Source: Promethearchaeota archaeon
GTDB taxonomy: Archaea > Asgardarchaeota > Lokiarchaeia > Sigynarchaeales > SOKP01
DNA length: 64,000 nt
Direction: 5' to 3'
Assembly (NCBI GenBank): GCA_019057775.1
Contig: JAHLWT010000307.1
Span: 1-64,000, forward strand
Below are positions 1-64,000 of the stretch, in pieces. The notes below the pieces were generated by a model, which did not search any database, was not told the origin of the DNA, and worked only from the letters and a program-made list of their open reading frames with translations. Both the position numbers and the translations under genes were made by a program. Within the stretch, counting starts at the first letter, position 1. Each line of letters begins with the position of its first letter.

Positions 1-27
1 CTGGTTATTTGAAGTTTTTTCATGAAT

Positions 28-843
28 TTAAAAGCAGAAAAAAGCTTCTTGAAAGAGTGTAATATCCAGGTGATATGAAAGGAGAAGTCGTGAGGATGCC
101 AAATTATTTATTTCGCTATAAATAGTTGAGTTTAATTGAATAGATGGGAACCTGTCATTACCAATATTTTCCTGAAAATTTGTAATGAGCCGTTTAGTTA
201 AATATTCATTCTCACGAAAGAAAAAAGTCTTTAATAAATCTAATAAAGATATCTCAGTTCCATCAATGAAACGATATATTAATGATTTTCTATATAATTC
301 ATGAAAAATTAAAAAAAATCTTGGACAAAGACCATAATTCTTTAATCTTATTTTTTTTAATAGTAAATCGTTTATAGAGCTATTAATATCAATATTATTA
401 AATTCATGAGAATCTATTCCATGTTGTCTTATTTTTCTCTTTATTTTTTTTTCTTCTCTATCATCTACTAATCCCAAATTATCGAAACTATCTATTTGAT
501 TAAAATGTAGATTTATGAAAAATGCAGATAATTGTTCAATTCCATAAAACATTAATAACGGTTTATTTAAATAAATTACATGTTCTACATTTTCTAAATA
601 ACTAAATCCAGATTTACCGTAATAAGAAATTATTTTACTATATTTTTTTAAATCGTTAGAATTATTATATTTTATTTTTGTATAATCTAATTGATTTGAA
701 ATCTTCGAAAAATATTCCTTAAATTCATCATCTTTAGATGGAAAGAATTTTCTTTTATTTGAGTTTTCTTGAGTTTTAATAAGATGTTTTAAATAATTAT
801 TTATCGTACTTACAGAAAAATAAATTTTATAATCCTCGTCCAT
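28..843 (-). CDS. YaaC-like hypothetical protein
   Basis: The 271-aa product has no catalytic motif that I recognise. Residues 96-114 (LLMFYGIEQLSAFFINLHF) followed about 30 residues later by a His-Gly pair resemble the central region of the YaaC-like family, whose biochemical role is unknown. The rest is rich in Lys, Asn and Ile, with no signal peptide and no clear membrane helix. It starts at an ATG and ends just inside the window edge, so it is complete. Its neighbours are unknown or broken genes, so context gives no function. The family assignment is an inference from the pattern only; it could be an unrelated orphan. Confidence 0.5.
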   Translation of the reverse strand: MDEDYKIYFSVSTINNYLKHLIKTQENSNKRKFFPSKDDEFKEYFSKISNQLDYTKIKYNNSNDLKKYSKIISYYGKSGFSYLENVEHVIYLNKPLLMFYGIEQLSAFFINLHFNQIDSFDNLGLVDDREEKKIKRKIRQHGIDSHEFNNIDINSSINDLLLKKIRLKNYGLCPRFFLIFHELYRKSLIYRFIDGTEISLLDLLKTFFFRENEYLTKRLITNFQENIGNDRFPSIQLNSTIYSEINNLASSRLLLSYHLDITLFQEAFFCF

Positions 844-1132
844 TAATTCACTATTATCCTTAATTTTAAATCACTGTCTTTATTTTTGAGATTTTTTTAT
901 TCATAAGCAAGTAAACTATATGATTTCAAATAATTATACAAAATCTTTTTCTTCTAATTTTTAAGAAATTTATAAATTATTAAAATTATATTATGGCTTT
1001 GTTAACATCTCATTAAATCCTATAAATTTACTTACATCATAATATTTGCCATGTATAATTTATCTAAAGATGAGTCTGAGACCATGATGATGGTGAGATA
1101 GATTTTTATTTTACAAAATAGTAGTCATATAT

Positions 1133-1654
1133 ATGCCAAGTTCGTTTATAGCAACTTCTTTTATTTTTAAGGATCTCAAAACCTTTGAAAATTTGGATGC
1201 TGTTAATTCAGTTGTAAATTCTATATGCAATGAAAATTTAAAGGATAGCGGTGGCAACCTAAACGTTTCAAGATTTATAAACCCTGTTTCTGAAATAATT
1301 GAAAGCATTAATCAAAAATTTCTCATCATAAAGATTGGTTATAAGATAATATCTTCATCTAATACTCTGCAAGAGGATTTTGATAAATTTTCATTAATAA
1401 CACACGGGATAATAGTTTGGGCTTTTCAATCTCGGGTACCTCAAACAATTTCTTGCAGTTATACATATTTCGGCTATTGCAATGATAATTCGTTTGTACA
1501 AGAAAAATTAACAGAGAAATTAACTACAATCCTAGGATCCCCTCCAAAAGATGTATATTGGTGGTATGATCCTCTAGGTGCGGTTATAGAACCTGATTTT
1601 ATTTATAAAATATTTCCTAAGAAAAAAGTTACTTTGAGTTGGAAAAGAACTTAA
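1133..1654 (+). CDS. hypothetical protein, 173 aa
   Basis: The product is not recognised. It has alternating hydrophobic and polar stretches typical of a small alpha/beta cytoplasmic protein, for example FLIIKIGYKII near residue 63 and HGIIVWAF near residue 90. A tryptophan/tyrosine-rich turn (VYWWYDPLG) lies near residue 140. No membrane helix, Cys cluster or nucleotide-binding motif is visible. It is a single gene with 289 bp of AT-rich non-coding DNA upstream. The opposite-strand frame over its start is a shadow. Codon use is like that of the surrounding genes, so it is probably real. Confidence 0.55.
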   Translation: MPSSFIATSFIFKDLKTFENLDAVNSVVNSICNENLKDSGGNLNVSRFINPVSEIIESINQKFLIIKIGYKIISSSNTLQEDFDKFSLITHGIIVWAFQSRVPQTISCSYTYFGYCNDNSFVQEKLTEKLTTILGSPPKDVYWWYDPLGAVIEPDFIYKIFPKKKVTLSWKRT

Positions 1655-1811
1655 AAAGAAGGTTGATAGTCCCATTTGTTGTAAAAGTAGTATTCTTTAA
1701 TCCATTATCAAGAGTTTCCATTCATAAGCTTTTCGCCAAAGACTTATGTAGATTTTTATTTATAAAGGACAGATTTATATTAAGATTATATATTTAAGTA
1801 ACTGGCAAAAA

Positions 1812-1990
1812 TTATCATAGAATGCAATTATGATAAACCCAAATTTCAATTTAAAAAATGGTCCCTACATACACCCTGGATTTTTGTCTTTTGGGAGTGT
1901 AAGTGATTACGCTCTGATTTCGCCCTCCTTCCCCTATTATATTTTGACGCTTGTTTGCGTCTTGTAGAGTAGGGATCACCCTTTCTTTTA
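1812..1990 (+). ncRNA. Structured GC-enriched element, possible small RNA
   Basis: Four hairpins or helices crowd into a locally GC-rich stretch in AT-rich DNA. TTATCATA (1812-1819) pairs with TATGATAA (1829-1836). GGTCCCTAC (1860-1868) pairs with GTAGGGATC (1969-1977) as a 9-bp closing helix with one G-U. GAGTGTAA (1895-1902) pairs with TTACGCTC (1907-1914) around a GTGA tetraloop of GNRA type. GACGC (1946-1950) pairs with GCGTC (1957-1961). A TATA-like ATTATATATTTAAG lies at 1785-1798 and a pyrimidine-rich tract follows from 1978. No tRNA, 5S, SRP or RNase P consensus is present. The strand is inferred from the TATA and T-rich tract; a mobile-element remnant with terminal inverted repeats is the main alternative. 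Confidence 0.35.
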
Positions 1991-2065
1991 ATTATTTAAT
2001 TTTCTTAATATGAAATTTTCTACTCTCATGAACCTTAAATTATCTTGATAACAAGCATTTGCCTA

Positions 2066-2314
2066 ATGAATAGTAATAATCCTAAACATGTAGAAGCAAG
2101 AAAAATGATGGTTCAGAGTGCAATTGATGAGATCATTAAAGTTCAGAATTTTAGCAACTTTTACCAACGATCTTTCTATCAGATTGCCAAATTCGGTCTC
2201 CAATTAAAAGCGAGAGAAGAAAAGTTATTTGCTTCTGATAACTGGTCGGATCCACAATGTAAGGATGAGTTAATAGAAAGCATTAGGAAATTTTTAGAAA
2301 AACATTTAAAATAA
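2066..2314 (+). CDS. small helical protein, 82 aa
   Basis: The product is not recognised. From the ATG at 2066 it is 82 aa of amphipathic, charged sequence that looks entirely alpha-helical, with two likely long helices (residues about 7-45 and 60-82). There are no Cys pairs, membrane helices or nucleotide motifs. An in-frame TTG at 2045 would add seven residues, but the ATG is the simpler start. It lies directly after the structured element at 1812-1990, so the element could be its leader, although nothing shows that they are linked. Confidence 0.5.
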   Translation: MNSNNPKHVEARKMMVQSAIDEIIKVQNFSNFYQRSFYQIAKFGLQLKAREEKLFASDNWSDPQCKDELIESIRKFLEKHLK

Positions 2315-2499
2315 TTAAGTATTACTTTAACCCTTAAAATCGCCGAACAAATTCATTCTTGATATGCTTTTTTTTTCATTTTCCTTCACTCTACTTGTCA
2401 GACCATTCATTTATTTTTCTATATTTTGAGGGGTCGACTCTAAGTTTCATATTTTAATATTTCATCTAATGCGCTACACCCACACACACGTGAGGATAA

Positions 2500-2950
2500 T
2501 CAATAATTCGTCTTATATTCAACATTATTTTTTACTCCATCCGCATGAAAAACTTGAGTTCTTAATTCTTCTTTACCTATTCCATTAATGTATATCTTTA
2601 TAATACAATTGATGAACTGTTTGAATATCTGGAAAGATTTCATTTAATTGTGTGATATAAAGACCAATAATTTTTTTAGGAGGGCACCACGGCGGGAGAC
2701 ACCAATTTTTATAAAAATCTAATGATGATTGAACTTCTTTATGGATAGTGGAGTTTTCTCTAATTCTGTCGATTAAATAATCGACAACTTTTACTAGATG
2801 AATATCATCTTTATAACGATTAATTAATGTGGCTTAATTTTGAGTTCTTCTGTTACTTACACTAATTTCAAAATCAAGATCAGGATTATGCAACCTAACA
2901 TATTTCCAATTTCCTTCTCTTTTTCTAATTTCTCCATTAGATGCTTCCAT
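2500..2950 (-). pseudogene. Decayed gene with in-frame stop and frameshift
   Basis: On the minus strand an ATG at 2950 opens a good-looking coding frame of 38 codons, interrupted by TAA at 2834-2836. The same frame continues for about 80 more codons (it reads NRYKDDIHLVKVVDYLIDRI, then WCLPPWCPPKKIIGLYI) to a TAA at 2585-2587. A neighbouring frame then continues the coding sense (KIYINGIGKEELRTQVFHAD) to TGA at 2500-2502. The pieces together would encode about 150 aa. One nonsense mutation plus one frameshift near 2590-2640 mark a recently inactivated gene. The family is not recognised. The plus-strand frame at 2840-3037 is its antisense shadow. Confidence 0.6.
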
Positions 2951-3053
2951 ACTTTATTTTATCATTACGTTAGATTACTATTATGTCAAAAATTATTTAA
3001 TGCTATTGAAACCTTAAATAAATTTATGCTGTTTTGATAGGATTCGGTCACAA

Positions 3054-4121
3054 TTATTCCTCATTTCTTAAAATTTTGTGAAAATCTAATAAGTATGAAT
3101 CGTCAGATTTTGAAATAAAATCTTCAAAAATATCTTTTACAGAAACCAGTATCTTATTTATAACTTGTTTTGGTTGATTAAAAAATTCTAAATAATTATT
3201 AAATATGACGAGATAAAACGTAATTAAGAAAATTAAAACCTTATAAAACTCTTTAATAAAATCTTCTAAACTTAAGACAATCTTCACTCTTCGATCAATT
3301 AGAATAATTTTTTTATTTTCAATTTTATGTTCCTTGGTAAAATATATGTTTTGATGAAAAATTGAATTACGATAGTTAGCCAATAAATAGTCTGCATTTA
3401 ACAGTTTTAATGTAGATCCGATAGATACATTCTTTTCATCCAAATTATTATAGGTGTTTCCTATAGAAATATTTTTTAATTTTAAAAGGAGTAATAGTGC
3501 GTTTTTTAGAGGTCCTTCGATAACCTGAGCATACTTAAGTGTCCAATCACTTAAATATTTCTTGTATTCAATTTCATCTTTATTACCCAGAACTTCTTCA
3601 AATTCTCTTTTTTCGTGAAAAATTAAAATGCTTCCGATTATTGAAAATAAGTCTATTTCTTTAAAGATATTTGCAGAAAATGTGGTAGTTAATTCTTTTA
3701 ACTTGATACTATTGTGCTTACTAATACTTTTTAAAAATTGGGTGAACGATTTGTAAAGAGCCTTATCAATACCAGGAAAATTCAAAAAAATTTCCTCGAA
3801 ATTATCAAAGAAGATTTCTATTATATTCAAAATTGATTCTATAACAGTTTCGTCCTGTAAAAAACTTTTTAGAATTTCATGTACAAGTTTACTTGCTTCT
3901 AACTCTGAATTCACTTTATTAAGTTTTTCTAATTTAACAACTAGCTGGGGATCATTTTTCAACTTAGTAAATTTGTTTTTTAATATATTATAAGTTGGTT
4001 CAAACAATTCCATAATTTCTTTAAGATTTGGTTCCAAATTTTCAAAAATTTTATCATTTTTGAAAAAGATATTGATTAATCTTGATATATTTAAAGCCAT
4101 TAGTTGTAAAATACTTGCCAA
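3054..4121 (-). CDS. HEPN-like protein, 355 aa
   Basis: The protein is almost wholly helical and rich in Lys, Leu and Ile. Residues 251-256 read RNSIFH, an R-x4-H motif at the start of a helix after a Leu-rich helix (LNADYLLANY). That arrangement is the hallmark of HEPN domains, many of which are RNases in defence and toxin systems. Aromatic-rich hydrophobic stretches near residues 285-310 could be core helices or a membrane segment. The TTG start at 4119-4121 has an AAGGAT ribosome-binding site five bases upstream; the ATG at 4098-4100 has none. No nucleotidyltransferase (MNT) partner is adjacent. The HEPN call rests on the motif and helical context only. Confidence 0.55.
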   Translation of the reverse strand: MASILQLMALNISRLINIFFKNDKIFENLEPNLKEIMELFEPTYNILKNKFTKLKNDPQLVVKLEKLNKVNSELEASKLVHEILKSFLQDETVIESILNIIEIFFDNFEEIFLNFPGIDKALYKSFTQFLKSISKHNSIKLKELTTTFSANIFKEIDLFSIIGSILIFHEKREFEEVLGNKDEIEYKKYLSDWTLKYAQVIEGPLKNALLLLLKLKNISIGNTYNNLDEKNVSIGSTLKLLNADYLLANYRNSIFHQNIYFTKEHKIENKKIILIDRRVKIVLSLEDFIKEFYKVLIFLITFYLVIFNNYLEFFNQPKQVINKILVSVKDIFEDFISKSDDSYLLDFHKILRNEE

Positions 4122-4261
4122 TTTTTATCCTTAATAAAAATTAAATTATTTGATTATTTTACTTTTATGGTAAAATCAATCAAGTAGCTAAAAAATCAGC
4201 CATTTATAGTAATAAGATTACAAAGTTGCTCTTGTATTTAATTATCTTATTTGAACGCTGA

Positions 4262-4673
4262 ATTGCTTTTCCGCATGTTCTTATCGAGAACTCAAATTTA
4301 GGGCTCATATCATGGTTGTATAATAACCTCTTAGGAAGACAGAAATATTTTGAAAGTGTTTTGATTTGGCTAGACAAATGTATTGACCAAGATCGTAATG
4401 GGATCGATGATTTCTCTGGAGAACCTGCTTTGAGTTTTGGAAATAGCACAGATCTATATTTCAATACGTGTTTAATGATTAAATTTGAAGTACTGGATAT
4501 TCAGAAGACTTAATCTTCAAAGCAAGCAGTGTACAATACGGGAAATGAATACTTTCCTAAAAAATTACTAAAAAATCGAAATTAAAAAATATTTTGATGT
4601 ATTCGATGAGAATATAACTTACAATTTCGTGTATAGTAATTGCTTGTCGAATCAAATTACGGACACTTTCTAA
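4262..4673 (+). pseudogene. Remnant of an (alpha/alpha)6-barrel glycosidase
   Basis: An open stretch from 4262 to TAA 4511-4513 lacks a proper start and reads WLDKCIDQDRNGIDDFSGEP followed by FGNSTDLYFNTCLM. This matches the W-x-D-x-x-x-D-x-D-x-N-G pattern of trehalase/GH116-like six-hairpin glycosidases. A second piece in a different frame, 4587-4673, reads KYFDVFDENITYNFVYSNCL and resembles the later segment of the same fold. The N-terminal part and most of the C-terminal part are missing. Frameshifts and missing ends show a dead gene. The fold assignment is an inference from the motif; the exact GH family cannot be fixed. Confidence 0.45.
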
Positions 4674-4831
4674 ATAGAAGAGTTTGAACGGATTTCAAAT
4701 GATTTACTCATTATTTAGACAAATTTCAACTTCAAACAACAAATAAAAATAAAAAAGGTGAATAGCTCATGGAATATGTTGGAATAATATAATTAAAAGC
4801 CTACTTTCTTTGAATACCTTAATTATGAAAA

Positions 4832-7162
4832 TTATGAATCATTCTTATATTCATATCTGCTAATTTTGTAAATTTGTTGAGCAATTTTTTTACCTATGTT
4901 CTCAACTTTAGTTAAATCTGGAATATCTGCTTGGAAAATGTTTTGCAGTGTTTTTAATTCTTTAAGTAGATTTTTTGCACGGTGAGCATTAACACCAGGA
5001 ATTCCGGCAATAACATATTCTAACAAGTGAGATGTCTCTACTGGAGCTTTATCAAATCTTAACTTTAATGAAGATTTCGAAACAACTTGTTCTTTTTTTG
5101 CCAATTGGTATAAGAATTCTGCAGTCTCGGTAGTATTTTTAGTTTTATAAATAGAAACCCCCAAATTAATAATGATTGACGTTACTGCCCCATACAAAGC
5201 ATTTTTGCTAATATTTGAATCCATAAAAGGGTCTCCTTCTAAAATTAAAATAGGCCTTAAAAATTTTTCTTTAAGTTTACTTAATTCTGAAAATAACCTT
5301 CCATCTATGATAGAATCATTAAAATCCTTTGCCGATTTTCGCTCAATCCCTACTCTCTCTGATATAATATAATCAGCAACAACTAACTGCTCAAGTTTAA
5401 GATTGAGTCCCATTAAAGAAAGAATCCTAACAACAGAAGAGGCCGTCTCTCGATGATCACATATAATCTCAAAGTTCTCAGCTCCCTTAATAATTTTAAT
5501 AGATTTTTGCTCAATTTTATTTTCTTCTGTCGATTCACTAGAATCATCTATCTCAGGTAATATAAAACTTTTTAAATCCGATTGGCTTGATTTAGTTAGA
5601 GATTCAGAATTTTTAATCTTCTCTAAACTTGATTTCATATTTTTCTCTTTTACTCTTTCAGCCCAATAATAACCCTCATCTCTAGTCCCTTCCGCCATCA
5701 AAATATACACTTTCCCTTCTTTTTTTCTACCTGTTCGACCTCTACGTTGAATAGTGCGAATTGCACTAGGTACAACATCATAAAAAACTACTAAATCACA
5801 TTCTTCTATATCTAAACCTTCTTCCGCTACACTCGTCCCTATCAATGTGTTATAAATTCCTTCTTTAAAATCTTTTAACAGCTGGATCTGCTCTTTTTGA
5901 GTTAATCCTTTATCAGATCCTCTTGTTGCTTGACCCACGAACTTATGTACTTTAACTATTTCATGGTCTTTAAAATATCTTACTATATTATTGACAGAAT
6001 CTCTAAAATGACAAAACACCAGTATTCTTGAAAGTGGATTCTTGCTTATTTGATCTGTTAGAAGTTCTTTTAATTTATTAATTTTAGGGTGAACTATTCC
6101 TTTTGATATTAATCCTAACGTTAGCTTTTTAACCTGTTTAATGTCATTATCATGAAATAATTCTTTTAGGGATTTATTAGCGGTGTTATTTTTAATTTTC
6201 TCATCATTTTTCTTAAAATAGCTATTTAGAGTGTTAATTCCCTGGGTTTCTATTAACTCAACCATATGAGATAAACGTATAGCATTGGCTGCTAACTTCT
6301 TAGCGTAAAACATCTGGGCTTTTTCATCAGTATTTCTTGCACCAGAAATCCTACTGTTTATTTTCTTGTCTACTTTTAATAATTCTTTTCGAGTTATTTT
6401 CATTAAATCAAAGGACTGAAGAAGATCATTCTCTTTGAGGAATTTATAACATTGTTTTAATTTCTCCTCTAAAATTTTTTTGATGTCTAAAAACTCGACT
6501 GGAAGCTTAATTTTTATCCATTCCTTGTCAACATTTTGAACATACGGTTTCACATCTGAATCTTTTTCTGTTCTGATTTCTAAATGATCTATCATTAAAT
6601 TTTGTTTAATTTCAGTGATTTTTTCTACAGAAGATCCAGGACTTGCTGTTAAACCTAATATTTGTGAGGATTTTGAAGAAGAGATATATTTTTTTGCGAT
6701 AAAACAATAGGCATATTCTCCTACAGCTCTGTGGCATTCGTCAAAAATTATTAATGATACGTCTTTTACAGAATATAATTCTGAAATTAAATCATTTTGG
6801 AGAACTTGTGGAGTCATAAAAGCTACTTTGATATTTTTCCATATCTCTTTTCTTTTCTCAGGGGCAACAACTCCGGTAAGGGTTTTTAATGATTCCGTCG
6901 GAAGGATTGTTAAATCTAAAAATGACTTATAATGTTGTTCTACTAGTGGTTTCGTTGGTGCTAAGAAGATTACTTTAGAACCCAGAATTTCTGATAATCT
7001 TTGTACAGCTAGCATCAATGCAATAATAGTTTTCCCTAAACCAGTAGGGATAACGACTAAGCAGTTACAATTTAAACAATTAATAAATATTTTTTCTTGG
7101 TATTCACGCCGAGAAATTATATTTTTTTTGATTAAAGGATGAGATATAAATTCATCTTTTAT
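4832..7162 (-). CDS. hef: Hef/FANCM-type helicase-nuclease
   Basis: An SF2 helicase fused to an ERCC4-type nuclease and a helix-hairpin-helix tail, the layout of archaeal Hef, which processes stalled forks and branched DNA. Visible motifs are Walker A PTGLGKT, motif Ia LAPTKPLV, DECH box (FDECHRA), motif VI QRRGRTGR, the nuclease signature GVERKSAKDF and HhH repeats near the C-terminus (IPGVNAHRA, VENIGKK). The first ordinary start (TTG/ATG near 7018) would lose Walker A. The open frame continues upstream with conserved-looking sequence (HPLIKKNIISRREYQEKIF) to a TAA at 7169-7171, and contains no ATG, GTG or TTG there. The likely start is a rare codon such as ATA at 7160-7162, preceded by GGTGAT. 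Confidence 0.9.
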   Translation of the reverse strand: MKDEFISHPLIKKNIISRREYQEKIFINCLNCNCLVVIPTGLGKTIIALMLAVQRLSEILGSKVIFLAPTKPLVEQHYKSFLDLTILPTESLKTLTGVVAPEKRKEIWKNIKVAFMTPQVLQNDLISELYSVKDVSLIIFDECHRAVGEYAYCFIAKKYISSSKSSQILGLTASPGSSVEKITEIKQNLMIDHLEIRTEKDSDVKPYVQNVDKEWIKIKLPVEFLDIKKILEEKLKQCYKFLKENDLLQSFDLMKITRKELLKVDKKINSRISGARNTDEKAQMFYAKKLAANAIRLSHMVELIETQGINTLNSYFKKNDEKIKNNTANKSLKELFHDNDIKQVKKLTLGLISKGIVHPKINKLKELLTDQISKNPLSRILVFCHFRDSVNNIVRYFKDHEIVKVHKFVGQATRGSDKGLTQKEQIQLLKDFKEGIYNTLIGTSVAEEGLDIEECDLVVFYDVVPSAIRTIQRRGRTGRKKEGKVYILMAEGTRDEGYYWAERVKEKNMKSSLEKIKNSESLTKSSQSDLKSFILPEIDDSSESTEENKIEQKSIKIIKGAENFEIICDHRETASSVVRILSLMGLNLKLEQLVVADYIISERVGIERKSAKDFNDSIIDGRLFSELSKLKEKFLRPILILEGDPFMDSNISKNALYGAVTSIIINLGVSIYKTKNTTETAEFLYQLAKKEQVVSKSSLKLRFDKAPVETSHLLEYVIAGIPGVNAHRAKNLLKELKTLQNIFQADIPDLTKVENIGKKIAQQIYKISRYEYKNDS

Positions 7163-7322
7163 TGAGACTTAAATCACCAGAAAGATTATTACATTCTAAC
7201 TTTTGATAATAAAATTTATTTGATAATATTTAAAATTACAGAGTATAATAGATCTTTAAAATATACCTAAATTCTTAAATCGTTTTACTAGTATTTTAAT
7301 AATTGAACTTTAACCCAATATG

Positions 7323-7338
7323 CAAAGTAATATTTATT
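7323..7338 (+). promoter_or_regulatory. Putative BRE/TATA box of tRNA-Val
   Basis: The sequence reads CAAAGTAA followed by TATTTATT, ending about 30 bases before the tRNA 5' end. That spacing and composition suit an archaeal BRE plus TATA element. The call is by pattern only, in AT-rich DNA where chance matches are common. Confidence 0.3.
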
Positions 7339-7368
7339 TCATATTACTCATTAATCCTTCATAAAATT

Positions 7369-7465
7369 GGGCCAATGATCTAGTGGTATAATATAAGAAA
7401 AAATATATGCCAAAGATGCCCGCTTCACATGCGGGAAATCGGGAGTTCAATTCTCCCTTGGCCCA
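7369..7465 (+). tRNA. tRNA-Val (CAC) with D-loop insertion
   Basis: The acceptor stem GGGCCAA (7369-7375) pairs with TTGGCCC (7458-7464), followed by discriminator A. The anticodon stem CCCGC/GCGGG encloses the loop TTCACAT with anticodon CAC (7426-7428). The T-arm is GGGAG-TTCAATT-CTCCC (7441-7457). The D-stem ATCT (7378-7381) pairs with AGAT (7414-7417), but the loop between is 32 nt. It begins with the normal AGTGGTATA and continues with about 23 extra bases (7391-7413) that can form a small ATATA/TATAT hairpin. This is probably a short non-canonical intron in the D-arm. CCA is not encoded. Confidence 0.9.
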
Positions 7466-7621
7466 TTTGAAAAGAACTCTCAAGAACAGCGAACATTCAA
7501 GATTCTAGTATTAAAACCCTTTCATGTATTTACTCATTCTACATAAAAATCGAAAAAGTTATATGATATTATACATTTTTAGAACCTAATTAACCTATTT
7601 CTTATTAAAAAAATTAAAAGA

Positions 7622-7924
7622 ATGTCTTCTTTCTTAGAATCTCGAGAATTACGGCGCCAATATAAAAAAGTGAGAAAATATGTTAAAATTGGATCAATTT
7701 TCTTGACTAGATATGAAAAAGCACGTATTCTAGGTGCAAGAGCCTTACAAATAAGCTACGGAGCACCAATACTTTGTGATAAACCCAAAGATATAATAGA
7801 TCCAATAAAAATCGCTCAGGTAGAATTAAAGGCTAAAATCTTACCGTTAACTATCAGACGTGAAAACCCTAATGGGGAGTACCAAGATATTTCTATAAAT
7901 GAATTAATCCTTAAAAAAGATTAA
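7622..7924 (+). CDS. rpoK: RNA polymerase subunit K (Rpb6/omega homologue)
   Basis: The 100-aa protein carries the Rpb6/RpoK core [20 protein letters not shown] at residues about 28-47. This segment clamps the C-terminal tail of the largest polymerase subunit during assembly. The remaining C-terminal half ([20 protein letters not shown]) also fits the family. Length is somewhat above the usual 60-90 aa because of an N-terminal basic extension. In many archaea rpoK lies after rps9 and rpoN in a ribosomal-protein operon. Here it stands alone just downstream of tRNA-Val, about 54 kb from rps9. Confidence 0.93.
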
Positions 7925-7996
7925 AATATTAATAGATACTTACTAATCATAAGTTTTAATTCAAATTCATTAAATATCCCATTATATCTACAATTC

Positions 7997-8416
7997 TTAT
8001 TGAATACGATATTTTCCTCTTTCAGTAAGCATATACACATTCTTTTCGCCAACTTTTTCAGTTTGTAAGTGACCCTTTGAAATTAAGCTACTTAAAATTT
8101 TTTCTAATTCTGCTTTTTTAAAACCAGGTATTCCCAAGGGTATCCTCGACTGGTTTGCAATTATAGCGATTCTCTCTAAAAATAATCGCTTACTTATGAA
8201 TGATTCAAGAATTGTAATTTCATCATTTGAAAGCCGTTCAAACTGATCGTGCTCTAAATAACGCTCCTTAAGAGTTTGAGCAAGATCTCTTGTTTCTCGA
8301 CTTATTTCTTGTTTTTTCACTTCAACATGTTTCAATTTAACTAAATCTTTTGCTACTTGGTGCTTTTTGCTCAATTCTTCATCTTTTTTACTGGAAGGAT
8401 CTTTTTCATTTTCCAT
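7997..8416 (-). CDS. winged-helix domain protein, 139 aa
   Basis: From the ATG at 8416 (MENEKDPSSK) the protein has a highly charged N-terminal coiled region (residues 1-60) and a C-terminal winged-helix-like domain. The latter has helices around LSNDEITILESFISKRLFLE and a recognition-helix region GFKKAELEKILSSLISKGHL, then a short wing ending YMLTERGKYRI. A longer in-frame start at 8512 would overlap the divergent GNAT gene and encode an unlikely hydrophobic leader, so it is not used. It may act as a transcription factor or as a protein-interaction domain; the target is unknown. Confidence 0.7.
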   Translation of the reverse strand: MENEKDPSSKKDEELSKKHQVAKDLVKLKHVEVKKQEISRETRDLAQTLKERYLEHDQFERLSNDEITILESFISKRLFLERIAIIANQSRIPLGIPGFKKAELEKILSSLISKGHLQTEKVGEKNVYMLTERGKYRIQ

Positions 8417-8461
8417 AATAATACCATAAGCAATATAATTATAAAAGTTTATATTTAAGTA

Positions 8462-9034
8462 ATGAACAAGGTCATTACACTTAAAAAGGGAGAAAAAATC
8501 ATCATACGCCATTTAATAAAATCAGATATAGACGGTGTGTGGAATAATTTTAATGACGTTATTGATGAAAACATGTACTTACCAGTATTATTCCCTGTAA
8601 GATCTCAACTAGAGAAAGATTCATGGTACAATGATATCAAGAACCAGAACCAAATTTGTGTAATCGCAGAAAATCCAAAAATTACACCTCCTCATAATAT
8701 AATTGGACAATGTGAGGTTTTAAATTCAGAATGGGATGCGGCTATACATGTTGGGAGTTTAGGCATAATTTTAAAGCAGAAGTATCGAGATTTAGGTATT
8801 GGAAGATATTTAATTGATGCCGCAATACGAGAATCTAAAAAATTAAATCATAAAGAAAAAATCATACTAAGCTGTTTTTCTTCAAATAAAAGAGCTATTC
8901 ACTTATATAAAACAATGGGATTTAAAGTAGTTGGAACCAGAAGAAAACAGTTTTATATGGATTCACAATATTATGATGAGGTTCTTATGGAACTTTGGAT
9001 TGATGATTATTTAGACCAAAATAACCTAAAATAA
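8462..9034 (+). CDS. GNAT-family N-acetyltransferase
   Basis: The 190-aa protein has the acetyl-CoA-binding motif A of GNAT enzymes, QKYRDLGIGRYLIDAAIRES at about residues 107-126 (R/Q-x-x-G-x-G/A form). Motif B (NKRAIHLYKTMGFKVVGTRR) follows, where the tyrosine and GF turn are conserved. It is closest by eye to the RimI/RimJ and spermidine-type acetyltransferases; the acceptor substrate cannot be told. It is divergent from the winged-helix gene with only 45 bp between starts, so the two probably share a promoter region. Confidence 0.85.
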   Translation: MNKVITLKKGEKIIIRHLIKSDIDGVWNNFNDVIDENMYLPVLFPVRSQLEKDSWYNDIKNQNQICVIAENPKITPPHNIIGQCEVLNSEWDAAIHVGSLGIILKQKYRDLGIGRYLIDAAIRESKKLNHKEKIILSCFSSNKRAIHLYKTMGFKVVGTRRKQFYMDSQYYDEVLMELWIDDYLDQNNLK

Positions 9035-9153
9035 GTTTGGCTATCACTGATCTTCAGTAAGCCCAAAACTAAATTCGACAAAATTATAGAAATTTATTAA
9101 TAATATCCTATTTAAATTTAAATTAATAAGAATTTTTCTCGATTAACCGATTT

Positions 9154-9762
9154 ATGTTAAAATACAAAATAGTTTTGGCTGGGGCGAAATACGTCGGAAA
9201 AAGTTCTCTCATCACGCGTTATTGCGATAATATTTTCAACGAGTATACTAAAGAAACTATGGGAGTCGCTTTTAAAAGAAAAGAAGTAAACGTTAAAGAT
9301 AATTTAACTGTTGAATTAAATATATGGGATTTTGGTGGGGAAGAAAAATATCGGATACTCTTTCCCGCTTATATAAATGGTGCTACTGCTGCTTTATTAT
9401 TATATGACACAACAAATAAATCATCATTAGAAGATATTGAAAATTGGGTAAAGTTAATTGATGAAAATTCTAAAGAAATTATAAAGGTAACAATTGCAAC
9501 AAAAATAGATTTAAAAACTCAACGAGAAATATCGAAAGCTGAAGCTATAAAATTTAGTGAGAATTTTAATTGTTATGGAGACCCTATTGGAACTTCCTCA
9601 AAAACCGGAGAAAATGTTGAACAAGCTTTCCTAAACATTATTAATGCTATAGTTGAGAAAGAAATGCAATTATGCAATAAATGCGATGAATATTTCTCTA
9701 TAAAATTAAAAATTTGTAACTATTGTGGGTGTAAAGCCGAAAATAATGCAATTTTAACCTAA
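9154..9762 (+). CDS. Rab/Ras-like small GTPase with C-terminal zinc ribbon
   Basis: An Asgard-type eukaryotic signature protein of 202 aa. G1 is GAKYVGKSS (residues 10-18), a T for G2 lies at ETMG, G3 is WDFGGEE (Glu where Ras has Gln), G4 is TKID and G5 is TSSKTG. After the G domain comes a two-knuckle zinc ribbon: C174-x2-C177 and C188-x2-C191, plus C193. Eukaryotic Rabs carry prenylation cysteines here instead; the ribbon may be a protein- or nucleic-acid-binding tail. No GAP, GEF or roadblock gene is adjacent. The Glu at the catalytic Gln position suggests altered hydrolysis, but that is inference. Confidence 0.9.
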   Translation: MLKYKIVLAGAKYVGKSSLITRYCDNIFNEYTKETMGVAFKRKEVNVKDNLTVELNIWDFGGEEKYRILFPAYINGATAALLLYDTTNKSSLEDIENWVKLIDENSKEIIKVTIATKIDLKTQREISKAEAIKFSENFNCYGDPIGTSSKTGENVEQAFLNIINAIVEKEMQLCNKCDEYFSIKLKICNYCGCKAENNAILT

Positions 9763-9765
9763 TTT

Positions 9766-10596
9766 TTATAAGTCTTCTTCTTCTCTATTATAGAGAGATG
9801 GCGGGGGCTGTACTTCTTCGAGTGGTCTGCTTTTAAGTCTATCTACAAATGCTTCAAGTTCCATCTCCGCATTTTCTATTGAGGATTCAATTTCAATTCT
9901 AACATTCTCTTCGCCTAAAACATAATTACCATGACTAGGAAAAAAACTATTTATTTTTAACGTGTTCAAAATTTGTAGAGAGTTGATGTATTCTGAAATT
10001 GAGCCAGATTCATAAATGTTAGTGATCGCCCCTTTAAAAAGGGTGTCCCCTGTGAAAATATAATGTTGATACGGTTCATAAATACAGATGCATCCTGATG
10101 TATGACCGGGAGTCTCAATAATTTTGAGTATAACGTTTCCTAAATCAATAATATTCCTGTCTTCAAGCCAAATGTTAATTTTTAAGTTGGACAAATCCAC
10201 ACCCCATTTCTTACCTTTCGTAATTAATTCATCTGAGTGTTGAATCTTGGTAGCTGCCCATCTATGAGCCGCTATTAGACAATGGAGATACGAATTTGAA
10301 CTAATATGATCAAAATGGGCATGCGTGTTTATTACTATATTAATGTCTTCAATTTTTAGCCCTACTTCAGTCGTTAATAAATAATTTAAGCTATTAAACT
10401 TTGAAATTATACCTGTGTCGATTAGAACATTTAAATCCTCCCCAATAATTAGAAACACATGTGATCCTGCCCCTTTAGCATGAAATTGATACACGTTCGG
10501 TTTAACTAGATTCAAAATATAACCTTGCTTACCATAAATGTCATCTTTTTTAATTAAACGGGGAGTAAAAATAGTTTCCTCTTTTCTTTGCGTCAT
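9766..10596 (-). CDS. Metallo-beta-lactamase-fold hydrolase
   Basis: The 276-aa protein has the full MBL metal-ligand set: NTHAHFDH (motif 2), a TPGHTSG turn (motif 3), FTGDTLF (motif 4) and a FPSHGN (motif 5). This pattern fits glyoxalase-II-like thioesterases with a dinuclear metal site. The N-terminal 40 residues precede the usual start of the fold and end with a Gly-rich HAKGAGSHVFLI strand. The tail (residues 255-276) is acidic. Its stop lies 3 bp from the convergent GTPase stop. Substrate unknown; a hydroxyacylglutathione-like thioester or nucleic-acid role is possible. Confidence 0.85.
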   Translation of the reverse strand: MTQRKEETIFTPRLIKKDDIYGKQGYILNLVKPNVYQFHAKGAGSHVFLIIGEDLNVLIDTGIISKFNSLNYLLTTEVGLKIEDINIVINTHAHFDHISSNSYLHCLIAAHRWAATKIQHSDELITKGKKWGVDLSNLKINIWLEDRNIIDLGNVILKIIETPGHTSGCICIYEPYQHYIFTGDTLFKGAITNIYESGSISEYINSLQILNTLKINSFFPSHGNYVLGEENVRIEIESSIENAEMELEAFVDRLKSRPLEEVQPPPSLYNREEEDL

Positions 10597-10772
10597 ATTA
10601 ATTCACAAATAGCACTTTCAAAATGATATTTCTAAGTATATCTTGTGTTAAAAATTATAAAAATGAATCCTTTTGATAATAATAGACAAATATATAATTT
10701 TACTCTTTAAAGTAGTCTAAGCCTATTCTTATAAAATATATGCCAAAGTATTACACCTCTAAAATGTCTGAC

Positions 10773-10837
10773 AAATACAATAAAAAAAGAAAAATAAAAA
10801 ACTTGAAAATATTTATTCCTGTTTGATTTTAGGTAAA
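10773..10837 (-). terminator. Conserved 3' block after actin gene 1
   Basis: This non-coding block begins 13 bp after the actin stop codon and is nearly identical to 12958-13027 after the second actin. In the mRNA sense it reads TTTACC, ATCAAACAGGAATAAATA, then TTTTCAAG, and ends in a long pyrimidine tract (TTTTTTATTTTTCTTTTTTT). The U-rich end suits archaeal transcription termination. The upstream part is not simple U-tract sequence and is conserved better than the neighbouring codons, so it may be an RNA-binding or mRNA-processing signal. Confidence 0.55.
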
Positions 10838-10850
10838 CATATTTGACCCT

Positions 10851-11996
10851 TTAGAAGCAACGGTGAATTACCTGTGGACCCATCTCTTTATATTCACGCC
10901 TAGTAACCCACATGCGATGGAATGTTTTCAGCGAACTCAGAATTGATCCACCAATCCATACGGAGTACATACGTTCTGGGGGGGCAATAATCTTTACGTC
11001 TACGCTCTCTGGGATTTGTTCTTTTATCTCCTTGGTTAAGCGTTCTTTAATGCCGGGGAACATAGTACTTCCGCCCGAAAGAACGATGTTTGAGTAAAGA
11101 TCTCTTCGCAAATCGACATCGCACTCTGAGATGGCACCTACGATTACATCGTCTAAAGGTTCTAACTCTTTACCAATTACAGATGGATTAAAGAAACATT
11201 CCGGAGCTAAGAAGCGCTCTACACCAACGTTAATAGTCTCTCCGTCAGGGAGCATGTAACTTTTTTCCATTCCAGCGACCTTCTTCGAGAGCATCATTTC
11301 TTTTTCCGGATCAATTGCAACATAACACAATTTCTCCTTGATATCTCTCACAATCTCCTTTTCAGCAGATGTCGTGAAAGAATATCCTTTCTGCCTCAAC
11401 AACCTCTGCAAGTAAGTCGTAATATCTCGACCAGCAAGATCTATTCTCTGGATTGCGTGGGATAAGGCAAAACCTTCGAAAATTGGAACTACGTGAGATA
11501 CACCATCGCCAATATCTATAACGCATCCGGTAGTACGCCCCGAAGCATATAAGGATAATACTGCTTGCATTGCGACATATAGAGCTGGAGTATTAAAGGT
11601 TTCAAACATAACCTCAGCCATTTTTTCACGATTAGGTCGCGGATTCAAAGGAGCCTCTGTCAAGAGAACAGGGTGTTCAGAAGGATCGATTCTAAGATCT
11701 GTATAAAACGTATAGTGCCAGATCTTTTCCATCGCGGTCCAATCTTCAATGATACCATGCTCTACTGGGAACATTAACTTCAGGACACCTTTGAGTTGCA
11801 TTGCTTCTTCTCCGATATAGTACTCTCTGGTATAGTGTTCTACGTCAGTCATAATACTCTCGTATTTAGGATACCCAATTAAGGTTGGGAATACTGAACG
11901 AGGTTGATCTTCACCGGCAAATCCATTCTTGGAGATACCTGTACCATTATCTACTACTAATGCTTTTGCATTTAAAAAAGATTCTTCTTCAGCCAT
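10851..11996 (-). CDS. Asgard actin (lokiactin), copy 1
   Basis: A true actin of 381 aa, close to the 375 of eukaryotic actin. It has phosphate loop 1 [15 protein letters not shown] near residue 16, phosphate loop 2 [11 protein letters not shown] near residue 160, the adenosine motif [10 protein letters not shown] near residue 308 and the actin-like C-terminus HRCF. It polymerises with ATP and works with profilin- and gelsolin-like partners in Asgards. It differs from the second copy (13040-14185) at one residue only, Val in MAEVMF where copy 2 has Ile, although about one base in five differs in the region compared. It is transcribed alone, with a conserved 3' block after the stop. Confidence 0.97.
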
Positions 11997-12279
11997 ATTT
12001 AATTTCAGCCTTGTTTGTTTTTAATTAATTAAAAATTTTTTTACTTAGATGACATATTAAGTGTATGATAATAATTGCAGAACATGTTTATAAACTTGAG
12101 TTAAAATGAATTCCAGACTTCTGGAACTCACTTAAGGAAAAAATTTCTAACAAAAAATATATATATCAGCATTTTCTTACTATGATTAATACAATTCGGA
12201 ACATCGAAAATTCATCAACTTCTAAAATCACGGAATTTATATTCTAAATAAAATAGAACTCAACCCCATATAGTAGAGC

Positions 12280-12831
12280 GTGAGTAATATGAAATTAGAC
12301 CGAGCTATCAAAGTGTTGGAAATTTTGAAATATATTCATGTAAATTCACCGTGTATTGCACCTGAAATTCGCGATTATTTAGGAATTGTTCATGAAAACC
12401 CTCCGTCCAAAGAGGAGAAAGATCTCTATAATGTCCTAAATGAATTAAATCGGGGAGAAAGCATCGAGAAAATACCGATTAAGAGAAAGGGACCCGGCGG
12501 ACCTAAGTTTAAACTCAAAATCTCGAATAATGGATCAAATATGTTGGCGCGCATTCGAGATTATGACCTTTTAACTAAAGGTAAAAGCTTTTCTGAACTT
12601 GATAAGAAGATACAGCTATTATCATTAGAACGCATGCTAAGGCTCTTCGGTTCGGATATTTATAATGTCATAGAATCAGCTCTGGAAACGATCATCGAGG
12701 ACCTGTTCAAAATAAATGTAGAAAATATTGACTATAAAAAGCAGATGGAGGTTGTAGATATTATTAATGGAGCGGTGAAAAGCATTCAAGAAAAGACGTC
12801 CGAGATCGCCACAATTTTTTCAAGTAAATAA
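12280..12831 (+). CDS. Putative winged-helix regulator between actin genes
   Basis: A 183-aa protein. Residues 1-90 look like a winged-helix domain with a helical start (AIKVLEILKYIHVNSPCIAP), a recognition segment and a basic wing (KRKGPGGPKFKLKIS). The C-terminal half is a helical, charged region (about residues 100-180) that could dimerise. No metal or ligand site is visible. It starts at GTG 12280 or ATG 12289; both are in frame. It is divergent from actin 1 and convergent with actin 2. Control of the actin genes is a possible role suggested by position only. The closest named family is not recognised. Confidence 0.65.
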   Translation: MSNMKLDRAIKVLEILKYIHVNSPCIAPEIRDYLGIVHENPPSKEEKDLYNVLNELNRGESIEKIPIKRKGPGGPKFKLKISNNGSNMLARIRDYDLLTKGKSFSELDKKIQLLSLERMLRLFGSDIYNVIESALETIIEDLFKINVENIDYKKQMEVVDIINGAVKSIQEKTSEIATIFSSK

Positions 12832-12957
12832 TAGTAAATCTTCGATAAAAGTGTTAATAAGGAATAAACAATGAATTATGAGAATACTTATATTTCCTCT
12901 CTAAGTTGAATTTGTCAGACAATTGAAAGATTTATAAGAAGATCATGTTTGCTTGAA

Positions 12958-13027
12958 AAATACAATAAAATAAAAAAAGAAAAATAAAAAACTTGAAAAT
13001 ATTTATTCCTGTTTGATTTTTGGTAAA
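12958..13027 (-). terminator. Conserved 3' block after actin gene 2
   Basis: This is the second copy of the block after actin 1. The two align over about 65 bases with a single base change (TTTTTGG against TTTTAGG on the plus strand) and one 5-base insertion (TAAAA) in the tract. In the transcript it ends in a long U-rich run and lies 12 bp after the actin stop. Its conservation exceeds that of the coding DNA beside it. Confidence 0.55.
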
Positions 13028-13039
13028 TCTATTAACCCT

Positions 13040-14185
13040 TTAGAAGCAACGGTGAATCACTTGTGGACCCATCTCTTTATATTCTCGTCGGGTGACCCAC
13101 ATGCGATGGAATGTTTTAAGTGAACTCAAGATTGAACCACCAATCCATACGGAGTACATACGTTCTGGAGGTGCGATAATCTTTACATCAACACTTTCAG
13201 GAATCTGTTCTTTAATTTCCTTGGTTAAGCGTTCTTTAATACCAGGGAACATTGTGGAACCACCAGAAAGAACTATATTGCTATATAAGTCCCTTCGAAG
13301 ATCTACATCGCATTCTGAAATAGCACCCACAATTACATCATCTAAAGGCTCTAACTCTTTTCCGATTACGCTTGGATTAAAGAAGCATTCAGGTGCTAAA
13401 AATCGCTCTACACCAACATTGATCGTCTCTCCATCGGGAAGCATGTAGCTCTTTTCCATTCCGGCGACTTTCTTACTCAGCATCATCTCCTTTTCTGGAT
13501 CTATCGCGACATAGCAAAGTTTCTCCTTGATATCTCTAACTATTTCTTTTTCTGCTGATGTTGTAAAAGAGTAACCTTTTTGTCTGAGTAATCTTTGCAA
13601 GTAAGTTGTAATATCTCTACCAGCGAGGTCAATTCTTTGGATAGCGTGACTTAAGGCAAATCCTTCAAAAATAGGTACGACGTGGGAAACCCCATCACCA
13701 ATATCTATAACACATCCAGTTGTACGACCAGAAGCATAGAGACTTAGAACTGCTTGCATTGCTACATAAAGAGCGGGTGTATTGAATGTCTCAAACATGA
13801 TCTCAGCCATTTTCTCTCGATTAGGTCGAGGGTTTAATGGTGCTTCTGTTAAAAGAACTGGATGTTCGCTAGGATCGATACGTAAATCTGTGTAAAAGGT
13901 ATAATGCCAGATTTTTTCCATTGCTGTCCAGTCTTCAATGATACCGTGCTCAACAGGGAACATTAACTTTAAAACACCTTTTAATTGCATGGCTTCCTCA
14001 CCAATATAGTATTCCCGAGTATAGTGTTCAACATCAGTCATGATGCTTTCATACTTGGGATAGCCAATCAGTGTTGGGAAGACAGATCTTGGTTGATCTT
14101 CACCAGCAAATCCATTTTTGGAGATTCCAGTACCGTTATCGACAACCAGTGCCTTTGCATTTAAAAAGCTTTCTTCCTCTGCCAT
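13040..14185 (-). CDS. Asgard actin (lokiactin), copy 2
   Basis: A 381-aa actin with the same nucleotide-binding loops and C-terminus as copy 1, and 380 of 381 residues identical. The DNA differs at many third positions, so the copies are old or evolve rapidly at silent sites and are held by strong selection on the protein. A candidate TATA box is at 14214-14226, placing the start of transcription close to the ATG. Its leader does not resemble that of copy 1, so the two copies may be expressed under different conditions. The plus-strand frame at 13092-13448 is an antisense shadow. Confidence 0.97.
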
Positions 14186-14213
14186 ATTTCTAATTCAGCT
14201 CTTAATTTTAATA

Positions 14214-14226
14214 GTTTTTATAATTT
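14214..14226 (-). promoter_or_regulatory. Candidate TATA box of actin gene 2
   Basis: On the minus strand the sequence reads AAATTATAAAAAC, preceded by AATC. It lies 29-41 bases before the ATG, which would give a very short mRNA leader. Assigned by pattern and spacing only. Confidence 0.35.
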
Positions 14227-14502
14227 GATTAATTTCTTCGATTAGTTCAATTTTCTAAAATTTTTTCTTAATTTTTTCTTACCACTTATCTTTAAATTGA
14301 TAAATTGCAAGATTAAAATTAAACTAATAATAAATTTTATGTTTATAAATTTTTTTGTATGTAAAATCGTTTTTATTTCTATGTAAAAAAGTTACGGGTT
14401 TTTAGTTGACATGGACAACAAATTATAGATCGATTTTAATAAATTTAAATTTGGAATCAAAAAATGTTAAAAAATTTTTAGAAAATTAAAAATTGTGGGT
14501 GA
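14227..14502. other. AT-rich intergenic region, nothing recognised
   Basis: Very AT-rich DNA between the actin 2 promoter and the MFS remnant. No open frame of useful length, tRNA or strong hairpin is seen. It may contain further upstream elements of actin 2. Confidence 0.4.
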
Positions 14503-14703
14503 AGCTTTATTTCTTCCTTAGGAAGTGTAGTAGGTCCGATACTTGGAGGGATTGTTTGGGATTATATTAGTCCACAATTTCCTTTTATAATTTCAATATT
14601 TGCTGAATTATCATTAATTCCACTCTATTTAATAGTAGTTTACTATTTAATACCACATCTGGCAGAAACTTACGAGAAAAAAAAAATAAGTAAGAGAAAT
14701 TAA
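14503..14703 (+). pseudogene. C-terminal remnant of an MFS transporter
   Basis: The open frame after a TGA at 14500-14502 has no start codon and reads SSLGSVVGPILGGIVWDY, typical of a major facilitator helix with the G-x-x-x-G-P-x-x-G-G motif. A second hydrophobic helix (LSLIPLYLIVVYYLIP) and a basic tail end at TAA 14701-14703. Only 66 residues remain of an expected 380-450, so this is a decayed fragment. The N-terminal part is not found upstream. It lies next to the 3' end of the Hdr/Flx array. Confidence 0.65.
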
Positions 14704-14713
14704 CAATTAGTAT

Positions 14714-14742
14714 AATAAATATATTTATTAGGAAATCCTAAT
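14714..14742 (-). terminator. Two adjacent palindromes at the end of the Hdr/Flx array
   Basis: AATAAATATATTTATT (14714-14729) is a perfect palindrome and ATTAGGA-AA-TCCTAAT (14727-14742) is a 7-bp hairpin that contains the stop codon of the last gene. They lie at the end of an 11-gene array and could stop transcription or protect the mRNA end. There is no long U-tract, so the call is tentative. Confidence 0.35.
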
Positions 14743-15589
14743 ATTCATCTGGGAGTTCCTTGAGCTCAGCAAGTGAAAATACTGGTCCGTCAGTACATAT
14801 AAACTTATTTCCGATATTACAGCGCCCGCATTTTCCAATTCCACACTTCATTCTCGCTTCTAAACTATTGAGAATTTGTTCCGGGCCCCAATTTAGTGCT
14901 TCCATAACGGCGATTGTAGTTTTAATCATTATTGGTGGCCCACAGACAACTGCAATAGCATTATCGGAACTTGGGGCTACTTTCTTCACGATGGGTGCAA
15001 CAAACCCTACTTCTTCGGTCCATCCTTCCGCCTCGCGATCGATTGTTAATACAATTTTAATATCGTCTCGTTTTTTCCATTCTTCTAAAACATCAGTATA
15101 TAACACTTCGCCAGGATCACGATTTCCATAAATTACGGTTATATCTCCATAATCTTTTCGATGCTTCTCATCAAGCAAATATATTACAAGAGATCTCAAT
15201 GTTGAAAAAGCAAATCCTCCACCAATAACAACAATGTTTTTACCCTTCATATCTTCAACGGGCCAACCATTACCGCATGGTCCCCTCACTCCTATGGTGT
15301 CTCCTATCTCGCTACTATGAAATCCTGTGGTAACAGTTCCCATCTTTTTAATTGTGAATTTAATTGTTCCTTCTTCAGTAGGGGAGGATGCTATTCCAAT
15401 TGGGCATTCTCCTTTTCCAATTAAACTAATTTCAGCAAATTGGCCAGGAATATAGTCAAATTTTTTATATTCTTCTTCTTTTTTAAATTCTAGTTCAATA
15501 GTTTTGATATCATTAACTTTGTTTTCTGTAACTATTGATTTAACCTTTGTGAGGTAAGGTATATATGGATTAGACAACTGCTTTCTCAT
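14738..15589 (-). CDS. FAD/NAD(P)-binding oxidoreductase subunit (FlxA/AsrB-like)
   Basis: A 283-aa protein of the ferredoxin-NADP reductase type. It has an FAD-binding beta-barrel with YIPGQFAEISLIG (residues about 47-59), a nucleotide-binding domain starting IVVIGGGFAFSTLRSL and a C-terminal [2Fe-2S] site KCGIGKCGRCNIGNKFIC with four Cys. This is the pattern of sulfhydrogenase gamma, AsrB, PyrK and FlxA proteins that pass electrons between NAD(P)H and Fe-S partners. It is the last gene of the array and overlaps the previous gene by 20 bp. GGAGG sits directly before the ATG, so the TTG at 15575-15577 with better spacing may be the real start. Confidence 0.88.
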   Translation of the reverse strand: MRKQLSNPYIPYLTKVKSIVTENKVNDIKTIELEFKKEEEYKKFDYIPGQFAEISLIGKGECPIGIASSPTEEGTIKFTIKKMGTVTTGFHSSEIGDTIGVRGPCGNGWPVEDMKGKNIVVIGGGFAFSTLRSLVIYLLDEKHRKDYGDITVIYGNRDPGEVLYTDVLEEWKKRDDIKIVLTIDREAEGWTEEVGFVAPIVKKVAPSSDNAIAVVCGPPIMIKTTIAVMEALNWGPEQILNSLEARMKCGIGKCGRCNIGNKFICTDGPVFSLAELKELPDEY

Positions 15590-16631
15590 CCTCCTTCTTT
15601 TCTATTTTATTAATTTTATCAATTATTACTCTTAGATCATTATTAACTGGGCAGAGGTACACGCATCTTCCGCACCCAACACAACCGAGTAGGTCATAAT
15701 TTTTAGGATAATAACTGAATTTATGCATAATTCGGTTTCGGCAACGTTGGATTTTAGTATTTCTTGGATTATGACCACTTGTTTCCTTTGTATAAAGACA
15801 AGATTGACATGTATCCCAAATTCTTATTCTCCTACCCCGTTTATTATACTGGTCGGTTTCGTCAATAACATCAAAACATGTACACGTTGGACATAAGTAA
15901 GCACACGTACCGCATCCTACACATGCTTCACTGATTTCATCCCATATGGGGTGCTCAAAACTAGTTTCCAAGATTTTAACTGCACCCTTAGCATCTATTT
16001 TAGTGACAATAGCCTCCTCAGCTTTTTTAGCTAACTCTTCTGATTTCTTCAAATCAGCATCTTTAGCGTTAGAAAGCCATGATAATCTCTCAATTAAACT
16101 TTTACCTTTATCACTTATTCCCTCTACTAAATATGAATCTCCTAAATCTGTTAAAAATAAATCCATATCATCTTTTTTAAAAGGATTTCCATTAACAGAT
16201 GTACAAAAACATGTAGTTCTTGGAGTATTACAACCAATTCCTATCAGTGTTGTATTTTCTTTTTTCTTCAAATAAATTTCGTCTTTCACATTCCCGTGAG
16301 ATGAAAAAAAGTTAGCGAACAATTCGAAACTGTAAGCATCACACGGTCTGATTCCAAAAATTATTATTTTTTCATCTAAATCCTGTCTATCAGTAATCTC
16401 AACATCTTTTTCATCCAGAGTGTATTCGAATAACACTTCCATATTTGGAAATAAAACTGATTTAGGAGGTATCTTAGAATTTAAGTAATCAAGCAAAATT
16501 TCTTCTGGCTTTTCAATCTGTTCAAAGGAAATGTTGCCCTTATGATTTTTTGGAGCATAGAATTTATACTCACCCACAAGTTCATTAAATAATTTACCTA
16601 TTTGATCTTTTTTTAATATCTTGTTTTCCAT
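15570..16631 (-). CDS. 4Fe-4S dicluster subunit (sulfhydrogenase beta/AsrA-like)
   Basis: A 353-aa electron-transfer subunit. Two four-Cys clusters are visible: CVGCGTCAYLCPTCTC near residue 237 and CVGCGRCVYLCPVN near residue 320. An earlier Cys-rich stretch (CNTPRTTCFC near residue 134) and the motif IIFGIRPCDAYS fit the sulfhydrogenase beta / anaerobic sulfite reductase A family. In that family it joins the FAD subunit encoded next to it to form an NAD(P)H-linked module. No NiFe hydrogenase or sulfite reductase catalytic subunit is in the window, so the partner is most likely the Hdr complex of the same array. Confidence 0.85.
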   Translation of the reverse strand: MENKILKKDQIGKLFNELVGEYKFYAPKNHKGNISFEQIEKPEEILLDYLNSKIPPKSVLFPNMEVLFEYTLDEKDVEITDRQDLDEKIIIFGIRPCDAYSFELFANFFSSHGNVKDEIYLKKKENTTLIGIGCNTPRTTCFCTSVNGNPFKKDDMDLFLTDLGDSYLVEGISDKGKSLIERLSWLSNAKDADLKKSEELAKKAEEAIVTKIDAKGAVKILETSFEHPIWDEISEACVGCGTCAYLCPTCTCFDVIDETDQYNKRGRRIRIWDTCQSCLYTKETSGHNPRNTKIQRCRNRIMHKFSYYPKNYDLLGCVGCGRCVYLCPVNNDLRVIIDKINKIEKKEDEKAVV

Positions 16632-16647
16632 TAATTAAGTCACCTCT

Positions 16648-17658
16648 TTAATCTTCCTCCAACATAAACTCTTCTGAATCTTCCATTTTAAAATCCATCA
16701 TTGGAGGAAGTGTTTCAGCATTGAGACCTGAAGTGAAATTATATCGATCCTTCACGATCTTTTCTAATTTTCGTGTGATCAAATTAAGATCAATCCCAAC
16801 TGGGCACACACTACTACAAGCACCACAAGCAACACATCTACCGGCCAAATGAAATGCCCTAATCAAGTGGAATACTATTATATCAGATAACTGAGATGTT
16901 TTCCCAAACCAAACGGGCAAATTTTGATCTACGAAACAAAGGTTACAATAGCACAGAGGGCATGCTTGACGGCAACTATAACAAAGAGTACATGGTTCTA
17001 GGGTTTCTTTAATATAATCCCATTTCTCTTTGGATGATTTTAATTCAAAATCAATAACATCAGCAAATTCATCATGAATAGATTCTAATTCTTCACATTC
17101 TCCTACACATGTCTCATTACTAGCTGAAGGGGATTTTACTTTACAAACTTTACATAGATCATTAATATATTGATCGTAGGGAAATTTCTTTTCCCAATCT
17201 TTCCCCTTTACAATAATATCATTTCCAGATATGGAAACTTCAAGGATTTCTTTCTCTCCAATTTCAAGATTGATTTTACTTCTGTTAACAATTCCATTAC
17301 AGCGTATTCCAATCATCTTTACGTTTTCTAGGTTTACTTGTTTCTCCACTGCTAAGTGATTTACAGCTCTACCTACACAACCTTTAGCAACAATCCCAAT
17401 CTTTAAAGAATTTCCCTCAGAATCACAAAGTTGGGGCATTAGAGGAGCTAAATAATTTGCTAAATTAATATAGCATAAATTATTCCAAATTAGCTTATTT
17501 ACGTCCTCTTCCCTCCTAATAAAAATTGGTGTGGAACTTAACGGTATTGTACCTTCAGCATATCCGATAATAACATCTACTTGGTTTTCACTGAGCAATT
17601 TTTTAGCAATTTCTCTTATAGAATTTTCTATTTCTTGGTTTTCTGTATCTATACCCAT
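16648..17658 (-). CDS. 4Fe-4S electron-transfer protein (FlxB/FlxC-like)
   Basis: A 336-aa protein with an N-terminal alpha/beta domain and a Cys-rich C-terminal half. Clusters are seen at CTLCYSCRQACPLCYCNLC near residue 212 and CVACGACSSVCPVGI near residue 261, with further Cys in CKVCKV and CVGECEE. N-terminal residues 30-110 include IGIVAKGCVGRAVNHLAVE, as in coenzyme F420 hydrogenase/FrhB-related and Flx subunits. It lies 16 bp upstream of the dicluster gene and 3 bp from the MvhD-like gene, so it is co-transcribed. It probably relays electrons between the flavin subunit and the MvhD/HdrA core. Confidence 0.8.
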   Translation of the reverse strand: MGIDTENQEIENSIREIAKKLLSENQVDVIIGYAEGTIPLSSTPIFIRREEDVNKLIWNNLCYINLANYLAPLMPQLCDSEGNSLKIGIVAKGCVGRAVNHLAVEKQVNLENVKMIGIRCNGIVNRSKINLEIGEKEILEVSISGNDIIVKGKDWEKKFPYDQYINDLCKVCKVKSPSASNETCVGECEELESIHDEFADVIDFELKSSKEKWDYIKETLEPCTLCYSCRQACPLCYCNLCFVDQNLPVWFGKTSQLSDIIVFHLIRAFHLAGRCVACGACSSVCPVGIDLNLITRKLEKIVKDRYNFTSGLNAETLPPMMDFKMEDSEEFMLEED

Positions 17659-17661
17659 TTT

Positions 17662-18114
17662 TTACCACTCCTTTTGAAATTTAGTATTCGGTCCAATTTT
17701 TTTTACAATCTTTGTGGTCTTTTTCACTAAATTGGCAAAGCGCTCGCCTTCTGCCGCAGATGCCCACATAAAATTAACCCTACCTGGTTCAATTCCAAAA
17801 AATTCTAAAAGCTCATTTAATATTGCAAATCGCCTTCGAGCAACCAAGTTTCCGCTAATATAATGACAATCTCCAGGGTGGCAACCTGAAATTAGTACGC
17901 CATCCCAACCATCCGTTAAACTCTTTATTATGAAATAGGGGTTAATCCTTCCAGAACAAGGAACTCTTACAATTCTAATGTTTGGTGGATATTGAATGCG
18001 TGAAACTCCTGCAAGATCTGCTCCGGCGTAACTGCACCAATTACACAAGAATGCAATGATCTTTGGTTCCCACTTCTCATCAAATTTCTTTTCTTTCAAA
18101 ACTGTTTCAGTCAT
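17662..18114 (-). CDS. mvhD: MvhD/FlxD-like [2Fe-2S] subunit
   Basis: A 150-aa protein of the MvhD/FlxD family, which links hydrogenase or Flx modules to HdrA. The five conserved Cys are in CNWCSYAGADLAG, CSGRINP and GCHPGDCHY. The residue order and length match the family closely. It lies between the double HdrA and the Flx-like genes, exactly where a bridging subunit is expected. A longer paralogue lies at 21165-21926 on the other side of the fused HdrA, so each double HdrA may have its own bridge. Confidence 0.92.
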   Translation of the reverse strand: MTETVLKEKKFDEKWEPKIIAFLCNWCSYAGADLAGVSRIQYPPNIRIVRVPCSGRINPYFIIKSLTDGWDGVLISGCHPGDCHYISGNLVARRRFAILNELLEFFGIEPGRVNFMWASAAEGERFANLVKKTTKIVKKIGPNTKFQKEW

Positions 18115-18137
18115 TTTTTTTTTAACCTCTGGACGCG

Positions 18138-21100
18138 TTACTCGCGCCCTGTTATCATGGCATAAATTTGTTCGTCTGTAAAGCCTAAAATATCTATAGC
18201 ATTACATCGACAATTCCCACTACAAGCTCCACAACCTTTACATAAGGCTTGATTTATAGATGCTATTAAACCAAATCTTCTATCTTCGATTAACTCAATA
18301 GCATTATAAGCACAGTTGTCTACACACATGCCACATCCAATACAACGAGATATATCAATTACTGCCGTCTTACCTTCTGCTTCAATTTCTTCTTTAGAAA
18401 GAATTGTGCATGCTCTTGAAACAGCAGCATTAGCTTGTGAAATTGAATCTTCAATAGTTTTTGGACAGTGGGCCATTCCAGCCACAAATATTCCCTCTGT
18501 GGCAAAATCAACTGGTCGAAGCTTAACGTGGGCTTCTAAATAAAAATTATCATCATTTAAAGGAACTTTTAACATTTTAGCAAGTTCTTCATTATCCTCT
18601 TGAGATGCTACGATACCAGTACTTAATACTAATAAATCTGAGGGTATTGATAAATCTCCCGCTTTTATAGTTTTAACATTAATGTTTAATAATGATCCCT
18701 CTGAATTAATCTCAGGAGGTTTATTTTCATCATATCGAAGGAAAATCACTCCTGCTTCTCTTGCTTTTCTATAGTATTTCTCTTTAAATCCATACGTTCT
18801 GATATCTCGGTACAGAATTATAATCTCACTTGATGGATTTATTTCTTTAATTAATAATGCGTTTTTAATAGCCTCCGCACAACACATCTTACTACAATAG
18901 GGATGTTCCTCATTTCTAGAACCTACGCATTGTATCATTACTATAGATTTCTTTTCTTTGATTTTTCCATTAGTATTTAAATTTTTTTCCAATTCAGATT
19001 GTAAAATAACATTTTTATTTTGACCGTAAAGAAATTCTTTTGGTTGATATTCTTTAGCACCTGTGGCTACAATAATAACTCCATGATCGAATTCCACTCT
19101 CTCTTTACTTGAACCATGAGTAATCGTTGATTTAAAATTTCCAATATAACCATCTATGGTTTCAATTTCAGCATCAGTATAAACGTGAATGAATTTATTT
19201 GATTTTACTTTTTCAATTAAATCATTTAAAAAAGCTTGAACATCCCCTCCTTCAAGTGTATGATAGATATGTTTTGCAAAACCTCCTAATTCTGATTCTT
19301 TTTCAACTAAATAAGTTTCAAATTCTTGATTCGCAAAATTAAGAGTAGCGACTAACCCCGTAATTCCTCCACCAATAACCATTGCTTTCTGTGTAACTCC
19401 GAGTTTTATTCTCTCTATTGGAGCAATTTTCCTTGCTTTATTAACAGCCATTCTCACAAGATCTTTTGCTTTTTGCGTTGCTTCTTCAGGTTGATTCATG
19501 TGGACCCATGAACACTGATCCCTAATGTTAGCCATCTGAAACAAGTATCTATTCAATCCTGCTTCTCGGATCGTTTCTTGAAATAAAGGTTCATGAGTTC
19601 TTGGTGTGCAAGATGCAACAATAACTCGGTTTAAATGATATTCTTCTATTTTTTCTTTTATTATACCTTGAGTATCTGCAGAACAGGTGTATAAATTTCT
19701 ATCTGTTAAAACAACATTTGGAAGAGTGCTCGCATACCTTGTTACTTCTGGCACGTCCACATATCCACCTATGTTAATTCCACAATGACATATAAAAACT
19801 CCAATTCTGGGAGGTTGTCCTGCAACAAAAATTTCTGGTGGTAATGTTTTTTCTGTAATTAATGTCCCTCTCTTTTCATATAGAACTTGATCGACACATC
19901 CAGCAGCCGCACTTGCTTGAGTAACTGTTTCAGGAATGTCTTTGGGTTGAGAAAAAGCACCACATGCAAAAATTCCTTGTACAGTAGTTTGTACTGGATT
20001 AAAAACATCAGTAGATGCAAAATTATATTCATTCAATTCTATTCCAAATTTTTCAGCAAGATATTTTGCATCATTTGGAGGATTTAAGCCAACACCCAAA
20101 ACCACCATATTGTAAATTTCTTCAATAACTTTCCCATCTTCTGTCTCATATCGAAGTCTAAGATCTTTTGTTTCAGGGATTTCTTCGACAGAAGAAATTC
20201 TACTTCGAATATAGCGGATTCCATATTGTTCTTGAGCTCTAATTATATATTTGTCAAAATCTTTTCCATAGGCCCTAATATCCATGCTGAAAATGGTAGG
20301 ATTTACTTCATGTTGATGTTCATGAGCAATCACAGCTTCTTTTGCCGTGTACATACAACATACTGAAGAACAATATGGTTGTCCTTCTCCTGAATAATCT
20401 CGAGATCCTACACATTGAAGAAAAGCTACTTTTTCTGGAATATCCCCATCAGAAGGTCTTAATACTCTTCCAGCATAAGGACCACTTGCGCTTAGTATAC
20501 GCTCGAATTCAATACTCGTTACAACATTCTTGTATGTTCCATAACCATATTTATTAACTCTTGGAGGGATGTATTCATCAAAACCGGGGGCTAACACTAT
20601 GGAGCCAACATTGATGTCTATAATTTCATCCGATCGGTCATATTCAATTGCTTTAGCTTTACAAACACCAGCACATACTCCACATCCAATGCACAAACTT
20701 TTATTGATCGCATAAATGAGTGGAACTGATTGTGGATATTTAACTGAGGTCGCAGCAAATTTTGCCAATCCTTCATTGAATGTGTCAATAGCCTCAACTG
20801 GACAACTTCTGCCACACACACCGCAACCAGTGCATATATCTGGATTAATAAACAAAGAATTCTTTTTTACTTTAACTGTGAAATGTCCTGCCTCTCCAGA
20901 AACCTTTAAAATCTCACAATTAATGCTTAAATCAATATTTTGGTGACGTCCTGTTTCTACTAACTTTGGGCTTACAATGCACATTGCACAGTCATTAGTT
21001 GGAAACGTTTTATCTAATTGTGCCATAACACCACCAATGCCGGTTGTGGACTCGATTAAATATACTTTGAAACCTGAATCTCCCAAATCTAGCGCAGCTT

Positions 21101-21152
21101 GAGATCCTCCAATTCCCGCGCCTACTACCATAACTGCTCCTACTTTTTCCAT
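18138..21152 (-). CDS. hdrA: Fused double HdrA (heterodisulfide reductase A-type)
   Basis: At 1004 aa this is about 1.5 times a methanogen HdrA (about 650 aa). The first module (residues 1-430) has an FAD site VVGAGIGGSQAALDLG, the HdrA motif TFPTNDCAMCIVSPKL and two ferredoxin clusters (CTGCGVCGRSCPVEA, CIGCGVCAGVCKAKA). The second starts near residue 450 with the HdrA N-terminal domain (IGVFICHCGINIGGYVDV, ASCTPRTHEPLF), then a second FAD site VIGGGITGLVATLNFA and C-terminal clusters CIGCGMCVDNCAYNA and CKGCGACSGNCRCNA. HdrA is the flavin centre of electron bifurcation. The module pair matches the split pair at 21928-24928, which points to a duplication followed by fusion or fission. Confidence 0.95.
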   Translation of the reverse strand: MEKVGAVMVVGAGIGGSQAALDLGDSGFKVYLIESTTGIGGVMAQLDKTFPTNDCAMCIVSPKLVETGRHQNIDLSINCEILKVSGEAGHFTVKVKKNSLFINPDICTGCGVCGRSCPVEAIDTFNEGLAKFAATSVKYPQSVPLIYAINKSLCIGCGVCAGVCKAKAIEYDRSDEIIDINVGSIVLAPGFDEYIPPRVNKYGYGTYKNVVTSIEFERILSASGPYAGRVLRPSDGDIPEKVAFLQCVGSRDYSGEGQPYCSSVCCMYTAKEAVIAHEHQHEVNPTIFSMDIRAYGKDFDKYIIRAQEQYGIRYIRSRISSVEEIPETKDLRLRYETEDGKVIEEIYNMVVLGVGLNPPNDAKYLAEKFGIELNEYNFASTDVFNPVQTTVQGIFACGAFSQPKDIPETVTQASAAAGCVDQVLYEKRGTLITEKTLPPEIFVAGQPPRIGVFICHCGINIGGYVDVPEVTRYASTLPNVVLTDRNLYTCSADTQGIIKEKIEEYHLNRVIVASCTPRTHEPLFQETIREAGLNRYLFQMANIRDQCSWVHMNQPEEATQKAKDLVRMAVNKARKIAPIERIKLGVTQKAMVIGGGITGLVATLNFANQEFETYLVEKESELGGFAKHIYHTLEGGDVQAFLNDLIEKVKSNKFIHVYTDAEIETIDGYIGNFKSTITHGSSKERVEFDHGVIIVATGAKEYQPKEFLYGQNKNVILQSELEKNLNTNGKIKEKKSIVMIQCVGSRNEEHPYCSKMCCAEAIKNALLIKEINPSSEIIILYRDIRTYGFKEKYYRKAREAGVIFLRYDENKPPEINSEGSLLNINVKTIKAGDLSIPSDLLVLSTGIVASQEDNEELAKMLKVPLNDDNFYLEAHVKLRPVDFATEGIFVAGMAHCPKTIEDSISQANAAVSRACTILSKEEIEAEGKTAVIDISRCIGCGMCVDNCAYNAIELIEDRRFGLIASINQALCKGCGACSGNCRCNAIDILGFTDEQIYAMITGRE

Positions 21153-21164
21153 ATTTTACCCTTT

Positions 21165-21926
21165 TTATAATTTATAAAACATTGGTGTAATTCCAATAAT
21201 TTCTCCAAAGTCAACTTGACCTCTACTTTTTAAAGTTATCATATGTTCTAAAACAAGGCTTGGGTCAATTTTTAAATTTAATGCTACGTCTTTAACAGAC
21301 TTAGGATCTTTTTCTAAAGAATGCAGAATCCTATGACGGTCATATTCTTCTATTATCGCTGAATCAAAAATTTTAGTAAATTTCTCAATTGATACAGTCT
21401 CTCCATATACATTTTCTTGCTCCGTAATCTTTCTCTCTCTACCCACAAGAGCTCTCATTCGTTCTCCAGCAGCTGCCTCTTCCATAGCCCTTAATTTGCC
21501 AAGTATTTCTTCATCAGGATTATCTCCTCCAACAGGAGATGGTCCTAATGATTTTATGTGTTCTGTAAATTCTGTGATTACTCCTGCATATCTAGTACCC
21601 TCTGAAGCTGAAACCCACTCCAATCTTACTCTATTACCAAGGTTTATAAGTTTTAAGAATTTTTGCACCATTTCGATTTTTTTTACTGCTTCATAATTAC
21701 CTTCAAGGTAATGACAGTCTCCTAAATGGCAACCACCAATAAAAACTCCATCGGCTCCCACTCGCAGAGCTTCGAAAATAAATTTGGGATCAATTCTTCC
21801 AGAGCACATAATACGAATAACTCGGATGTTTGGAGGGTATTGCATACGTGAAACTCCTGCAAGATCTGCTCCTGCATAACAGCACCAATTACATAAAAAT
21901 CCCAATATTTTTGGTTCGAAACTCAT
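21165..21926 (-). CDS. mvhD: MvhD-like subunit with C-terminal helical extension
   Basis: The N-terminal 130 residues match MvhD (CNWCCYAGADLAG, CSGRIDP, GCHLGDCHY). A further 120 residues follow, with a Glu/Arg-rich helical linker and a winged-helix-like end (SVKDVALNLKIDPSLVLEHM). The ATG at 21924-21926 is preceded by GGAGGG at good spacing. A longer frame from 21971 would overlap the preceding gene and is rejected. It has Leu in GCHLGD where the shorter paralogue has Pro. It probably bridges an Hdr complex to an electron donor; the extension may bind another subunit or nucleic acid. Confidence 0.9.
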   Translation of the reverse strand: MSFEPKILGFLCNWCCYAGADLAGVSRMQYPPNIRVIRIMCSGRIDPKFIFEALRVGADGVFIGGCHLGDCHYLEGNYEAVKKIEMVQKFLKLINLGNRVRLEWVSASEGTRYAGVITEFTEHIKSLGPSPVGGDNPDEEILGKLRAMEEAAAGERMRALVGRERKITEQENVYGETVSIEKFTKIFDSAIIEEYDRHRILHSLEKDPKSVKDVALNLKIDPSLVLEHMITLKSRGQVDFGEIIGITPMFYKL

Positions 21927-21927
21927 T

Positions 21928-23607
21928 TTAATTCCCTCCAAATGCATAAATTTCTGATAAGATTTGTTCATCCGTAAAATTTCTCATTATAAGTGCATGA
22001 TTACAACAAGTACTAACACAAGTTCCGCAACCTTTACATAATACTTGAGTTATTACAATTTCATCTTCTTCATTTTTATTTATTGCCTTGTAAGGGCAAA
22101 CGCTTATACACACTTCACAACCACTACATAAGCTTTTATTATAGTCTGGTAGAAATGATGTTGCACCTTCTACTTCAATGGTATCGTGAGATATAATTGT
22201 ACTTGCTCTTGCTGCTGCTGCGTATCCTTGGGTTATGGATTCAGTAATATCTACTGGCCATTTTGCTGAACCACAAATATAAATACCCTCTGTAGCAAAA
22301 TCCATTGGACGAAGCTTTACATGAGCCTCTAAAAAGAAATTATTTTCTTCCAACGGAACTTTTAACATTTGGGCAAGTTTTTTATTATCATCATTTGCAA
22401 CTAAAGGTGTTGAGAGTACAAGAAGATCATAAGGAATAATTATTTCATCTCCTAAGTACTCATTATATACTTTTATCTGTTTTTCTTTTACCATCGGCTC
22501 CTTCTCAAGTTTATATTCCATGAAGATAATTCCTTCCTCTCGTGCCTTTCTGTAATAATCTTCATAGTGAGTACCAGGGGTATATAAATCTCTAAATAAT
22601 ATTATTACATTTGCTTCGGGATTATTCTCTTTTATTATTAAGGCGTTTTTCAAGGCAGTCATACAACACACATTTGAACAATAAGCTCTCTCATCATTGC
22701 GGGCTCCTACGCATTGTATCATGACAATATCTTTAGCTACCATGTCATTATTCTTTAATTTGCCCTCTAACTCATGTTGAGTAATACGTGTTATGCCATC
22801 ATACCCAAATTTTCCAGTTGGCGTAAGAAGAGAGGCTCCAACGGCTACGAGAATAACACCTATAGTTAAATTGAGACTACATCCATTTTCTTCAACCTCT
22901 ACTTCATAATTACCAATAAAACCCTCGATATTCTTTACCTGGGCTGAAGTATGTACGGTCAGATTCTTATTACTTATAACATTTTGCCTGAGGCGATCTA
23001 ATAAGATTTGTGCTTTTTGATCAATTGGGAAGAGTTTATATAGAGATTTTAGCCTTCCTCCTAATTCATTCTCTCTTTCAACTAAGTGCGTCTTAAAGCC
23101 TTGATTTGCCAAACTCAATCCAGCTGTCATACCTGAAACACCCCCTCCAATTACTAAAGCAGTAGGATTTGCATCAACCGTAATGTTCTCAAGCGGTTCT
23201 AATTTTTCGGCTTTCGCAGCACCCATCTTTATTAAGTCCTTTGCTTTTTCAAAAGCCTCTTCAGGGTATTTCTGATGGCACCAGGTGTTTTGATCCCTAA
23301 TATTTACGAAATTAAAGAGATATTCATTAACGCCCTCTGCCTTAACGCAATCCCTGAATAAAGGTTCGTGAGTTCTCGGAGTGCATGATGCAACAATTAT
23401 TCTATTCAAATTATGCTCCTTGATTCCATTTTTAATTTGTGCTAACCCCGTTTCTGAACAAGTATAGAGATTATCTTCAGTAAACACTACATTTGGTAAA
23501 GTTTTAGCGTATTCGGCAAGGGCTTTGACATCTATAAGGCCACCAATATTGCTTCCGCAAGAACAGACAAAAACACCAATTCTAGGTTCTTCTTTTTTAT
23601 CAGTCAC
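21928..23607 (-). CDS. hdrA: HdrA-like protein, second half of split double HdrA
   Basis: A 559-aa protein that starts with the HdrA N-terminal domain (IGVFVCSCGSNIGGLIDV, ASCTPRTHEPLF). It continues with an FAD-binding core (VIGGGVSGMTAGLSLA), CVGARNDERAYCSNVCC and a C-terminal two-cluster ferredoxin (CSGCEVCISVCPYKA, CKGCGTCVSTCCNHA). It aligns by eye with residues about 450-1004 of the fused protein at 18138-21152. It lies 4 bp after the gene for the first half, so the two products are probably made together and assemble as one flavoprotein. This resembles a complete methanogen HdrA more than its partner does. Confidence 0.93.
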   Translation of the reverse strand: MTDKKEEPRIGVFVCSCGSNIGGLIDVKALAEYAKTLPNVVFTEDNLYTCSETGLAQIKNGIKEHNLNRIIVASCTPRTHEPLFRDCVKAEGVNEYLFNFVNIRDQNTWCHQKYPEEAFEKAKDLIKMGAAKAEKLEPLENITVDANPTALVIGGGVSGMTAGLSLANQGFKTHLVERENELGGRLKSLYKLFPIDQKAQILLDRLRQNVISNKNLTVHTSAQVKNIEGFIGNYEVEVEENGCSLNLTIGVILVAVGASLLTPTGKFGYDGITRITQHELEGKLKNNDMVAKDIVMIQCVGARNDERAYCSNVCCMTALKNALIIKENNPEANVIILFRDLYTPGTHYEDYYRKAREEGIIFMEYKLEKEPMVKEKQIKVYNEYLGDEIIIPYDLLVLSTPLVANDDNKKLAQMLKVPLEENNFFLEAHVKLRPMDFATEGIYICGSAKWPVDITESITQGYAAAARASTIISHDTIEVEGATSFLPDYNKSLCSGCEVCISVCPYKAINKNEEDEIVITQVLCKGCGTCVSTCCNHALIMRNFTDEQILSEIYAFGGN

Positions 23608-23611
23608 TCTT

Positions 23612-24928
23612 TTATAAACCTCCTTTAATTACTTCTGCCGCTCTTGCTGCTGCTCCACTTGCTTCAGCAACAGAACGAGGAATATCCATTGGTTCTCTAG
23701 CGCAACCACAAGTATAAATCCCTCCCACACTTGTCTCTGCAGGTAAAAAAGGATTTGTCTTCACATAATCATAATGGTTTAAATCAATTCCTAAAACATC
23801 TGCTAATTTGTTAATCCCTCTAGATGGGATAATGCAAGTTGCTAATACGACTAAATCTACTGTTAGCTGTTTAATTTCAGAGGTTTCATAATCTTCATAT
23901 GTTATTATTGGATTTTCATCTTCATCAACTTCAATATAAGAAATTTTACTCTTGATATATTTTATATTATATTCTTCGGCTCCTCTTCTAAGAAACTTTT
24001 GAAATCCTTTACCACCCGCTCTCATATCAATATAAAAGACATATGATTCTAATTCATTGTCATGTTCATATGCGATCATTGCCTCTTTTGTAGTATACAT
24101 GCAGCAAATTGAAGAACAATACAGTTGTCCCTGATGAGATCTTGAATCAATACACTGTAAAAATGCAATCTTGCGAGGGTGTTTTCCATCATTTAATCTG
24201 CTTAAATGACCTGCTTGTGGACCTGAAGCACAAATTAATCTCTCTAATTCCATAGCAGTAATTACATTGGCATATTTCTGATAACCATACATACTTAAAG
24301 AATGAATATCTTCTGCTAAATCCAATCCGGTAGCAACAATAATCGCACCGATATTCTCTAAAGTAAGTACTGAATCTTTTTGCATTAAATCAATAGCGTC
24401 TGCTCCGCAATTTTGATAACATAACCCGCATATTTCATAATTTAAAAATAAACATTTAGTAGGATCAATACGATATGCGGCAGGGACTGCAGCAGGGAAA
24501 GCAATTTGAGCAGCTGCTTGAGTTGCTAAATCAGCATCAAAGAAGTTAGTAATTCCCCTAACTGGACAAATACTACCACAATCGCCACAGTTTGTGCAAA
24601 CTTCTTCCTTCACATACCTTGGATGTTTAAGAACGTCAACTGTGAAATTCCCAACTAAACCTCCTATTTTTTGAACTTCTGAAAGTGTATGGAGTGTGAT
24701 ATTAGGATGCCTGTAACATTCAGAAAGTTTTGGGGCAAGGATACAGATAGAACAATCGAGTGTGGGAAAAGTTTTATCCAACTGAGCCATTCTTCCCCCA
24801 ATATAGGGTTGTTTTTCAACAAGGTGTACATTTATTCCCATATCGCCTAAATCTAGAGCTGATTGAATCCCAGCAATGCCTGCTCCAATAATGAGAACTG
24901 ATTTTGAATCTTCTCCCAAATTTTTCAC
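23612..24928 (-). CDS. hdrA: HdrA-like protein, first half of split double HdrA
   Basis: A 438-aa flavoprotein equal to residues 1-430 of the fused double HdrA. It has the FAD site LIIGAGIAGIQSALDLG, the HdrA cluster motif TFPTLDCSICILAPKL and a ferredoxin cluster CTNCGDCGSICPV. The second ferredoxin site is altered (CLFLNYEICGLCYQNC) compared with the regular C-x2-C-x2-C-x3-C form in the fused copy, so it may be lost or changed. The HdrA N-terminal CHCG domain is absent. It is followed after 4 bp by the second-half gene and preceded directly by the frhB-like gene. Confidence 0.9.
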   Translation of the reverse strand: MKNLGEDSKSVLIIGAGIAGIQSALDLGDMGINVHLVEKQPYIGGRMAQLDKTFPTLDCSICILAPKLSECYRHPNITLHTLSEVQKIGGLVGNFTVDVLKHPRYVKEEVCTNCGDCGSICPVRGITNFFDADLATQAAAQIAFPAAVPAAYRIDPTKCLFLNYEICGLCYQNCGADAIDLMQKDSVLTLENIGAIIVATGLDLAEDIHSLSMYGYQKYANVITAMELERLICASGPQAGHLSRLNDGKHPRKIAFLQCIDSRSHQGQLYCSSICCMYTTKEAMIAYEHDNELESYVFYIDMRAGGKGFQKFLRRGAEEYNIKYIKSKISYIEVDEDENPIITYEDYETSEIKQLTVDLVVLATCIIPSRGINKLADVLGIDLNHYDYVKTNPFLPAETSVGGIYTCGCAREPMDIPRSVAEASGAAARAAEVIKGGL

Positions 24929-26053
24929 CTATTTTGATTTATTAATTTTTTTTTTGGTCATATTTCTTAATAAATTTATTTTACTGGCTTTCCATTCAAC
25001 GATTGTTGATTTCTTAGGAGTAAATTTTTTAATATATCCAGCAATGATTACATCTCTAATTAAATCTTGACCTTTATCTGTGCGAATCAGCACCATTGAA
25101 TTTTGTTGAACTGCTCCGGATCCTCCAAAGCTGATATCCGAAAATCTACTGGTAAATTCATCGCATTCATGGCAATGATTCCTCACGGCATCGTCAAACT
25201 TTTTAAGCTCGATTTCATAAACGTTATTTTCTTTACTTGTTATAAAAAAATTCTTTTTAATATTCATCTTGGCGATATTTGTTGGTTCCTCATTAGTCTC
25301 CTTTTTTATTAGCTGGAACAACTTATCATGATCAAAGTTTTCCATGCAAAATAAGCCAAACACATATTTTATAACATGAGTAGGACTAATATTTAGAAGT
25401 TGCATTTTTCTTACTGCCCTACATTGACAAGGAGTACCAACGAAAGCCATACGAATTTGATTAATATCATAAATTTGATGGTGTTTTTCTACAATATCTT
25501 CAGCAATATTATAAAGATCCTTTAATGGCAAAATATTTGATGAGATAGAATATCGAGTTCCGGAAGATTTTAATAGATCTTCTTTATTGTATATGATTTT
25601 TGGAGTAGTTTGTAATTTATCATCATATTCAGACACAATTACCGCATCAATTTTATTCTTATCAAATAAGTACATCAATAGTGTTGTTACTAAACCTCCA
25701 TCTTGCCCCATTTCTTTTATCTTCTCATCTGTTGTCTTGGCAGCGATAACATCTTGAATATATCCAAGTTTATCCTTAATTCGATACTCATCATTCAGCT
25801 GTTTCATAAGTGCTTCTGTTTGAGGGCATATATAATAACAAACGCCGCACTCCTTACAATTTTCTACATTCGCATCTGAAATAAATTGAGGCGTAAAATC
25901 CTCCATTTTAATGACATCAAAACCTTGAGCGGTACAATGGGCTACACAAGCGCCACAGCTACAACACTTGTCAGTTTTTATAATCTCCTCCTCAAGATTC
26001 TTGAAAATTTTAACATCTTTTAAAATAGTTTTCTTAAGGTTAACTTCTGTCAT
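24929..26053 (-). CDS. FrhB/FpoF-like flavin iron-sulfur oxidoreductase
   Basis: A 374-aa protein of the coenzyme F420 hydrogenase beta-subunit family. An N-terminal two-cluster ferredoxin (CCSCGACVAHCTAQG and CKECGVCYYICPQTE) precedes the FrhB core with GQDGGLVTTLLMYL, SSGTRYS and FVGTPCQCRAVRKMQ. Members use F420, ferredoxin or formate dehydrogenase partners; the cofactor cannot be told by eye. It starts at ATG 26053, 39 bp after hdrB, and its stop is adjacent to the split HdrA gene. It is likely an electron-input or output arm of the Hdr complex. Confidence 0.88.
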   Translation of the reverse strand: MTEVNLKKTILKDVKIFKNLEEEIIKTDKCCSCGACVAHCTAQGFDVIKMEDFTPQFISDANVENCKECGVCYYICPQTEALMKQLNDEYRIKDKLGYIQDVIAAKTTDEKIKEMGQDGGLVTTLLMYLFDKNKIDAVIVSEYDDKLQTTPKIIYNKEDLLKSSGTRYSISSNILPLKDLYNIAEDIVEKHHQIYDINQIRMAFVGTPCQCRAVRKMQLLNISPTHVIKYVFGLFCMENFDHDKLFQLIKKETNEEPTNIAKMNIKKNFFITSKENNVYEIELKKFDDAVRNHCHECDEFTSRFSDISFGGSGAVQQNSMVLIRTDKGQDLIRDVIIAGYIKKFTPKKSTIVEWKASKINLLRNMTKKKINKSK

Positions 26054-26092
26054 ATCTTATCAAATCTTTATCTGTTTATATTTATTATAAAT

Positions 26093-26968
26093 TTAAATCG
26101 TAAAATTGATACTTTCAAATAATTTACTTGGCTTTATCCTATGAAAATTAAATCCTAATTCTTCAGGTTTAAAACCAAATGCAAGTGCTACCAATTCTGA
26201 GAGGTAGAACACAGGAAAGTCATATTTAGTATTATTTCTCTTATTAAGCTCTCTCTGATTAAACTCAAATTGTTGATAGCAAGCAGGACAAACGACGGCT
26301 ATACAATTTGCTCCAGCATCTTGAATAGCATTTAATTTTTTATCAATCATTAATAGTGATAGATCTTTATCAGATTTATCAACGGGATTTCCACAACATT
26401 CCATTTTCATTTCATAATCTACAGATTCAGCTCCTAATGCTTTTATAACTGTATCGATTGTGATTGGCTCAAATGGATCATCCCAATTGATTATTTCAGA
26501 GGGTCGTAGATAGTGACATCCATAATGTACCGCAATTTTGAACCCTTCTAATGGTTTTTCAACATAAGCTTTAACTTTATCACAATACTCATAGAGAACT
26601 TGAGCAAAATGTTTTACTTCGACATTACCGTCATAGGATTTCCCAACTTTATTTAGGATTTCATTTACTTCTTTTTTTGCTAACGCGTCCTTTTTTAAAA
26701 TGTAGTTAATACCTTTTAAAGTCTCTACACACCCAGAACAAAATGATAATACCCCACCATTAGCATTACATAAACTTAAATTTCTTGCTCCTAAAGATAA
26801 CCATGTTTTATGATCTAAAAGTTCTATCCCTGTAGGATCAGGGCAGCAACTAAAACCATCTACATCATTCAATTTAATACCGAGTTTTTCAAATACTTTT
26901 CTTGACGCAGTTTCTAAAAACGGTAATCTTGCTGGAATTAAACACCCTAAAAACAAATCATAAGCCAT
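26093..26968 (-). CDS. hdrB: Heterodisulfide reductase subunit B (HdrB)
   Basis: A 291-aa CCG-domain protein. The N-terminal CCG-type motif is FSCCPDPTG near residue 40 with FCSGC downstream. The C-terminal set is HYGCHYLRPS, ECCGNPVDKSD and CPACYQQFEFN. These hold the two unusual [4Fe-4S] clusters that cleave disulfides in methanogen HdrB. Length matches the family. It follows hdrC with 3 bp between, as in most hdrCB pairs. In a non-methanogen the substrate may be another disulfide or the protein may pass electrons to an unknown acceptor. Confidence 0.94.
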   Translation of the reverse strand: MAYDLFLGCLIPARLPFLETASRKVFEKLGIKLNDVDGFSCCPDPTGIELLDHKTWLSLGARNLSLCNANGGVLSFCSGCVETLKGINYILKKDALAKKEVNEILNKVGKSYDGNVEVKHFAQVLYEYCDKVKAYVEKPLEGFKIAVHYGCHYLRPSEIINWDDPFEPITIDTVIKALGAESVDYEMKMECCGNPVDKSDKDLSLLMIDKKLNAIQDAGANCIAVVCPACYQQFEFNQRELNKRNNTKYDFPVFYLSELVALAFGFKPEELGFNFHRIKPSKLFESINFTI

Positions 26969-26971
26969 TTT

Positions 26972-27469
26972 CTACTCACTCTCCCTCGAAATATGACTTT
27001 TAAAATTTGTTTCTGCTAAAATAGTCTTTATCTCATCAACGGGAGCAGTTTTAATTAATGGAAGTGATAATTTCTCACGACGCGTTAAAATAGCCTTAGA
27101 ATAGGGAATTGCAACACCAAAATCTAAAATTGCTTTAGCTTGGGCGATAAATGCGTCAGGAACCTTACCGTTTTCAAAACACTTATTCTTGATCAATGTA
27201 AAAATTTCTGTTAATTCTACTTGTTGTGGACATAATTCCACACACTTTTGACAAGTTGAGCATAACCAAGGATTGGGTTCTTGGTCTCCGATTAATTTGT
27301 CTTGTAAGTCCAAAATTGCCTCTTCAATAATTTTTCTAGGATTATATTTCCCATTTGTAATTACAGCAACAGGACATCCCCCAGAACACGTAGAACATTG
27401 ATAACAATAACTTAAAGAAGCGTTATATTTTAACACTTGATTTCTAAATTCAAAATTAATTATACTCAT
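26972..27469 (-). CDS. hdrC: Heterodisulfide reductase subunit C (HdrC)
   Basis: A 165-aa ferredoxin-like subunit with two [4Fe-4S] sites, CYQCSTCSGGCPVAV near residue 22 and CSTCQKCVELCPQQV near residue 70. These carry electrons from HdrA to HdrB. The spacing and the following helical region match methanogen HdrC. It is the first gene of the 11-gene minus-strand array; a TATA-like box lies about 45-60 bases upstream. A run of 14 T on the plus strand (A-run in the mRNA) lies directly before the ATG region. Confidence 0.94.
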   Translation of the reverse strand: MSIINFEFRNQVLKYNASLSYCYQCSTCSGGCPVAVITNGKYNPRKIIEEAILDLQDKLIGDQEPNPWLCSTCQKCVELCPQQVELTEIFTLIKNKCFENGKVPDAFIAQAKAILDFGVAIPYSKAILTRREKLSLPLIKTAPVDEIKTILAETNFKSHISRESE

Positions 27470-27512
27470 ATTGAATTTTTTTTTTTTTTTAGATTGATAA
27501 AAATAATTAAAA

Positions 27513-27531
27513 AAAATATAATAAATTTTTC
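27513..27531 (-). promoter_or_regulatory. Candidate promoter of the Hdr/Flx array
   Basis: On the minus strand GAAAAA (BRE-like) is followed by TTTATTATATTTT (TATA-like), 44-62 bases before the hdrC ATG. The 334-bp intergenic region 27470-27803 also holds an A-run in the hdrC leader and the inverted repeat TTCAG-7-CTGAA at 27601-27617. That repeat could be an operator shared with the divergent Cys-rich gene and its Lrp-type neighbour. No gene is seen in the region. All assignments here are by pattern. Confidence 0.4.
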
Positions 27532-27803
27532 AGAAAATTTCTTAAACCAAAATTAGACAAGTTGTATACCTAGACCTTTTATGTTTAAATTTGATAAATT
27601 TTCAGTAGGTAACTGAATGATTATAGTAATAATATAATAATTTGTTATTCTTTTGTATAGTTTTTCTTTTAAATGATCATAATTAGCATATCCTTTAATG
27701 AAATGTACATTTATATTTTTCAAATACATCATAATTATATTTAAATATCTAAAAATCTATTAGTACAATTGAAAGAATATCGCATTATAAGGATTGAATT
27801 AAT

Positions 27804-28082
27804 TTGTGTAAAGAATGCTCCTGTGATAACTACGAGAAATGCTCGATTGTTGATTTTATGCCAATAGGTTTTTGTTGTGAAAATTGCATTTTATTTAGTA
27901 GTGAGTCTGTATGCGTAAATATTTTTTCTAAAAAAGAGATTACAAAATCAAAGACCTTAGAAGATAAGATAAAATTAATTCATGCTTCAATAGAAGGTGA
28001 AACATTGAAAATAATAATTGAACAGAAAGGAAAGATAATGCCTCTTCATTTTGATCTCAACAAATTTTTAGCTTCTAATTAA
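27804..28082 (+). CDS. Small Cys-rich protein, 92 aa
   Basis: The N-terminal 40 residues hold nine Cys (CKECSCDNYEKC, then CCENC and a later C), enough for a zinc or iron-sulfur site. The C-terminal half is a plain beta-rich domain (KIIIEQKGKIMPLHFDLN). It starts at TTG 27804 after AAGGA. It is divergent from the Hdr/Flx array and 58 bp upstream of an Lrp-type regulator, so it may sense or serve the same redox system. No named family is recognised. Confidence 0.55.
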   Translation: MCKECSCDNYEKCSIVDFMPIGFCCENCILFSSESVCVNIFSKKEITKSKTLEDKIKLIHASIEGETLKIIIEQKGKIMPLHFDLNKFLASN

Positions 28083-28140
28083 TTATCATAAAATTAAATA
28101 TTATTTAAATTAGAGAAACTACATATTACGAGGAATTAGT

Positions 28141-28563
28141 ATGGTGGATATTGTTGACATTAAAATATTAGAACTTTTAAAAGAAAACGGTAGGAAATCA
28201 TTTAATGATATTTCTCTTGAAGTTAAAAAAACTGAAGCGACTGTTCGAAGACGAGTTAAGAAACTTGTTGATGATGGTATAATCAAAAAATTCACAATTG
28301 AATATGATATTGATACTAAACATAAGACACACGCAACTATAAAAATTGAACCTGATTTTAAAGATATAAAACGAATATTAAAAGAATTATTGGGAATTGA
28401 TGAGGTTTCTGATATTTGGCGATTGTCAGGAGATTGCGGTCTGCTTCTAAAAGTGGACATTGATTCAATAGATAAATTTAATCCATTAATAGAAGATAAG
28501 ATCTCTCAAATTGTTGGAATCAAGATAATAGAAACTTGTTTTATAACTGATATTATTAGGTAA
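28141..28563 (+). CDS. Lrp/AsnC-family transcription regulator
   Basis: A 140-aa protein with an N-terminal AsnC-type helix-turn-helix (DIKILELLKENGRKSFNDIS, then TEATVRRRVKKLVDDGIIKK). A C-terminal ligand and oligomerisation domain of the RAM type follows. Its final strands end KIIETCFITDII. The ATG at 28141 follows GAGG at good spacing. These proteins act as octamers and often regulate nearby genes in response to small molecules. The closest targets by position are its own gene, the Cys-rich gene and the divergent Hdr/Flx array. Confidence 0.9.
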   Translation: MVDIVDIKILELLKENGRKSFNDISLEVKKTEATVRRRVKKLVDDGIIKKFTIEYDIDTKHKTHATIKIEPDFKDIKRILKELLGIDEVSDIWRLSGDCGLLLKVDIDSIDKFNPLIEDKISQIVGIKIIETCFITDIIR

Positions 28564-28764
28564 ACTGTTTCTTCTTATAATTTTAAAGAAAACTAGATTT
28601 TAATATGATTTAGATTTTAATATGATTTAGAATAAAAGATATTGAGAAGAAGCAAAATATAATAAAAAGCATTAATAATAAAAGTTTAATTACTTAAATT
28701 TTAAGAAAAATAATTTGTAAGATTAGGAAAATTTACAATAAGCTCAATTTTTGTTGTCAATAAG

Positions 28765-29301
28765 GTGTTAAAAATCGAAAAATTAGCTGTTAAATTGGCC
28801 ATATTCGGATCAGGAGGCGTCGGTAAAACAACATTAATAAGGAGATTTGTAACAAAAATCTTTGAAGAAGATATAAAAATGACGATTGGTGCTGATTTTA
28901 GTGTAAAAAACATAATTCTTGAAAACAATACAATAACACTTCGGATATGGGATTTTGCAGGTGAAGAACGTTTTAGAGTATTATTGCCCGCTTTTGCAAA
29001 AGGAGCACATGGTGGAATCTTTATGTTCGATTTAACAAGGTATTCGAGCATTAAAGAAATTGAAGATTGGTTATCTATTTTTGAATATTTTGTTTCTAAT
29101 AAAACTACTAAAATACCTATTATTATGGTTGGTGGAAAATCTGATTTGGAAGAAAAAAGGTCTGTTAAAGCTGAAGAAGCTTTAGAGTTGTGTAATAAAT
29201 ATGGTTTAAAAGGTTATTTTGAATGTTCTTCCAAGACAGGAGAGAAGATTGAAGAAATTTTTACATTTATAGCTCAAAAAATGATAGAAAACGATAAATA
29301 A
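28765..29301 (+). CDS. Ras/Rab-like small GTPase
   Basis: A 178-aa GTPase of the Asgard expansion. G1 is GSGGVGKTT (residues 15-23), G2 lies in MTIGADF, G3 is WDFAGEERFR with Glu at the Gln61 position, and G5 is CSSKTG. The G4 motif is GGKSDL rather than N/T-K-x-D: the Asn is replaced by Gly while Lys and Asp are kept. There is no C-terminal Cys for prenylation. It starts at GTG 28765 after AAGG. It is a single-gene unit; no regulators or longin/roadblock partners are adjacent. Confidence 0.92.
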   Translation: MLKIEKLAVKLAIFGSGGVGKTTLIRRFVTKIFEEDIKMTIGADFSVKNIILENNTITLRIWDFAGEERFRVLLPAFAKGAHGGIFMFDLTRYSSIKEIEDWLSIFEYFVSNKTTKIPIIMVGGKSDLEEKRSVKAEEALELCNKYGLKGYFECSSKTGEKIEEIFTFIAQKMIENDK

Positions 29302-29356
29302 ACCAGAATTTTTGTTTTTCTAATATCAGATTATGGATTTTTAAACATTCAAATTA

Positions 29357-29887
29357 TTATGCTCTTTTAATCACTTTTACTAATCCTTTATTTCTCAGTT
29401 TTTCCATCATTTTCTCAATCTCTTCTGTACTACATTGAGCTATTGACGCTACTTGTTCAATTGTGTTTTTACCATCACAAATTTTTAGCACTTTGAATTG
29501 TTCTTTATTAAGCATTCCGAGTTGGACCGCCATGGGAGGAATTTCTTTCACAATTATTGGAATTCTCACTTCTCCTCCTTCTTCGACTGTTCCTCCTCCA
29601 ATTTCTTCTGTACTTGGAGATTCACCAAAAAATACTTTTACTCCAGTTATATCATAATTATCATTTATGTAAATATATATGGTATGTTCCTGCCCAGATA
29701 AATCATCAGGATCATCTGCATCAAAAAATTCATTTGAATGTTTATATTCCTTAGTATAAATACCCATCTGAAGACTGCTGATAATTTCTTTTTTATCTAT
29801 ACTCAATGCAATCATATCCTCACAAATCGGACACCACGCCCAGGCTTCAATAAGTCTGAAATACTTTTTCACTTTATTTTCTGGCAT
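29357..29887 (-). CDS. CxxC protein with PqqD/winged-helix-like tail
   Basis: A 176-aa protein. The N-terminus has CPICEDMI (C-x2-C), then a beta-rich region with EHTIYIYINDNYDITGVKVF. A Gly/Glu-rich linker (EEIGGGTVEEGG) and a C-terminal helical domain (CDGKNTIEQVASIAQCSTEE, then LRNKGLVKVIKR) follow. The C-terminal domain looks like a PqqD-like or winged-helix module. No function can be given. It is transcribed toward the second GTPase gene, from which it is separated by 55 bp, and is probably monocistronic. Confidence 0.6.
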   Translation of the reverse strand: MPENKVKKYFRLIEAWAWCPICEDMIALSIDKKEIISSLQMGIYTKEYKHSNEFFDADDPDDLSGQEHTIYIYINDNYDITGVKVFFGESPSTEEIGGGTVEEGGEVRIPIIVKEIPPMAVQLGMLNKEQFKVLKICDGKNTIEQVASIAQCSTEEIEKMMEKLRNKGLVKVIKRA

Positions 29888-30124
29888 TGCAATATTCCTT
29901 ACAGATAAATCTGATTTTAAGATAATTTATATAAGAATTAAGTTGTTTATTAATTTAAATCTTAATTACATTTTCATTTTAAGTCACAAAAGCAATAAAA
30001 GCCATTTTCTTAACTAACGCAATTGTAATCTCTGACCTTTAAAACCAATTTTAAAAACCAAAAACAATTAAAGTTATAATATATTTTTAAATCCAAGTTT
30101 CATATACTAAGATGTTATAAATTC

Positions 30125-30301
30125 ATGAGCTTATACAAGAAAAATATCTGTTTTGGCTGTGGAAGACCCGTAACGCCTTTTGAACATGCAATTTCTTTCC
30201 CTTGTCCAAGCTGCGGAGACGTAACAATATGGAGATGCGAGCGTTGCAGAGAAATGGGAAAAACTTATCGTTGCTTGAAATGCGAATTCGAAGGGCCGTA
30301 A
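30125..30301 (+). CDS. Small zinc-ribbon protein upstream of aEF-1beta
   Basis: A 58-aa protein with three or four zinc knuckles: CFGCGRPV, CPSCGDV, CERCRE and CLKCEFEGP at the C-terminus. This is the archaeal zinc-ribbon family that commonly lies directly before the aEF-1beta gene and is thought to bind RNA or act in translation. It starts at ATG 30125 and ends 24 bp before the elongation-factor start, so the two form an operon. Confidence 0.88.
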   Translation: MSLYKKNICFGCGRPVTPFEHAISFPCPSCGDVTIWRCERCREMGKTYRCLKCEFEGP

Positions 30302-30325
30302 AATCAAAAGAAAAGAGGTTTGATT

Positions 30326-30592
30326 ATGGGAGAGTTTATAGCGCTAATTGATATTATTCCAGAAGATATAGAAACAGATTTTGAAGATTTTGTAGGGAAA
30401 CTACGTAATATTTTACCTGAAACTTGTTATCTTGAACATTATGAAATATTACCAGTTGCGTTTGGGTTGAATAAAGCAAGAGTGAGAGTGCGATACCCAG
30501 ATGAATGGGGAGGTACGGATAAATTGGAAGAAATATTTAGCCAAGTTGAAGGTATTCAAGGAATTGAAGCTATTGCCTTCTCAAAAGCATAA
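30326..30592 (+). CDS. ef1b: Elongation factor 1-beta (aEF-1beta)
   Basis: An 88-aa single-domain guanine nucleotide exchange factor for aEF-1alpha. It has the family pattern of ALIDIIPEDIETDFE at the N-terminus, YEILPVAFGLNKARVRVRYPD in the middle and the C-terminal GIEAIAFSKA. GAGGT lies seven bases before the ATG at 30326; an upstream in-frame TTG at 30320 overlaps that site and is not used. Pairing with the small zinc-ribbon gene is conserved in archaea. Confidence 0.93.
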   Translation: MGEFIALIDIIPEDIETDFEDFVGKLRNILPETCYLEHYEILPVAFGLNKARVRVRYPDEWGGTDKLEEIFSQVEGIQGIEAIAFSKA

Positions 30593-30633
30593 AATGTAAG
30601 TATTTGATATTATAAGTAACTTCTTTTTATTAC

Positions 30634-31200
30634 TTATCTTGTTCTTAAAAATTTCTGAATTTCATCTATAGTTGAATCAAATTCTTCTTCCCTTTCGTCC
30701 TTCTTTATTTTTTCCTCTGTAATTTCTTTTTGAAAAGCGTTAAACCTAATCCATTCTTTATTGTCTTTTGTAATAAGATCTTGAACTATTGGAATTGACT
30801 CAAATTCAGGAAAATCGTGATACTTATTTTTGAAATCGGCTAGAATCTCATGAGCTTTTTCTATTTTATTAGTTTTTGACAATGTTTCATAGATTTGTTG
30901 TATTCCAGTTGCCACATCTTTAATTTCAGATACAAGATACTCTTTTTGAAGTTTATCTGCGATAACATTAATGAATTTTTCTTGATCTTTTACATATGAA
31001 GTTATATTACTTTGAACTGCTAAGTTAATAATTTCTTCGGCATATTTAATTGCTTCATTATAGTTTCTACTTAAATAACTGTTTTGTGCTTGTACTTTTA
31101 AATCGTCAATTTTATCAGCAATCTCAAACCTGTTATCTAATGATGTTTTTTTGCGTTCTTTTAGTTCTGAATCCTTACTTTTCTTATCTTTTTTTTTCAT
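30634..31200 (-). CDS. Lys-rich helical (TPR-like) protein, 188 aa
   Basis: After a basic N-terminal tail of about 20 residues (MKKKDKKSKDSELKERKK) the protein is wholly helical. One helix pair (AQNSYLSRNYNEAIKYAEEI) has TPR-like spacing with A-x7-Y-x2-A. The C-terminus is acidic and Lys/Glu-rich (EEKIKKDEREEEFDSTIDE). It probably acts as a scaffold or binding protein. Its gene lies downstream of mutL in the same direction with a 93-bp gap. No known family is recognised. Confidence 0.6.
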   Translation of the reverse strand: MKKKDKKSKDSELKERKKTSLDNRFEIADKIDDLKVQAQNSYLSRNYNEAIKYAEEIINLAVQSNITSYVKDQEKFINVIADKLQKEYLVSEIKDVATGIQQIYETLSKTNKIEKAHEILADFKNKYHDFPEFESIPIVQDLITKDNKEWIRFNAFQKEITEEKIKKDEREEEFDSTIDEIQKFLRTR

Positions 31201-31293
31201 TGTGTTATAATCAGAATTTTATATTGTAATTTACTATCACAATGCTCTAGTTTTTTTTAAAATATATTAATGATAATATATCTGATAAATTTT

Positions 31294-33159
31294 TTAAACT
31301 ATTCTCTTAAACAGTTTATCTAGTTCTTTAAAAGAAAAAAATCTTAAAGTAGGTCTTCCATGGGCGCAGTGGTACGGGTTTTTACATTTTCCTAAATTTG
31401 TTAATAATTCTTTTATATCTTTCAGAGAGAGCTCATCACCTCCACGAATACTCTTATGACATGCAAGATAGTTAATGATTTCTTCTTTGATATCTGAAAA
31501 ACTTTTATCTTTTCCAATCACTGTTATATCACTGATAATTTCATTGATAATATTAATATTAGGAATTTTCCCCATTATAGTGGGAATATCTCTTAAAATG
31601 AAAGTATTTCCTCCAAAGTGTTCAAAATTAAAACCCAATTTTTCAATCTGGTCCAAATTTTGTTCTAAAAAAAACTTTTCACTCGGAGAAACTTCTATTT
31701 TTAAAGGAGAAATTAAATTCTGTCGAGAAACGTTTGCTGTTTCGTAGGCATTCATTAATTTTTCTTTTGTTATCCTTTCTGATGCTGCATGTTGATCTAA
31801 AATAAAAAAACCTTCTTCGTTATTTTCATTAATCCCCTCCAATACTACATAAGTTTTATTATTTAGCTGACCTGTATAAGAGATTAAGCGTAATTTTGGA
31901 AGATTTTCAGAATCGATATATTTACATCGCAAAATGGTATCAGATAATGACTTTGAATCTAATCCATCTTTTAAAATATTATCATTCAAGTGGAGTTGAA
32001 TAGTTTCTTCTGTTTCTATACGTTCTGTTTCAGAGGTACTTCCTCTTTTTCCTTCATCCTTTTTAATTTTTAGTATTGTTTTTATTGTTTTGCTTTGATT
32101 TTTAACATCTGATGAAGTAAAATCGCCAAACTCAGTTGCTATGTATCTTACCTCTTTTTTTATAAATAAATCTTCTATAAAACTTCGAATAATATTGTAC
32201 ACTCTATTATAAATTAAATCTTCGTTTTCAAATCTAACATGGAGTTTTTTGGGATGAACATTAAAATCAATAATAGAAGGATCAAGGTTAACAAAGATAA
32301 CAAAAAAAGGATATTTACTAATCATTAGTGTTCCTTCATAAGCTTCCTCTATAGCTCTATATAAAACATCACTAATAATATAACGTCGGTTAATGAATAA
32401 ACTTGAATAAGATCGATTTTTTTTCGATATTTGGGGGTGACCTAACAAACCGTATATTTTGAACTTAGTATTTTTCTCAGTGTAATCAACAAACTCCATA
32501 TTACTCGCAATTTTTTTTCCGTAAATATGAAATACAGTAGTTTTTAAATCATCAGTAACTGGACAATTGAGAATATCTAAGTCATTATGTCGATATATAA
32601 AGTGACATTCAGGATAAGCTAATGAGAATCTCTGTATAATATCAGTAATGTGCCCTAATTCCGTAGCATCTTTTTTAAGGAATTTTTGTCGCGCTGGTAA
32701 GTTATAAAATATATTTTTTACCTTGATATTTGTTCCAATAGGACAAGCTATTTCACTTCTACGAGTAATTTTTCCTCCTTCTATAAATAGCTCTATACCT
32801 TTATCATTTAACGCGGTACGTGAAGTTATTTCTAATTTACTTACAGCTGCGATACTTGCTAATGCTTCTCCTCTGAACCCTAAAGTTGACAAGGTTTCCA
32901 AATCAGAAATACTTCTTATTTTACTACTTGTGTGCCTTTTAAAAGCAATAACGATGTCTTCAGGTGGAATTCCGATACCATCATCAATTACTTGGATTAA
33001 AGATTTACCGGCTCTCCTCACTATAACTCTTATTTCTGTTGCTTCCGCATCAATACTATTTTCTATTAGTTCTTTGACAATATTAACGGGTCTATCAACA
33101 ACTTCTCCGGCTGCAATTTTATTGTATTGTAAAATTGGTTTAATTCTTCTATACTTCAA
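31294..33159 (-). CDS. mutL: DNA mismatch repair protein MutL
   Basis: A full-length 621-aa MutL. The N-terminal GHKL ATPase has IAAGEVVDRPVNIVKELIEN, DDGIGI, KRHTSSKI and GFRGEALASIAA. The C-terminal domain has the endonuclease metal motif DQHAASERITKE (DQHA-x2-E-x4-E), ACHKSIRGG and the final CAHGRPT, as in nicking MutL proteins. It acts with MutS in bacterial-type mismatch repair, which is rare in archaea and usually acquired by transfer. A direct repeat and the 582-aa cassette separate it from mutS, and the gene runs in the same direction as mutS. Confidence 0.96.
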   Translation of the reverse strand: MKYRRIKPILQYNKIAAGEVVDRPVNIVKELIENSIDAEATEIRVIVRRAGKSLIQVIDDGIGIPPEDIVIAFKRHTSSKIRSISDLETLSTLGFRGEALASIAAVSKLEITSRTALNDKGIELFIEGGKITRRSEIACPIGTNIKVKNIFYNLPARQKFLKKDATELGHITDIIQRFSLAYPECHFIYRHNDLDILNCPVTDDLKTTVFHIYGKKIASNMEFVDYTEKNTKFKIYGLLGHPQISKKNRSYSSLFINRRYIISDVLYRAIEEAYEGTLMISKYPFFVIFVNLDPSIIDFNVHPKKLHVRFENEDLIYNRVYNIIRSFIEDLFIKKEVRYIATEFGDFTSSDVKNQSKTIKTILKIKKDEGKRGSTSETERIETEETIQLHLNDNILKDGLDSKSLSDTILRCKYIDSENLPKLRLISYTGQLNNKTYVVLEGINENNEEGFFILDQHAASERITKEKLMNAYETANVSRQNLISPLKIEVSPSEKFFLEQNLDQIEKLGFNFEHFGGNTFILRDIPTIMGKIPNINIINEIISDITVIGKDKSFSDIKEEIINYLACHKSIRGGDELSLKDIKELLTNLGKCKNPYHCAHGRPTLRFFSFKELDKLFKRIV

Positions 33160-33232
33160 TAAAAATCCTATCCTATTTTCTTAATTTTTCAATATTCAAT
33201 AATTTATAGCAGTTTAATAATCCAAATTACCA

Positions 33233-33269
33233 TCAAATTTAAAATAGTACTCTATTAAAGATTAAATAA
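33233..33269. repeat. Imperfect 37-bp direct repeat, left copy
   Basis: The sequence TCAAATTTAAAATAGTACTC continues with TATTAAAGATTAAATAA. It recurs in the same orientation at 35243-35279 with two mismatches (35 of 37). The repeats flank the 582-aa gene at a 2010-bp distance. This suggests a duplicated target or an att-like site bounding an inserted cassette. Confidence 0.75.
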
Positions 33270-33300
33270 ATTTTAAAATATTAACAAACCTTAAGAAAAT

Positions 33301-33365
33301 AAAAAGAATAAAGCAAAAATAATAAGAAATATTATTAAGGAAATTCTTGCGCTTTAACAAGAATT
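33301..33365 (-). terminator. Hairpin plus U-tract after the 582-aa gene
   Basis: AATTCTTG (33342-33349) pairs with CAAGAATT (33358-33365) around an 8-base loop, and in the minus-strand transcript is followed by T-rich sequence. It lies 21 bp after the stop of the 582-aa gene and inside the direct-repeat boundaries, so the cassette seems to carry its own terminator. Confidence 0.5.
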
Positions 33366-33385
33366 CTTTTTCAATATTTTTGAAC

Positions 33386-35134
33386 TTAGGATAGTTTTCC
33401 TGTTAAACTTAATTGTTTAAATTCTTCAAATTCCATTCTAAAAACCCTCCTAAAATATTCAGGCCCGTTACGTGCTATTGTAGTGATTGAATACTCTTTT
33501 ATTATTCCAGAATTAATTAGATCTGTTAAAATTTTTGATGCTCCGTATCGGTGAGTATCTTTATTTTGAATTATCAAATTCTTGCCTGCAGCAAAAATAT
33601 GATTCATTATGTATTGTCTATTACCTCCTATTAATCTATTATAACCTCCCATATTGGTCCTTATAAAAAGTGCTATTGATCCAGTTGGATTAACCCTGTA
33701 AGAAGGAGTATCTTTCTTAAAACCTGGAAGAACTACTAATAATGATGCAAGTGTATAGTAACCTTCTCTTACTTTTTGAGTAATAATTTCTTTCATAATA
33801 ATATCCCTTATTTCATTTATACGTAAAGTGTCTATATTAGGAATTTCATCCTTATATATTCTTTTAATCATATTGGTTAAAGGAGCAACTAATCTTGTCG
33901 CCTTACTAAAATCAAGAGGTAAAATATCTCTAATCTGCGTGAGAGAGAAACCTAGCTCAAACAAATACTTAACTTCTTCCGAAACTCTATCCTGCAAGAT
34001 ATCCATAACTGAAGTAGTTCCATAATGCCATTTTAAATTAGGTTCTAGTGTCGCTCGATCTGTACCAAGAATCTCTAAAAGTTTTACTCTTGGTCCCTGA
34101 TTTCCGTAAAACATCCCATATTTATATATCAATCCATCGAAAGCATCCTCAAGTTTATGAAGAGGGATTAAATCTCTTGGTTTAATATAATCGGAACCTC
34201 CTTCTTGTATGTTTAATACAACTCCAGTTCTTTCAACACCACTTATAGTAATTAACTCGGAACTGAAAAATTGAGATTTATGCCAAGCAATCCAAAATTT
34301 CTCAGCTGAGTCTACTCTTTTAGACATTGATGCTTCATTTCCATCATAACGTATAATTTGTAAAATTTCATAATCAAAAGAACTCCAAAACTCATCAAAA
34401 GTCTTAAAATCAAATTTATCAAGGTATTCTCCAAGCCTTCCATGCCAACCCCAATATTTTTTTTTAATTTCTGCTTTAACCTGTTGTATTGATTTACCCA
34501 AATAAACAAATCCTGGGAAGTCCAAATAATTACCTTTCTCATCCTTTTTAAATCGAATTCTATATATTGCTTGATCGTTAGGTCCCTTCTTCTGCTCCAA
34601 TAATTTTAATTTTACTATATTGAAATCTTTATTAAAGATATTCTCTGTTGCTTGAAGGTTAGAAAGTCTGATACTTTCGCCGCATTGTTCGCATTTTAGC
34701 TCTTTATAGCTAAGATAATTTGAAATAATAGAATAAATATGTCGATTATATTTCTGACCTTTATATTCAAAATAACAACCTCGGTCTTCTTTTAATTTTA
34801 CCATTCCATAAGTACTAAAACCAACTAATGGAGCGATTAATGCGCCTAAACAGTTAGCTAATGTATTAAAAATTGTACCAACAATAGCTGTAGCTCCTAC
34901 ACTAATTAATTCAGGTTTATGTTCTCTGATCCAGTTCCACGCTCTTTTTAATAGATTTTCTTTTATGTCCGGTTTATTATTTTCTGAAAGTGAACTAACT
35001 TTCCCTTCTCTGGTTAATCTTTCCATATTTTCCTGAAATATAGTGTGTGCGATAACTTGTGATTCATGTGCGTCAATAGATGCCTTTATATCGGATTCAA
35101 CATATTCTGGGTGCGGATGTACTTGTCTGAGCAT
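33386..35134 (-). CDS. Putative GIY-YIG-like protein in a repeat-flanked cassette
   Basis: A 582-aa protein of unknown family. Its start, MLRQVHPHPEYVESDIKA, resembles the L-K-Q-V-H-P segment of histone H2B. A Gly/Ala-rich hydrophobic stretch (residues about 77-105) could be a membrane helix or buried core. A C-x2-C pair (KCEQCGES) follows near residue 150. Residues 186-260 look like a degenerate GIY-YIG nuclease: AIYRIRF, then GFVYLGKS and conserved Tyr, Phe and Trp spacing. The C-terminal 150 residues are helical and basic. Direct repeats bound the gene, which interrupts the mutL-mutS neighbourhood. An inserted homing-type endonuclease is a reasonable guess, not shown. Confidence 0.6.
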   Translation of the reverse strand: MLRQVHPHPEYVESDIKASIDAHESQVIAHTIFQENMERLTREGKVSSLSENNKPDIKENLLKRAWNWIREHKPELISVGATAIVGTIFNTLANCLGALIAPLVGFSTYGMVKLKEDRGCYFEYKGQKYNRHIYSIISNYLSYKELKCEQCGESIRLSNLQATENIFNKDFNIVKLKLLEQKKGPNDQAIYRIRFKKDEKGNYLDFPGFVYLGKSIQQVKAEIKKKYWGWHGRLGEYLDKFDFKTFDEFWSSFDYEILQIIRYDGNEASMSKRVDSAEKFWIAWHKSQFFSSELITISGVERTGVVLNIQEGGSDYIKPRDLIPLHKLEDAFDGLIYKYGMFYGNQGPRVKLLEILGTDRATLEPNLKWHYGTTSVMDILQDRVSEEVKYLFELGFSLTQIRDILPLDFSKATRLVAPLTNMIKRIYKDEIPNIDTLRINEIRDIIMKEIITQKVREGYYTLASLLVVLPGFKKDTPSYRVNPTGSIALFIRTNMGGYNRLIGGNRQYIMNHIFAAGKNLIIQNKDTHRYGASKILTDLINSGIIKEYSITTIARNGPEYFRRVFRMEFEEFKQLSLTGKLS

Positions 35135-35242
35135 GGATTTGAGAACTCTTGCGTCCTTGATGCCCTGAAAATTTTTCTAAGTTTCAAATTTCTCGATTTT
35201 TATTTCTCATGTTTTCTTGGGTTATAATAAACGTTAATGTCT

Positions 35243-35279
35243 TCAAATTTAAAATACTACTCTATTAAAGTTTAAATAA
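35243..35279. repeat. Imperfect 37-bp direct repeat, right copy
   Basis: This is the partner of 33233-33269 in the same orientation, with G/C and A/T differences at two positions. It lies 109 bp upstream of the 582-aa gene start, so it may also carry that gene's promoter. Flanking sequence outside the repeat is not similar between the copies. Confidence 0.75.
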
Positions 35280-35415
35280 TCTCATAAAAAATTCAAATTT
35301 CTCACTTAAAGAATAACTGAAAGAGAAACTATTGTTTTAAGTAAGCCTTTTAAAGTTCTTAAAATAAAATATAATAAAATGTGTAGAAAAATAAACTATA
35401 ATCAGACCAGCAACT

Positions 35416-36327
35416 ATGAGTGAAGAAGAAAATCATTCGATTCAATTGTTTTTCATGTACATTTTTTCGATTATCACAGGTTCGCTAATAATAATTAGAA
35501 TAATCTCATATTTTTTTGAAATCTCTCCTTGGGTTGAAGCTACAAAAGATATAGATTTCAAAATACTAATAGAAGGTATGGAGAATGGATTAATAGATTT
35601 CTATGATCCAATATTAATCTCAGATTGGCCTCCTTATTACTTATATTTCTGGTATTTTCTGTTTTTTCCTATTTACATTATGCCATTTAACGTTTCCATT
35701 GGGGTTTATATATGGGATGCATTACGGTTGATATTAACAATTATGGTTGTTAGAAAAGCACCTACGATTTTTAAGAATAAGAAAGATCTACTTATTTTTT
35801 ACATATTTGGTAGTATTGGCTACACAATAGATGCGTATTATAATAATGTTAATTTCATCATTGTATTTTTATTATTTTTTTCGTTCTATTTCTTGGAACG
35901 TGATAACTATTGGAAAGCTGGATTTCTCTTTACTCTTGCCACATTTAAAATTACAGCTATTGTTTTTCTACCAGTCTTATTAATAATAAAAAAATTAAAA
36001 TGGAAAGATCTTAAATATTTTCTAATCCCATTTTTACTAATTTGTATTCCCTATATTATTTTTCCAGAATACCTCTTTCAAATGGTTGGAAATTGGGGAA
36101 ACAGTGATGCTGAAATAAAAGGAATTTTCTTTTTTGATTCAGTACTTTGGAAAGCTTTGCAACCCTCACATTTAATGTTCATCGGGTTGTTACTAATAAT
36201 ATTTATAGAAAACATAAAAGATGACAAAAGAAAGAAACTTTTGAGGATTATCTTAGTTTCAATAATCAGTTTATATTATGTATACTTAACTACAATCGTT
36301 TTTATAATTCCTGTTATTATGGCTTAG
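35416..36327 (+). CDS. GT87-like polytopic membrane protein
   Basis: A 303-aa protein with about eight membrane helices. The first periplasmic-type loop has DPILISDWPPYYLYFWYFLF, where W/Y-P-P-x-x resembles the conserved loop of GT-C glycosyltransferases of family GT87. Between helices is ATFKITAIVFLPVLLIIKKL, like the K-P-x motif region of the same family. Such enzymes add mannose-type sugars from polyprenyl donors on the outer membrane face. The protein is shorter than typical GT87 (about 400 aa). Its stop overlaps the convergent mutS stop by 4 bp. Confidence 0.65.
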   Translation: MSEEENHSIQLFFMYIFSIITGSLIIIRIISYFFEISPWVEATKDIDFKILIEGMENGLIDFYDPILISDWPPYYLYFWYFLFFPIYIMPFNVSIGVYIWDALRLILTIMVVRKAPTIFKNKKDLLIFYIFGSIGYTIDAYYNNVNFIIVFLLFFSFYFLERDNYWKAGFLFTLATFKITAIVFLPVLLIIKKLKWKDLKYFLIPFLLICIPYIIFPEYLFQMVGNWGNSDAEIKGIFFFDSVLWKALQPSHLMFIGLLLIIFIENIKDDKRKKLLRIILVSIISLYYVYLTTIVFIIPVIMA

Positions 36328-39224
36328 ATCAATCTATCTAATTTTCTCCTTAACTCAACTATTTGCTCTCTAGTATCTTCTGGAGTCTTAGAATCCATTT
36401 CAATTCTTTTTAAACTTCTAAATATCTCTTTTAACTGCTCGTAAGAGATTTGTTTATTAATACTAGAGGGTTTAAATAAACTTGTTTGTATATATTTTTT
36501 CTTTCTTTGATTTTTACTTGGTGATACTTTTAATTTTGTAACCTTTTTCTTAGCATCTAGATCTTCAATTTCACTACTCTTTTTCGCTAGTTCTTTTTCT
36601 TTAATGCTAAGTTTCTCATTGTAATCACCTATAATCTCTTTAATAGACTTTAGTTCTGAGTTTAATTTATCAAGTTTTTTTTTTTTTCCATTAATCATTT
36701 TATTATAGATCTCACCAGACGACGATTTATTCCCATTTTCTTTTACAGTTGTTTTAAACTGATCCTTCTGCTCAATCTGTTCTAAAATTTCAAAAGCCCT
36801 AATTATTACATCTTCAGGTATTCCTGCTAACTTTGCTACGTGAATACCATATGATTTATCTGTACTACCTAATTTTAGCTTTCTAACGAAATTTATGCTT
36901 CCATCACTATTTTCTATGATGTCTAAGTGATAATTTTTAACTCCTGGTAAGTTAATTTCTGTTAATTGATGATAATGAGTACTAAATAGAGTCTTGATCT
37001 TTAATTCATCCAGTTTTTCTAGTGTAGCCATCGCTATGCTCTGCCCATCGCTCGTGGAAGTTCCCCTACCAAGCTCATCGATAATAACAAGACTTTTGGG
37101 GGTAGCATAATTAAGAATTTTTGCCGTTTCTGTCATTTCTATCATAAATGTGCTTAATTTTCGAGCAAGATCGTCTGAAGCCCCTATTCTTGTAAAGATA
37201 TGATCGATGATTCCTATACTTGCGGATTTTGCTGGCACAAAACTTCCCATCTGAGCGATAATACATATTAGTGCAATCTGGCGGAGATAAGTACTTTTTC
37301 CTGCCATGTTTGGTCCGGTTATGATTAATAGTTGATCATTTTCAGTATCTAAATAACAATCATTCGGAATGAATTTATCAGAAATGTTCATATGCTCAAC
37401 TACGGGATGTCTTCCTTGCTTTATTATGATTTTATCATTCTCCATTATTTTTGGGCGGCAATAATCGTATTTTTCAGCGATTTCAGCAAAACATGTTAAT
37501 ACATCGATAATAGCAATATTCTTGGTAGTTTCTAAGATTTTTCTGGTTTCTTTAACGACTGTGTCACGTATGTTACAAAAGATGTCATATTCGATAGTAT
37601 TAATTTTTTCTTCCGCAGCAATTATTTTTTCTTCCAAATCTTTCAATTTTTCAGTAGTAAATCGTTTTGCGTTTTTTAGAGTTGCTCTTTCGTGATAATC
37701 TTCAGGAATTTTAGATATTAAATCTAGAGATTTATTTGTTATTTGTATATAATATCCCATTATATTGTTATGCCCTACTTTTAATCCTGAAGATAAATTC
37801 CATCTCTTTTTTTGCTCCTCTTCATATCTTAGAATATAATTCATTCCATTATTCAAGATGTCTCTTAAATCGTCAAGGTTTTCATTGAATCCATCTTTAA
37901 TTATATTTCCTTCTTTGACTGTTATTGGTGAATCATCTTTAATCGTTGTTTCAATTAAACTCCTAATTTCTTTAAAATCATTAATGATTGCTAAAAACTG
38001 TGAGATTTCGGGAATTTCTGCTTTTTCAAGCAAAGTGCGTATTTTAGGTATATTTTCTAAGGAGTTTCTTATATTAATTAAATCTCGAGCATTTGTTCGA
38101 GTCGTGTAATTAACGCGGTTGATGAATCTTTCAAGATCTCCAACAAATCTTAATTCTTCTCGTAGATCCGACCTTAAAAAGATATCATCTTTGAATTTTT
38201 GGACAATGTTTAACCGCCGTTTGATTTCTTCCCTGTTTAAAAGAGGTTGTAGTATAATCTTCTTTAGTAACCTTGCACCCATTGGAGTATGGGTTTGATT
38301 GAAAACAGAAAATAAAGTTGAGTCCTTGCCTTTCTCCCATAACGGAGTTACTAACTCCAAGTTTCTTTGAGTAATATAGTCTAAATGTAAATTCTTTGAT
38401 TCATGCAACAAATTTATTTTAAAAATGTTAGGAATTATGTCTCTCTGAGTTTCTTTAAGGAAAGCAAGAAGACCACCAGCGGATTGTATTGCTAATTTGA
38501 ATCCTTCTAATCCAAATCCTTCTAAATTAGAAATTTTGAAATGACGAGTGATTAGAGTGTATGCTTCCTCAATATTGAAGACATAATCATCATAAGATTT
38601 TATTATCGCCTTAGTTAAGTCAGTAATGTGAAGAAAAAGCCTTTTATCTCGCTTAAGTTCTGAGGGAATAATTAATTCAACCGGGTCGTATTGAGAAAAG
38701 ATACTCAAAAGTTTTTCTAAAGGATCAATATCTTTAGAAGAAAACTCTGTAGTTAAGAACTCTCCAGTAGATATATCTGCAAAAGCAATTCCAAATCCGC
38801 CTTTTTCTTTGACTAATGATGCAATATAATTATTATCATTCGACTTAAGCATGTTTCCATCAATAACTGTCCCAGGTGATAATATTCTCGTAACTCCTCG
38901 TTTGACTATTCTCCCCTTAACCGTTGCGGGGTCTTCTAATTGATCAACAATGACGATTGTCTGCCCTTGGTTAATTAAGTTAGTAAAATGATTTGTTACT
39001 GCGTGATGTGGGAAGCCAGCTAAGGGATATGAATCGTTACCGATCTTTCTTTTTGTTAAAGTTATTCCGATTAATCTTGATATTCTTTCGGCATCATCAT
39101 AAAAAAACTCAAAAAAATCCCCCATCCGATAAGCCAACAAATGTTCTGGATATTTTTGCTTAATGGACCACCAGTGTTTCATCATAGGTGTTAATTTTTT
39201 AGGATCAATATTGTCTAGGGCCAT
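36324..39224 (-). CDS. mutS: DNA mismatch repair protein MutS
   Basis: A MutS1-type protein of 966 aa. The mismatch-binding Phe-x-Glu is in MGDFFEFFYDDA (residues about 34-45). Domains II-IV follow, then the ATPase with Walker A GPNMAGKST, IDELGRGTS (Walker B and signature) and STHYHQL. It is longer than E. coli MutS (853 aa) because of an extra Lys/Glu-rich coiled region (residues about 830-910) before the C-terminal helices. It scans for mismatches and recruits the MutL encoded 3 kb downstream. Presence of both proteins points to acquisition from bacteria. Confidence 0.97.
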   Translation of the reverse strand: MALDNIDPKKLTPMMKHWWSIKQKYPEHLLAYRMGDFFEFFYDDAERISRLIGITLTKRKIGNDSYPLAGFPHHAVTNHFTNLINQGQTIVIVDQLEDPATVKGRIVKRGVTRILSPGTVIDGNMLKSNDNNYIASLVKEKGGFGIAFADISTGEFLTTEFSSKDIDPLEKLLSIFSQYDPVELIIPSELKRDKRLFLHITDLTKAIIKSYDDYVFNIEEAYTLITRHFKISNLEGFGLEGFKLAIQSAGGLLAFLKETQRDIIPNIFKINLLHESKNLHLDYITQRNLELVTPLWEKGKDSTLFSVFNQTHTPMGARLLKKIILQPLLNREEIKRRLNIVQKFKDDIFLRSDLREELRFVGDLERFINRVNYTTRTNARDLINIRNSLENIPKIRTLLEKAEIPEISQFLAIINDFKEIRSLIETTIKDDSPITVKEGNIIKDGFNENLDDLRDILNNGMNYILRYEEEQKKRWNLSSGLKVGHNNIMGYYIQITNKSLDLISKIPEDYHERATLKNAKRFTTEKLKDLEEKIIAAEEKINTIEYDIFCNIRDTVVKETRKILETTKNIAIIDVLTCFAEIAEKYDYCRPKIMENDKIIIKQGRHPVVEHMNISDKFIPNDCYLDTENDQLLIITGPNMAGKSTYLRQIALICIIAQMGSFVPAKSASIGIIDHIFTRIGASDDLARKLSTFMIEMTETAKILNYATPKSLVIIDELGRGTSTSDGQSIAMATLEKLDELKIKTLFSTHYHQLTEINLPGVKNYHLDIIENSDGSINFVRKLKLGSTDKSYGIHVAKLAGIPEDVIIRAFEILEQIEQKDQFKTTVKENGNKSSSGEIYNKMINGKKKKLDKLNSELKSIKEIIGDYNEKLSIKEKELAKKSSEIEDLDAKKKVTKLKVSPSKNQRKKKYIQTSLFKPSSINKQISYEQLKEIFRSLKRIEMDSKTPEDTREQIVELRRKLDRLI

Positions 39225-39453
39225 GGAATATCCAACTAAATCTATAGAAAATTCTACTTTAATAATTTAATTTTTGTTTGAAATAAATTCTAATTATTAG
39301 GATTTTAATATCTACTTTTTAATTTAAAAAATAAGAGGCCTCACAATTATCTGAGTTATCAGATAAAGGGCAGAATTATATAAGACTCAAAATTTAGTAA
39401 ATAAATTTTTTTTTAAGCTACGTAGGATTTATTTTTCTTCTTCTATTCCATAA

Positions 39454-39606
39454 CTATTCTTCCGTTTGATATTTTTTTCTGAGCCTTTTTAGCATATCGT
39501 CTTTAAACTTTTTCAATTTCTTATTATGACGAAGTAATAGGATAATAGATACATTTGCAAGCACAACAGCCGATATGGTTATAATAACAAAAATCGAAAA
39601 TTTACT
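39454..39606 (-). CDS. Possible small single-helix membrane protein
   Basis: A short open frame directly downstream of the lipase-like gene reads FSIFVIITISAVVLANVSII, followed by a basic tail (LLLRHNKKLKKFKDDMLKRL) and ends at TAG 39454-39456. One membrane helix and a positively charged tail look like a real small protein. No ATG is available: candidates are GTG 39562-39564, which would cut the helix, or a rare ATT/ATA codon. It might be translated by coupling with the hydrolase, whose stop it overlaps. Low confidence. Confidence 0.35.
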   Translation of the reverse strand, partial: SKFSIFVIITISAVVLANVSIILLLRHNKKLKKFKDDMLKRLRKKYQTEE

Positions 39607-40450
39607 TTAGATGTTTTTCTAACCAGATATACATATCTTGAAAGACTTGAGCCCTTCCTTTTTCATTCCATAACTCATGTAAAAAACCATCATATTCTAT
39701 ATATTTTTTATCTTTGCTATTCACACCTACAAAAAAATCTTGTGTCTTTTCTTTATCGACAATTTTATCACTACCAGCTTGCATTACTAGAACGGGGCAT
39801 GTTAAATTCGATGCGTTATCCATTGCCCATTTTGAAAACTTATCGATTTCACTTACTGACTTAGCTGAGATAACATTAATTCTATTTTTATCAGAAATGT
39901 GTTTTCTCAATATCTTTAAATCACTTGTTAGTTGATTTTGATCGATAATGTTATTTAAAATCTTAGTTGGTGCCAATTTTGAAATCGTTTTAGATGCTGT
40001 TTTTAAAATTTTTTTACCAATTGATAATTTCTTAAACATTCCTAACAGTGGAGAAGAGATTAGAACCCCTGATATCGCAGGATGGTTTATAGCAAAGATA
40101 ATGCTTACCAAACCGCCAAAAGAATGTCCCATTAGAAAGATTTTTGTTTGATTTGCTTCTTCAAGAATCAGATCCTTAAAAAGAACAATATCTTTTTGGA
40201 TATGATCCATGCTATCAATATGGCCAGGCAATTCTCCCGCGTTTCTCCAATGCCCTCTCAAATCAAATGAATATATCGCATAACCTTGTTCTACTAAATA
40301 AGATGCAGGAATTTCCATTCTATCCGAATGGGTCCCCCATCCATGAATTGCGATAATATTTGCTTTAATATTATCTGAAGTTGGTAACCATTTTTGGAAA
40401 AATAATTTCTTTATTTCTCTCCCTTCAAAATATCCTGTTTCTTTTCTCAT
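39602..40450 (-). CDS. Alpha/beta hydrolase, monoacylglycerol-lipase-like
   Basis: A 282-aa serine hydrolase. The oxyanion region is AIHGWGTHSDR, the nucleophile elbow GHSFGGLVS (Ser about residue 110), the acid is likely Asp in QAGSDKIVD and the base His in FLHELWNE. The sequence FDLRGHWRN after the first beta strand matches the monoglyceride lipase/lysophospholipase family. There is no signal peptide, so it is cytoplasmic. A role in lipid turnover is inferred from the family. Confidence 0.88.
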   Translation of the reverse strand: MRKETGYFEGREIKKLFFQKWLPTSDNIKANIIAIHGWGTHSDRMEIPASYLVEQGYAIYSFDLRGHWRNAGELPGHIDSMDHIQKDIVLFKDLILEEANQTKIFLMGHSFGGLVSIIFAINHPAISGVLISSPLLGMFKKLSIGKKILKTASKTISKLAPTKILNNIIDQNQLTSDLKILRKHISDKNRINVISAKSVSEIDKFSKWAMDNASNLTCPVLVMQAGSDKIVDKEKTQDFFVGVNSKDKKYIEYDGFLHELWNEKGRAQVFQDMYIWLEKHLK

Positions 40451-40693
40451 TTTAGTCTCGCTTCCTTTAAAAGATAAAGAGTAATAAGCTCAATTATTAT
40501 GTATCGAAAAATTTTATATTAATTAATTTTATGTATATAACAAGTTGTTATACCTTTAACATAGTTCATACATTTTTATTAAAAAAATTTTATATTGTTT
40601 TGGAAATTTCTTATAAAATAGGATTTTTAATTAATTTAGTATTAAAAAAAGGATTTCTTCATATCGACATGTTTAATTTTTGAGGTTTTTTTC

Positions 40694-41296
40694 ATGACTA
40701 AAGATGAAAATAATAGTTCTGATGTTATAACTATAACCATACATGGTAGAGGAGGCATGGGATGTGTAACCGCATGTGAAATTATAGCTGAAGCAGCATA
40801 TTTAAGTGGGAATTATAAAGACGTACACGCGTATCCCTCTTTTGGGGCAGAAAGAAGGGGAGCTCCAGTTCAGGCATACGTAAAATTGTCAAGAGAACAG
40901 ATAATTTGGGATAGAGCTCAAATAGAATTTCCTAATATCCTTATTATATTTGATGAAACAGTCTTAACTCATGAGATTTCAAGATCCCTAAAAAAAGGGG
41001 GTATATTCATTATTAATTCAGATAAAGAACCCGAGTTTTTCGCAAAAACTTATAATCTCACAGATGACATTAAAATTATTGTTGCTGATATTAGTAATTT
41101 AGCTATAGAAAAAGATTTAACAATTGATGGAAATCCGGTAATCAATACTCCCATTCTAGGATTGCTTTCAAAAGCATTACCTGAACTTCAACTTAAGAAC
41201 TTAAAAACTGTTGTTCTAAAACGAATGGGTGAGAAACTAGGTAATAAAAATTATGAATTAATTGAGCAGGGTCATAATTTAGCGAAAATATTGTAA
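40694..41296 (+). CDS. porG: 2-oxoacid:ferredoxin oxidoreductase gamma subunit
   Basis: A 200-aa subunit of the PorG/VorG family. The core is ITIHGRGGMGCVTACEIIAE at residues 14-33, and SFGAERRGAPVQAYVKLS follows. These contact the alpha subunit and help bind CoA. Length fits the family. The matching delta, alpha and beta genes lie 3 kb downstream in the same direction but are separated by the opposite-strand histidine kinase gene, which is unusual because the four normally form one operon. Confidence 0.93.
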   Translation: MTKDENNSSDVITITIHGRGGMGCVTACEIIAEAAYLSGNYKDVHAYPSFGAERRGAPVQAYVKLSREQIIWDRAQIEFPNILIIFDETVLTHEISRSLKKGGIFIINSDKEPEFFAKTYNLTDDIKIIVADISNLAIEKDLTIDGNPVINTPILGLLSKALPELQLKNLKTVVLKRMGEKLGNKNYELIEQGHNLAKIL

Positions 41297-41319
41297 ACTT
41301 TATAATTTAAAAAAGAAAT

Positions 41320-43959
41320 TCAAGTGGATGGTAATTTTATTATAAATGAACTCCCTTTATTCCTTCCCTCTGATTCAGCTTTAATATTACCATCATGTAA
41401 ATTTATTATTTCTTTAGATATAAATAATCCAAGTCCCGATCCTTGAATATTTATATATTCTAATCCTTCTCCATATCTCTCAATTTTTCCAAATCTGGTA
41501 AAAATAATATCCATTTCCTCACTTGTTAATCCTACACCGGAATCAGTTACAGAGATAATAACACAATTATCTTTTGTTTCAACAATAATTTTTATTGTTC
41601 CATTAGGAGGTGTATTCTTAATAGCATTTGATAATAAATTAAAAAACACTTCTTTTATTCTAACTTTATCAATATTTAAAATAATTGGATCGGGAAGGTT
41701 TAAATTAAGGGTAAGCTTTCTTCGCTCTATTAAGTGCATCATTTCTTTAGTTGACTCTGAAATTAACTCGCATAAATCACTTGGTCGTTTTTCTAATTTA
41801 AATTTATCATAATCTATACGAGAGATATCAATTAGGCTATTCACCAGATCTGTTAACCTTTTTCCTCCTCTATCGATTAATGATGTTATTTCTAACGCTT
41901 TAGAATCTAAATCTTTACCATAGACAGTTGTAAGAAGCTCTGTTCCTCCGCAAACCGAAGCAAGAGGTGTTTTTAATTCATGAGCAACAATCGAAATCAA
42001 ATTTTTTCTCATCTGCTCTAGCTCTTTCATTTTTAAGACTTCTTTATTTACAAGAAATTCGGCTTCCTTGCGTTTTGTAATATCAGAAAAAAGCGCTTGG
42101 ATAAAATATTCATCATCCTTTTGAATTAATGAGGCTTGTAAATTTACCCAGATTAAACTTCTGTCTTTTCTATACATTTTTAAATCAAGACGGTGGACAT
42201 TTTCTCCTTTAATGAATTTCTTAAATACCGTTATAAGATTTAGTAGATAATCAGGATGAATTGCTTTGAGTTTGTGAAATTTCTTGCCGATTAAATCTGT
42301 CTTTAAATACCCAAACATAGTTTCAGTGGTGGGATTACAATCAATTATTCTACCCTTAGAATCTATTAAAACAATTGAAAAGGGGGTATTTTCATATATG
42401 AACTGATATTTTTTTTCAGATTCTAAAAATTTCCTCTCTGCTTCTACTTTATCTGTAGTATCAATAATGGTAATAAAATCTGCGGAATTTCCTTGATAAA
42501 TAATCGTTTTTGAATAAATCTCTCCATAGATTAATTCTCCAGTTTTTTTAAATCCTCGAAATTGATAATGTGTGATTGCATCTCTTTCTCCTATTTGTTT
42601 TTTTCTTGCTTGTTCAGCAATCATTTGTCTATCTTCTGGATGCACAAAATTAATAAATTCTCCTGGTCCCCAATCTTTCATTTCTTCTTCAGTATTACCT
42701 GCGATATAAGCAAATCTTTGATTTACATACTTAAATTTTCCATTTTGTAAGATTGCTATCCCTAATAATGATTGTTCAGCAATATATCTAAATTTTTCCT
42801 CAGATTCTCTTAACTCTCGTTCTAACTTGAAATTTTCAGTAATATCTAAAAATGTACCATCAATTCTTATTGGTTTCCCTTCACTATCTTTAATAAGGTG
42901 CGAATTTAGTTCTAACACAATTTTTTCCTTATTCTTTTTAAATGCGTGGCAGACATAACCTCGAACGAAATTATCTTCCTTCATTAGTTTCAGGTATTCA
43001 TCACGGATCTCCGGTTGTTGCCATAAATCTGTTACATTTGTATTTCTTAAATCTTCAAATAATTCAAATCCTAAGATTTTGTTATAAGCAGGATTGTGCG
43101 TTAAAAGAATACCGTCAAGAGTTACCTGATAAAAGCCAATATCTAAATTATTAATCATGTTTCGATATTTTAATTCAGATTCTCTTAACTTTTCTTCAGC
43201 AACCCTTTTATCAGTTATATCTTCTGTTTGAACTATTATCAAATCTGGTTTTGCATAGCCGTAGTTTACTAAAAGATATTTTTCTTCATTATCAAATTGA
43301 AATTTGTATTTCATTTCTCTAGAAATATGGATTTTGTCATCATAACATTTGTGTAAATCAGTCAAAATATCTCCTCTATTTTTATACATTTCAGAAGCTT
43401 TATGACCTAGAAAATTAGCAACCTTCCCTTGTGTTAGTTTTTCAGCAGCATTATTAAAGTCAATAAAAACAAAATCATCATTAAATCTTTTCCATGTGTA
43501 TGTCGCAATAGGTCCTTCTTTGTATAGGGTTCTAAACATCTCTTCAGAACCTTTTAATTTTTGTTCCGCCTTCTTGCGATCTGTGATATTTTTTCCGATT
43601 CCTAAAATTGCAACAATTTCACTGTTTCTTCTTACAGGTATCCCATATGTCTCAATATTTATGAAATTGCCATTTTTAGCCTTTATTTTATAATCTTCAC
43701 GTTTAGATTGTTTTCCCGTTTTTAGAATTTCTTTTAGAACGCCAAATGCTTTTTTTATTCCATCTTCTTCAAGGATATCAACAAATTTTATTTGAGTTAT
43801 TTCTTTTCTTTCATATCCTAACGCAAGTAAGGTAAGATCATTAGCATCCAGAAAATTTCCTTTCAAATCATTAACATAAATTAAATCCAATGAATGTTCA
43901 AACAAATCTCTAAATTTTTCTCTAATTTCTTCTATAAGCTCATATCTATCATATGTCAT
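41320..43959 (-). CDS. Multi-PAS sensor histidine kinase
   Basis: An 879-aa cytoplasmic sensor with no membrane helix. Five PAS/PAC modules fill residues 10-640; several begin with a repeat such as RELRESEEKFRYIAEQS or KFLESEKKYQFIYENT. The HisKA H-box is SIVAHELKTPLAS (His near residue 655). The HATPase domain has FFNLLSNAIKNTP (N-box), SVTDSGVGL (G1) and GSGLGLFISK (G2). No receiver domain or response regulator is adjacent, so it is an orphan. It likely senses a small molecule, redox or light cue via the PAS domains; no cofactor can be named. Confidence 0.95.
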   Translation of the reverse strand: MTYDRYELIEEIREKFRDLFEHSLDLIYVNDLKGNFLDANDLTLLALGYERKEITQIKFVDILEEDGIKKAFGVLKEILKTGKQSKREDYKIKAKNGNFINIETYGIPVRRNSEIVAILGIGKNITDRKKAEQKLKGSEEMFRTLYKEGPIATYTWKRFNDDFVFIDFNNAAEKLTQGKVANFLGHKASEMYKNRGDILTDLHKCYDDKIHISREMKYKFQFDNEEKYLLVNYGYAKPDLIIVQTEDITDKRVAEEKLRESELKYRNMINNLDIGFYQVTLDGILLTHNPAYNKILGFELFEDLRNTNVTDLWQQPEIRDEYLKLMKEDNFVRGYVCHAFKKNKEKIVLELNSHLIKDSEGKPIRIDGTFLDITENFKLERELRESEEKFRYIAEQSLLGIAILQNGKFKYVNQRFAYIAGNTEEEMKDWGPGEFINFVHPEDRQMIAEQARKKQIGERDAITHYQFRGFKKTGELIYGEIYSKTIIYQGNSADFITIIDTTDKVEAERKFLESEKKYQFIYENTPFSIVLIDSKGRIIDCNPTTETMFGYLKTDLIGKKFHKLKAIHPDYLLNLITVFKKFIKGENVHRLDLKMYRKDRSLIWVNLQASLIQKDDEYFIQALFSDITKRKEAEFLVNKEVLKMKELEQMRKNLISIVAHELKTPLASVCGGTELLTTVYGKDLDSKALEITSLIDRGGKRLTDLVNSLIDISRIDYDKFKLEKRPSDLCELISESTKEMMHLIERRKLTLNLNLPDPIILNIDKVRIKEVFFNLLSNAIKNTPPNGTIKIIVETKDNCVIISVTDSGVGLTSEEMDIIFTRFGKIERYGEGLEYINIQGSGLGLFISKEIINLHDGNIKAESEGRNKGSSFIIKLPST

Positions 43960-44253
43960 TTCACAATCCTCTTTTATTTAAGTTAAGATTAGTTATTAAT
44001 ACAATAATTAGGCTATTACATCTTTTTTTATACTTTTACCTTTACTTCAATCATTATTAGGAGATTAATGATGTAATGAGTATTTATTTTTTATTTAAAT
44101 GGAAGTATTACTTTATTTATAGGTGTATTTAAATCGAGCTTATATGTTAATCAAAAAATACGTAAATAGTTATTTTATAAATCATAAGAATTAAAAATTT
44201 GGTTGCGTTTGATTTTATACAGAATCTAAGTTATTTCTAAAAAAGATGTACTT

Positions 44254-44553
44254 ATGACAAATTCAAAAAAAGATTATCAAAAAATTCTTGGATCCGTCCA
44301 AAAACCAGTAATTGGAGAAGCTGGTAAAACTGGTTCTTGGAGTTCAAAAAAACCAGTAATAGATTTACAAAAATGTATCCCTGTTAATTCTGGGAAGCCA
44401 AGTTGTTTCAATTGTTGGTTATTTTGCCCTGAAGCAGTAGTATCGAGAACTATTCCTCCTAAAATTGATTTGGAATATTGTAAAGGTTGTGGAATATGTA
44501 TGGAGGAATGTCCCGTAAAAGCAATATCGATGGAGGAGGTGAATCCTGAGTGA
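44254..44553 (+). CDS. porD: 2-oxoacid:ferredoxin oxidoreductase delta (ferredoxin) subunit
   Basis: A 99-aa two-cluster ferredoxin. The first cluster is unusual, starting CIPVNSGKPSCFNCWLFCP, and the second is regular, CKGCGICMEECPVKA. They carry electrons from the TPP enzyme to free ferredoxin. The stop overlaps the alpha-subunit GTG start by 4 bp, so the genes are translationally coupled. A GGAGGAGG ribosome-binding site for the next gene lies inside its last codons. Confidence 0.93.
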   Translation: MTNSKKDYQKILGSVQKPVIGEAGKTGSWSSKKPVIDLQKCIPVNSGKPSCFNCWLFCPEAVVSRTIPPKIDLEYCKGCGICMEECPVKAISMEEVNPE

Positions 44554-45851
44554 CTCAATCTGAAAAAGATGGTTCAATTACATCTGAAAATATTAAGATT
44601 TTAACGGGAAATCATGCAGCTGCCTATGCTTTTAGACAAGCGAGAGTTGGAGTAATTTCAGCATATCCAATAACACCTCAAAGCCCTGTGGTAGAGAAAA
44701 TTGCTGAGTTTATTGCAGAAGGTAAATTGAATGCAAGATTCGTTAAAGTCGAATCAGAACATTCCGCTCTTGCCGTGTGTTGTGCTGCCTCTGCAGTAGG
44801 ATCTAGAGTGGGTACAGCGACCTCATCTCATGGTCTTTTATTGATGTTTGAGCTTTTACCATGGGCTTCTGGTAACCGCTTACCAATCGTGATCAACCTC
44901 GCTACCCGTGCACTAGGTGCTCCTTGGTCTGTTTGGACTGATCATCAAGACTTTATAACCATACGTGATGTAGGATGGATTCAATTATTTTGTGAAACAA
45001 ATCAAGAAATTTATGACACCAATATTCAAGCATTTAAAATTGCTGAGGATCAAAGAGTTTTCTTGCCTGTGATCTGTGGATTTGATGGTTATATCCTGTC
45101 TCATACAGTTATGCCCGTTAAGTTAGAAGATCAAGAAAAAATTGATAAATTCTTACCGCCTCTCAAACATCACATTAATTTATCAGATATTTCAAGAGTA
45201 AAAGGAATTGATCCGGTTACAACACCTCATATCGTTTCAAGAGGAGAAGGAATAGCACCAGGGTATTATGAATATAGATATGCATTACAAAAAGCTTTAG
45301 AAAATTCAATAGAGATAGTTAAGGAAGTTCATGATGAATTTGCTCAAAGATTTGGGAGATCATATGGAAATGGTATTTATAAAAAAATAGAAATGGATGA
45401 TAAACCTGATACCATCATATTTGGCATGGGCTCTGTAGCTTCACAAGCAAGAATCGCAGTAAGGGTACTTCGGCAAAATGGGTTAAAAATCGGATTAGTT
45501 AGTTTAAAATTGTTCCGACCCTTCCCTTCTGCTGAATTAAGAGAACTTCTAAGAGATGTAAATAATATAATAGTCTTTGATAGGGATATTGGGTACGGTT
45601 ATGAAGGTGTTTTATCTTATGAATTAAAAGCTGCTCTTTACAGCCTTAAAGGGAGGCCAAATATTAAAGGCTTTATAGTGGGATTAGGCGGAAGAGATTT
45701 AAAAACAGATCATATTATTACTGGTGTCCATAAAGCTTTGGAAGATTTTAAAAAAGGCATTTTTACTAACGAAACAGAATTTTTGGGCTTAAGATTAGAG
45801 GAATTAAAAGATTATGATGAAGCAACCTTTTTTGAGGAGGGTGAGAAATAA
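44550..45851 (+). CDS. porA: 2-oxoacid:ferredoxin oxidoreductase alpha subunit
   Basis: A 433-aa subunit of the pyruvate/2-oxoisovalerate ferredoxin oxidoreductase family. N-terminal residues GNHAAAYAFRQARVGVISAY, then PITPQSPVVE and ESEHSALAVCCAASAVGSRV are typical of PorA. The C-terminal domain (IIFGMGSVASQARIAV, LKLFRPFP) also matches. Start is GTG 44550 after the strong ribosome-binding site. By family it oxidises pyruvate or a related 2-oxoacid with CoA to acyl-CoA, CO2 and reduced ferredoxin; substrate type cannot be fixed. Confidence 0.94.
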   Translation: MTQSEKDGSITSENIKILTGNHAAAYAFRQARVGVISAYPITPQSPVVEKIAEFIAEGKLNARFVKVESEHSALAVCCAASAVGSRVGTATSSHGLLLMFELLPWASGNRLPIVINLATRALGAPWSVWTDHQDFITIRDVGWIQLFCETNQEIYDTNIQAFKIAEDQRVFLPVICGFDGYILSHTVMPVKLEDQEKIDKFLPPLKHHINLSDISRVKGIDPVTTPHIVSRGEGIAPGYYEYRYALQKALENSIEIVKEVHDEFAQRFGRSYGNGIYKKIEMDDKPDTIIFGMGSVASQARIAVRVLRQNGLKIGLVSLKLFRPFPSAELRELLRDVNNIIVFDRDIGYGYEGVLSYELKAALYSLKGRPNIKGFIVGLGGRDLKTDHIITGVHKALEDFKKGIFTNETEFLGLRLEELKDYDEATFFEEGEK

Positions 45852-46747
45852 TGGTAAACGTAATGGATCTACCTGAAGAGGAATATATTTTCCCAGGTAC
45901 GCGTGCATGCTCGGGGTGTGGTATGGCATTAATATACAGGATTGCACTTAAAGCTCTTGGGCCAAAAACTATAATTACTGTTCCTGCTTCTTGCCTTACA
46001 GTATTACACGGTATGCAAGGTTTCTGTACAACTAAAATATCTGTTTACCATACTCCATTTGCAACAACGGGAGCTTCTGCTTCTGGAATTCTTGCGTCCC
46101 TCGAAGATAAAGGATTAGCTGATGAAATAACAGTACTAGCTTTTGCAGGAGATGGAGGTACTACTGATATTGGAATCCAAGCGTTAAGTGGAGCAGCAGA
46201 ACGTGGAACTAATTTTATATATGCCTGTTATGATAATGAGGCATACATGAATACTGGAGTCCAACGTAGTGGTTCAACTCCTTTAGGTGTTCAGACAACT
46301 ACAACTCCAAGTGGAAAAATGGTTCCTAAAAAGAATATGCCTAAAATAATGGAGGCTCATGGAATTCCCTATATCGCAACAGGGATTGCATCTTATCCTT
46401 TAGACCTGTATGAAAAATTTAAGAAAGCAAAAAAGATTTTTGGAACGAAATATTTCCATATTTTATCTCCATGTCCTCCTGGGTGGGGATACGAACCTAA
46501 AGACACAATTCTGATAGGTAGATTAGCGGTTCAAACAGGATTTTGGCCATTATATGATGTTGAAAATGGTGTATTAAAGTTATCAAATCCTAGCAAGAAA
46601 TATTTAGATCCATCCAAAAGAAAACCAATAGAAGAATATTTAAACGCTCAAAAAAGGTTTAGATCAATAGATAATCGTATTTTAAAAATATATGAAGAAT
46701 ATATTAATAATATGTGGAACGAAATAAAGCAAAGAATTGAAAACTAG
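45851..46747 (+). CDS. porB: 2-oxoacid:ferredoxin oxidoreductase beta subunit
   Basis: A 298-aa TPP-binding subunit. Cys residues GTRACSGCGMAL (first cluster ligands) and the TPP motif FAGDGGTTDIGIQALSGAAE are clear. ACYDNEAYMNTGVQRSGSTP marks the second TPP contact, and later Cys include SPCPPGW. Its ATG overlaps the last base of the alpha stop codon, so the two are coupled. Together with porG and porD it completes a four-subunit enzyme that supplies reduced ferredoxin. Confidence 0.94.
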   Translation: MVNVMDLPEEEYIFPGTRACSGCGMALIYRIALKALGPKTIITVPASCLTVLHGMQGFCTTKISVYHTPFATTGASASGILASLEDKGLADEITVLAFAGDGGTTDIGIQALSGAAERGTNFIYACYDNEAYMNTGVQRSGSTPLGVQTTTTPSGKMVPKKNMPKIMEAHGIPYIATGIASYPLDLYEKFKKAKKIFGTKYFHILSPCPPGWGYEPKDTILIGRLAVQTGFWPLYDVENGVLKLSNPSKKYLDPSKRKPIEEYLNAQKRFRSIDNRILKIYEEYINNMWNEIKQRIEN

Positions 46748-46825
46748 TAATATAATTCTTATATATTTTGATTTTTTTTCAGTAAAAGATAAAAAATAAT
46801 TTTTGTTAAATTAGATATAGAGAAA

Positions 46826-47608
46826 ATGCTAAGAACATTTACATTCGATAATTCTAAATCTGTTTGGATAGAGGAAGAACACAGGCTCTTACTCCATGAT
46901 ATTTGTGCTATTTTGGATGAAGAAAAAGAAATTATCTATCTATGGACTGGTCCAAAAAGCAGTAAGCAAAAATTTAGAAACGCTTATAGACAAGCTAAAG
47001 AATTACTTTCCAATTTTCCTGATTTAAAAATCCAATTTTTTTTGGCAGAAGATAATTTTCCTGATGAAATTCAAAAAAATCTTGATTCAATGTTAGGAAA
47101 CATCGATTTGGGAAAGAAGAAGAATTTAAAGTTAAGTAGGGTTATATCAATCCGTCTCTACAGCATTTCTATTATAGTTACTGTATTCTTTCCAATTTTA
47201 TTGATTTTAAATTTATTTTCATCCTTACTTTGGCCAATTTTTAATGGATATTATTGGGTAAGTAATACTCTGTACAATACATGGATTAATAATTCCAAAA
47301 TTTACGTGATAATTACTTTAATATTCTTAAGCACTAATACTTTAATTGGAATTATTGAGACTGAAAATCAGATTATATTATTTTCAATAAATGGTTTAAT
47401 TATCTCAATAGGATTCCTTATATATTTTAACCAGGGTATTTTTTTGTTTATATTTCAAGAAGGATCAACTTTAACTGATTATTTAATATTACCAAGTGAT
47501 ATCATCATTTTTCTGCTCTTGAATTTAACTGCAACACTCATTTTTGAAATTCCAAATATATATAAATTGATTTCTTTTTTTAAAACCTACAAAAAATTCA
47601 TATTTTAG
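46826..47608 (+). CDS. Gelsolin-like domain fused to membrane helices
   Basis: A 260-aa protein. Residues 14-80 resemble a gelsolin/ADF-type repeat: LLLHDICAILDEEKEIIYLW, then TGPKSSKQKFRNAYRQAKEL, following the L-x-x-x-D-x-x-x-L-D and I-Y-x-W-x-G pattern with the helix A-x-x-x-A. Residues 110-260 hold about four membrane helices (for example IIVTVFFPILLILNLF). Gelsolin repeats bind actin and some Asgards use them to control it. A membrane anchor would be a new arrangement. The gelsolin reading is an inference from the pattern and needs a profile search. Its stop is 11 bp before rio2. Confidence 0.6.
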   Translation: MLRTFTFDNSKSVWIEEEHRLLLHDICAILDEEKEIIYLWTGPKSSKQKFRNAYRQAKELLSNFPDLKIQFFLAEDNFPDEIQKNLDSMLGNIDLGKKKNLKLSRVISIRLYSISIIVTVFFPILLILNLFSSLLWPIFNGYYWVSNTLYNTWINNSKIYVIITLIFLSTNTLIGIIETENQIILFSINGLIISIGFLIYFNQGIFLFIFQEGSTLTDYLILPSDIIIFLLLNLTATLIFEIPNIYKLISFFKTYKKFIF

Positions 47609-47619
47609 CTGAGAATAAT

Positions 47620-48498
47620 ATGAATGTAGCAAATCTTCTTACGAGAATGGAAAAAGAAGATCTCAGGATACTAATGGCAATTGAGATTGGAATGAAGCGA
47701 TCTGAGTATGTAACTGTAAATAATATCAAATTTTATTCCAGATATAAAATGGAGGAAACTCTTTTTCGCTTAAAGAGAGTTCATAAACTTGATCTAATTT
47801 TTAGAGATTCTTCTAAATATGAAATAGCTTATACATTGAATTCAAAAGCGTATGATTTACTTGCTTTGCATACATTAGTAAAGAGGAATATAATAAGTCA
47901 ACTAGGACCTTTAATTGGAAAAGGAAAAGAATCTGATGTTTACAGCTGCATGGACGATGATGAGAATATATATGCTGCTAAATTCTTTCGAATTGGGAGA
48001 ACGAGCTTTAAAAATATTAAAAGATTAAGGGATCTAATTGGTGAGCGAGGGCACCTTTCCTGGCTTTATGTAAATAGATTAGCTGCTAAGAGAGAATATG
48101 AAGCTCTTGAAAAAATTTATAAATTTAAATTAAATACTCCTAAACCAGTAGCATATAATAGACATATAGTCATTATGTCTTATTTAAGAGGAAAAGAATT
48201 GGTTTATTTTAAATCCATTAAAAATCCTGCTAAAGTTTTTAATAAAATTATTAAACAAATGAAAATAATTTTCCAAAAAGGAAATATGATACATGGAGAT
48301 TTGGGAGAATTTAACATTGTAATAGATGAAAAGGGAAATATTCTATTAATTGATTGGTTACAATGGGTTTCAAAAGATCATCCAAACGCAAAATCACTTC
48401 TTACAAGAGATATTACAAACGTATGTAATTATTTTAAGAAAAAATATGGTGTTCGAAGTAATATCGACGAAATTTTGAATACTTTTTATAATAAATGA
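47620..48498 (+). CDS. rio2: Rio2-type serine/threonine protein kinase
   Basis: A 292-aa atypical kinase. The N-terminal winged helix (residues 1-90) is typical of Rio2. The P-loop GPLIGKGKESDVY, catalytic HGDLGEFNIVI and metal loop LIDWLQW are present. In archaea and eukaryotes Rio2 acts in maturation of the small ribosomal subunit. Length is near 290, as expected. It is encoded 11 bp after the gelsolin-like membrane protein gene, so the two may form one transcript, though a link in function is not evident. Confidence 0.93.
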   Translation: MNVANLLTRMEKEDLRILMAIEIGMKRSEYVTVNNIKFYSRYKMEETLFRLKRVHKLDLIFRDSSKYEIAYTLNSKAYDLLALHTLVKRNIISQLGPLIGKGKESDVYSCMDDDENIYAAKFFRIGRTSFKNIKRLRDLIGERGHLSWLYVNRLAAKREYEALEKIYKFKLNTPKPVAYNRHIVIMSYLRGKELVYFKSIKNPAKVFNKIIKQMKIIFQKGNMIHGDLGEFNIVIDEKGNILLIDWLQWVSKDHPNAKSLLTRDITNVCNYFKKKYGVRSNIDEILNTFYNK

Positions 48499-48502
48499 AT
48501 TT

Positions 48503-49126
48503 TTATTTCTTTCTTTTGAAGACTTTACCCTGAATTATAACATCCTCTAAATTTTCCTTATTTAAAACCTGATCTATTACTACAAATGACTTTAAGGAAT
48601 CTACGAGTATTTTTAAATTTATTTTCTTCTTTAATATTGAGAATTTAAAATCAGCTCTGTTTCTACTTACTCGTAACAATTCTCTTATCCCTTTTTCAAC
48701 ATCTGGTAAATTTTGGAATGAAGTAAGTGAAAGAACTGAAAAAAATTGATTGTCTCTAAATGGTAAATTCTCTATATCAGATAAGAGAAGAGATATGTTT
48801 TTACCCTTTAATTTTTCAAGTTTGGATCTAAATTCTAATAGCATATTCCATGATATATCTAAACCGACGTAATAATCTAAATTTTTTTTTTGCTCTAATT
48901 TTCTACGAGAGATATATTCAATAAAAAGTCCTGTACCACATCCGAGATCTAAAATTACCTTTCGAGTTAAATCAAAATTTTTAAGAATAATATGATACTT
49001 AATTTCTTGGATTTGTCTATACCTAGAATCATAAAAAGATGATGAAGAATTATATTTTTTAATAATTTCTTTCTTTTTATTCGAATATTGACTATTATTC
49101 ATTCCCATAAATTGCCATATATCCAA
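48503..49126 (-). CDS. SAM-dependent methyltransferase
   Basis: A 207-aa class I methyltransferase. Motif I VILDLGCGTGLFIEYIS starts near residue 57, with GLDISWNMLLEF (motif II) and LLSDIENLPFRDNQFFSVLS (motif IV) after it. The C-terminus is shorter than usual and has no distinctive substrate domain. A ubiquinone/menaquinone-biosynthesis-type or small-molecule methyltransferase is likely; the substrate is unknown. The stop is 4 bp from the convergent rio2 stop. Confidence 0.85.
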   Translation of the reverse strand: MDIWQFMGMNNSQYSNKKKEIIKKYNSSSSFYDSRYRQIQEIKYHIILKNFDLTRKVILDLGCGTGLFIEYISRRKLEQKKNLDYYVGLDISWNMLLEFRSKLEKLKGKNISLLLSDIENLPFRDNQFFSVLSLTSFQNLPDVEKGIRELLRVSRNRADFKFSILKKKINLKILVDSLKSFVVIDQVLNKENLEDVIIQGKVFKRKK

Positions 49127-49221
49127 GGATTAAAAATACTAAGGTTTTAATTCAAAAAAATCTATCTTTAAATTATCTTTTTTAGATTTATTATCATAAT
49201 TATTAATGATTTGGGAAAAAA

Positions 49222-49485
49222 ATGTCAAGCCGTAATGATAATCAACAGAGATCAAAAAATCCTCTACATATTTTACAACAATCTCAAGGCTCAATAATCT
49301 TGCTTAGGCTAAAAGATGGAACAGAATATAAGGGATTATTAAAAGAAATTGATGCCTATATGAATTTAATCTTAGAGAATTGCACTGAGCTCATGGAAGG
49401 GACTCCAATAGCTAAGTACAACGAAATTTTCATCCGTGGGAATAATCTATTGTTCATCAAACCAGATGCATCTCAAATTTCATAA
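49222..49485 (+). CDS. Sm-like (LSm) RNA-binding protein
   Basis: An 87-aa archaeal Sm protein. Sm1 motif is SIILLRLKDGTEYKGLLKEI, then DAYMNLILENCTEL, and Sm2 is EIFIRGNNLLFIKPD (residues about 67-81), with the conserved I-R-G. It forms a ring that binds U-rich RNA. A basic tail of about 10 residues precedes the fold. It is monocistronic and followed by a candidate hairpin terminator. Confidence 0.93.
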   Translation: MSSRNDNQQRSKNPLHILQQSQGSIILLRLKDGTEYKGLLKEIDAYMNLILENCTELMEGTPIAKYNEIFIRGNNLLFIKPDASQIS

Positions 49486-49609
49486 ACTGAAACTATCTAA
49501 ATCCTTCAGGAAAACATTCACCCTCTCTAATATGCTACTTTAGGTTATTAAGTGTGGATACAAAATGTGTATGTTTTATTAAATCGCTTAACAATGTATT
49601 ATCAATCAT

Positions 49610-49643
49610 TCTATCTCAGATAGAAGGCATTTTTTAATTTTTT
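49610..49643 (+). terminator. Hairpin plus T-tract after the Sm gene
   Basis: TCTATC-TCA-GATAGA (49610-49624) is followed by AGGCATTTTTTAATTTTTTC. It lies about 125 bp after the Sm stop and just upstream of the methyltransferase gene. Archaeal terminators need the T-tract more than the hairpin; both are present. Confidence 0.4.
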
Positions 49644-49739
49644 CTAATAGATCTTACATTCTTATTATAGTTTCTTACATTTTTAAAAAATAACAATATC
49701 ATAAATTATAAAAATCATAAACGCTATTTTTGAATTTCG

Positions 49740-51848
49740 ATGCGATCTGATAGAACTCGACATATTTTTGCTTCTATAGAAAAGATTATTGAAAACTTCG
49801 ACATTGAGAAGTCCACTGGAAAGAATGATAAAAAAGATTATGGTATAACTTACACACCTAAAATTATTGTCGATCATATTGTTATTAATATTTTGAATAT
49901 ATTTTTTGATGAATTTATTAATATTAAGCATTTAATGGAGGATATTTCTTATCGGAATAAAATCTTCAAAGATCAAGAGTTAATTGAACTAGTATTTAAA
50001 AAAATCCAAAATATCAAGATTTTGGATCCCGCTTGCGGATCTGGAAGGTTTTTAATATCTGCCGCAGAAAAGATATTCCGATTACATAAGATTTTAAATC
50101 CAAATCTTCCAGATTTTGAATTAAAAAGAAAAATAATTGAAAATAATATCCATGGAGTAGAAATTCAAAAGTCAGCATGCTCGATATCTAAATTACGGTT
50201 AATATTATGGTTGTTTTCAGATAATCAGAACTTATTAAATCATAAAGATTTATATTTAAATAATGAAAATGGAATCAATATCGACCAATTTATTGTTGAT
50301 TTAGACTTTAGCTTTAAGATTTACAATTTGGATTTTCTTCTAGACTTTAACTTAAGTAATTATGATATAGTTATCGGTAATCCTCCTTATATTGAAAATA
50401 AAAAAATAAAGAATTTGAAATATAAAAAAAAATTAGCAGAAAGGTTCAAATCTGCTTATAGATTATTTGATCTATCAATAATCTTCTTGGAGAGAGCTCT
50501 AGAGCTCATGAGACAACAATCAGGGTGTTTATCTATGATCATGACAAATAAATTTTTATCCGCAGATTACGGCATTAAAATTCGACAATTACTCATAGAG
50601 GAAACCGAACTTAAAGAGATTATTAACATATCTTCAATTCCGATCTTTGAGAAAACAGCTGCTTATCCTATAATTATTTCTTTCAAAAAATCAATACCAA
50701 ATAGTAATAATTCTGTTATTATAAAGAAATATAAGGAAGTAGATGAATTAATCAAAAACGTTCAAGTAGAAATAAATAATGTACCACAACAGTTAATCAA
50801 ACGTTTACCAGGAACAGTGTTTCCAATTTCTAGCAATATTAACTTAATAACATTTCTTTATACACATTATAAACCTATTTCGAAATTAATTCAAGATCTA
50901 AAAATCATTTATAGACCATTTGGATTTTTAAATTGGGCTAAGCACCTTGATAATCTATACCCTAATAAAACTTCTGATGAAGATCTACTACTAATTGGTA
51001 CGGGAAATATCGGAAAATTCCATATAATATTTGATAAGCAGATTAAGATCGCTAAACGGACCTTAAATATCTCCTTTATTAAATATCAAAACGAATTTAA
51101 AAAAATTTGGAAAGAAATACATAGCGAAAAATTAATATTCAGAGAAATTGCGAAAGAATTGACATTTGTTTACGATACTGGAATATTCACTAATGTAACT
51201 GGCCTTTATTTCCTTAGAATTCCTTCTTTTAATGAAGAACGATTATTATGTCTTTTGACAATACTAAATTCTAAATTAATAGATTTAGCCTTTAAAGCTT
51301 TATTTGGTTCACTTCATATGTCAGGGGGATATTTGAGGTATAACGGGAGCTTTATAAAACGGATACCAATGCCAAATAAATTTCCTCTATTTTTATCTCA
51401 AATTGGAAAAATATTACAGTTCCTCTCCCAACTACAATACGATTTAAAAACTTATTTTTCAGGGAATTTTAATAAATTTGATATAAATGGAAGAGATTAT
51501 GGTGAAATTGACCGGTATTTAGATTTCTTCAAAAAATTGAGCAACTCACTAATAAATGTATTGTATTTAGAGAAATACTACATACATTCAAAAATGGAAT
51601 TTCAAAGTTTAAAAGAATTGTTATATTCAAAACCAGATCCAATAAAAATTCAATTGAAATTTCTTTTGCCACGTTTCCGTATAAAGAAATATGAAATTTT
51701 TCAAATAGAAGAATTAAAATCAATGGTTGGTGAAATTAAACACTTCTACGACAAGATTAGTAAAAATAAGGCTTTAATTAATGAGATGGAATGCATTAAC
51801 AAAGAAGATTTTTTAATGGATAAAAAAGTATATTTCAATAACATATAA
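49740..51848 (+). CDS. N6-adenine DNA methyltransferase, type II/IIG-like
   Basis: A 702-aa protein of the Eco57I/TaqI methylase class. It has the SAM motif LDPACGSGRFLISAAEKIF near residue 95 and the catalytic NPPY in IVIGNPPYIENKK near residue 215. An N-terminal helical segment (GITYTPKIIVDHIV) precedes the SAM motif as in type IIG proteins. Residues 380-700 are a probable target-recognition domain with TaqI-C-like features (GLYFLRIPSFNEERLLCLL, then RYNGSFIKRIPMP). No PD-ExK nuclease motif is evident before the methylase, and no restriction gene is adjacent. It may be an orphan or a solitary type II methylase. Codon use is AT-rich like its neighbours. Confidence 0.9.
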   Translation: MRSDRTRHIFASIEKIIENFDIEKSTGKNDKKDYGITYTPKIIVDHIVINILNIFFDEFINIKHLMEDISYRNKIFKDQELIELVFKKIQNIKILDPACGSGRFLISAAEKIFRLHKILNPNLPDFELKRKIIENNIHGVEIQKSACSISKLRLILWLFSDNQNLLNHKDLYLNNENGINIDQFIVDLDFSFKIYNLDFLLDFNLSNYDIVIGNPPYIENKKIKNLKYKKKLAERFKSAYRLFDLSIIFLERALELMRQQSGCLSMIMTNKFLSADYGIKIRQLLIEETELKEIINISSIPIFEKTAAYPIIISFKKSIPNSNNSVIIKKYKEVDELIKNVQVEINNVPQQLIKRLPGTVFPISSNINLITFLYTHYKPISKLIQDLKIIYRPFGFLNWAKHLDNLYPNKTSDEDLLLIGTGNIGKFHIIFDKQIKIAKRTLNISFIKYQNEFKKIWKEIHSEKLIFREIAKELTFVYDTGIFTNVTGLYFLRIPSFNEERLLCLLTILNSKLIDLAFKALFGSLHMSGGYLRYNGSFIKRIPMPNKFPLFLSQIGKILQFLSQLQYDLKTYFSGNFNKFDINGRDYGEIDRYLDFFKKLSNSLINVLYLEKYYIHSKMEFQSLKELLYSKPDPIKIQLKFLLPRFRIKKYEIFQIEELKSMVGEIKHFYDKISKNKALINEMECINKEDFLMDKKVYFNNI

Positions 51849-51960
51849 TACAAAACTTTTTTGCTTTTTAAATGTAAAAAAAATTAAAAGCTATTTTTAA
51901 CATAGATTAAATACTGAAAAGATTAATAAAATAAATGAATTATAAAAATTAGTGAATATT

Positions 51961-52278
51961 ATGGCAAAAAAAAAGAATACCCCTACTAATCAAGAAGAAG
52001 ATGATGTTCCAATTGGAAAAACAGACGAGGATGGAGATGAAATTATTGATCTAGGTGATTGGGAAGATGATTTAACTGATGACGTAGATTATGATCTTTC
52101 AAAAATTAAGGATGATATGTTAGCAGACGAAACTGAAGAAGAAGAATTGGGGATGGAAGTTGATGATATAGTTAAAATGCTTAGAGCAGTAAAGTGCAAA
52201 CCTTGTCCAGGTTTAAAAAGCAAACCAGATTGTAAAATCGCTCATGATCATGGGTGTCCAAAGCCAAAAAAGCCATAA
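51961..52278 (+). CDS. Acidic small protein with C-terminal Cys/His cluster
   Basis: A 105-aa protein starting at ATG 51961 (an upstream in-frame GTG at 51952 is less likely). Residues 10-60 are Asp/Glu-rich (EDGDEIIDLGDWEDDLTDDV). The C-terminal 30 residues hold CKPCPGLKSKPDCKIAHDHG followed by one more Cys, a possible zinc site of Cys/His type. The acidic body may bind basic proteins or RNA polymerase-like partners. No family is recognised. Confidence 0.65.
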   Translation: MAKKKNTPTNQEEDDVPIGKTDEDGDEIIDLGDWEDDLTDDVDYDLSKIKDDMLADETEEEELGMEVDDIVKMLRAVKCKPCPGLKSKPDCKIAHDHGCPKPKKP

Positions 52279-52342
52279 AATATTTTGCCTTTTATTTTTT
52301 ACTTTACTTATCTTATACTAAGTAATTGTTTATATTTCGTTA

Positions 52343-53350
52343 GTGAAGATATTGAGCCCAAATACTATAAAGCGTATAATCTTAATTATTATTGACCTTA
52401 TATTTAGTTGGTATATTTTCCAAGTAAACATACAGTTAGGAAATCCATGTTATACTACAGCATTTTCAAGGTGCTTTATTTTATCTTTAACCACATTTTT
52501 AATTATATATATACCTTTTGAAAGCTACTGGGCATTCAGAGAGCTCTGGTTTGATCGCTGGGTGAAGATTTCTCATAAGGATTTAGATATATCATATAGA
52601 AAAATCCAAGTTATTGATGGGTTTTTATCTGCTGATTTAATACGTCATAGGGATCAAGAAAAGGTTAATGAGAAGAACTCAATAATCATAATTTGCCATG
52701 GTTTTTCAGATACAAAAGAGAATCTCCAATATTTTTACCTTCCTTTTGCCTACCAAGGATATCTGATATTAGCTTATGACGCAAGAGGAACAGGTAAATC
52801 AAAACATACAGGAAAAAAAGGTGAGTTTTTAAAAAGAATTAACGATTTTAACAGCGTAATTAAATGGGTAATCACTCAGGAAGAATTTATTAATGTGAGA
52901 ATTAATTGTATTGGTTTTAGCATTGGGGCTATTACAGTATTATGTGGAGGATTTGCTAATGAGAAAATTGATAAAATTATAGCTATCTCTTCAATGTCTT
53001 TTTATAAACAGAATATCCCAAAATTCAATCCTATAGTTGTTTTAAGCTATTTAATGAAAGGAGTTAAATTACGCCCCGATGCTGTTGAGAATACAAAACT
53101 TTCTCCTTATCTCCAAATTGAGAAAGAAAAAGATGAATTATCAAGGATAGAATGGCAAATGTTATCTAATCGGGTTATGCTAATCCATAGTAAAAACGAC
53201 AGAGTAATTAAATTCAAAAATTTTAAAGAAAATAAATTTATTTTAGAATCACCAGAAGAGAATATATTAATATTGAAAAAGGGAGGTCATTCTCAAAAAA
53301 AAAATGAATGTGTATTAGTTGGTGCCACACTCAAATTCTTGGATTCATGA
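52343..53350 (+). CDS. Membrane-anchored alpha/beta hydrolase
   Basis: A 335-aa protein starting at GTG 52343. Two N-terminal membrane helices (about residues 8-30 and 42-62) precede an alpha/beta hydrolase domain. This domain has the oxyanion loop IICHGFSDTKEN, Gly-rich AYDARGTGKSKH, the nucleophile elbow GFSIGAI, Asp in HSKNDRVIK and His in KGGHSQKK. All triad residues are present, so the enzyme is probably active at the membrane face. The DAR-G-G pattern is shared with bacterial esterases and peptidase-like hydrolases; substrate unknown. Confidence 0.85.
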   Translation: MKILSPNTIKRIILIIIDLIFSWYIFQVNIQLGNPCYTTAFSRCFILSLTTFLIIYIPFESYWAFRELWFDRWVKISHKDLDISYRKIQVIDGFLSADLIRHRDQEKVNEKNSIIIICHGFSDTKENLQYFYLPFAYQGYLILAYDARGTGKSKHTGKKGEFLKRINDFNSVIKWVITQEEFINVRINCIGFSIGAITVLCGGFANEKIDKIIAISSMSFYKQNIPKFNPIVVLSYLMKGVKLRPDAVENTKLSPYLQIEKEKDELSRIEWQMLSNRVMLIHSKNDRVIKFKNFKENKFILESPEENILILKKGGHSQKKNECVLVGATLKFLDS

Positions 53351-53405
53351 TTTTAATTTGATCTATGAGCGATTAATCTTAACCAGTCAATACTAAAATT
53401 TCATC

Positions 53406-54845
53406 TTATTCAATTATTTTATCCCATCCGGAGAAATTCATGATTTTTTGGTAATTGTTTACCATGCTTGCAAATAATACACATCCAATACAAAACATAT
53501 TTACAAAATCCTCTTTTTCTAAGGATAGAAGAGAGCTATTTTTTACGGAGATTCCCAACCCCCTAAAGACTTCAATTTGACCATCAAATCCAGACAGATT
53601 CACAACGAATTCTTGTTTACTTAAATTTCCACTATATTCTCCGCGAGCAATACGCGCCAAACCACCAATAGGATACACTTTTCTGTTTCTTTGAGCTAAA
53701 TAAATTCGTAAGTCAAACGTATGTTTGCCTTCCTGCCAGTCAATTAATGCAAAATCAGCCATCTCTTGTATTGTATATGGATAAGGATTACGATCTTCCA
53801 TGAATTTAGCAAAAAACTCATTTTTACTTTCTTCAATAATATTTTTTATATTTTTATAATTCTCACCTTTAGAAACGGGCATAACTCCAGTTCCTCCTGA
53901 ACCACCGTTTGGTTTAATGATAAATGATTTGTTGTAATGTTTTAAAAGAAATTTCAATTTATTTACTAACTCCTTTTCATCATAGGCTTTTGTAAATATA
54001 AGATATCTGAGATTGTATTTTTGAAGAGCCTCCTTACTGAAAAAACTTGCTAAATATGTTAAAGATTTATCATCTGTAATTCTAAAAATTGGATTAACAA
54101 TAATTGATCTAATTTTGGTGAGATCATTCCTAATTAAATTAGTAAATTCTGTATTGTTGAAGCGTCTTGTGATCCCATCTCCAATTATAACACTAACTTT
54201 ATCACCCTTGTATTTAATCCAGTTTTGAGAAAATGATAAAGTTGTGGAAAGTTGTCTATAATCAGCAATTAGAAACAGGATTTTTGCGTTAAATTGATTG
54301 TTGTAATTATCTGTATTAAAAATTTTAACCGAAATTCCATTTGATTTTAATTTCTTACGTAAATATTCTATCATTATAACTTTTTCATGAATTAAGCCAT
54401 CATTAACAGGGACTCCAATTAAAACAATAACACGTTCATCTTTACTTGTCGAATGGCTCGTTGCTTGAATTATTGCTTCATAATAACCATCATACAATAA
54501 TCCTTGTTGTTTTTTAGTAAGTATTGAAAGACCCCTATTAGAACCACCATTTGTTTCTAGCAGAAAAATTTTTTTACCTTCTAGTCTGTCAGATACCATA
54601 AAATCAATGCTCCCTACATAGAATGAGCCTTTTTTCTTTAGTGTGTGTTCATTTTCCTTCTCCAATCGTTTTAATGCCATGGCTCGTACATCATCGGTAT
54701 AAGTATCTTCTTGTGATGCTCGCAACTCTGCAAATGATACTAAATCCAAACCTAATGAATGTCCTAATTTAATTAATTCAAGATCATCTTCTGAAATATT
54801 AGTTGACATTAATTTCAGAAACTTAGTAAGAAGATCCTCTTCCAT
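53406..54845 (-). CDS. ATP-grasp ligase-like protein
   Basis: A 479-aa protein whose C-terminal half looks like an ATP-grasp fold: SFIIKPNGGSGGTGVMPVSK (Lys and Gly-rich loop) near residue 305, TIQEMADFALIDW near residue 355, TFDLRIYLAQRNRKVYPIGG and a metal-site region. The N-terminal half has DFMVSDRLEGKKIFLLETNG and SNRGLS, and a Rossmann-like stretch. This general layout is seen in glutathione-synthetase-like and amino-acid ligases that join carboxylates to amines. The substrate cannot be given. It is a single gene convergent with the membrane hydrolase. Confidence 0.75.
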   Translation of the reverse strand: MEEDLLTKFLKLMSTNISEDDLELIKLGHSLGLDLVSFAELRASQEDTYTDDVRAMALKRLEKENEHTLKKKGSFYVGSIDFMVSDRLEGKKIFLLETNGGSNRGLSILTKKQQGLLYDGYYEAIIQATSHSTSKDERVIVLIGVPVNDGLIHEKVIMIEYLRKKLKSNGISVKIFNTDNYNNQFNAKILFLIADYRQLSTTLSFSQNWIKYKGDKVSVIIGDGITRRFNNTEFTNLIRNDLTKIRSIIVNPIFRITDDKSLTYLASFFSKEALQKYNLRYLIFTKAYDEKELVNKLKFLLKHYNKSFIIKPNGGSGGTGVMPVSKGENYKNIKNIIEESKNEFFAKFMEDRNPYPYTIQEMADFALIDWQEGKHTFDLRIYLAQRNRKVYPIGGLARIARGEYSGNLSKQEFVVNLSGFDGQIEVFRGLGISVKNSSLLSLEKEDFVNMFCIGCVLFASMVNNYQKIMNFSGWDKIIE

Positions 54846-54932
54846 AAATTATTTAGTAACGACACAATTTAAAAAAATTAGTTTTGTGATCATTGAGATT
54901 TTAATGGTGGATATTACTTATTAAAAGATAAA

Positions 54933-56165
54933 TTAGAGATATAGATAACCTTGATGATTTCCTTTAGTTGATAACCTAAGACTCCCAAGTAATATTTTTT
55001 TAATTTTAATTTGTTGTTTATAAGTTAAGTTAGAATATAACAAAATGTAATTTTTCTCAATATTAATAGTAAAGAGAAGTCCTATTTCAATTAATTCAGA
55101 ATCCGCAGTCATTAACCCAATAATCACGTAATGATAAGGAAGATTAATTAATTCTCTAACATTAATTTCTCTTTCAATAATTATTTCTTCTTCATTGTCA
55201 TATTCAGTTTTGATAAATTTCATATCATCTAAAGGAATTGATATCTTTCTAAACTCTTCAAATTTCTTTGAAAATTGGCTTTGGCGTAAAAATCTTCGTT
55301 CATCTTTATCCTTCTCATAAAAATACTTGTTGTCTTCTTCAATTAAAAATAATTTTCGTTCTTTTCGTAAATTTGATGATTTTTCTTCAATTATTTGTAA
55401 TTCTTCAACTGTATCGTCATGAAATACAATAAGGATGTCTGGATCAACTGTTTCAATAAAAAAATTCTTATAAATTATCCCCGCTTCGTTTTTTATCCAA
55501 CCATCAGTATCTATTAAAACAAAATCAGCATCTTTATTTCTCGCAATATATCCATCAATTAATTTCTTGCTTGAATGAGAAACTATATATTTATAATCTC
55601 CTTTAGGAAATGTTACTCCTATGAATTCTGTTTTTTCTGAGTTTATATCGTGACTTGAAATAAGATAATTTTCAAGAGTCCCTATGTTGATTGTAGTAGG
55701 AACATATATTATTTGTTGCCCTAGATCAGAATCAAGATATCCCCCCTTGAATCCTTCTTTTATAAAATTATTTGCCAGATATTTGATCAGGGTTGTTTTT
55801 CCACTACTTATCCCTAAAACCATTATCCTTAAAGGAGATTGAGAGCCTTTTTTTAATTCTTTTATTAATAAGTCTTTAATTTCCTTCCATCTAGGAGAGA
55901 TTGAATTTTCTTCTATGAGTGTAAGATTTTCCTCATTGTTGGTATATACTTCTATTGTAGCGTTTTCAATTGCGAATATTGGATAACAATGAGAACTAGG
56001 TATAATTATAACATTGGGATCATCCATATTCGTATCTTCTGATGCACTTAAACTCGCCTTAGAGTCAAAAATTTTACCTATGACACTAATCTGACCTTCT
56101 AATAAAGTAATTCGAGCGGGCCCCCTTATTAATAACGTGAATCCGTTACTTATCTCCTTTATCAT
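54933..56165 (-). CDS. Clp1/Nol9-type polynucleotide 5'-kinase
   Basis: A 410-aa protein of the Clp1/Grc3 family. The N-terminal beta domain carries GPARITLLEGQISVIGK; the P-loop is LGISSGKTTLIKYLA near residue 118; the DSDLGQ lid motif is GYLDSDLGQQIIYVPT; and VLIDTDGWIK (Walker B) follows. Such proteins phosphorylate RNA 5'-OH ends in tRNA and rRNA processing. The C-terminal 90 residues form the usual beta domain. It is an archaeal/eukaryotic-type gene and fits tRNA splicing, which the odd D-arm of tRNA-Val makes relevant. Confidence 0.9.
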   Translation of the reverse strand: MIKEISNGFTLLIRGPARITLLEGQISVIGKIFDSKASLSASEDTNMDDPNVIIIPSSHCYPIFAIENATIEVYTNNEENLTLIEENSISPRWKEIKDLLIKELKKGSQSPLRIMVLGISSGKTTLIKYLANNFIKEGFKGGYLDSDLGQQIIYVPTTINIGTLENYLISSHDINSEKTEFIGVTFPKGDYKYIVSHSSKKLIDGYIARNKDADFVLIDTDGWIKNEAGIIYKNFFIETVDPDILIVFHDDTVEELQIIEEKSSNLRKERKLFLIEEDNKYFYEKDKDERRFLRQSQFSKKFEEFRKISIPLDDMKFIKTEYDNEEEIIIEREINVRELINLPYHYVIIGLMTADSELIEIGLLFTINIEKNYILLYSNLTYKQQIKIKKILLGSLRLSTKGNHQGYLYL

Positions 56166-56383
56166 AATATATTCATCTTCTCTCGAAATTTATTTAAAAG
56201 CACTATAATTTCACTAAACTCTTCAAGAATTTTAGCTATATTTTTGTAATTAATTTCTATTATTGGTATTTTACTTCTCTAACCACTTGATTATAAAATA
56301 TTAGCAAAATTATTTTCAAATTTTTTAAAATTACACCAATCTAAAATTTGATATTTTAAGTAATTTAATTAAAAATATATAAT

Positions 56384-57148
56384 TTAAGTACAAATTTTAT
56401 CAATGAAATTTGTAAGTTCTAAGATAATTTGTTTGGAATCTGGACTGTCTAATATCGCATGCCCATTATGTTTTAACCAAAATTTTTTTTTATATTGGGA
56501 ATTGATATTGTTAAAAATATAATCTAAGCTTTCTTTTTTAACTTCTGAATCTAAACATCCTTGAAATAATAATGCCGGACACTTTATTCTCAACAATGAG
56601 TTTTTCGCTTCAATTATCAATTTCTTTACTTTTATGGCTATATTTATTGGAATTTTATCATAACCTACCCATTTTCCGTTCGTCTCAATTTTTAGCTGCT
56701 CTGAATTTACAGAATGATATTTCATAACAAAATTGATAAATGGTACTAGTTTAAATCCTAATCTTTGAATGCCTATGGGAGCATTAATGGTAAAAAAAGC
56801 ATCAATACTAAAGTCAGCAGCTAGTATTAACGCAAGAAGACCTCCCATAGAATGACCCCCAATAATAACCTTTTCGCATTTCTTTCTTAATGCGATTATT
56901 TCAATACCCAAAGCATTTTTCCAAGAGGATATAGGCGTTTTCCTTAGATCTTCAGGAGAAGTGCCATATCCCGGAAGTAGTGGGAGACTGATTGTATAAT
57001 TTCTCTCTCTATGCAAATCTTGAGCTAGAGGTTTTAAATCCGCACACGTTCCCCCTCCTCCCCCATGTATTATCATTATTCCTATTTTGTTTCCCTCAAA
57101 ATAAAAAGGACCTGCACCAGGTATTATTTTTTCACTCTGATCTTTCAT
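56384..57148 (-). CDS. Alpha/beta hydrolase (carboxylesterase/lipase-like)
   Basis: A 254-aa serine hydrolase with IMIIHGGGGGTCADLKPLAQ (oxyanion hole), the nucleophile elbow IGGHSMGGLLALILA (Ser about residue 99), Asp in FQGCLDSEVKK and His in HNGHAILDS. The pattern LPLLPGYGTSPEDLRKTP is typical of the Est30-type carboxylesterases. No signal peptide. It is likely a cytoplasmic esterase or thioesterase. It lies in its own unit, divergent from no gene but in the same direction as the FmdE-like gene upstream. Confidence 0.85.
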   Translation of the reverse strand: MKDQSEKIIPGAGPFYFEGNKIGIMIIHGGGGGTCADLKPLAQDLHRERNYTISLPLLPGYGTSPEDLRKTPISSWKNALGIEIIALRKKCEKVIIGGHSMGGLLALILAADFSIDAFFTINAPIGIQRLGFKLVPFINFVMKYHSVNSEQLKIETNGKWVGYDKIPINIAIKVKKLIIEAKNSLLRIKCPALLFQGCLDSEVKKESLDYIFNNINSQYKKKFWLKHNGHAILDSPDSKQIILELTNFIDKICT

Positions 57149-57265
57149 TTGTTTCCCTTAATTAAGAGTTGGAATATTTATTACACGTTAAATATAATTA
57201 ACAAAAGCAATCATTCCTAAAACCCTTATAGTTGAACAGTCATTATAATCAAGATATAAATTTTT

Positions 57266-57796
57266 CTACTGATTTCTCATTTTTTTATAACAAGGAACAC
57301 ACATATCAGAATTATTGTAAGCCATTAATCTATTGTTCATCGTAAGTTCCCCGCATATCTCACAAGGTATTGATTCTTCTATCTGCGCTAATCCGGGAGG
57401 ATTGAAATCAACTTCTTCAATAGTAAAAATATCCTCTGGTTTAGAATGTAATAAAACTTGAATTTTTTCATCTCTAGAGAGCTTTTTTTTGGTAACCCCG
57501 TTCTTCTTCAAGATTAATTTTTTGCCTTTTTCTATTCTTCTATCATAAACGTAATAATTAATTTTTCCGTAATCTTGATGTATGAGATTACCTTTACCGA
57601 ATGTAGTACCTAATAGAACTTGGAGAGCATCAACACTGCAGTTATCATTTTGAACAACTGCTACCAACTCTTCATTAGGAGAATATTTATAACCATGATC
57701 TAAAAGATATTTAACAGCTAAAACTCCTATCGCTAAACCTGGACAGATATGTCCATGAAACCGAACAGCTTTTTCCATCAGATCTTTAATTTCCAT
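57266..57796 (-). CDS. FmdE-like protein with C-terminal zinc ribbon
   Basis: A 176-aa protein of the FmdE/formylmethanofuran dehydrogenase subunit E family. The N-terminal core is FHGHICPGLAIGVLAVKYL at residues 13-31, with DNCSVDALQVLLGTTFGKGN. The C-terminal ribbon is CEICGELTM and CVPCYKKM. FmdE-like proteins are often found outside methanogenesis and may bind a metal or a molybdopterin partner. No other Fmd genes are nearby, so a role in C1 metabolism is not implied. Confidence 0.9.
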   Translation of the reverse strand: MEIKDLMEKAVRFHGHICPGLAIGVLAVKYLLDHGYKYSPNEELVAVVQNDNCSVDALQVLLGTTFGKGNLIHQDYGKINYYVYDRRIEKGKKLILKKNGVTKKKLSRDEKIQVLLHSKPEDIFTIEEVDFNPPGLAQIEESIPCEICGELTMNNRLMAYNNSDMCVPCYKKMRNQ

Positions 57797-57897
57797 ATTA
57801 ATGAAATTGTTTCTAATTAAATTTCGAATATATAATTTATTAGAAGTATTAAATATATTTAACTTAGACTTATCTGATAGACAATCTTCTCATAATA

Positions 57898-58392
57898 ATG
57901 AAATTTTTAGTAGATGCAATGCTCGGCAAATTAACACGCTTTCTTAGAATTTTTGGATTCGATACAGTTTATGCGATTGAATTACGAGATTTTTATTTAG
58001 TGAATCCTGTTCCAGACAAGAAGTTAATTGAATATGCGGAAAATAGAGGGAGAATTTTAATTACAAAAGACTTTCCGTTACATATTGCTTGCAAAGAAAA
58101 AAATGTTTACCTAACAGGTGAAGGTGTATATAGCTATTTAGAACAACTTCACAAAGAGTTAGGTATAGAATTTAATTTTAATATTAATAAAGCTAGATGT
58201 TCTCTTTGTAATGAAAATTTGAATAAAGTTGAAGATAAAGACTTTATCAAGGATCTTGTCTTAAAGGAAACTTTTTGTAATATCGATGAATTTTATCAGT
58301 GCTCTAATCCTCAATGCAAGAAGATTTACTGGGAAGGAACTCATATTGAAGACATTAAGAATAAATTAAAGCAGAAGTTTGAAATAGATTAA
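57898..58392 (+). CDS. Mut7-C (PIN-like) RNase domain protein
   Basis: A 164-aa protein with FLVDAMLGKLTRFLRIFGFD (conserved Asp and Arg) at residues 3-22, then NRGRILITKDFPL (second Asp) and a C-terminal zinc ribbon (CSLCNENL and CSNPQCKKIYWEGTH). This is the Mut7-C family of PIN-like RNases, common in archaea. The four acidic positions expected for catalysis are mostly present. Its stop overlaps the convergent 77-aa gene by 4 bp. Confidence 0.9.
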   Translation: MKFLVDAMLGKLTRFLRIFGFDTVYAIELRDFYLVNPVPDKKLIEYAENRGRILITKDFPLHIACKEKNVYLTGEGVYSYLEQLHKELGIEFNFNINKARCSLCNENLNKVEDKDFIKDLVLKETFCNIDEFYQCSNPQCKKIYWEGTHIEDIKNKLKQKFEID

Positions 58393-58622
58393 GTTTTTTT
58401 TTTAAAATATTTTTCTTTAATTTCTAAGAATCTCTGTTTAGTCTTCTCTGCCAGTTCGTTGTAATATCCTTTCATATACATTCCATATGCCTGATTTAAT
58501 AATTCAAGGCACTTTCGGTATTCTATATTCTTGAAATGGTTTTCTGAGAGGGAAACTAAATAGTCACCTTTTTTTTTGTAGAATTCAATGAATTGGGCAG
58601 ATGTATCAATTTTTCTACTCAT
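58389..58622 (-). CDS. Small helical protein, 77 aa
   Basis: Three predicted amphipathic helices (for example CLELLNQAYGMYMKGYYNEL) with a basic C-terminus. No motif, Cys pair or membrane helix. It might be a HEPN-like or TPR-like fragment, but nothing firm can be said. It starts at ATG 58622 and its stop overlaps that of the convergent Mut7-C gene. Confidence 0.5.
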   Translation of the reverse strand: MSRKIDTSAQFIEFYKKKGDYLVSLSENHFKNIEYRKCLELLNQAYGMYMKGYYNELAEKTKQRFLEIKEKYFKKKT

Positions 58623-58922
58623 TTAATTTTTCTACTCCTAAAAGTAATTTGAGATATATTATATTTTATTATCTCAATCATATTAAAATTAACTAAAAAT
58701 TTATTCCCCGCATTTATTGAAAGATCGTGCTGAATTTATGCAGATTGAAATAGTTCATTTTAGTATCTTACCATATCAAATTAAATCCAATATGGAGAGC
58801 AGAAATATTAGCAAAAGCCATTATATACCTATTAAGTGGATTTCAAGTATAGATTATATAGTGAGACAAACTCTAAACTTAGTAAATAAATTTGATATGT
58901 AATTAAATTATTGAATTTCAAT

Positions 58923-59153
58923 TTAGAGAGGAAGGTTTTTCTCTCTATAACTATAAACAATTTTAGCAACTTCTCCCAGATAATTAAGCGGGTTCATAGT
59001 CTTTCCACATTTATTGCATTTAAAATCAAGCATTCCTTCAATAGTTATCATTATTCCATCTTCACAATAAGCACAGTGTTCAAAAGACCATTTATCGATT
59101 ATTTTAATAATCGCCTCTATAAATTTTTCTTGAGATGATGTAGTCATATTCAT
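58923..59153 (-). CDS. Small zinc-ribbon protein, 76 aa
   Basis: Two Cys knuckles, HCAYCEDGIMITIEG and KCNKCGKTM, form a zinc ribbon in the middle of a 76-aa protein with helical ends. Such proteins often bind nucleic acids or act as subunit adaptors. It lies between the 77-aa gene and aroC in the same direction, with gaps of 300 bp and 101 bp. The 300-bp gap (58623-58922) holds only a weak plus-strand open frame and AT-rich DNA. Confidence 0.65.
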   Translation of the reverse strand: MNMTTSSQEKFIEAIIKIIDKWSFEHCAYCEDGIMITIEGMLDFKCNKCGKTMNPLNYLGEVAKIVYSYREKNLPL

Positions 59154-59254
59154 TCACATATTAATATGGTACAACTATTATCAATAATTTTTATTTTTTT
59201 TCCATTTATAAATTGATTTATCACTCGTTCTGATAACCTATATTTTTTTTTAAT

Positions 59255-60361
59255 CTAGGATTTGAAAATTTTGGGTATATATCCGTCAACCAACAAACAA
59301 TCAAGTAATACGGTAGCTGTCATCGCCTCCACTACAGGAATTATTCTAGGGACAATACATGGGTCATTTCGACCCGAAAATTCAATTTCAACATTTTCCA
59401 TAATCTCAATATTTACAGTTTTTTGTGGTAATCCAATAGAGGCTGTTGGTTTTACAGCAACAGTAAATTCAATTGGCATCCCGGTAGATAAACCCCCAAT
59501 TATTCCACCAGCATCGTTCTTAGTGGTAAGAATTTCTCCATTTTTGATAATCCATGGATCGTTGTGTTCAGACCCCCTCATTTTAGTTCCATCAAATCCT
59601 GCTCCAAATTCTATCCCTTTTATTGCCGGAATAGCAAATATTGCCTTACTTATGTTTGATTCTAGGGAATTAAAAACCGGTCCACCCTTTCCTTCTGGAA
59701 AATTCTTAACAATACACTCCACAGTTCCTCCAATTGAATCTTTTTTATCTTTAACTTCCTTAATTAAACATTCCATTAATTTTCCTTTCTCAGTGTTTAG
59801 TGCCTTGATATCTGATGTTTCTCTTTTTTCATATAAACTTTCAATATCATGGAAGTTATAGATGTTCTCATCTAAAATATTTCCAATACTCTTTGTGTAT
59901 GCAAATACCAAAATATCGAATTTCTTTAATATTTGTTTTGCTATAGCTCCAGCTATTACAAATCCCGCTGTAATTCTTCCTGAAAACCTTCCTGAGCCTC
60001 GGAAATCAGAAAATCCCCCATATTTCTTTAAAGCTGTATAATCTACATGTGAAGGTCGTAAGTAGTTTTTAAATTTTTTATATTCAGATGAATCAATATC
60101 TTTGTTTTCAATAATAAAACACAATGGTGCTCCGGTTGTCTTTTCATTGAATATTCCTGCTAATACCTTTACTTTATCTTCCTCCGAACGAGAGCTTGTT
60201 AATGAGGATTGACCCGGTTTTCTTCTATCAATTTCACTTTGGATAAATCCTAAATCTATTTTTAATCCTGCTGGAACACCATCTATGATTATACCTACTA
60301 GATCTCCATGACTTTCACCAAATGATGTTATTTTAAAGAGTGTACCGAATGAATTATCCAT
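59255..60361 (-). CDS. aroC: Chorismate synthase
   Basis: A 368-aa enzyme that converts EPSP to chorismate with reduced FMN. Signatures are FGESHGDLVG near residue 14, YGGFSDFRGSGRFSGRITAG (residues about 114-133), GAGFDGTKMRGSEHND and GRNDPCIVPR near the C-terminus. Length fits the family. It is divergent from aroA with 93 bp between starts, so the last two steps of the shikimate pathway share a control region. Confidence 0.96.
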   Translation of the reverse strand: MDNSFGTLFKITSFGESHGDLVGIIIDGVPAGLKIDLGFIQSEIDRRKPGQSSLTSSRSEEDKVKVLAGIFNEKTTGAPLCFIIENKDIDSSEYKKFKNYLRPSHVDYTALKKYGGFSDFRGSGRFSGRITAGFVIAGAIAKQILKKFDILVFAYTKSIGNILDENIYNFHDIESLYEKRETSDIKALNTEKGKLMECLIKEVKDKKDSIGGTVECIVKNFPEGKGGPVFNSLESNISKAIFAIPAIKGIEFGAGFDGTKMRGSEHNDPWIIKNGEILTTKNDAGGIIGGLSTGMPIEFTVAVKPTASIGLPQKTVNIEIMENVEIEFSGRNDPCIVPRIIPVVEAMTATVLLDCLLVDGYIPKIFKS

Positions 60362-60454
60362 AATATAACAATAATTTTCTTTTAATTATTATTAGAATTA
60401 ATCTACATAATTATTTAATTAATATTATAACTTTACCTTGCTATTTATTATTTA

Positions 60455-61777
60455 ATGAACCTTAAAATTAATCCTTTAACAACTGGTTTAAATGGTGAAA
60501 TCACACCACCAGGGTCTAAAAGTTATTCTCATAGAGCTTTTATTGCTGCTAGTCTCGCTAATGGAATTTCAATAATAAAAAATCCATTAACCAGTGGAGA
60601 CGTAAGGATTACAATTAATATATTAGAAAATTTAGGTGTAAAAATCTATAAAAAGAATGAGAATACCTATATTGTTAATTCAAATAAAATTGGCTTTACT
60701 AAAGTTAAGAAAATACTAGATTGCAGAAACTCTGGAACATCAATAAGAATTTTCAGTGTTTTAAGTTTATTGATAAAAGGAGGGCTGATCTTAACAGGTG
60801 AGTTTTTAAAGTTAAACCGGCCAATCCTCCCTCTCTTAAATGCCTTAAAACAATTAGGAGGAAAGTTCAAATTATCAGGTGATATACTTAAAATTAGACG
60901 AAAAGGATTTTCATGCAATAAAGTTATGATTCGAGGGGATATTAGTTCACAGTTTATAACAGCCCTATTAATGATCTGTCCATTACTCATATGTAAAAAC
61001 AAAGAACATATTGAACTTGAACTTATAACTCCATTAGTATCTAGACCTTTTATTGATATAACTTTAGATGTCTTAAAATCTTTTGGAATTTCTATACAAG
61101 AAAATTACGAAAATAATAAATTCTACATAACAAATAAACAATCATATAGAACTCAATCATATACAATTCCTGGAGATTTCTCTTCGGCTGCATTTATCAT
61201 AGCTGCCGCAGTTCTATCACTTAAACAATCAAAAATAAAAATAAATAATCTTAGTTTAACGAATTCTCAAGGTGACAAAAAAATTCTTGAAATTTTACAT
61301 GAAATGGGAGCACAGATTGTTCATAGCGAAACTAAAAATCAAATAATTATTGAGTGTAGTCGAGAAAAATATCCTTTAAATGGAATTGAAGTTGATTGCT
61401 CTGATATTCCAGATCTATTTCCAATATTAGCTGTTATAGGTGTTTTTGCTAAGGGAAAAACTGTGCTCTATAATATTTCTCATTTAAGAACAAAAGAAAG
61501 CGATAGAATTAAAAGTATGACTCAAGAATTAGGAAAAATGGGTGTAAAATTAATAGAAGATAACGATAAATTAACAATCTTTCAATGTGAAAAATTAAAA
61601 GGGATTGACATTAATCATAATAAAGATCATAGAGTAGCAATGGCTTGCTCCATAGCAGCTTTGTATGCTACCACAAGTTCTTACATTGCAAATTTTGAAA
61701 TTGTGAATGACTCATATCCTCTTTTCTTTAAAGATCTAAAAGAATTAGGTGCGGTTATAGAAGAAGATTTTGATTAG
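60455..61777 (+). CDS. aroA: EPSP synthase (3-phosphoshikimate 1-carboxyvinyltransferase)
   Basis: A 440-aa enzyme that transfers enolpyruvyl from PEP to shikimate-3-phosphate. Motifs are TPPGSKSYSHRAFIAA near residue 17, LDCRNSGTSIRIFSV near residue 88, LRTKESDRIKSM near residue 345 and DHRVAMACSIAAL near residue 390. All key substrate-binding residues appear intact. It ends 5 bp before the convergent rps9 stop. Confidence 0.96.
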   Translation: MNLKINPLTTGLNGEITPPGSKSYSHRAFIAASLANGISIIKNPLTSGDVRITINILENLGVKIYKKNENTYIVNSNKIGFTKVKKILDCRNSGTSIRIFSVLSLLIKGGLILTGEFLKLNRPILPLLNALKQLGGKFKLSGDILKIRRKGFSCNKVMIRGDISSQFITALLMICPLLICKNKEHIELELITPLVSRPFIDITLDVLKSFGISIQENYENNKFYITNKQSYRTQSYTIPGDFSSAAFIIAAAVLSLKQSKIKINNLSLTNSQGDKKILEILHEMGAQIVHSETKNQIIIECSREKYPLNGIEVDCSDIPDLFPILAVIGVFAKGKTVLYNISHLRTKESDRIKSMTQELGKMGVKLIEDNDKLTIFQCEKLKGIDINHNKDHRVAMACSIAALYATTSSYIANFEIVNDSYPLFFKDLKELGAVIEEDFD

Positions 61778-61782
61778 TGATT

Positions 61783-62193
61783 TCATCTGAAACTTTTTTG
61801 TCTTCGAGCACGCGCTTTCTTACCACCGAATTTCTTCGGTTCTGTTCTTCTCGAGTCTCCACTCAATAGAGATTCGTCATATTCTCTAAATACTCTCTCG
61901 ATTGTTTTTGTTCCGATAAATTTATTTATAGATTTAGCAATAGCGATACGTACAGCATCAGACTGACCAAAAATACCTCCTCCTTTAACATTAACATTGA
62001 TATCACACTTTTCCAGCTTTGGGTGATTTATAATTTCAAGAACTTCTTGAATCCGTAATCGAGCTATTTCAGGCTCATAGAGATGTAATGGAACGTTATT
62101 TATTTTTATTTGCCCTTTTGCTGGGTGACTTAACACTGCTCTTGCTATTGCAGTTTTTCTTTTTCCTGAAGCTTGGATTTTTTTCACTGACAT
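61783..62193 (-). CDS. rps9: Ribosomal protein uS9 (S9P)
   Basis: A 136-aa small-subunit protein. SGKRKTAIARAVL near the start, GGGIFGQSDAVRIAIAKSI in the centre and the basic C-terminal tail ending ARARRQKSFR, which reaches toward the P-site tRNA, are all present. It is the last gene seen in the rpoD-rpl18e-rpl13-rps9 cluster; rpoN and rpoK, which usually follow, are absent. Confidence 0.96.
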   Translation of the reverse strand: MSVKKIQASGKRKTAIARAVLSHPAKGQIKINNVPLHLYEPEIARLRIQEVLEIINHPKLEKCDINVNVKGGGIFGQSDAVRIAIAKSINKFIGTKTIERVFREYDESLLSGDSRRTEPKKFGGKKARARRQKSFR

Positions 62194-62196
62194 TTA

Positions 62197-62673
62197 TTAA
62201 ACCTCAATTTGGCTTTTTTTCCAGCCAATTCGTTGACACAAGTTATCTAAGGTTATATATTTATTATAAAAAGACAGACGTTGTTTATCCGCATCAAAAA
62301 TATCATTAGTAGGTACTAAATTTTGATATCTATTCTTAAATCGTTCGGGAATACCTGTTATATAAACATGAACCCTTTTTAATGCTTCTTTGCCTCGAAG
62401 TTTCTTACGTGGTAGCATTTGTTTTATAACTCTTCTCATAAACGTGTCAGGTCTTCTCTCGTGAAAGGGACCTCTCCGAGGATTTGTTGCGGTTGAGATA
62501 TTAAGTTTTGCTAAATGACGTTCATGAATATCCCTTTTAGTCCCACTAATAATTGCATCCTTAGCATTAACAATTATTATATATTCTCCTAGTAATAATT
62601 TTTTAGCAATTTGACTGCAGAAGCGACCTAAAATTTTATTTGAAGCATCATACAACTTATATTCAATTACCAT
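62197..62673 (-). CDS. rpl13: Ribosomal protein uL13 (L13P)
   Basis: A 158-aa large-subunit protein. Typical parts are DASNKILGRFCSQIAKKLLL, ISGTKRDIHERHLAKLN, GPFHERRPDTFMRRVIKQML and RLRGKEALKRVHVYITGIPE-like sequence. It is close to archaeal L13 in length and ends 3 bp before rps9, so translation is probably coupled. Confidence 0.95.
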   Translation of the reverse strand: MVIEYKLYDASNKILGRFCSQIAKKLLLGEYIIIVNAKDAIISGTKRDIHERHLAKLNISTATNPRRGPFHERRPDTFMRRVIKQMLPRKKLRGKEALKRVHVYITGIPERFKNRYQNLVPTNDIFDADKQRLSFYNKYITLDNLCQRIGWKKSQIEV

Positions 62674-62707
62674 ATACTAATACACTTAAAGATGGATAAA
62701 TTCTAAA

Positions 62708-63064
62708 TCAATAAAAAACTTTTACTCCACTACCTTTCGGATTTTGTTCTACTAAATCTTCAATCGAAATTAATTTGCTCCCAGAAGACTCAATTTTTTT
62801 TACAACCGATTTTGAATACTCTAAACATGCTATTGTGAGAGGATGATCTAGTTCTCCGACACTTAAAACTTTTCCAGGAACTACTATTGTATCATCCTTT
62901 TTTGTTTTTTTGTTAATACGATATAAATTTGCTTTTACTCTGTTCTGTCTTGGACCACTAATTTTTTTTGAAACCTTTTTCCATATATTTATCTTGGTTT
63001 TCCATAGGTCTCTTATTAATTTTCTATAGTAATAATTACTCGGACCTGTTATTTTATGAGACAT
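62708..63064 (-). CDS. rpl18e: Ribosomal protein eL18 (L18e)
   Basis: A 118-aa archaeal/eukaryotic large-subunit protein. It shows NYYYRKLIRDLWK, RQNRVKANLYRINKKTKKDD and VVPGKVLSVGELDHPLTIAC, with the final GSGVKVFY. It starts at ATG 63064 in the rpoD operon and is followed by rpl13 after 34 bp. Confidence 0.95.
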   Translation of the reverse strand: MSHKITGPSNYYYRKLIRDLWKTKINIWKKVSKKISGPRQNRVKANLYRINKKTKKDDTIVVPGKVLSVGELDHPLTIACLEYSKSVVKKIESSGSKLISIEDLVEQNPKGSGVKVFY

Positions 63065-63159
63065 GTTAATGTTTTCCTTTCATATTCTTCGCATAGATGA
63101 AACTTTCGGTATTAACCTTATATCTTAAATTTTTGATATTTTAATAAATTTATGATCAT

Positions 63160-63993
63160 TCATGACTCCAAGTCGATTGCTTCAAGTTTTTCAACGAATT
63201 CGTCTATTTTTTCTAGAAAAATCTCAAATGTCTTGGTGATAACTACATCAAAGGGAAGAACTCCATCACTCTCAAGAGAAAAAATATAAGTATTATCTTT
63301 CCAACTGATACTAATAGCTCCTTCTAAGCAATCCTTTCCACAAGAACCACATAATGTACATTCTTTCGTATAATCTTCCGATAGAGTTGGTTTTTTTTTA
63401 TCAGAGAAATCAAACAATCTGTCTGGACACATCCTCGACACCAAACATTTATCAGAACATTTTTCACATTTAGAATCATCAAATTCGATTTGTGGATAAA
63501 ATCTATAGAATATATTTGATACAGCTTGAAATTTTGTATGATCTTTTCCTATTCCCAAAACAGCGTAGGCTTCAATAATCACTTGATTATTCTTGTCTAT
63601 TTTAACAATAGGGATATTGGGATCTACTGGAACTATTTTAGGGTCGTTTGAATTTAAATTTCCTGAATAAATCTCTAAAAACGTATTTGTAGTATTAGTA
63701 ACTTCACATGTTAAGGAGACTTGACATAGTGGACATCCATAACCTCCACAAGAACAATCTCGTGGTAATTTATATACCTCTAAATCAGTTGTCAAGGGAA
63801 TCATTCCTAGTCGATGTGATATTATTTCATCATATAATGGTGAGTCATTCTTTAATATAATTACCTCATCAACAGCCATTACTGGGATTTCAGAAACAAT
63901 AATTCTACGTATAGCGTTAGCCAACTCAACTGATATTCCTTCTACCACAAAAACTAGTTTTCTATCTTTTTTTTCAAGTACTTTTAGACTCAT
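63160..63993 (-). CDS. rpoD: RNA polymerase subunit D (Rpb3-like)
   Basis: A 277-aa assembly subunit. The alpha-motif VELANAIRRIIVSEIPVMAV near residue 21 and the dimerisation domain are clear. A ferredoxin-like insert holds two Cys sets: CEKCSDKCLVSRMCPD and CTLCGSCGKDC. It thus keeps Cys for two Fe-S clusters, as in several archaea. It lies upstream of rpl18e with a 95-bp gap; the genes for rps13, rps4 and rps11 are likely just outside the window. Confidence 0.95.
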   Translation of the reverse strand: MSLKVLEKKDRKLVFVVEGISVELANAIRRIIVSEIPVMAVDEVIILKNDSPLYDEIISHRLGMIPLTTDLEVYKLPRDCSCGGYGCPLCQVSLTCEVTNTTNTFLEIYSGNLNSNDPKIVPVDPNIPIVKIDKNNQVIIEAYAVLGIGKDHTKFQAVSNIFYRFYPQIEFDDSKCEKCSDKCLVSRMCPDRLFDFSDKKKPTLSEDYTKECTLCGSCGKDCLEGAISISWKDNTYIFSLESDGVLPFDVVITKTFEIFLEKIDEFVEKLEAIDLES

Positions 63994-64000
63994 GACTATT

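Follow-up and report, generated by a model that had tools for sequence, protein, structure and literature searches.

A clade-restricted block behind Lokiactin stop codons as a candidate transcription termination and mRNA 3′-end module

We analyzed a 64,000-nt stretch of DNA from a Promethearchaeota archaeon (contig JAHLWT010000307.1; the window), in which two Lokiactin genes, copies A and B, lie in tandem on the minus strand and are followed by the same non-coding block. From sequence comparison we read this block, with a probability of about 0.68, as a termination and mRNA 3′-end module of Lokiactin that is under selection in one Lokiarchaeal clade, with the tail of copy A acquired through an older recombination event. 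In the proposed mechanism (i) an interrupted U-tract with three runs of at least five U would be read by RNA polymerase and aCPSF1/FttA; (ii) a purine-rich element (28–29 bases, core RGGAAUWAAU), kept together with the U-tract, may determine where cleavage occurs, how strong termination is or how stable the transcript is; (iii) purifying selection would hold the module while synonymous sites are near saturation; and (iv) copy A, a mosaic, would have taken its 3′ third and tail from a block-bearing actin, which would place the tail behind both copies. The block would then mark an exact candidate 3′ end for the main cytoskeletal mRNA of archaea closely related to eukaryotes, and its upstream element is discrete and hence mutable. 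Among the titles and abstract openings surveyed, no paper deals with the 3′ UTR of Lokiactin or with recombination among Lokiactin genes.

Layout of the Lokiactin pair and of the block

The features, in window coordinates, are as follows.

10780..10801, minus strand: interrupted U-tract of A, probable terminator (T6 A T5 C T7 AT)
10802..10830, minus strand: conserved purine-rich element of A, core AGGAATAAAT
10831..10850, minus strand: variable spacer of A, 20 bases; 2/20 differ from L001, and 4/19 plus a gap from B
10851..11996, minus strand: Lokiactin copy A, 381 aa, mosaic coding sequence (Pfam Actin, 3.4e-132)
12280..12831, plus strand: gene between the actins, divergent from A and convergent with B; homologues at 28–41% identity
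12970..12991, minus strand: interrupted U-tract of B, same sequence as that of A
12992..13020, minus strand: conserved purine-rich element of B, same sequence as that of A
13021..13039, minus strand: variable spacer of B, 19 bases
13040..14185, minus strand: Lokiactin copy B, 381 aa (Pfam Actin, 1.5e-132)

Each stop codon is followed by the variable spacer (20 bases in A, 19 in B), by 51 bases that are identical in the two copies (10780–10830 in A and 12970–13020 in B, minus strand) and then by diverged sequence, and the U-tract lies 49 (A) and 48 (B) bases past the stop codon. The sequence-only reading had described a tail of ∼65 bases with one mismatch and one 5-base indel behind genes that differ at one base in five. 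The former is correct when counted from TTTACC onward, and the latter holds over the full coding sequence, with 217/1146 bases different (26, 8 and 183 at codon positions 1, 2 and 3). At fourfold sites 86/145 differ, and the two proteins are separated by a single residue change in 381 (V129I). A 39-base core pattern had two matches in the window, both with 0 mismatches, and 0 matches at up to 3 mismatches in 100 shuffles. When A was compared to B, 0/51 positions of the block differed vs. 14/59 in the spacer and the last 40 third positions (p = 8e-5); the purine-rich element alone had 0/29 differences (p = 0.004). Conservation comparable to the 3′ block was not observed on the 5′ sides of the two start codons in the A vs. 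B comparison.

Third-position G+C was 0.38 in A and 0.33 in B, and 0.19–0.36 in five neighbor genes, which agrees weakly with codon selection for high expression. The gene at 12280–12831, without a Pfam match, has homologues upstream of actin in L015, L016, L038, L039 and L051. In the gene-context comparison the upstream neighbor of B was common to block-clade relatives; homologues of this oxidoreductase gene lie upstream of actin in L003, L004, L008 and L044.

Copy number was compared on the genomes of relatives. Each of the reference genomes G001–G007 has one Lokiactin (≥99% identity), and in G008 there are two fragments that overlap and lie on separate contigs. A Lokiactin match at E ≤ 1e-240 was found in 56 of 83 genomes of the class, and two such matches only in G027, so that the pair in the window is unusual. 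The two G027 genes (L025 and L034) differ at 40/154 fourfold sites, and each tail opens with a GCCC-NNNN-GGGC hairpin, nearly identical in the two; this may be the same pattern in a different clade, or a mixture of strains.

Distribution of the block and divergence of the tails

In a scan of genome contigs the best 80 of 134 confirmed actin stretches were kept. The block lies directly behind actin in 8 of these best 80 loci (L001, L003, L004, L006, L007, L008, L044 and L060). The anticipated conservation on related actin tails is therefore partial: the block is kept in one clade, but is absent from the other 72 of the 80. We also built a sequence-only model of the block from 11 copies and ran it on 83 genomes of class Lokiarchaeia. 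At E ≤ 6e-9 it recovered ten places in 9/83 genomes, namely nine Lokiactin tails and one orphan tail, and the next best match was at 1.7e-4. Eight of the nine matched genomes had contributed to the model, and eight actin tails and the orphan of G007 are themselves model members. The match in G045, which was not used in building, is the tail of a gapped Lokiactin with 98% identity over residues 253–381. Scoring was limited to 72 candidates per genome and used strict filters, and for this reason weak copies could have been missed.

At L178:6351–7685 of G045 an FttA/aCPSF1 fragment and the Lokiactin 3′ part are linked by a run of N into one spurious reading frame, probably through a scaffolding join. 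An exact copy of 23 bases of the U-tract occurs on viral contig L116; the model match covers the U part only (E = 0.014), by eye the contig resembles an ordinary phage, and we judged this match to be chance.

The gene next behind actin is co-directional with it in A, L001, L003, L004, L006, L060, L147 and L178, and convergent in B, L007 and L008 (open reading frames, mostly unannotated). This difference in kind and direction among loci indicates that the block belongs to actin and not to the neighbor.

Divergence was measured in the 45 pairs formed by ten tails, that is, the 12 block copies without the G007 orphan and G045. The U-tract had 0 mismatches and varied in run length alone, its identity being inflated by T-rich composition. 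The 28–29 bases ahead of it differed by 18% on average, when compared to 44.5% at the third positions of the last 50 codons, 27% in the spacer and 24% in the 45 bases downstream, the latter two values being understated by gaps that were free to open. The element was less diverged than the third positions in 44/45 pairs, with L001–L003 as the lone exception (5/28 vs. 8/50). Four pairs without a common member, chosen after seeing the table, gave 16/112 differences in the element vs. 85/200 at third positions (p = 1.7e-7), and three of them that have a spacer gave 9/84 vs. 16/55 (p = 0.007). The purine-rich element is thus an island between faster-changing flanks. The suggestion that the part upstream of the U-rich tract is conserved too was borne out, and it makes the tail more than a plain U-tract. 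Because of recombination between species the pair counts are less independent, and such exchange could also carry tails about and mimic selection.

Tails of other genes were usable at 5/7 loci for EF-1A and at 4/5, 6/6 and 8/8 loci for three thermosome sets. EF-1A and one thermosome gene of these genomes are likewise followed by U-rich tails; parts of their sequence are conserved, though less so than in actin. Among eight gene groups, actin ranked second in excess over shuffled sequence (0.452), above EF-1A (0.198), thermosome (0.227) and a 324-residue gene near actin (0.357), and below only a gene beside EF-1A (0.512). In raw identity, taken over the best 50 columns, actin reached 0.817, EF-1A 0.724 and the three thermosome sets 0.646, 0.88 and 0.86; TCP_1 and TCP_2, thermosome sets whose letters seem to take in the last part of a convergent gene, were not counted as clean controls. 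The 3′ flank of the 324-residue gene (e.g., L003:1480–1560, minus strand) is conserved and non-coding, with 0.732 over the best 50 columns in six genomes, and that of the gene beside EF-1A (L191–L197) likewise.

The block itself is clade-limited, but an interrupted U-tract pattern stood behind 30 of 80 actin tails (78 loci from the best 80 of 134, L039 and L064 being left out, plus A and B), when 0.36 were expected from shuffles. Conserved U-rich ends are general in these genomes, so that it is the purine-rich element in front that stands out.

Mosaic coding sequences and rival readings of the tail

Segment trees were built from 46 full-length coding sequences with >94% protein identity (from the best 80 of 134 loci; L039, L051 and L060 left out). 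Over the first 360 bases B falls within the block clade (99/99) and A, though not decisively, with L015/L016 (80/88); a tree constrained to place A in the block clade was not rejected (AU 0.297), so that a foreign 5′ origin of A is suggested rather than proved. The middle segment gave no resolution. Over bases 751–1143 A grouped with L001, L003, L004, L008, L010, L014, L050 and L058 (98/89), and B with L006, L007 and L044 (99/94); A plus L015/L016 (AU 0.0044), A plus B (0.0076) and the whole block clade (0.0013) were rejected, the tested groups having been chosen partly after seeing the trees. PHI was 0.001 within the block clade without A, the lowest value that 1000 shuffles allow, and not significant over the 46 sequences (0.19). 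Lokiactin genes are recombinational mosaics, and nucleotide trees of Lokiactin need care, since lineages exchange coding DNA with almost no change in the protein. Because these genes do recombine, A probably gained its 3′ end by older recombination; most simply, A is read as a recombinant that owes its 3′ third and tail to a block-bearing actin. The coding sequences of A and B are mosaics of haplotypes that are present in other Lokiarchaeal lineages.

The main alternative of the sequence-only reading was gene conversion confined to the 3′ ends. As a rival to the main reading it would be a recent A–B exchange that made the tails identical, with selection weak or absent. Exchange as such is upheld by the mosaics and by a dip in A–B divergence over the last 40 codons, where 10/40 third positions differ vs. 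19.2 expected (p = 0.0015); it is only over the final ∼120 coding bases that A and B are nearest or near-nearest to each other (12/120 vs. 13–14 differences to others, a small margin), and TTTTCAAG is common to both and missing from the other aligned block copies. The dip, however, has p = 0.094 once corrected for window choice, a motif similar to that shared sequence (TTCAAG before the U-tract) occurs in L050, outside the clade, and the same block stands behind actin in nine other genomes. The adjoining neutral sites, inside the supposed tract, break the A–B identity (spacer 4/19 plus a gap; third positions 10/40), the spacer of A is nearer to that of L001 (2/20), and A and B as sisters over bases 751–1143 were rejected, in a group chosen after seeing other trees. 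A recent B-to-A copy fails because the spacer and last codons differ and the 3′ third of A groups with other species, and recent, 3′-limited conversion is accordingly quite improbable. The last 40 codons may have been exchanged between A and B at a later time, but not recently, since those sites and the spacer have diverged. A further alternative, that the block matters as DNA, marking a recombination or insertion point at which the actin tail is kept when DNA inserts, could draw on the variable gene content behind actin among relatives and on the second tail of G007. This orphan (L147:5749–5820, minus strand) has a stop codon, the last dozen or so actin bases and the full block, ∼6 kb downstream of the intact actin with other genes between. 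Of the 24 bases that end the coding sequence it matches 21, a score not above that of the best among 100 shuffles in which the last 12 bases were left in place, so that only the last dozen actin bases are secure; it is either a former second actin copy or the result of DNA inserted beside a duplicated tail, and the intact, gene-less block may simply be young. Inspection by eye of the DNA between the two G007 tails brought up neither an integrase nor a transposase, and variable gene content is expected to be common in these genomes anyway; we regard a role as DNA as very remote.

More credit, although still unlikely, is due to the proposal that the element serves Lokiactin mRNA as a regulatory site in its own right, with an RNA-binding protein or small RNA of its own, and merely lies beside an ordinary terminator. 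The element is conserved beyond the needs of the U-tract and is nearly confined to Lokiactin tails, and excerpts of one report give Lokiactin the highest transcript level of the four actin homologues of 'Ca. L. ossiferum' (PMC9834061), which is why control of this mRNA would matter. Against it, a covariance-model search of window positions 10000–14800 with Rfam 15 had 0 matches at E up to 1, and the suggested covariation was not found, with a near-zero RNAalifold energy and no compensatory change. A pattern search for the element in nine genomes gave 444 matches vs. 316 for the reversed pattern, a small excess obtained with a pattern whose AAG is one base off for most copies, and no set of co-regulated genes sharing the element was found in it; the element is also absent from other Lokiarchaeal clades. 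Thus, of the functions first proposed, a selected 3′-end signal is supported (nine genomes and the aCPSF1 motif), whereas binding of a protein other than aCPSF1, a small RNA, localization or processing found no backing in the Rfam and RNAalifold results. As a guess, cleavage positioning or termination strength comes first as the role of the element, and a separate regulatory site second. That RGGAAUWAAU and its neighbors form an actin-specific element through which a dedicated RNA-binding factor controls the fate of the Lokiactin transcript in one clade is a long shot. Eukaryotic actin mRNAs have regulatory 3′ UTRs, and such control, if true, would be an archaeal parallel to them.

The termination module and known terminators

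The reading as a termination and 3′-end module starts from the U-tract. In the excerpted text of PMC8716108 and PMC7515710, aCPSF1 binds U-tracts by its KH domains, efficient binding taking no fewer than two U4 runs in at least 18 nt, and the Lokiarchaeal aCPSF1 terminates transcription in M. maripaludis. The tract behind both A and B lies downstream of the stop codon and, as T6 A T5 C T7 AT over 22 nt, has the sequence described there (PMC8716108, in excerpt). An FttA fragment is present in the relative G045 (KH_TffA, 1.8e-17). Judging from motif and literature, termination is a probable function of the block. This kind of signal is already known, since the U-tract fits that of aCPSF1/FttA and EF-1A and one thermosome gene are also U-rich-tailed; the purine-rich element RGGAATWAAT is the part that known terminators leave unexplained.

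Many Lokiactins outside the block clade (L020–L034 and others) have a GCCC-NNNN-GGGC-like hairpin within ∼25 bases past the stop codon and before the U-tract. Among 79 tails (from the best 80 of 134 loci), a hairpin between stop codon and U-tract was frequent (mean z −1.10, 44% below −1). For the window this reading was set aside: the stretch before the U-tract has no stable hairpin in its two tails when compared to shuffles (z 1.10 and 1.27).

Compared with hairpin-plus-U (bacterial intrinsic) terminators, the window tails have the U-tract in common, but differ in that single-strand folding is no better than that of shuffles (z 0.29 and 0.46). With the aCPSF1/FttA U-tract terminators, signals of a type that Loki aCPSF1 reportedly uses, they share several runs of U4 or longer within ∼22 nt downstream of the stop codon. 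Unlike these, they have an actin-specific purine-rich element ahead of the U-tract, and the interruptions of the Lokiactin tract (A and C) are themselves conserved, with termination predicted from the DNA sequence.
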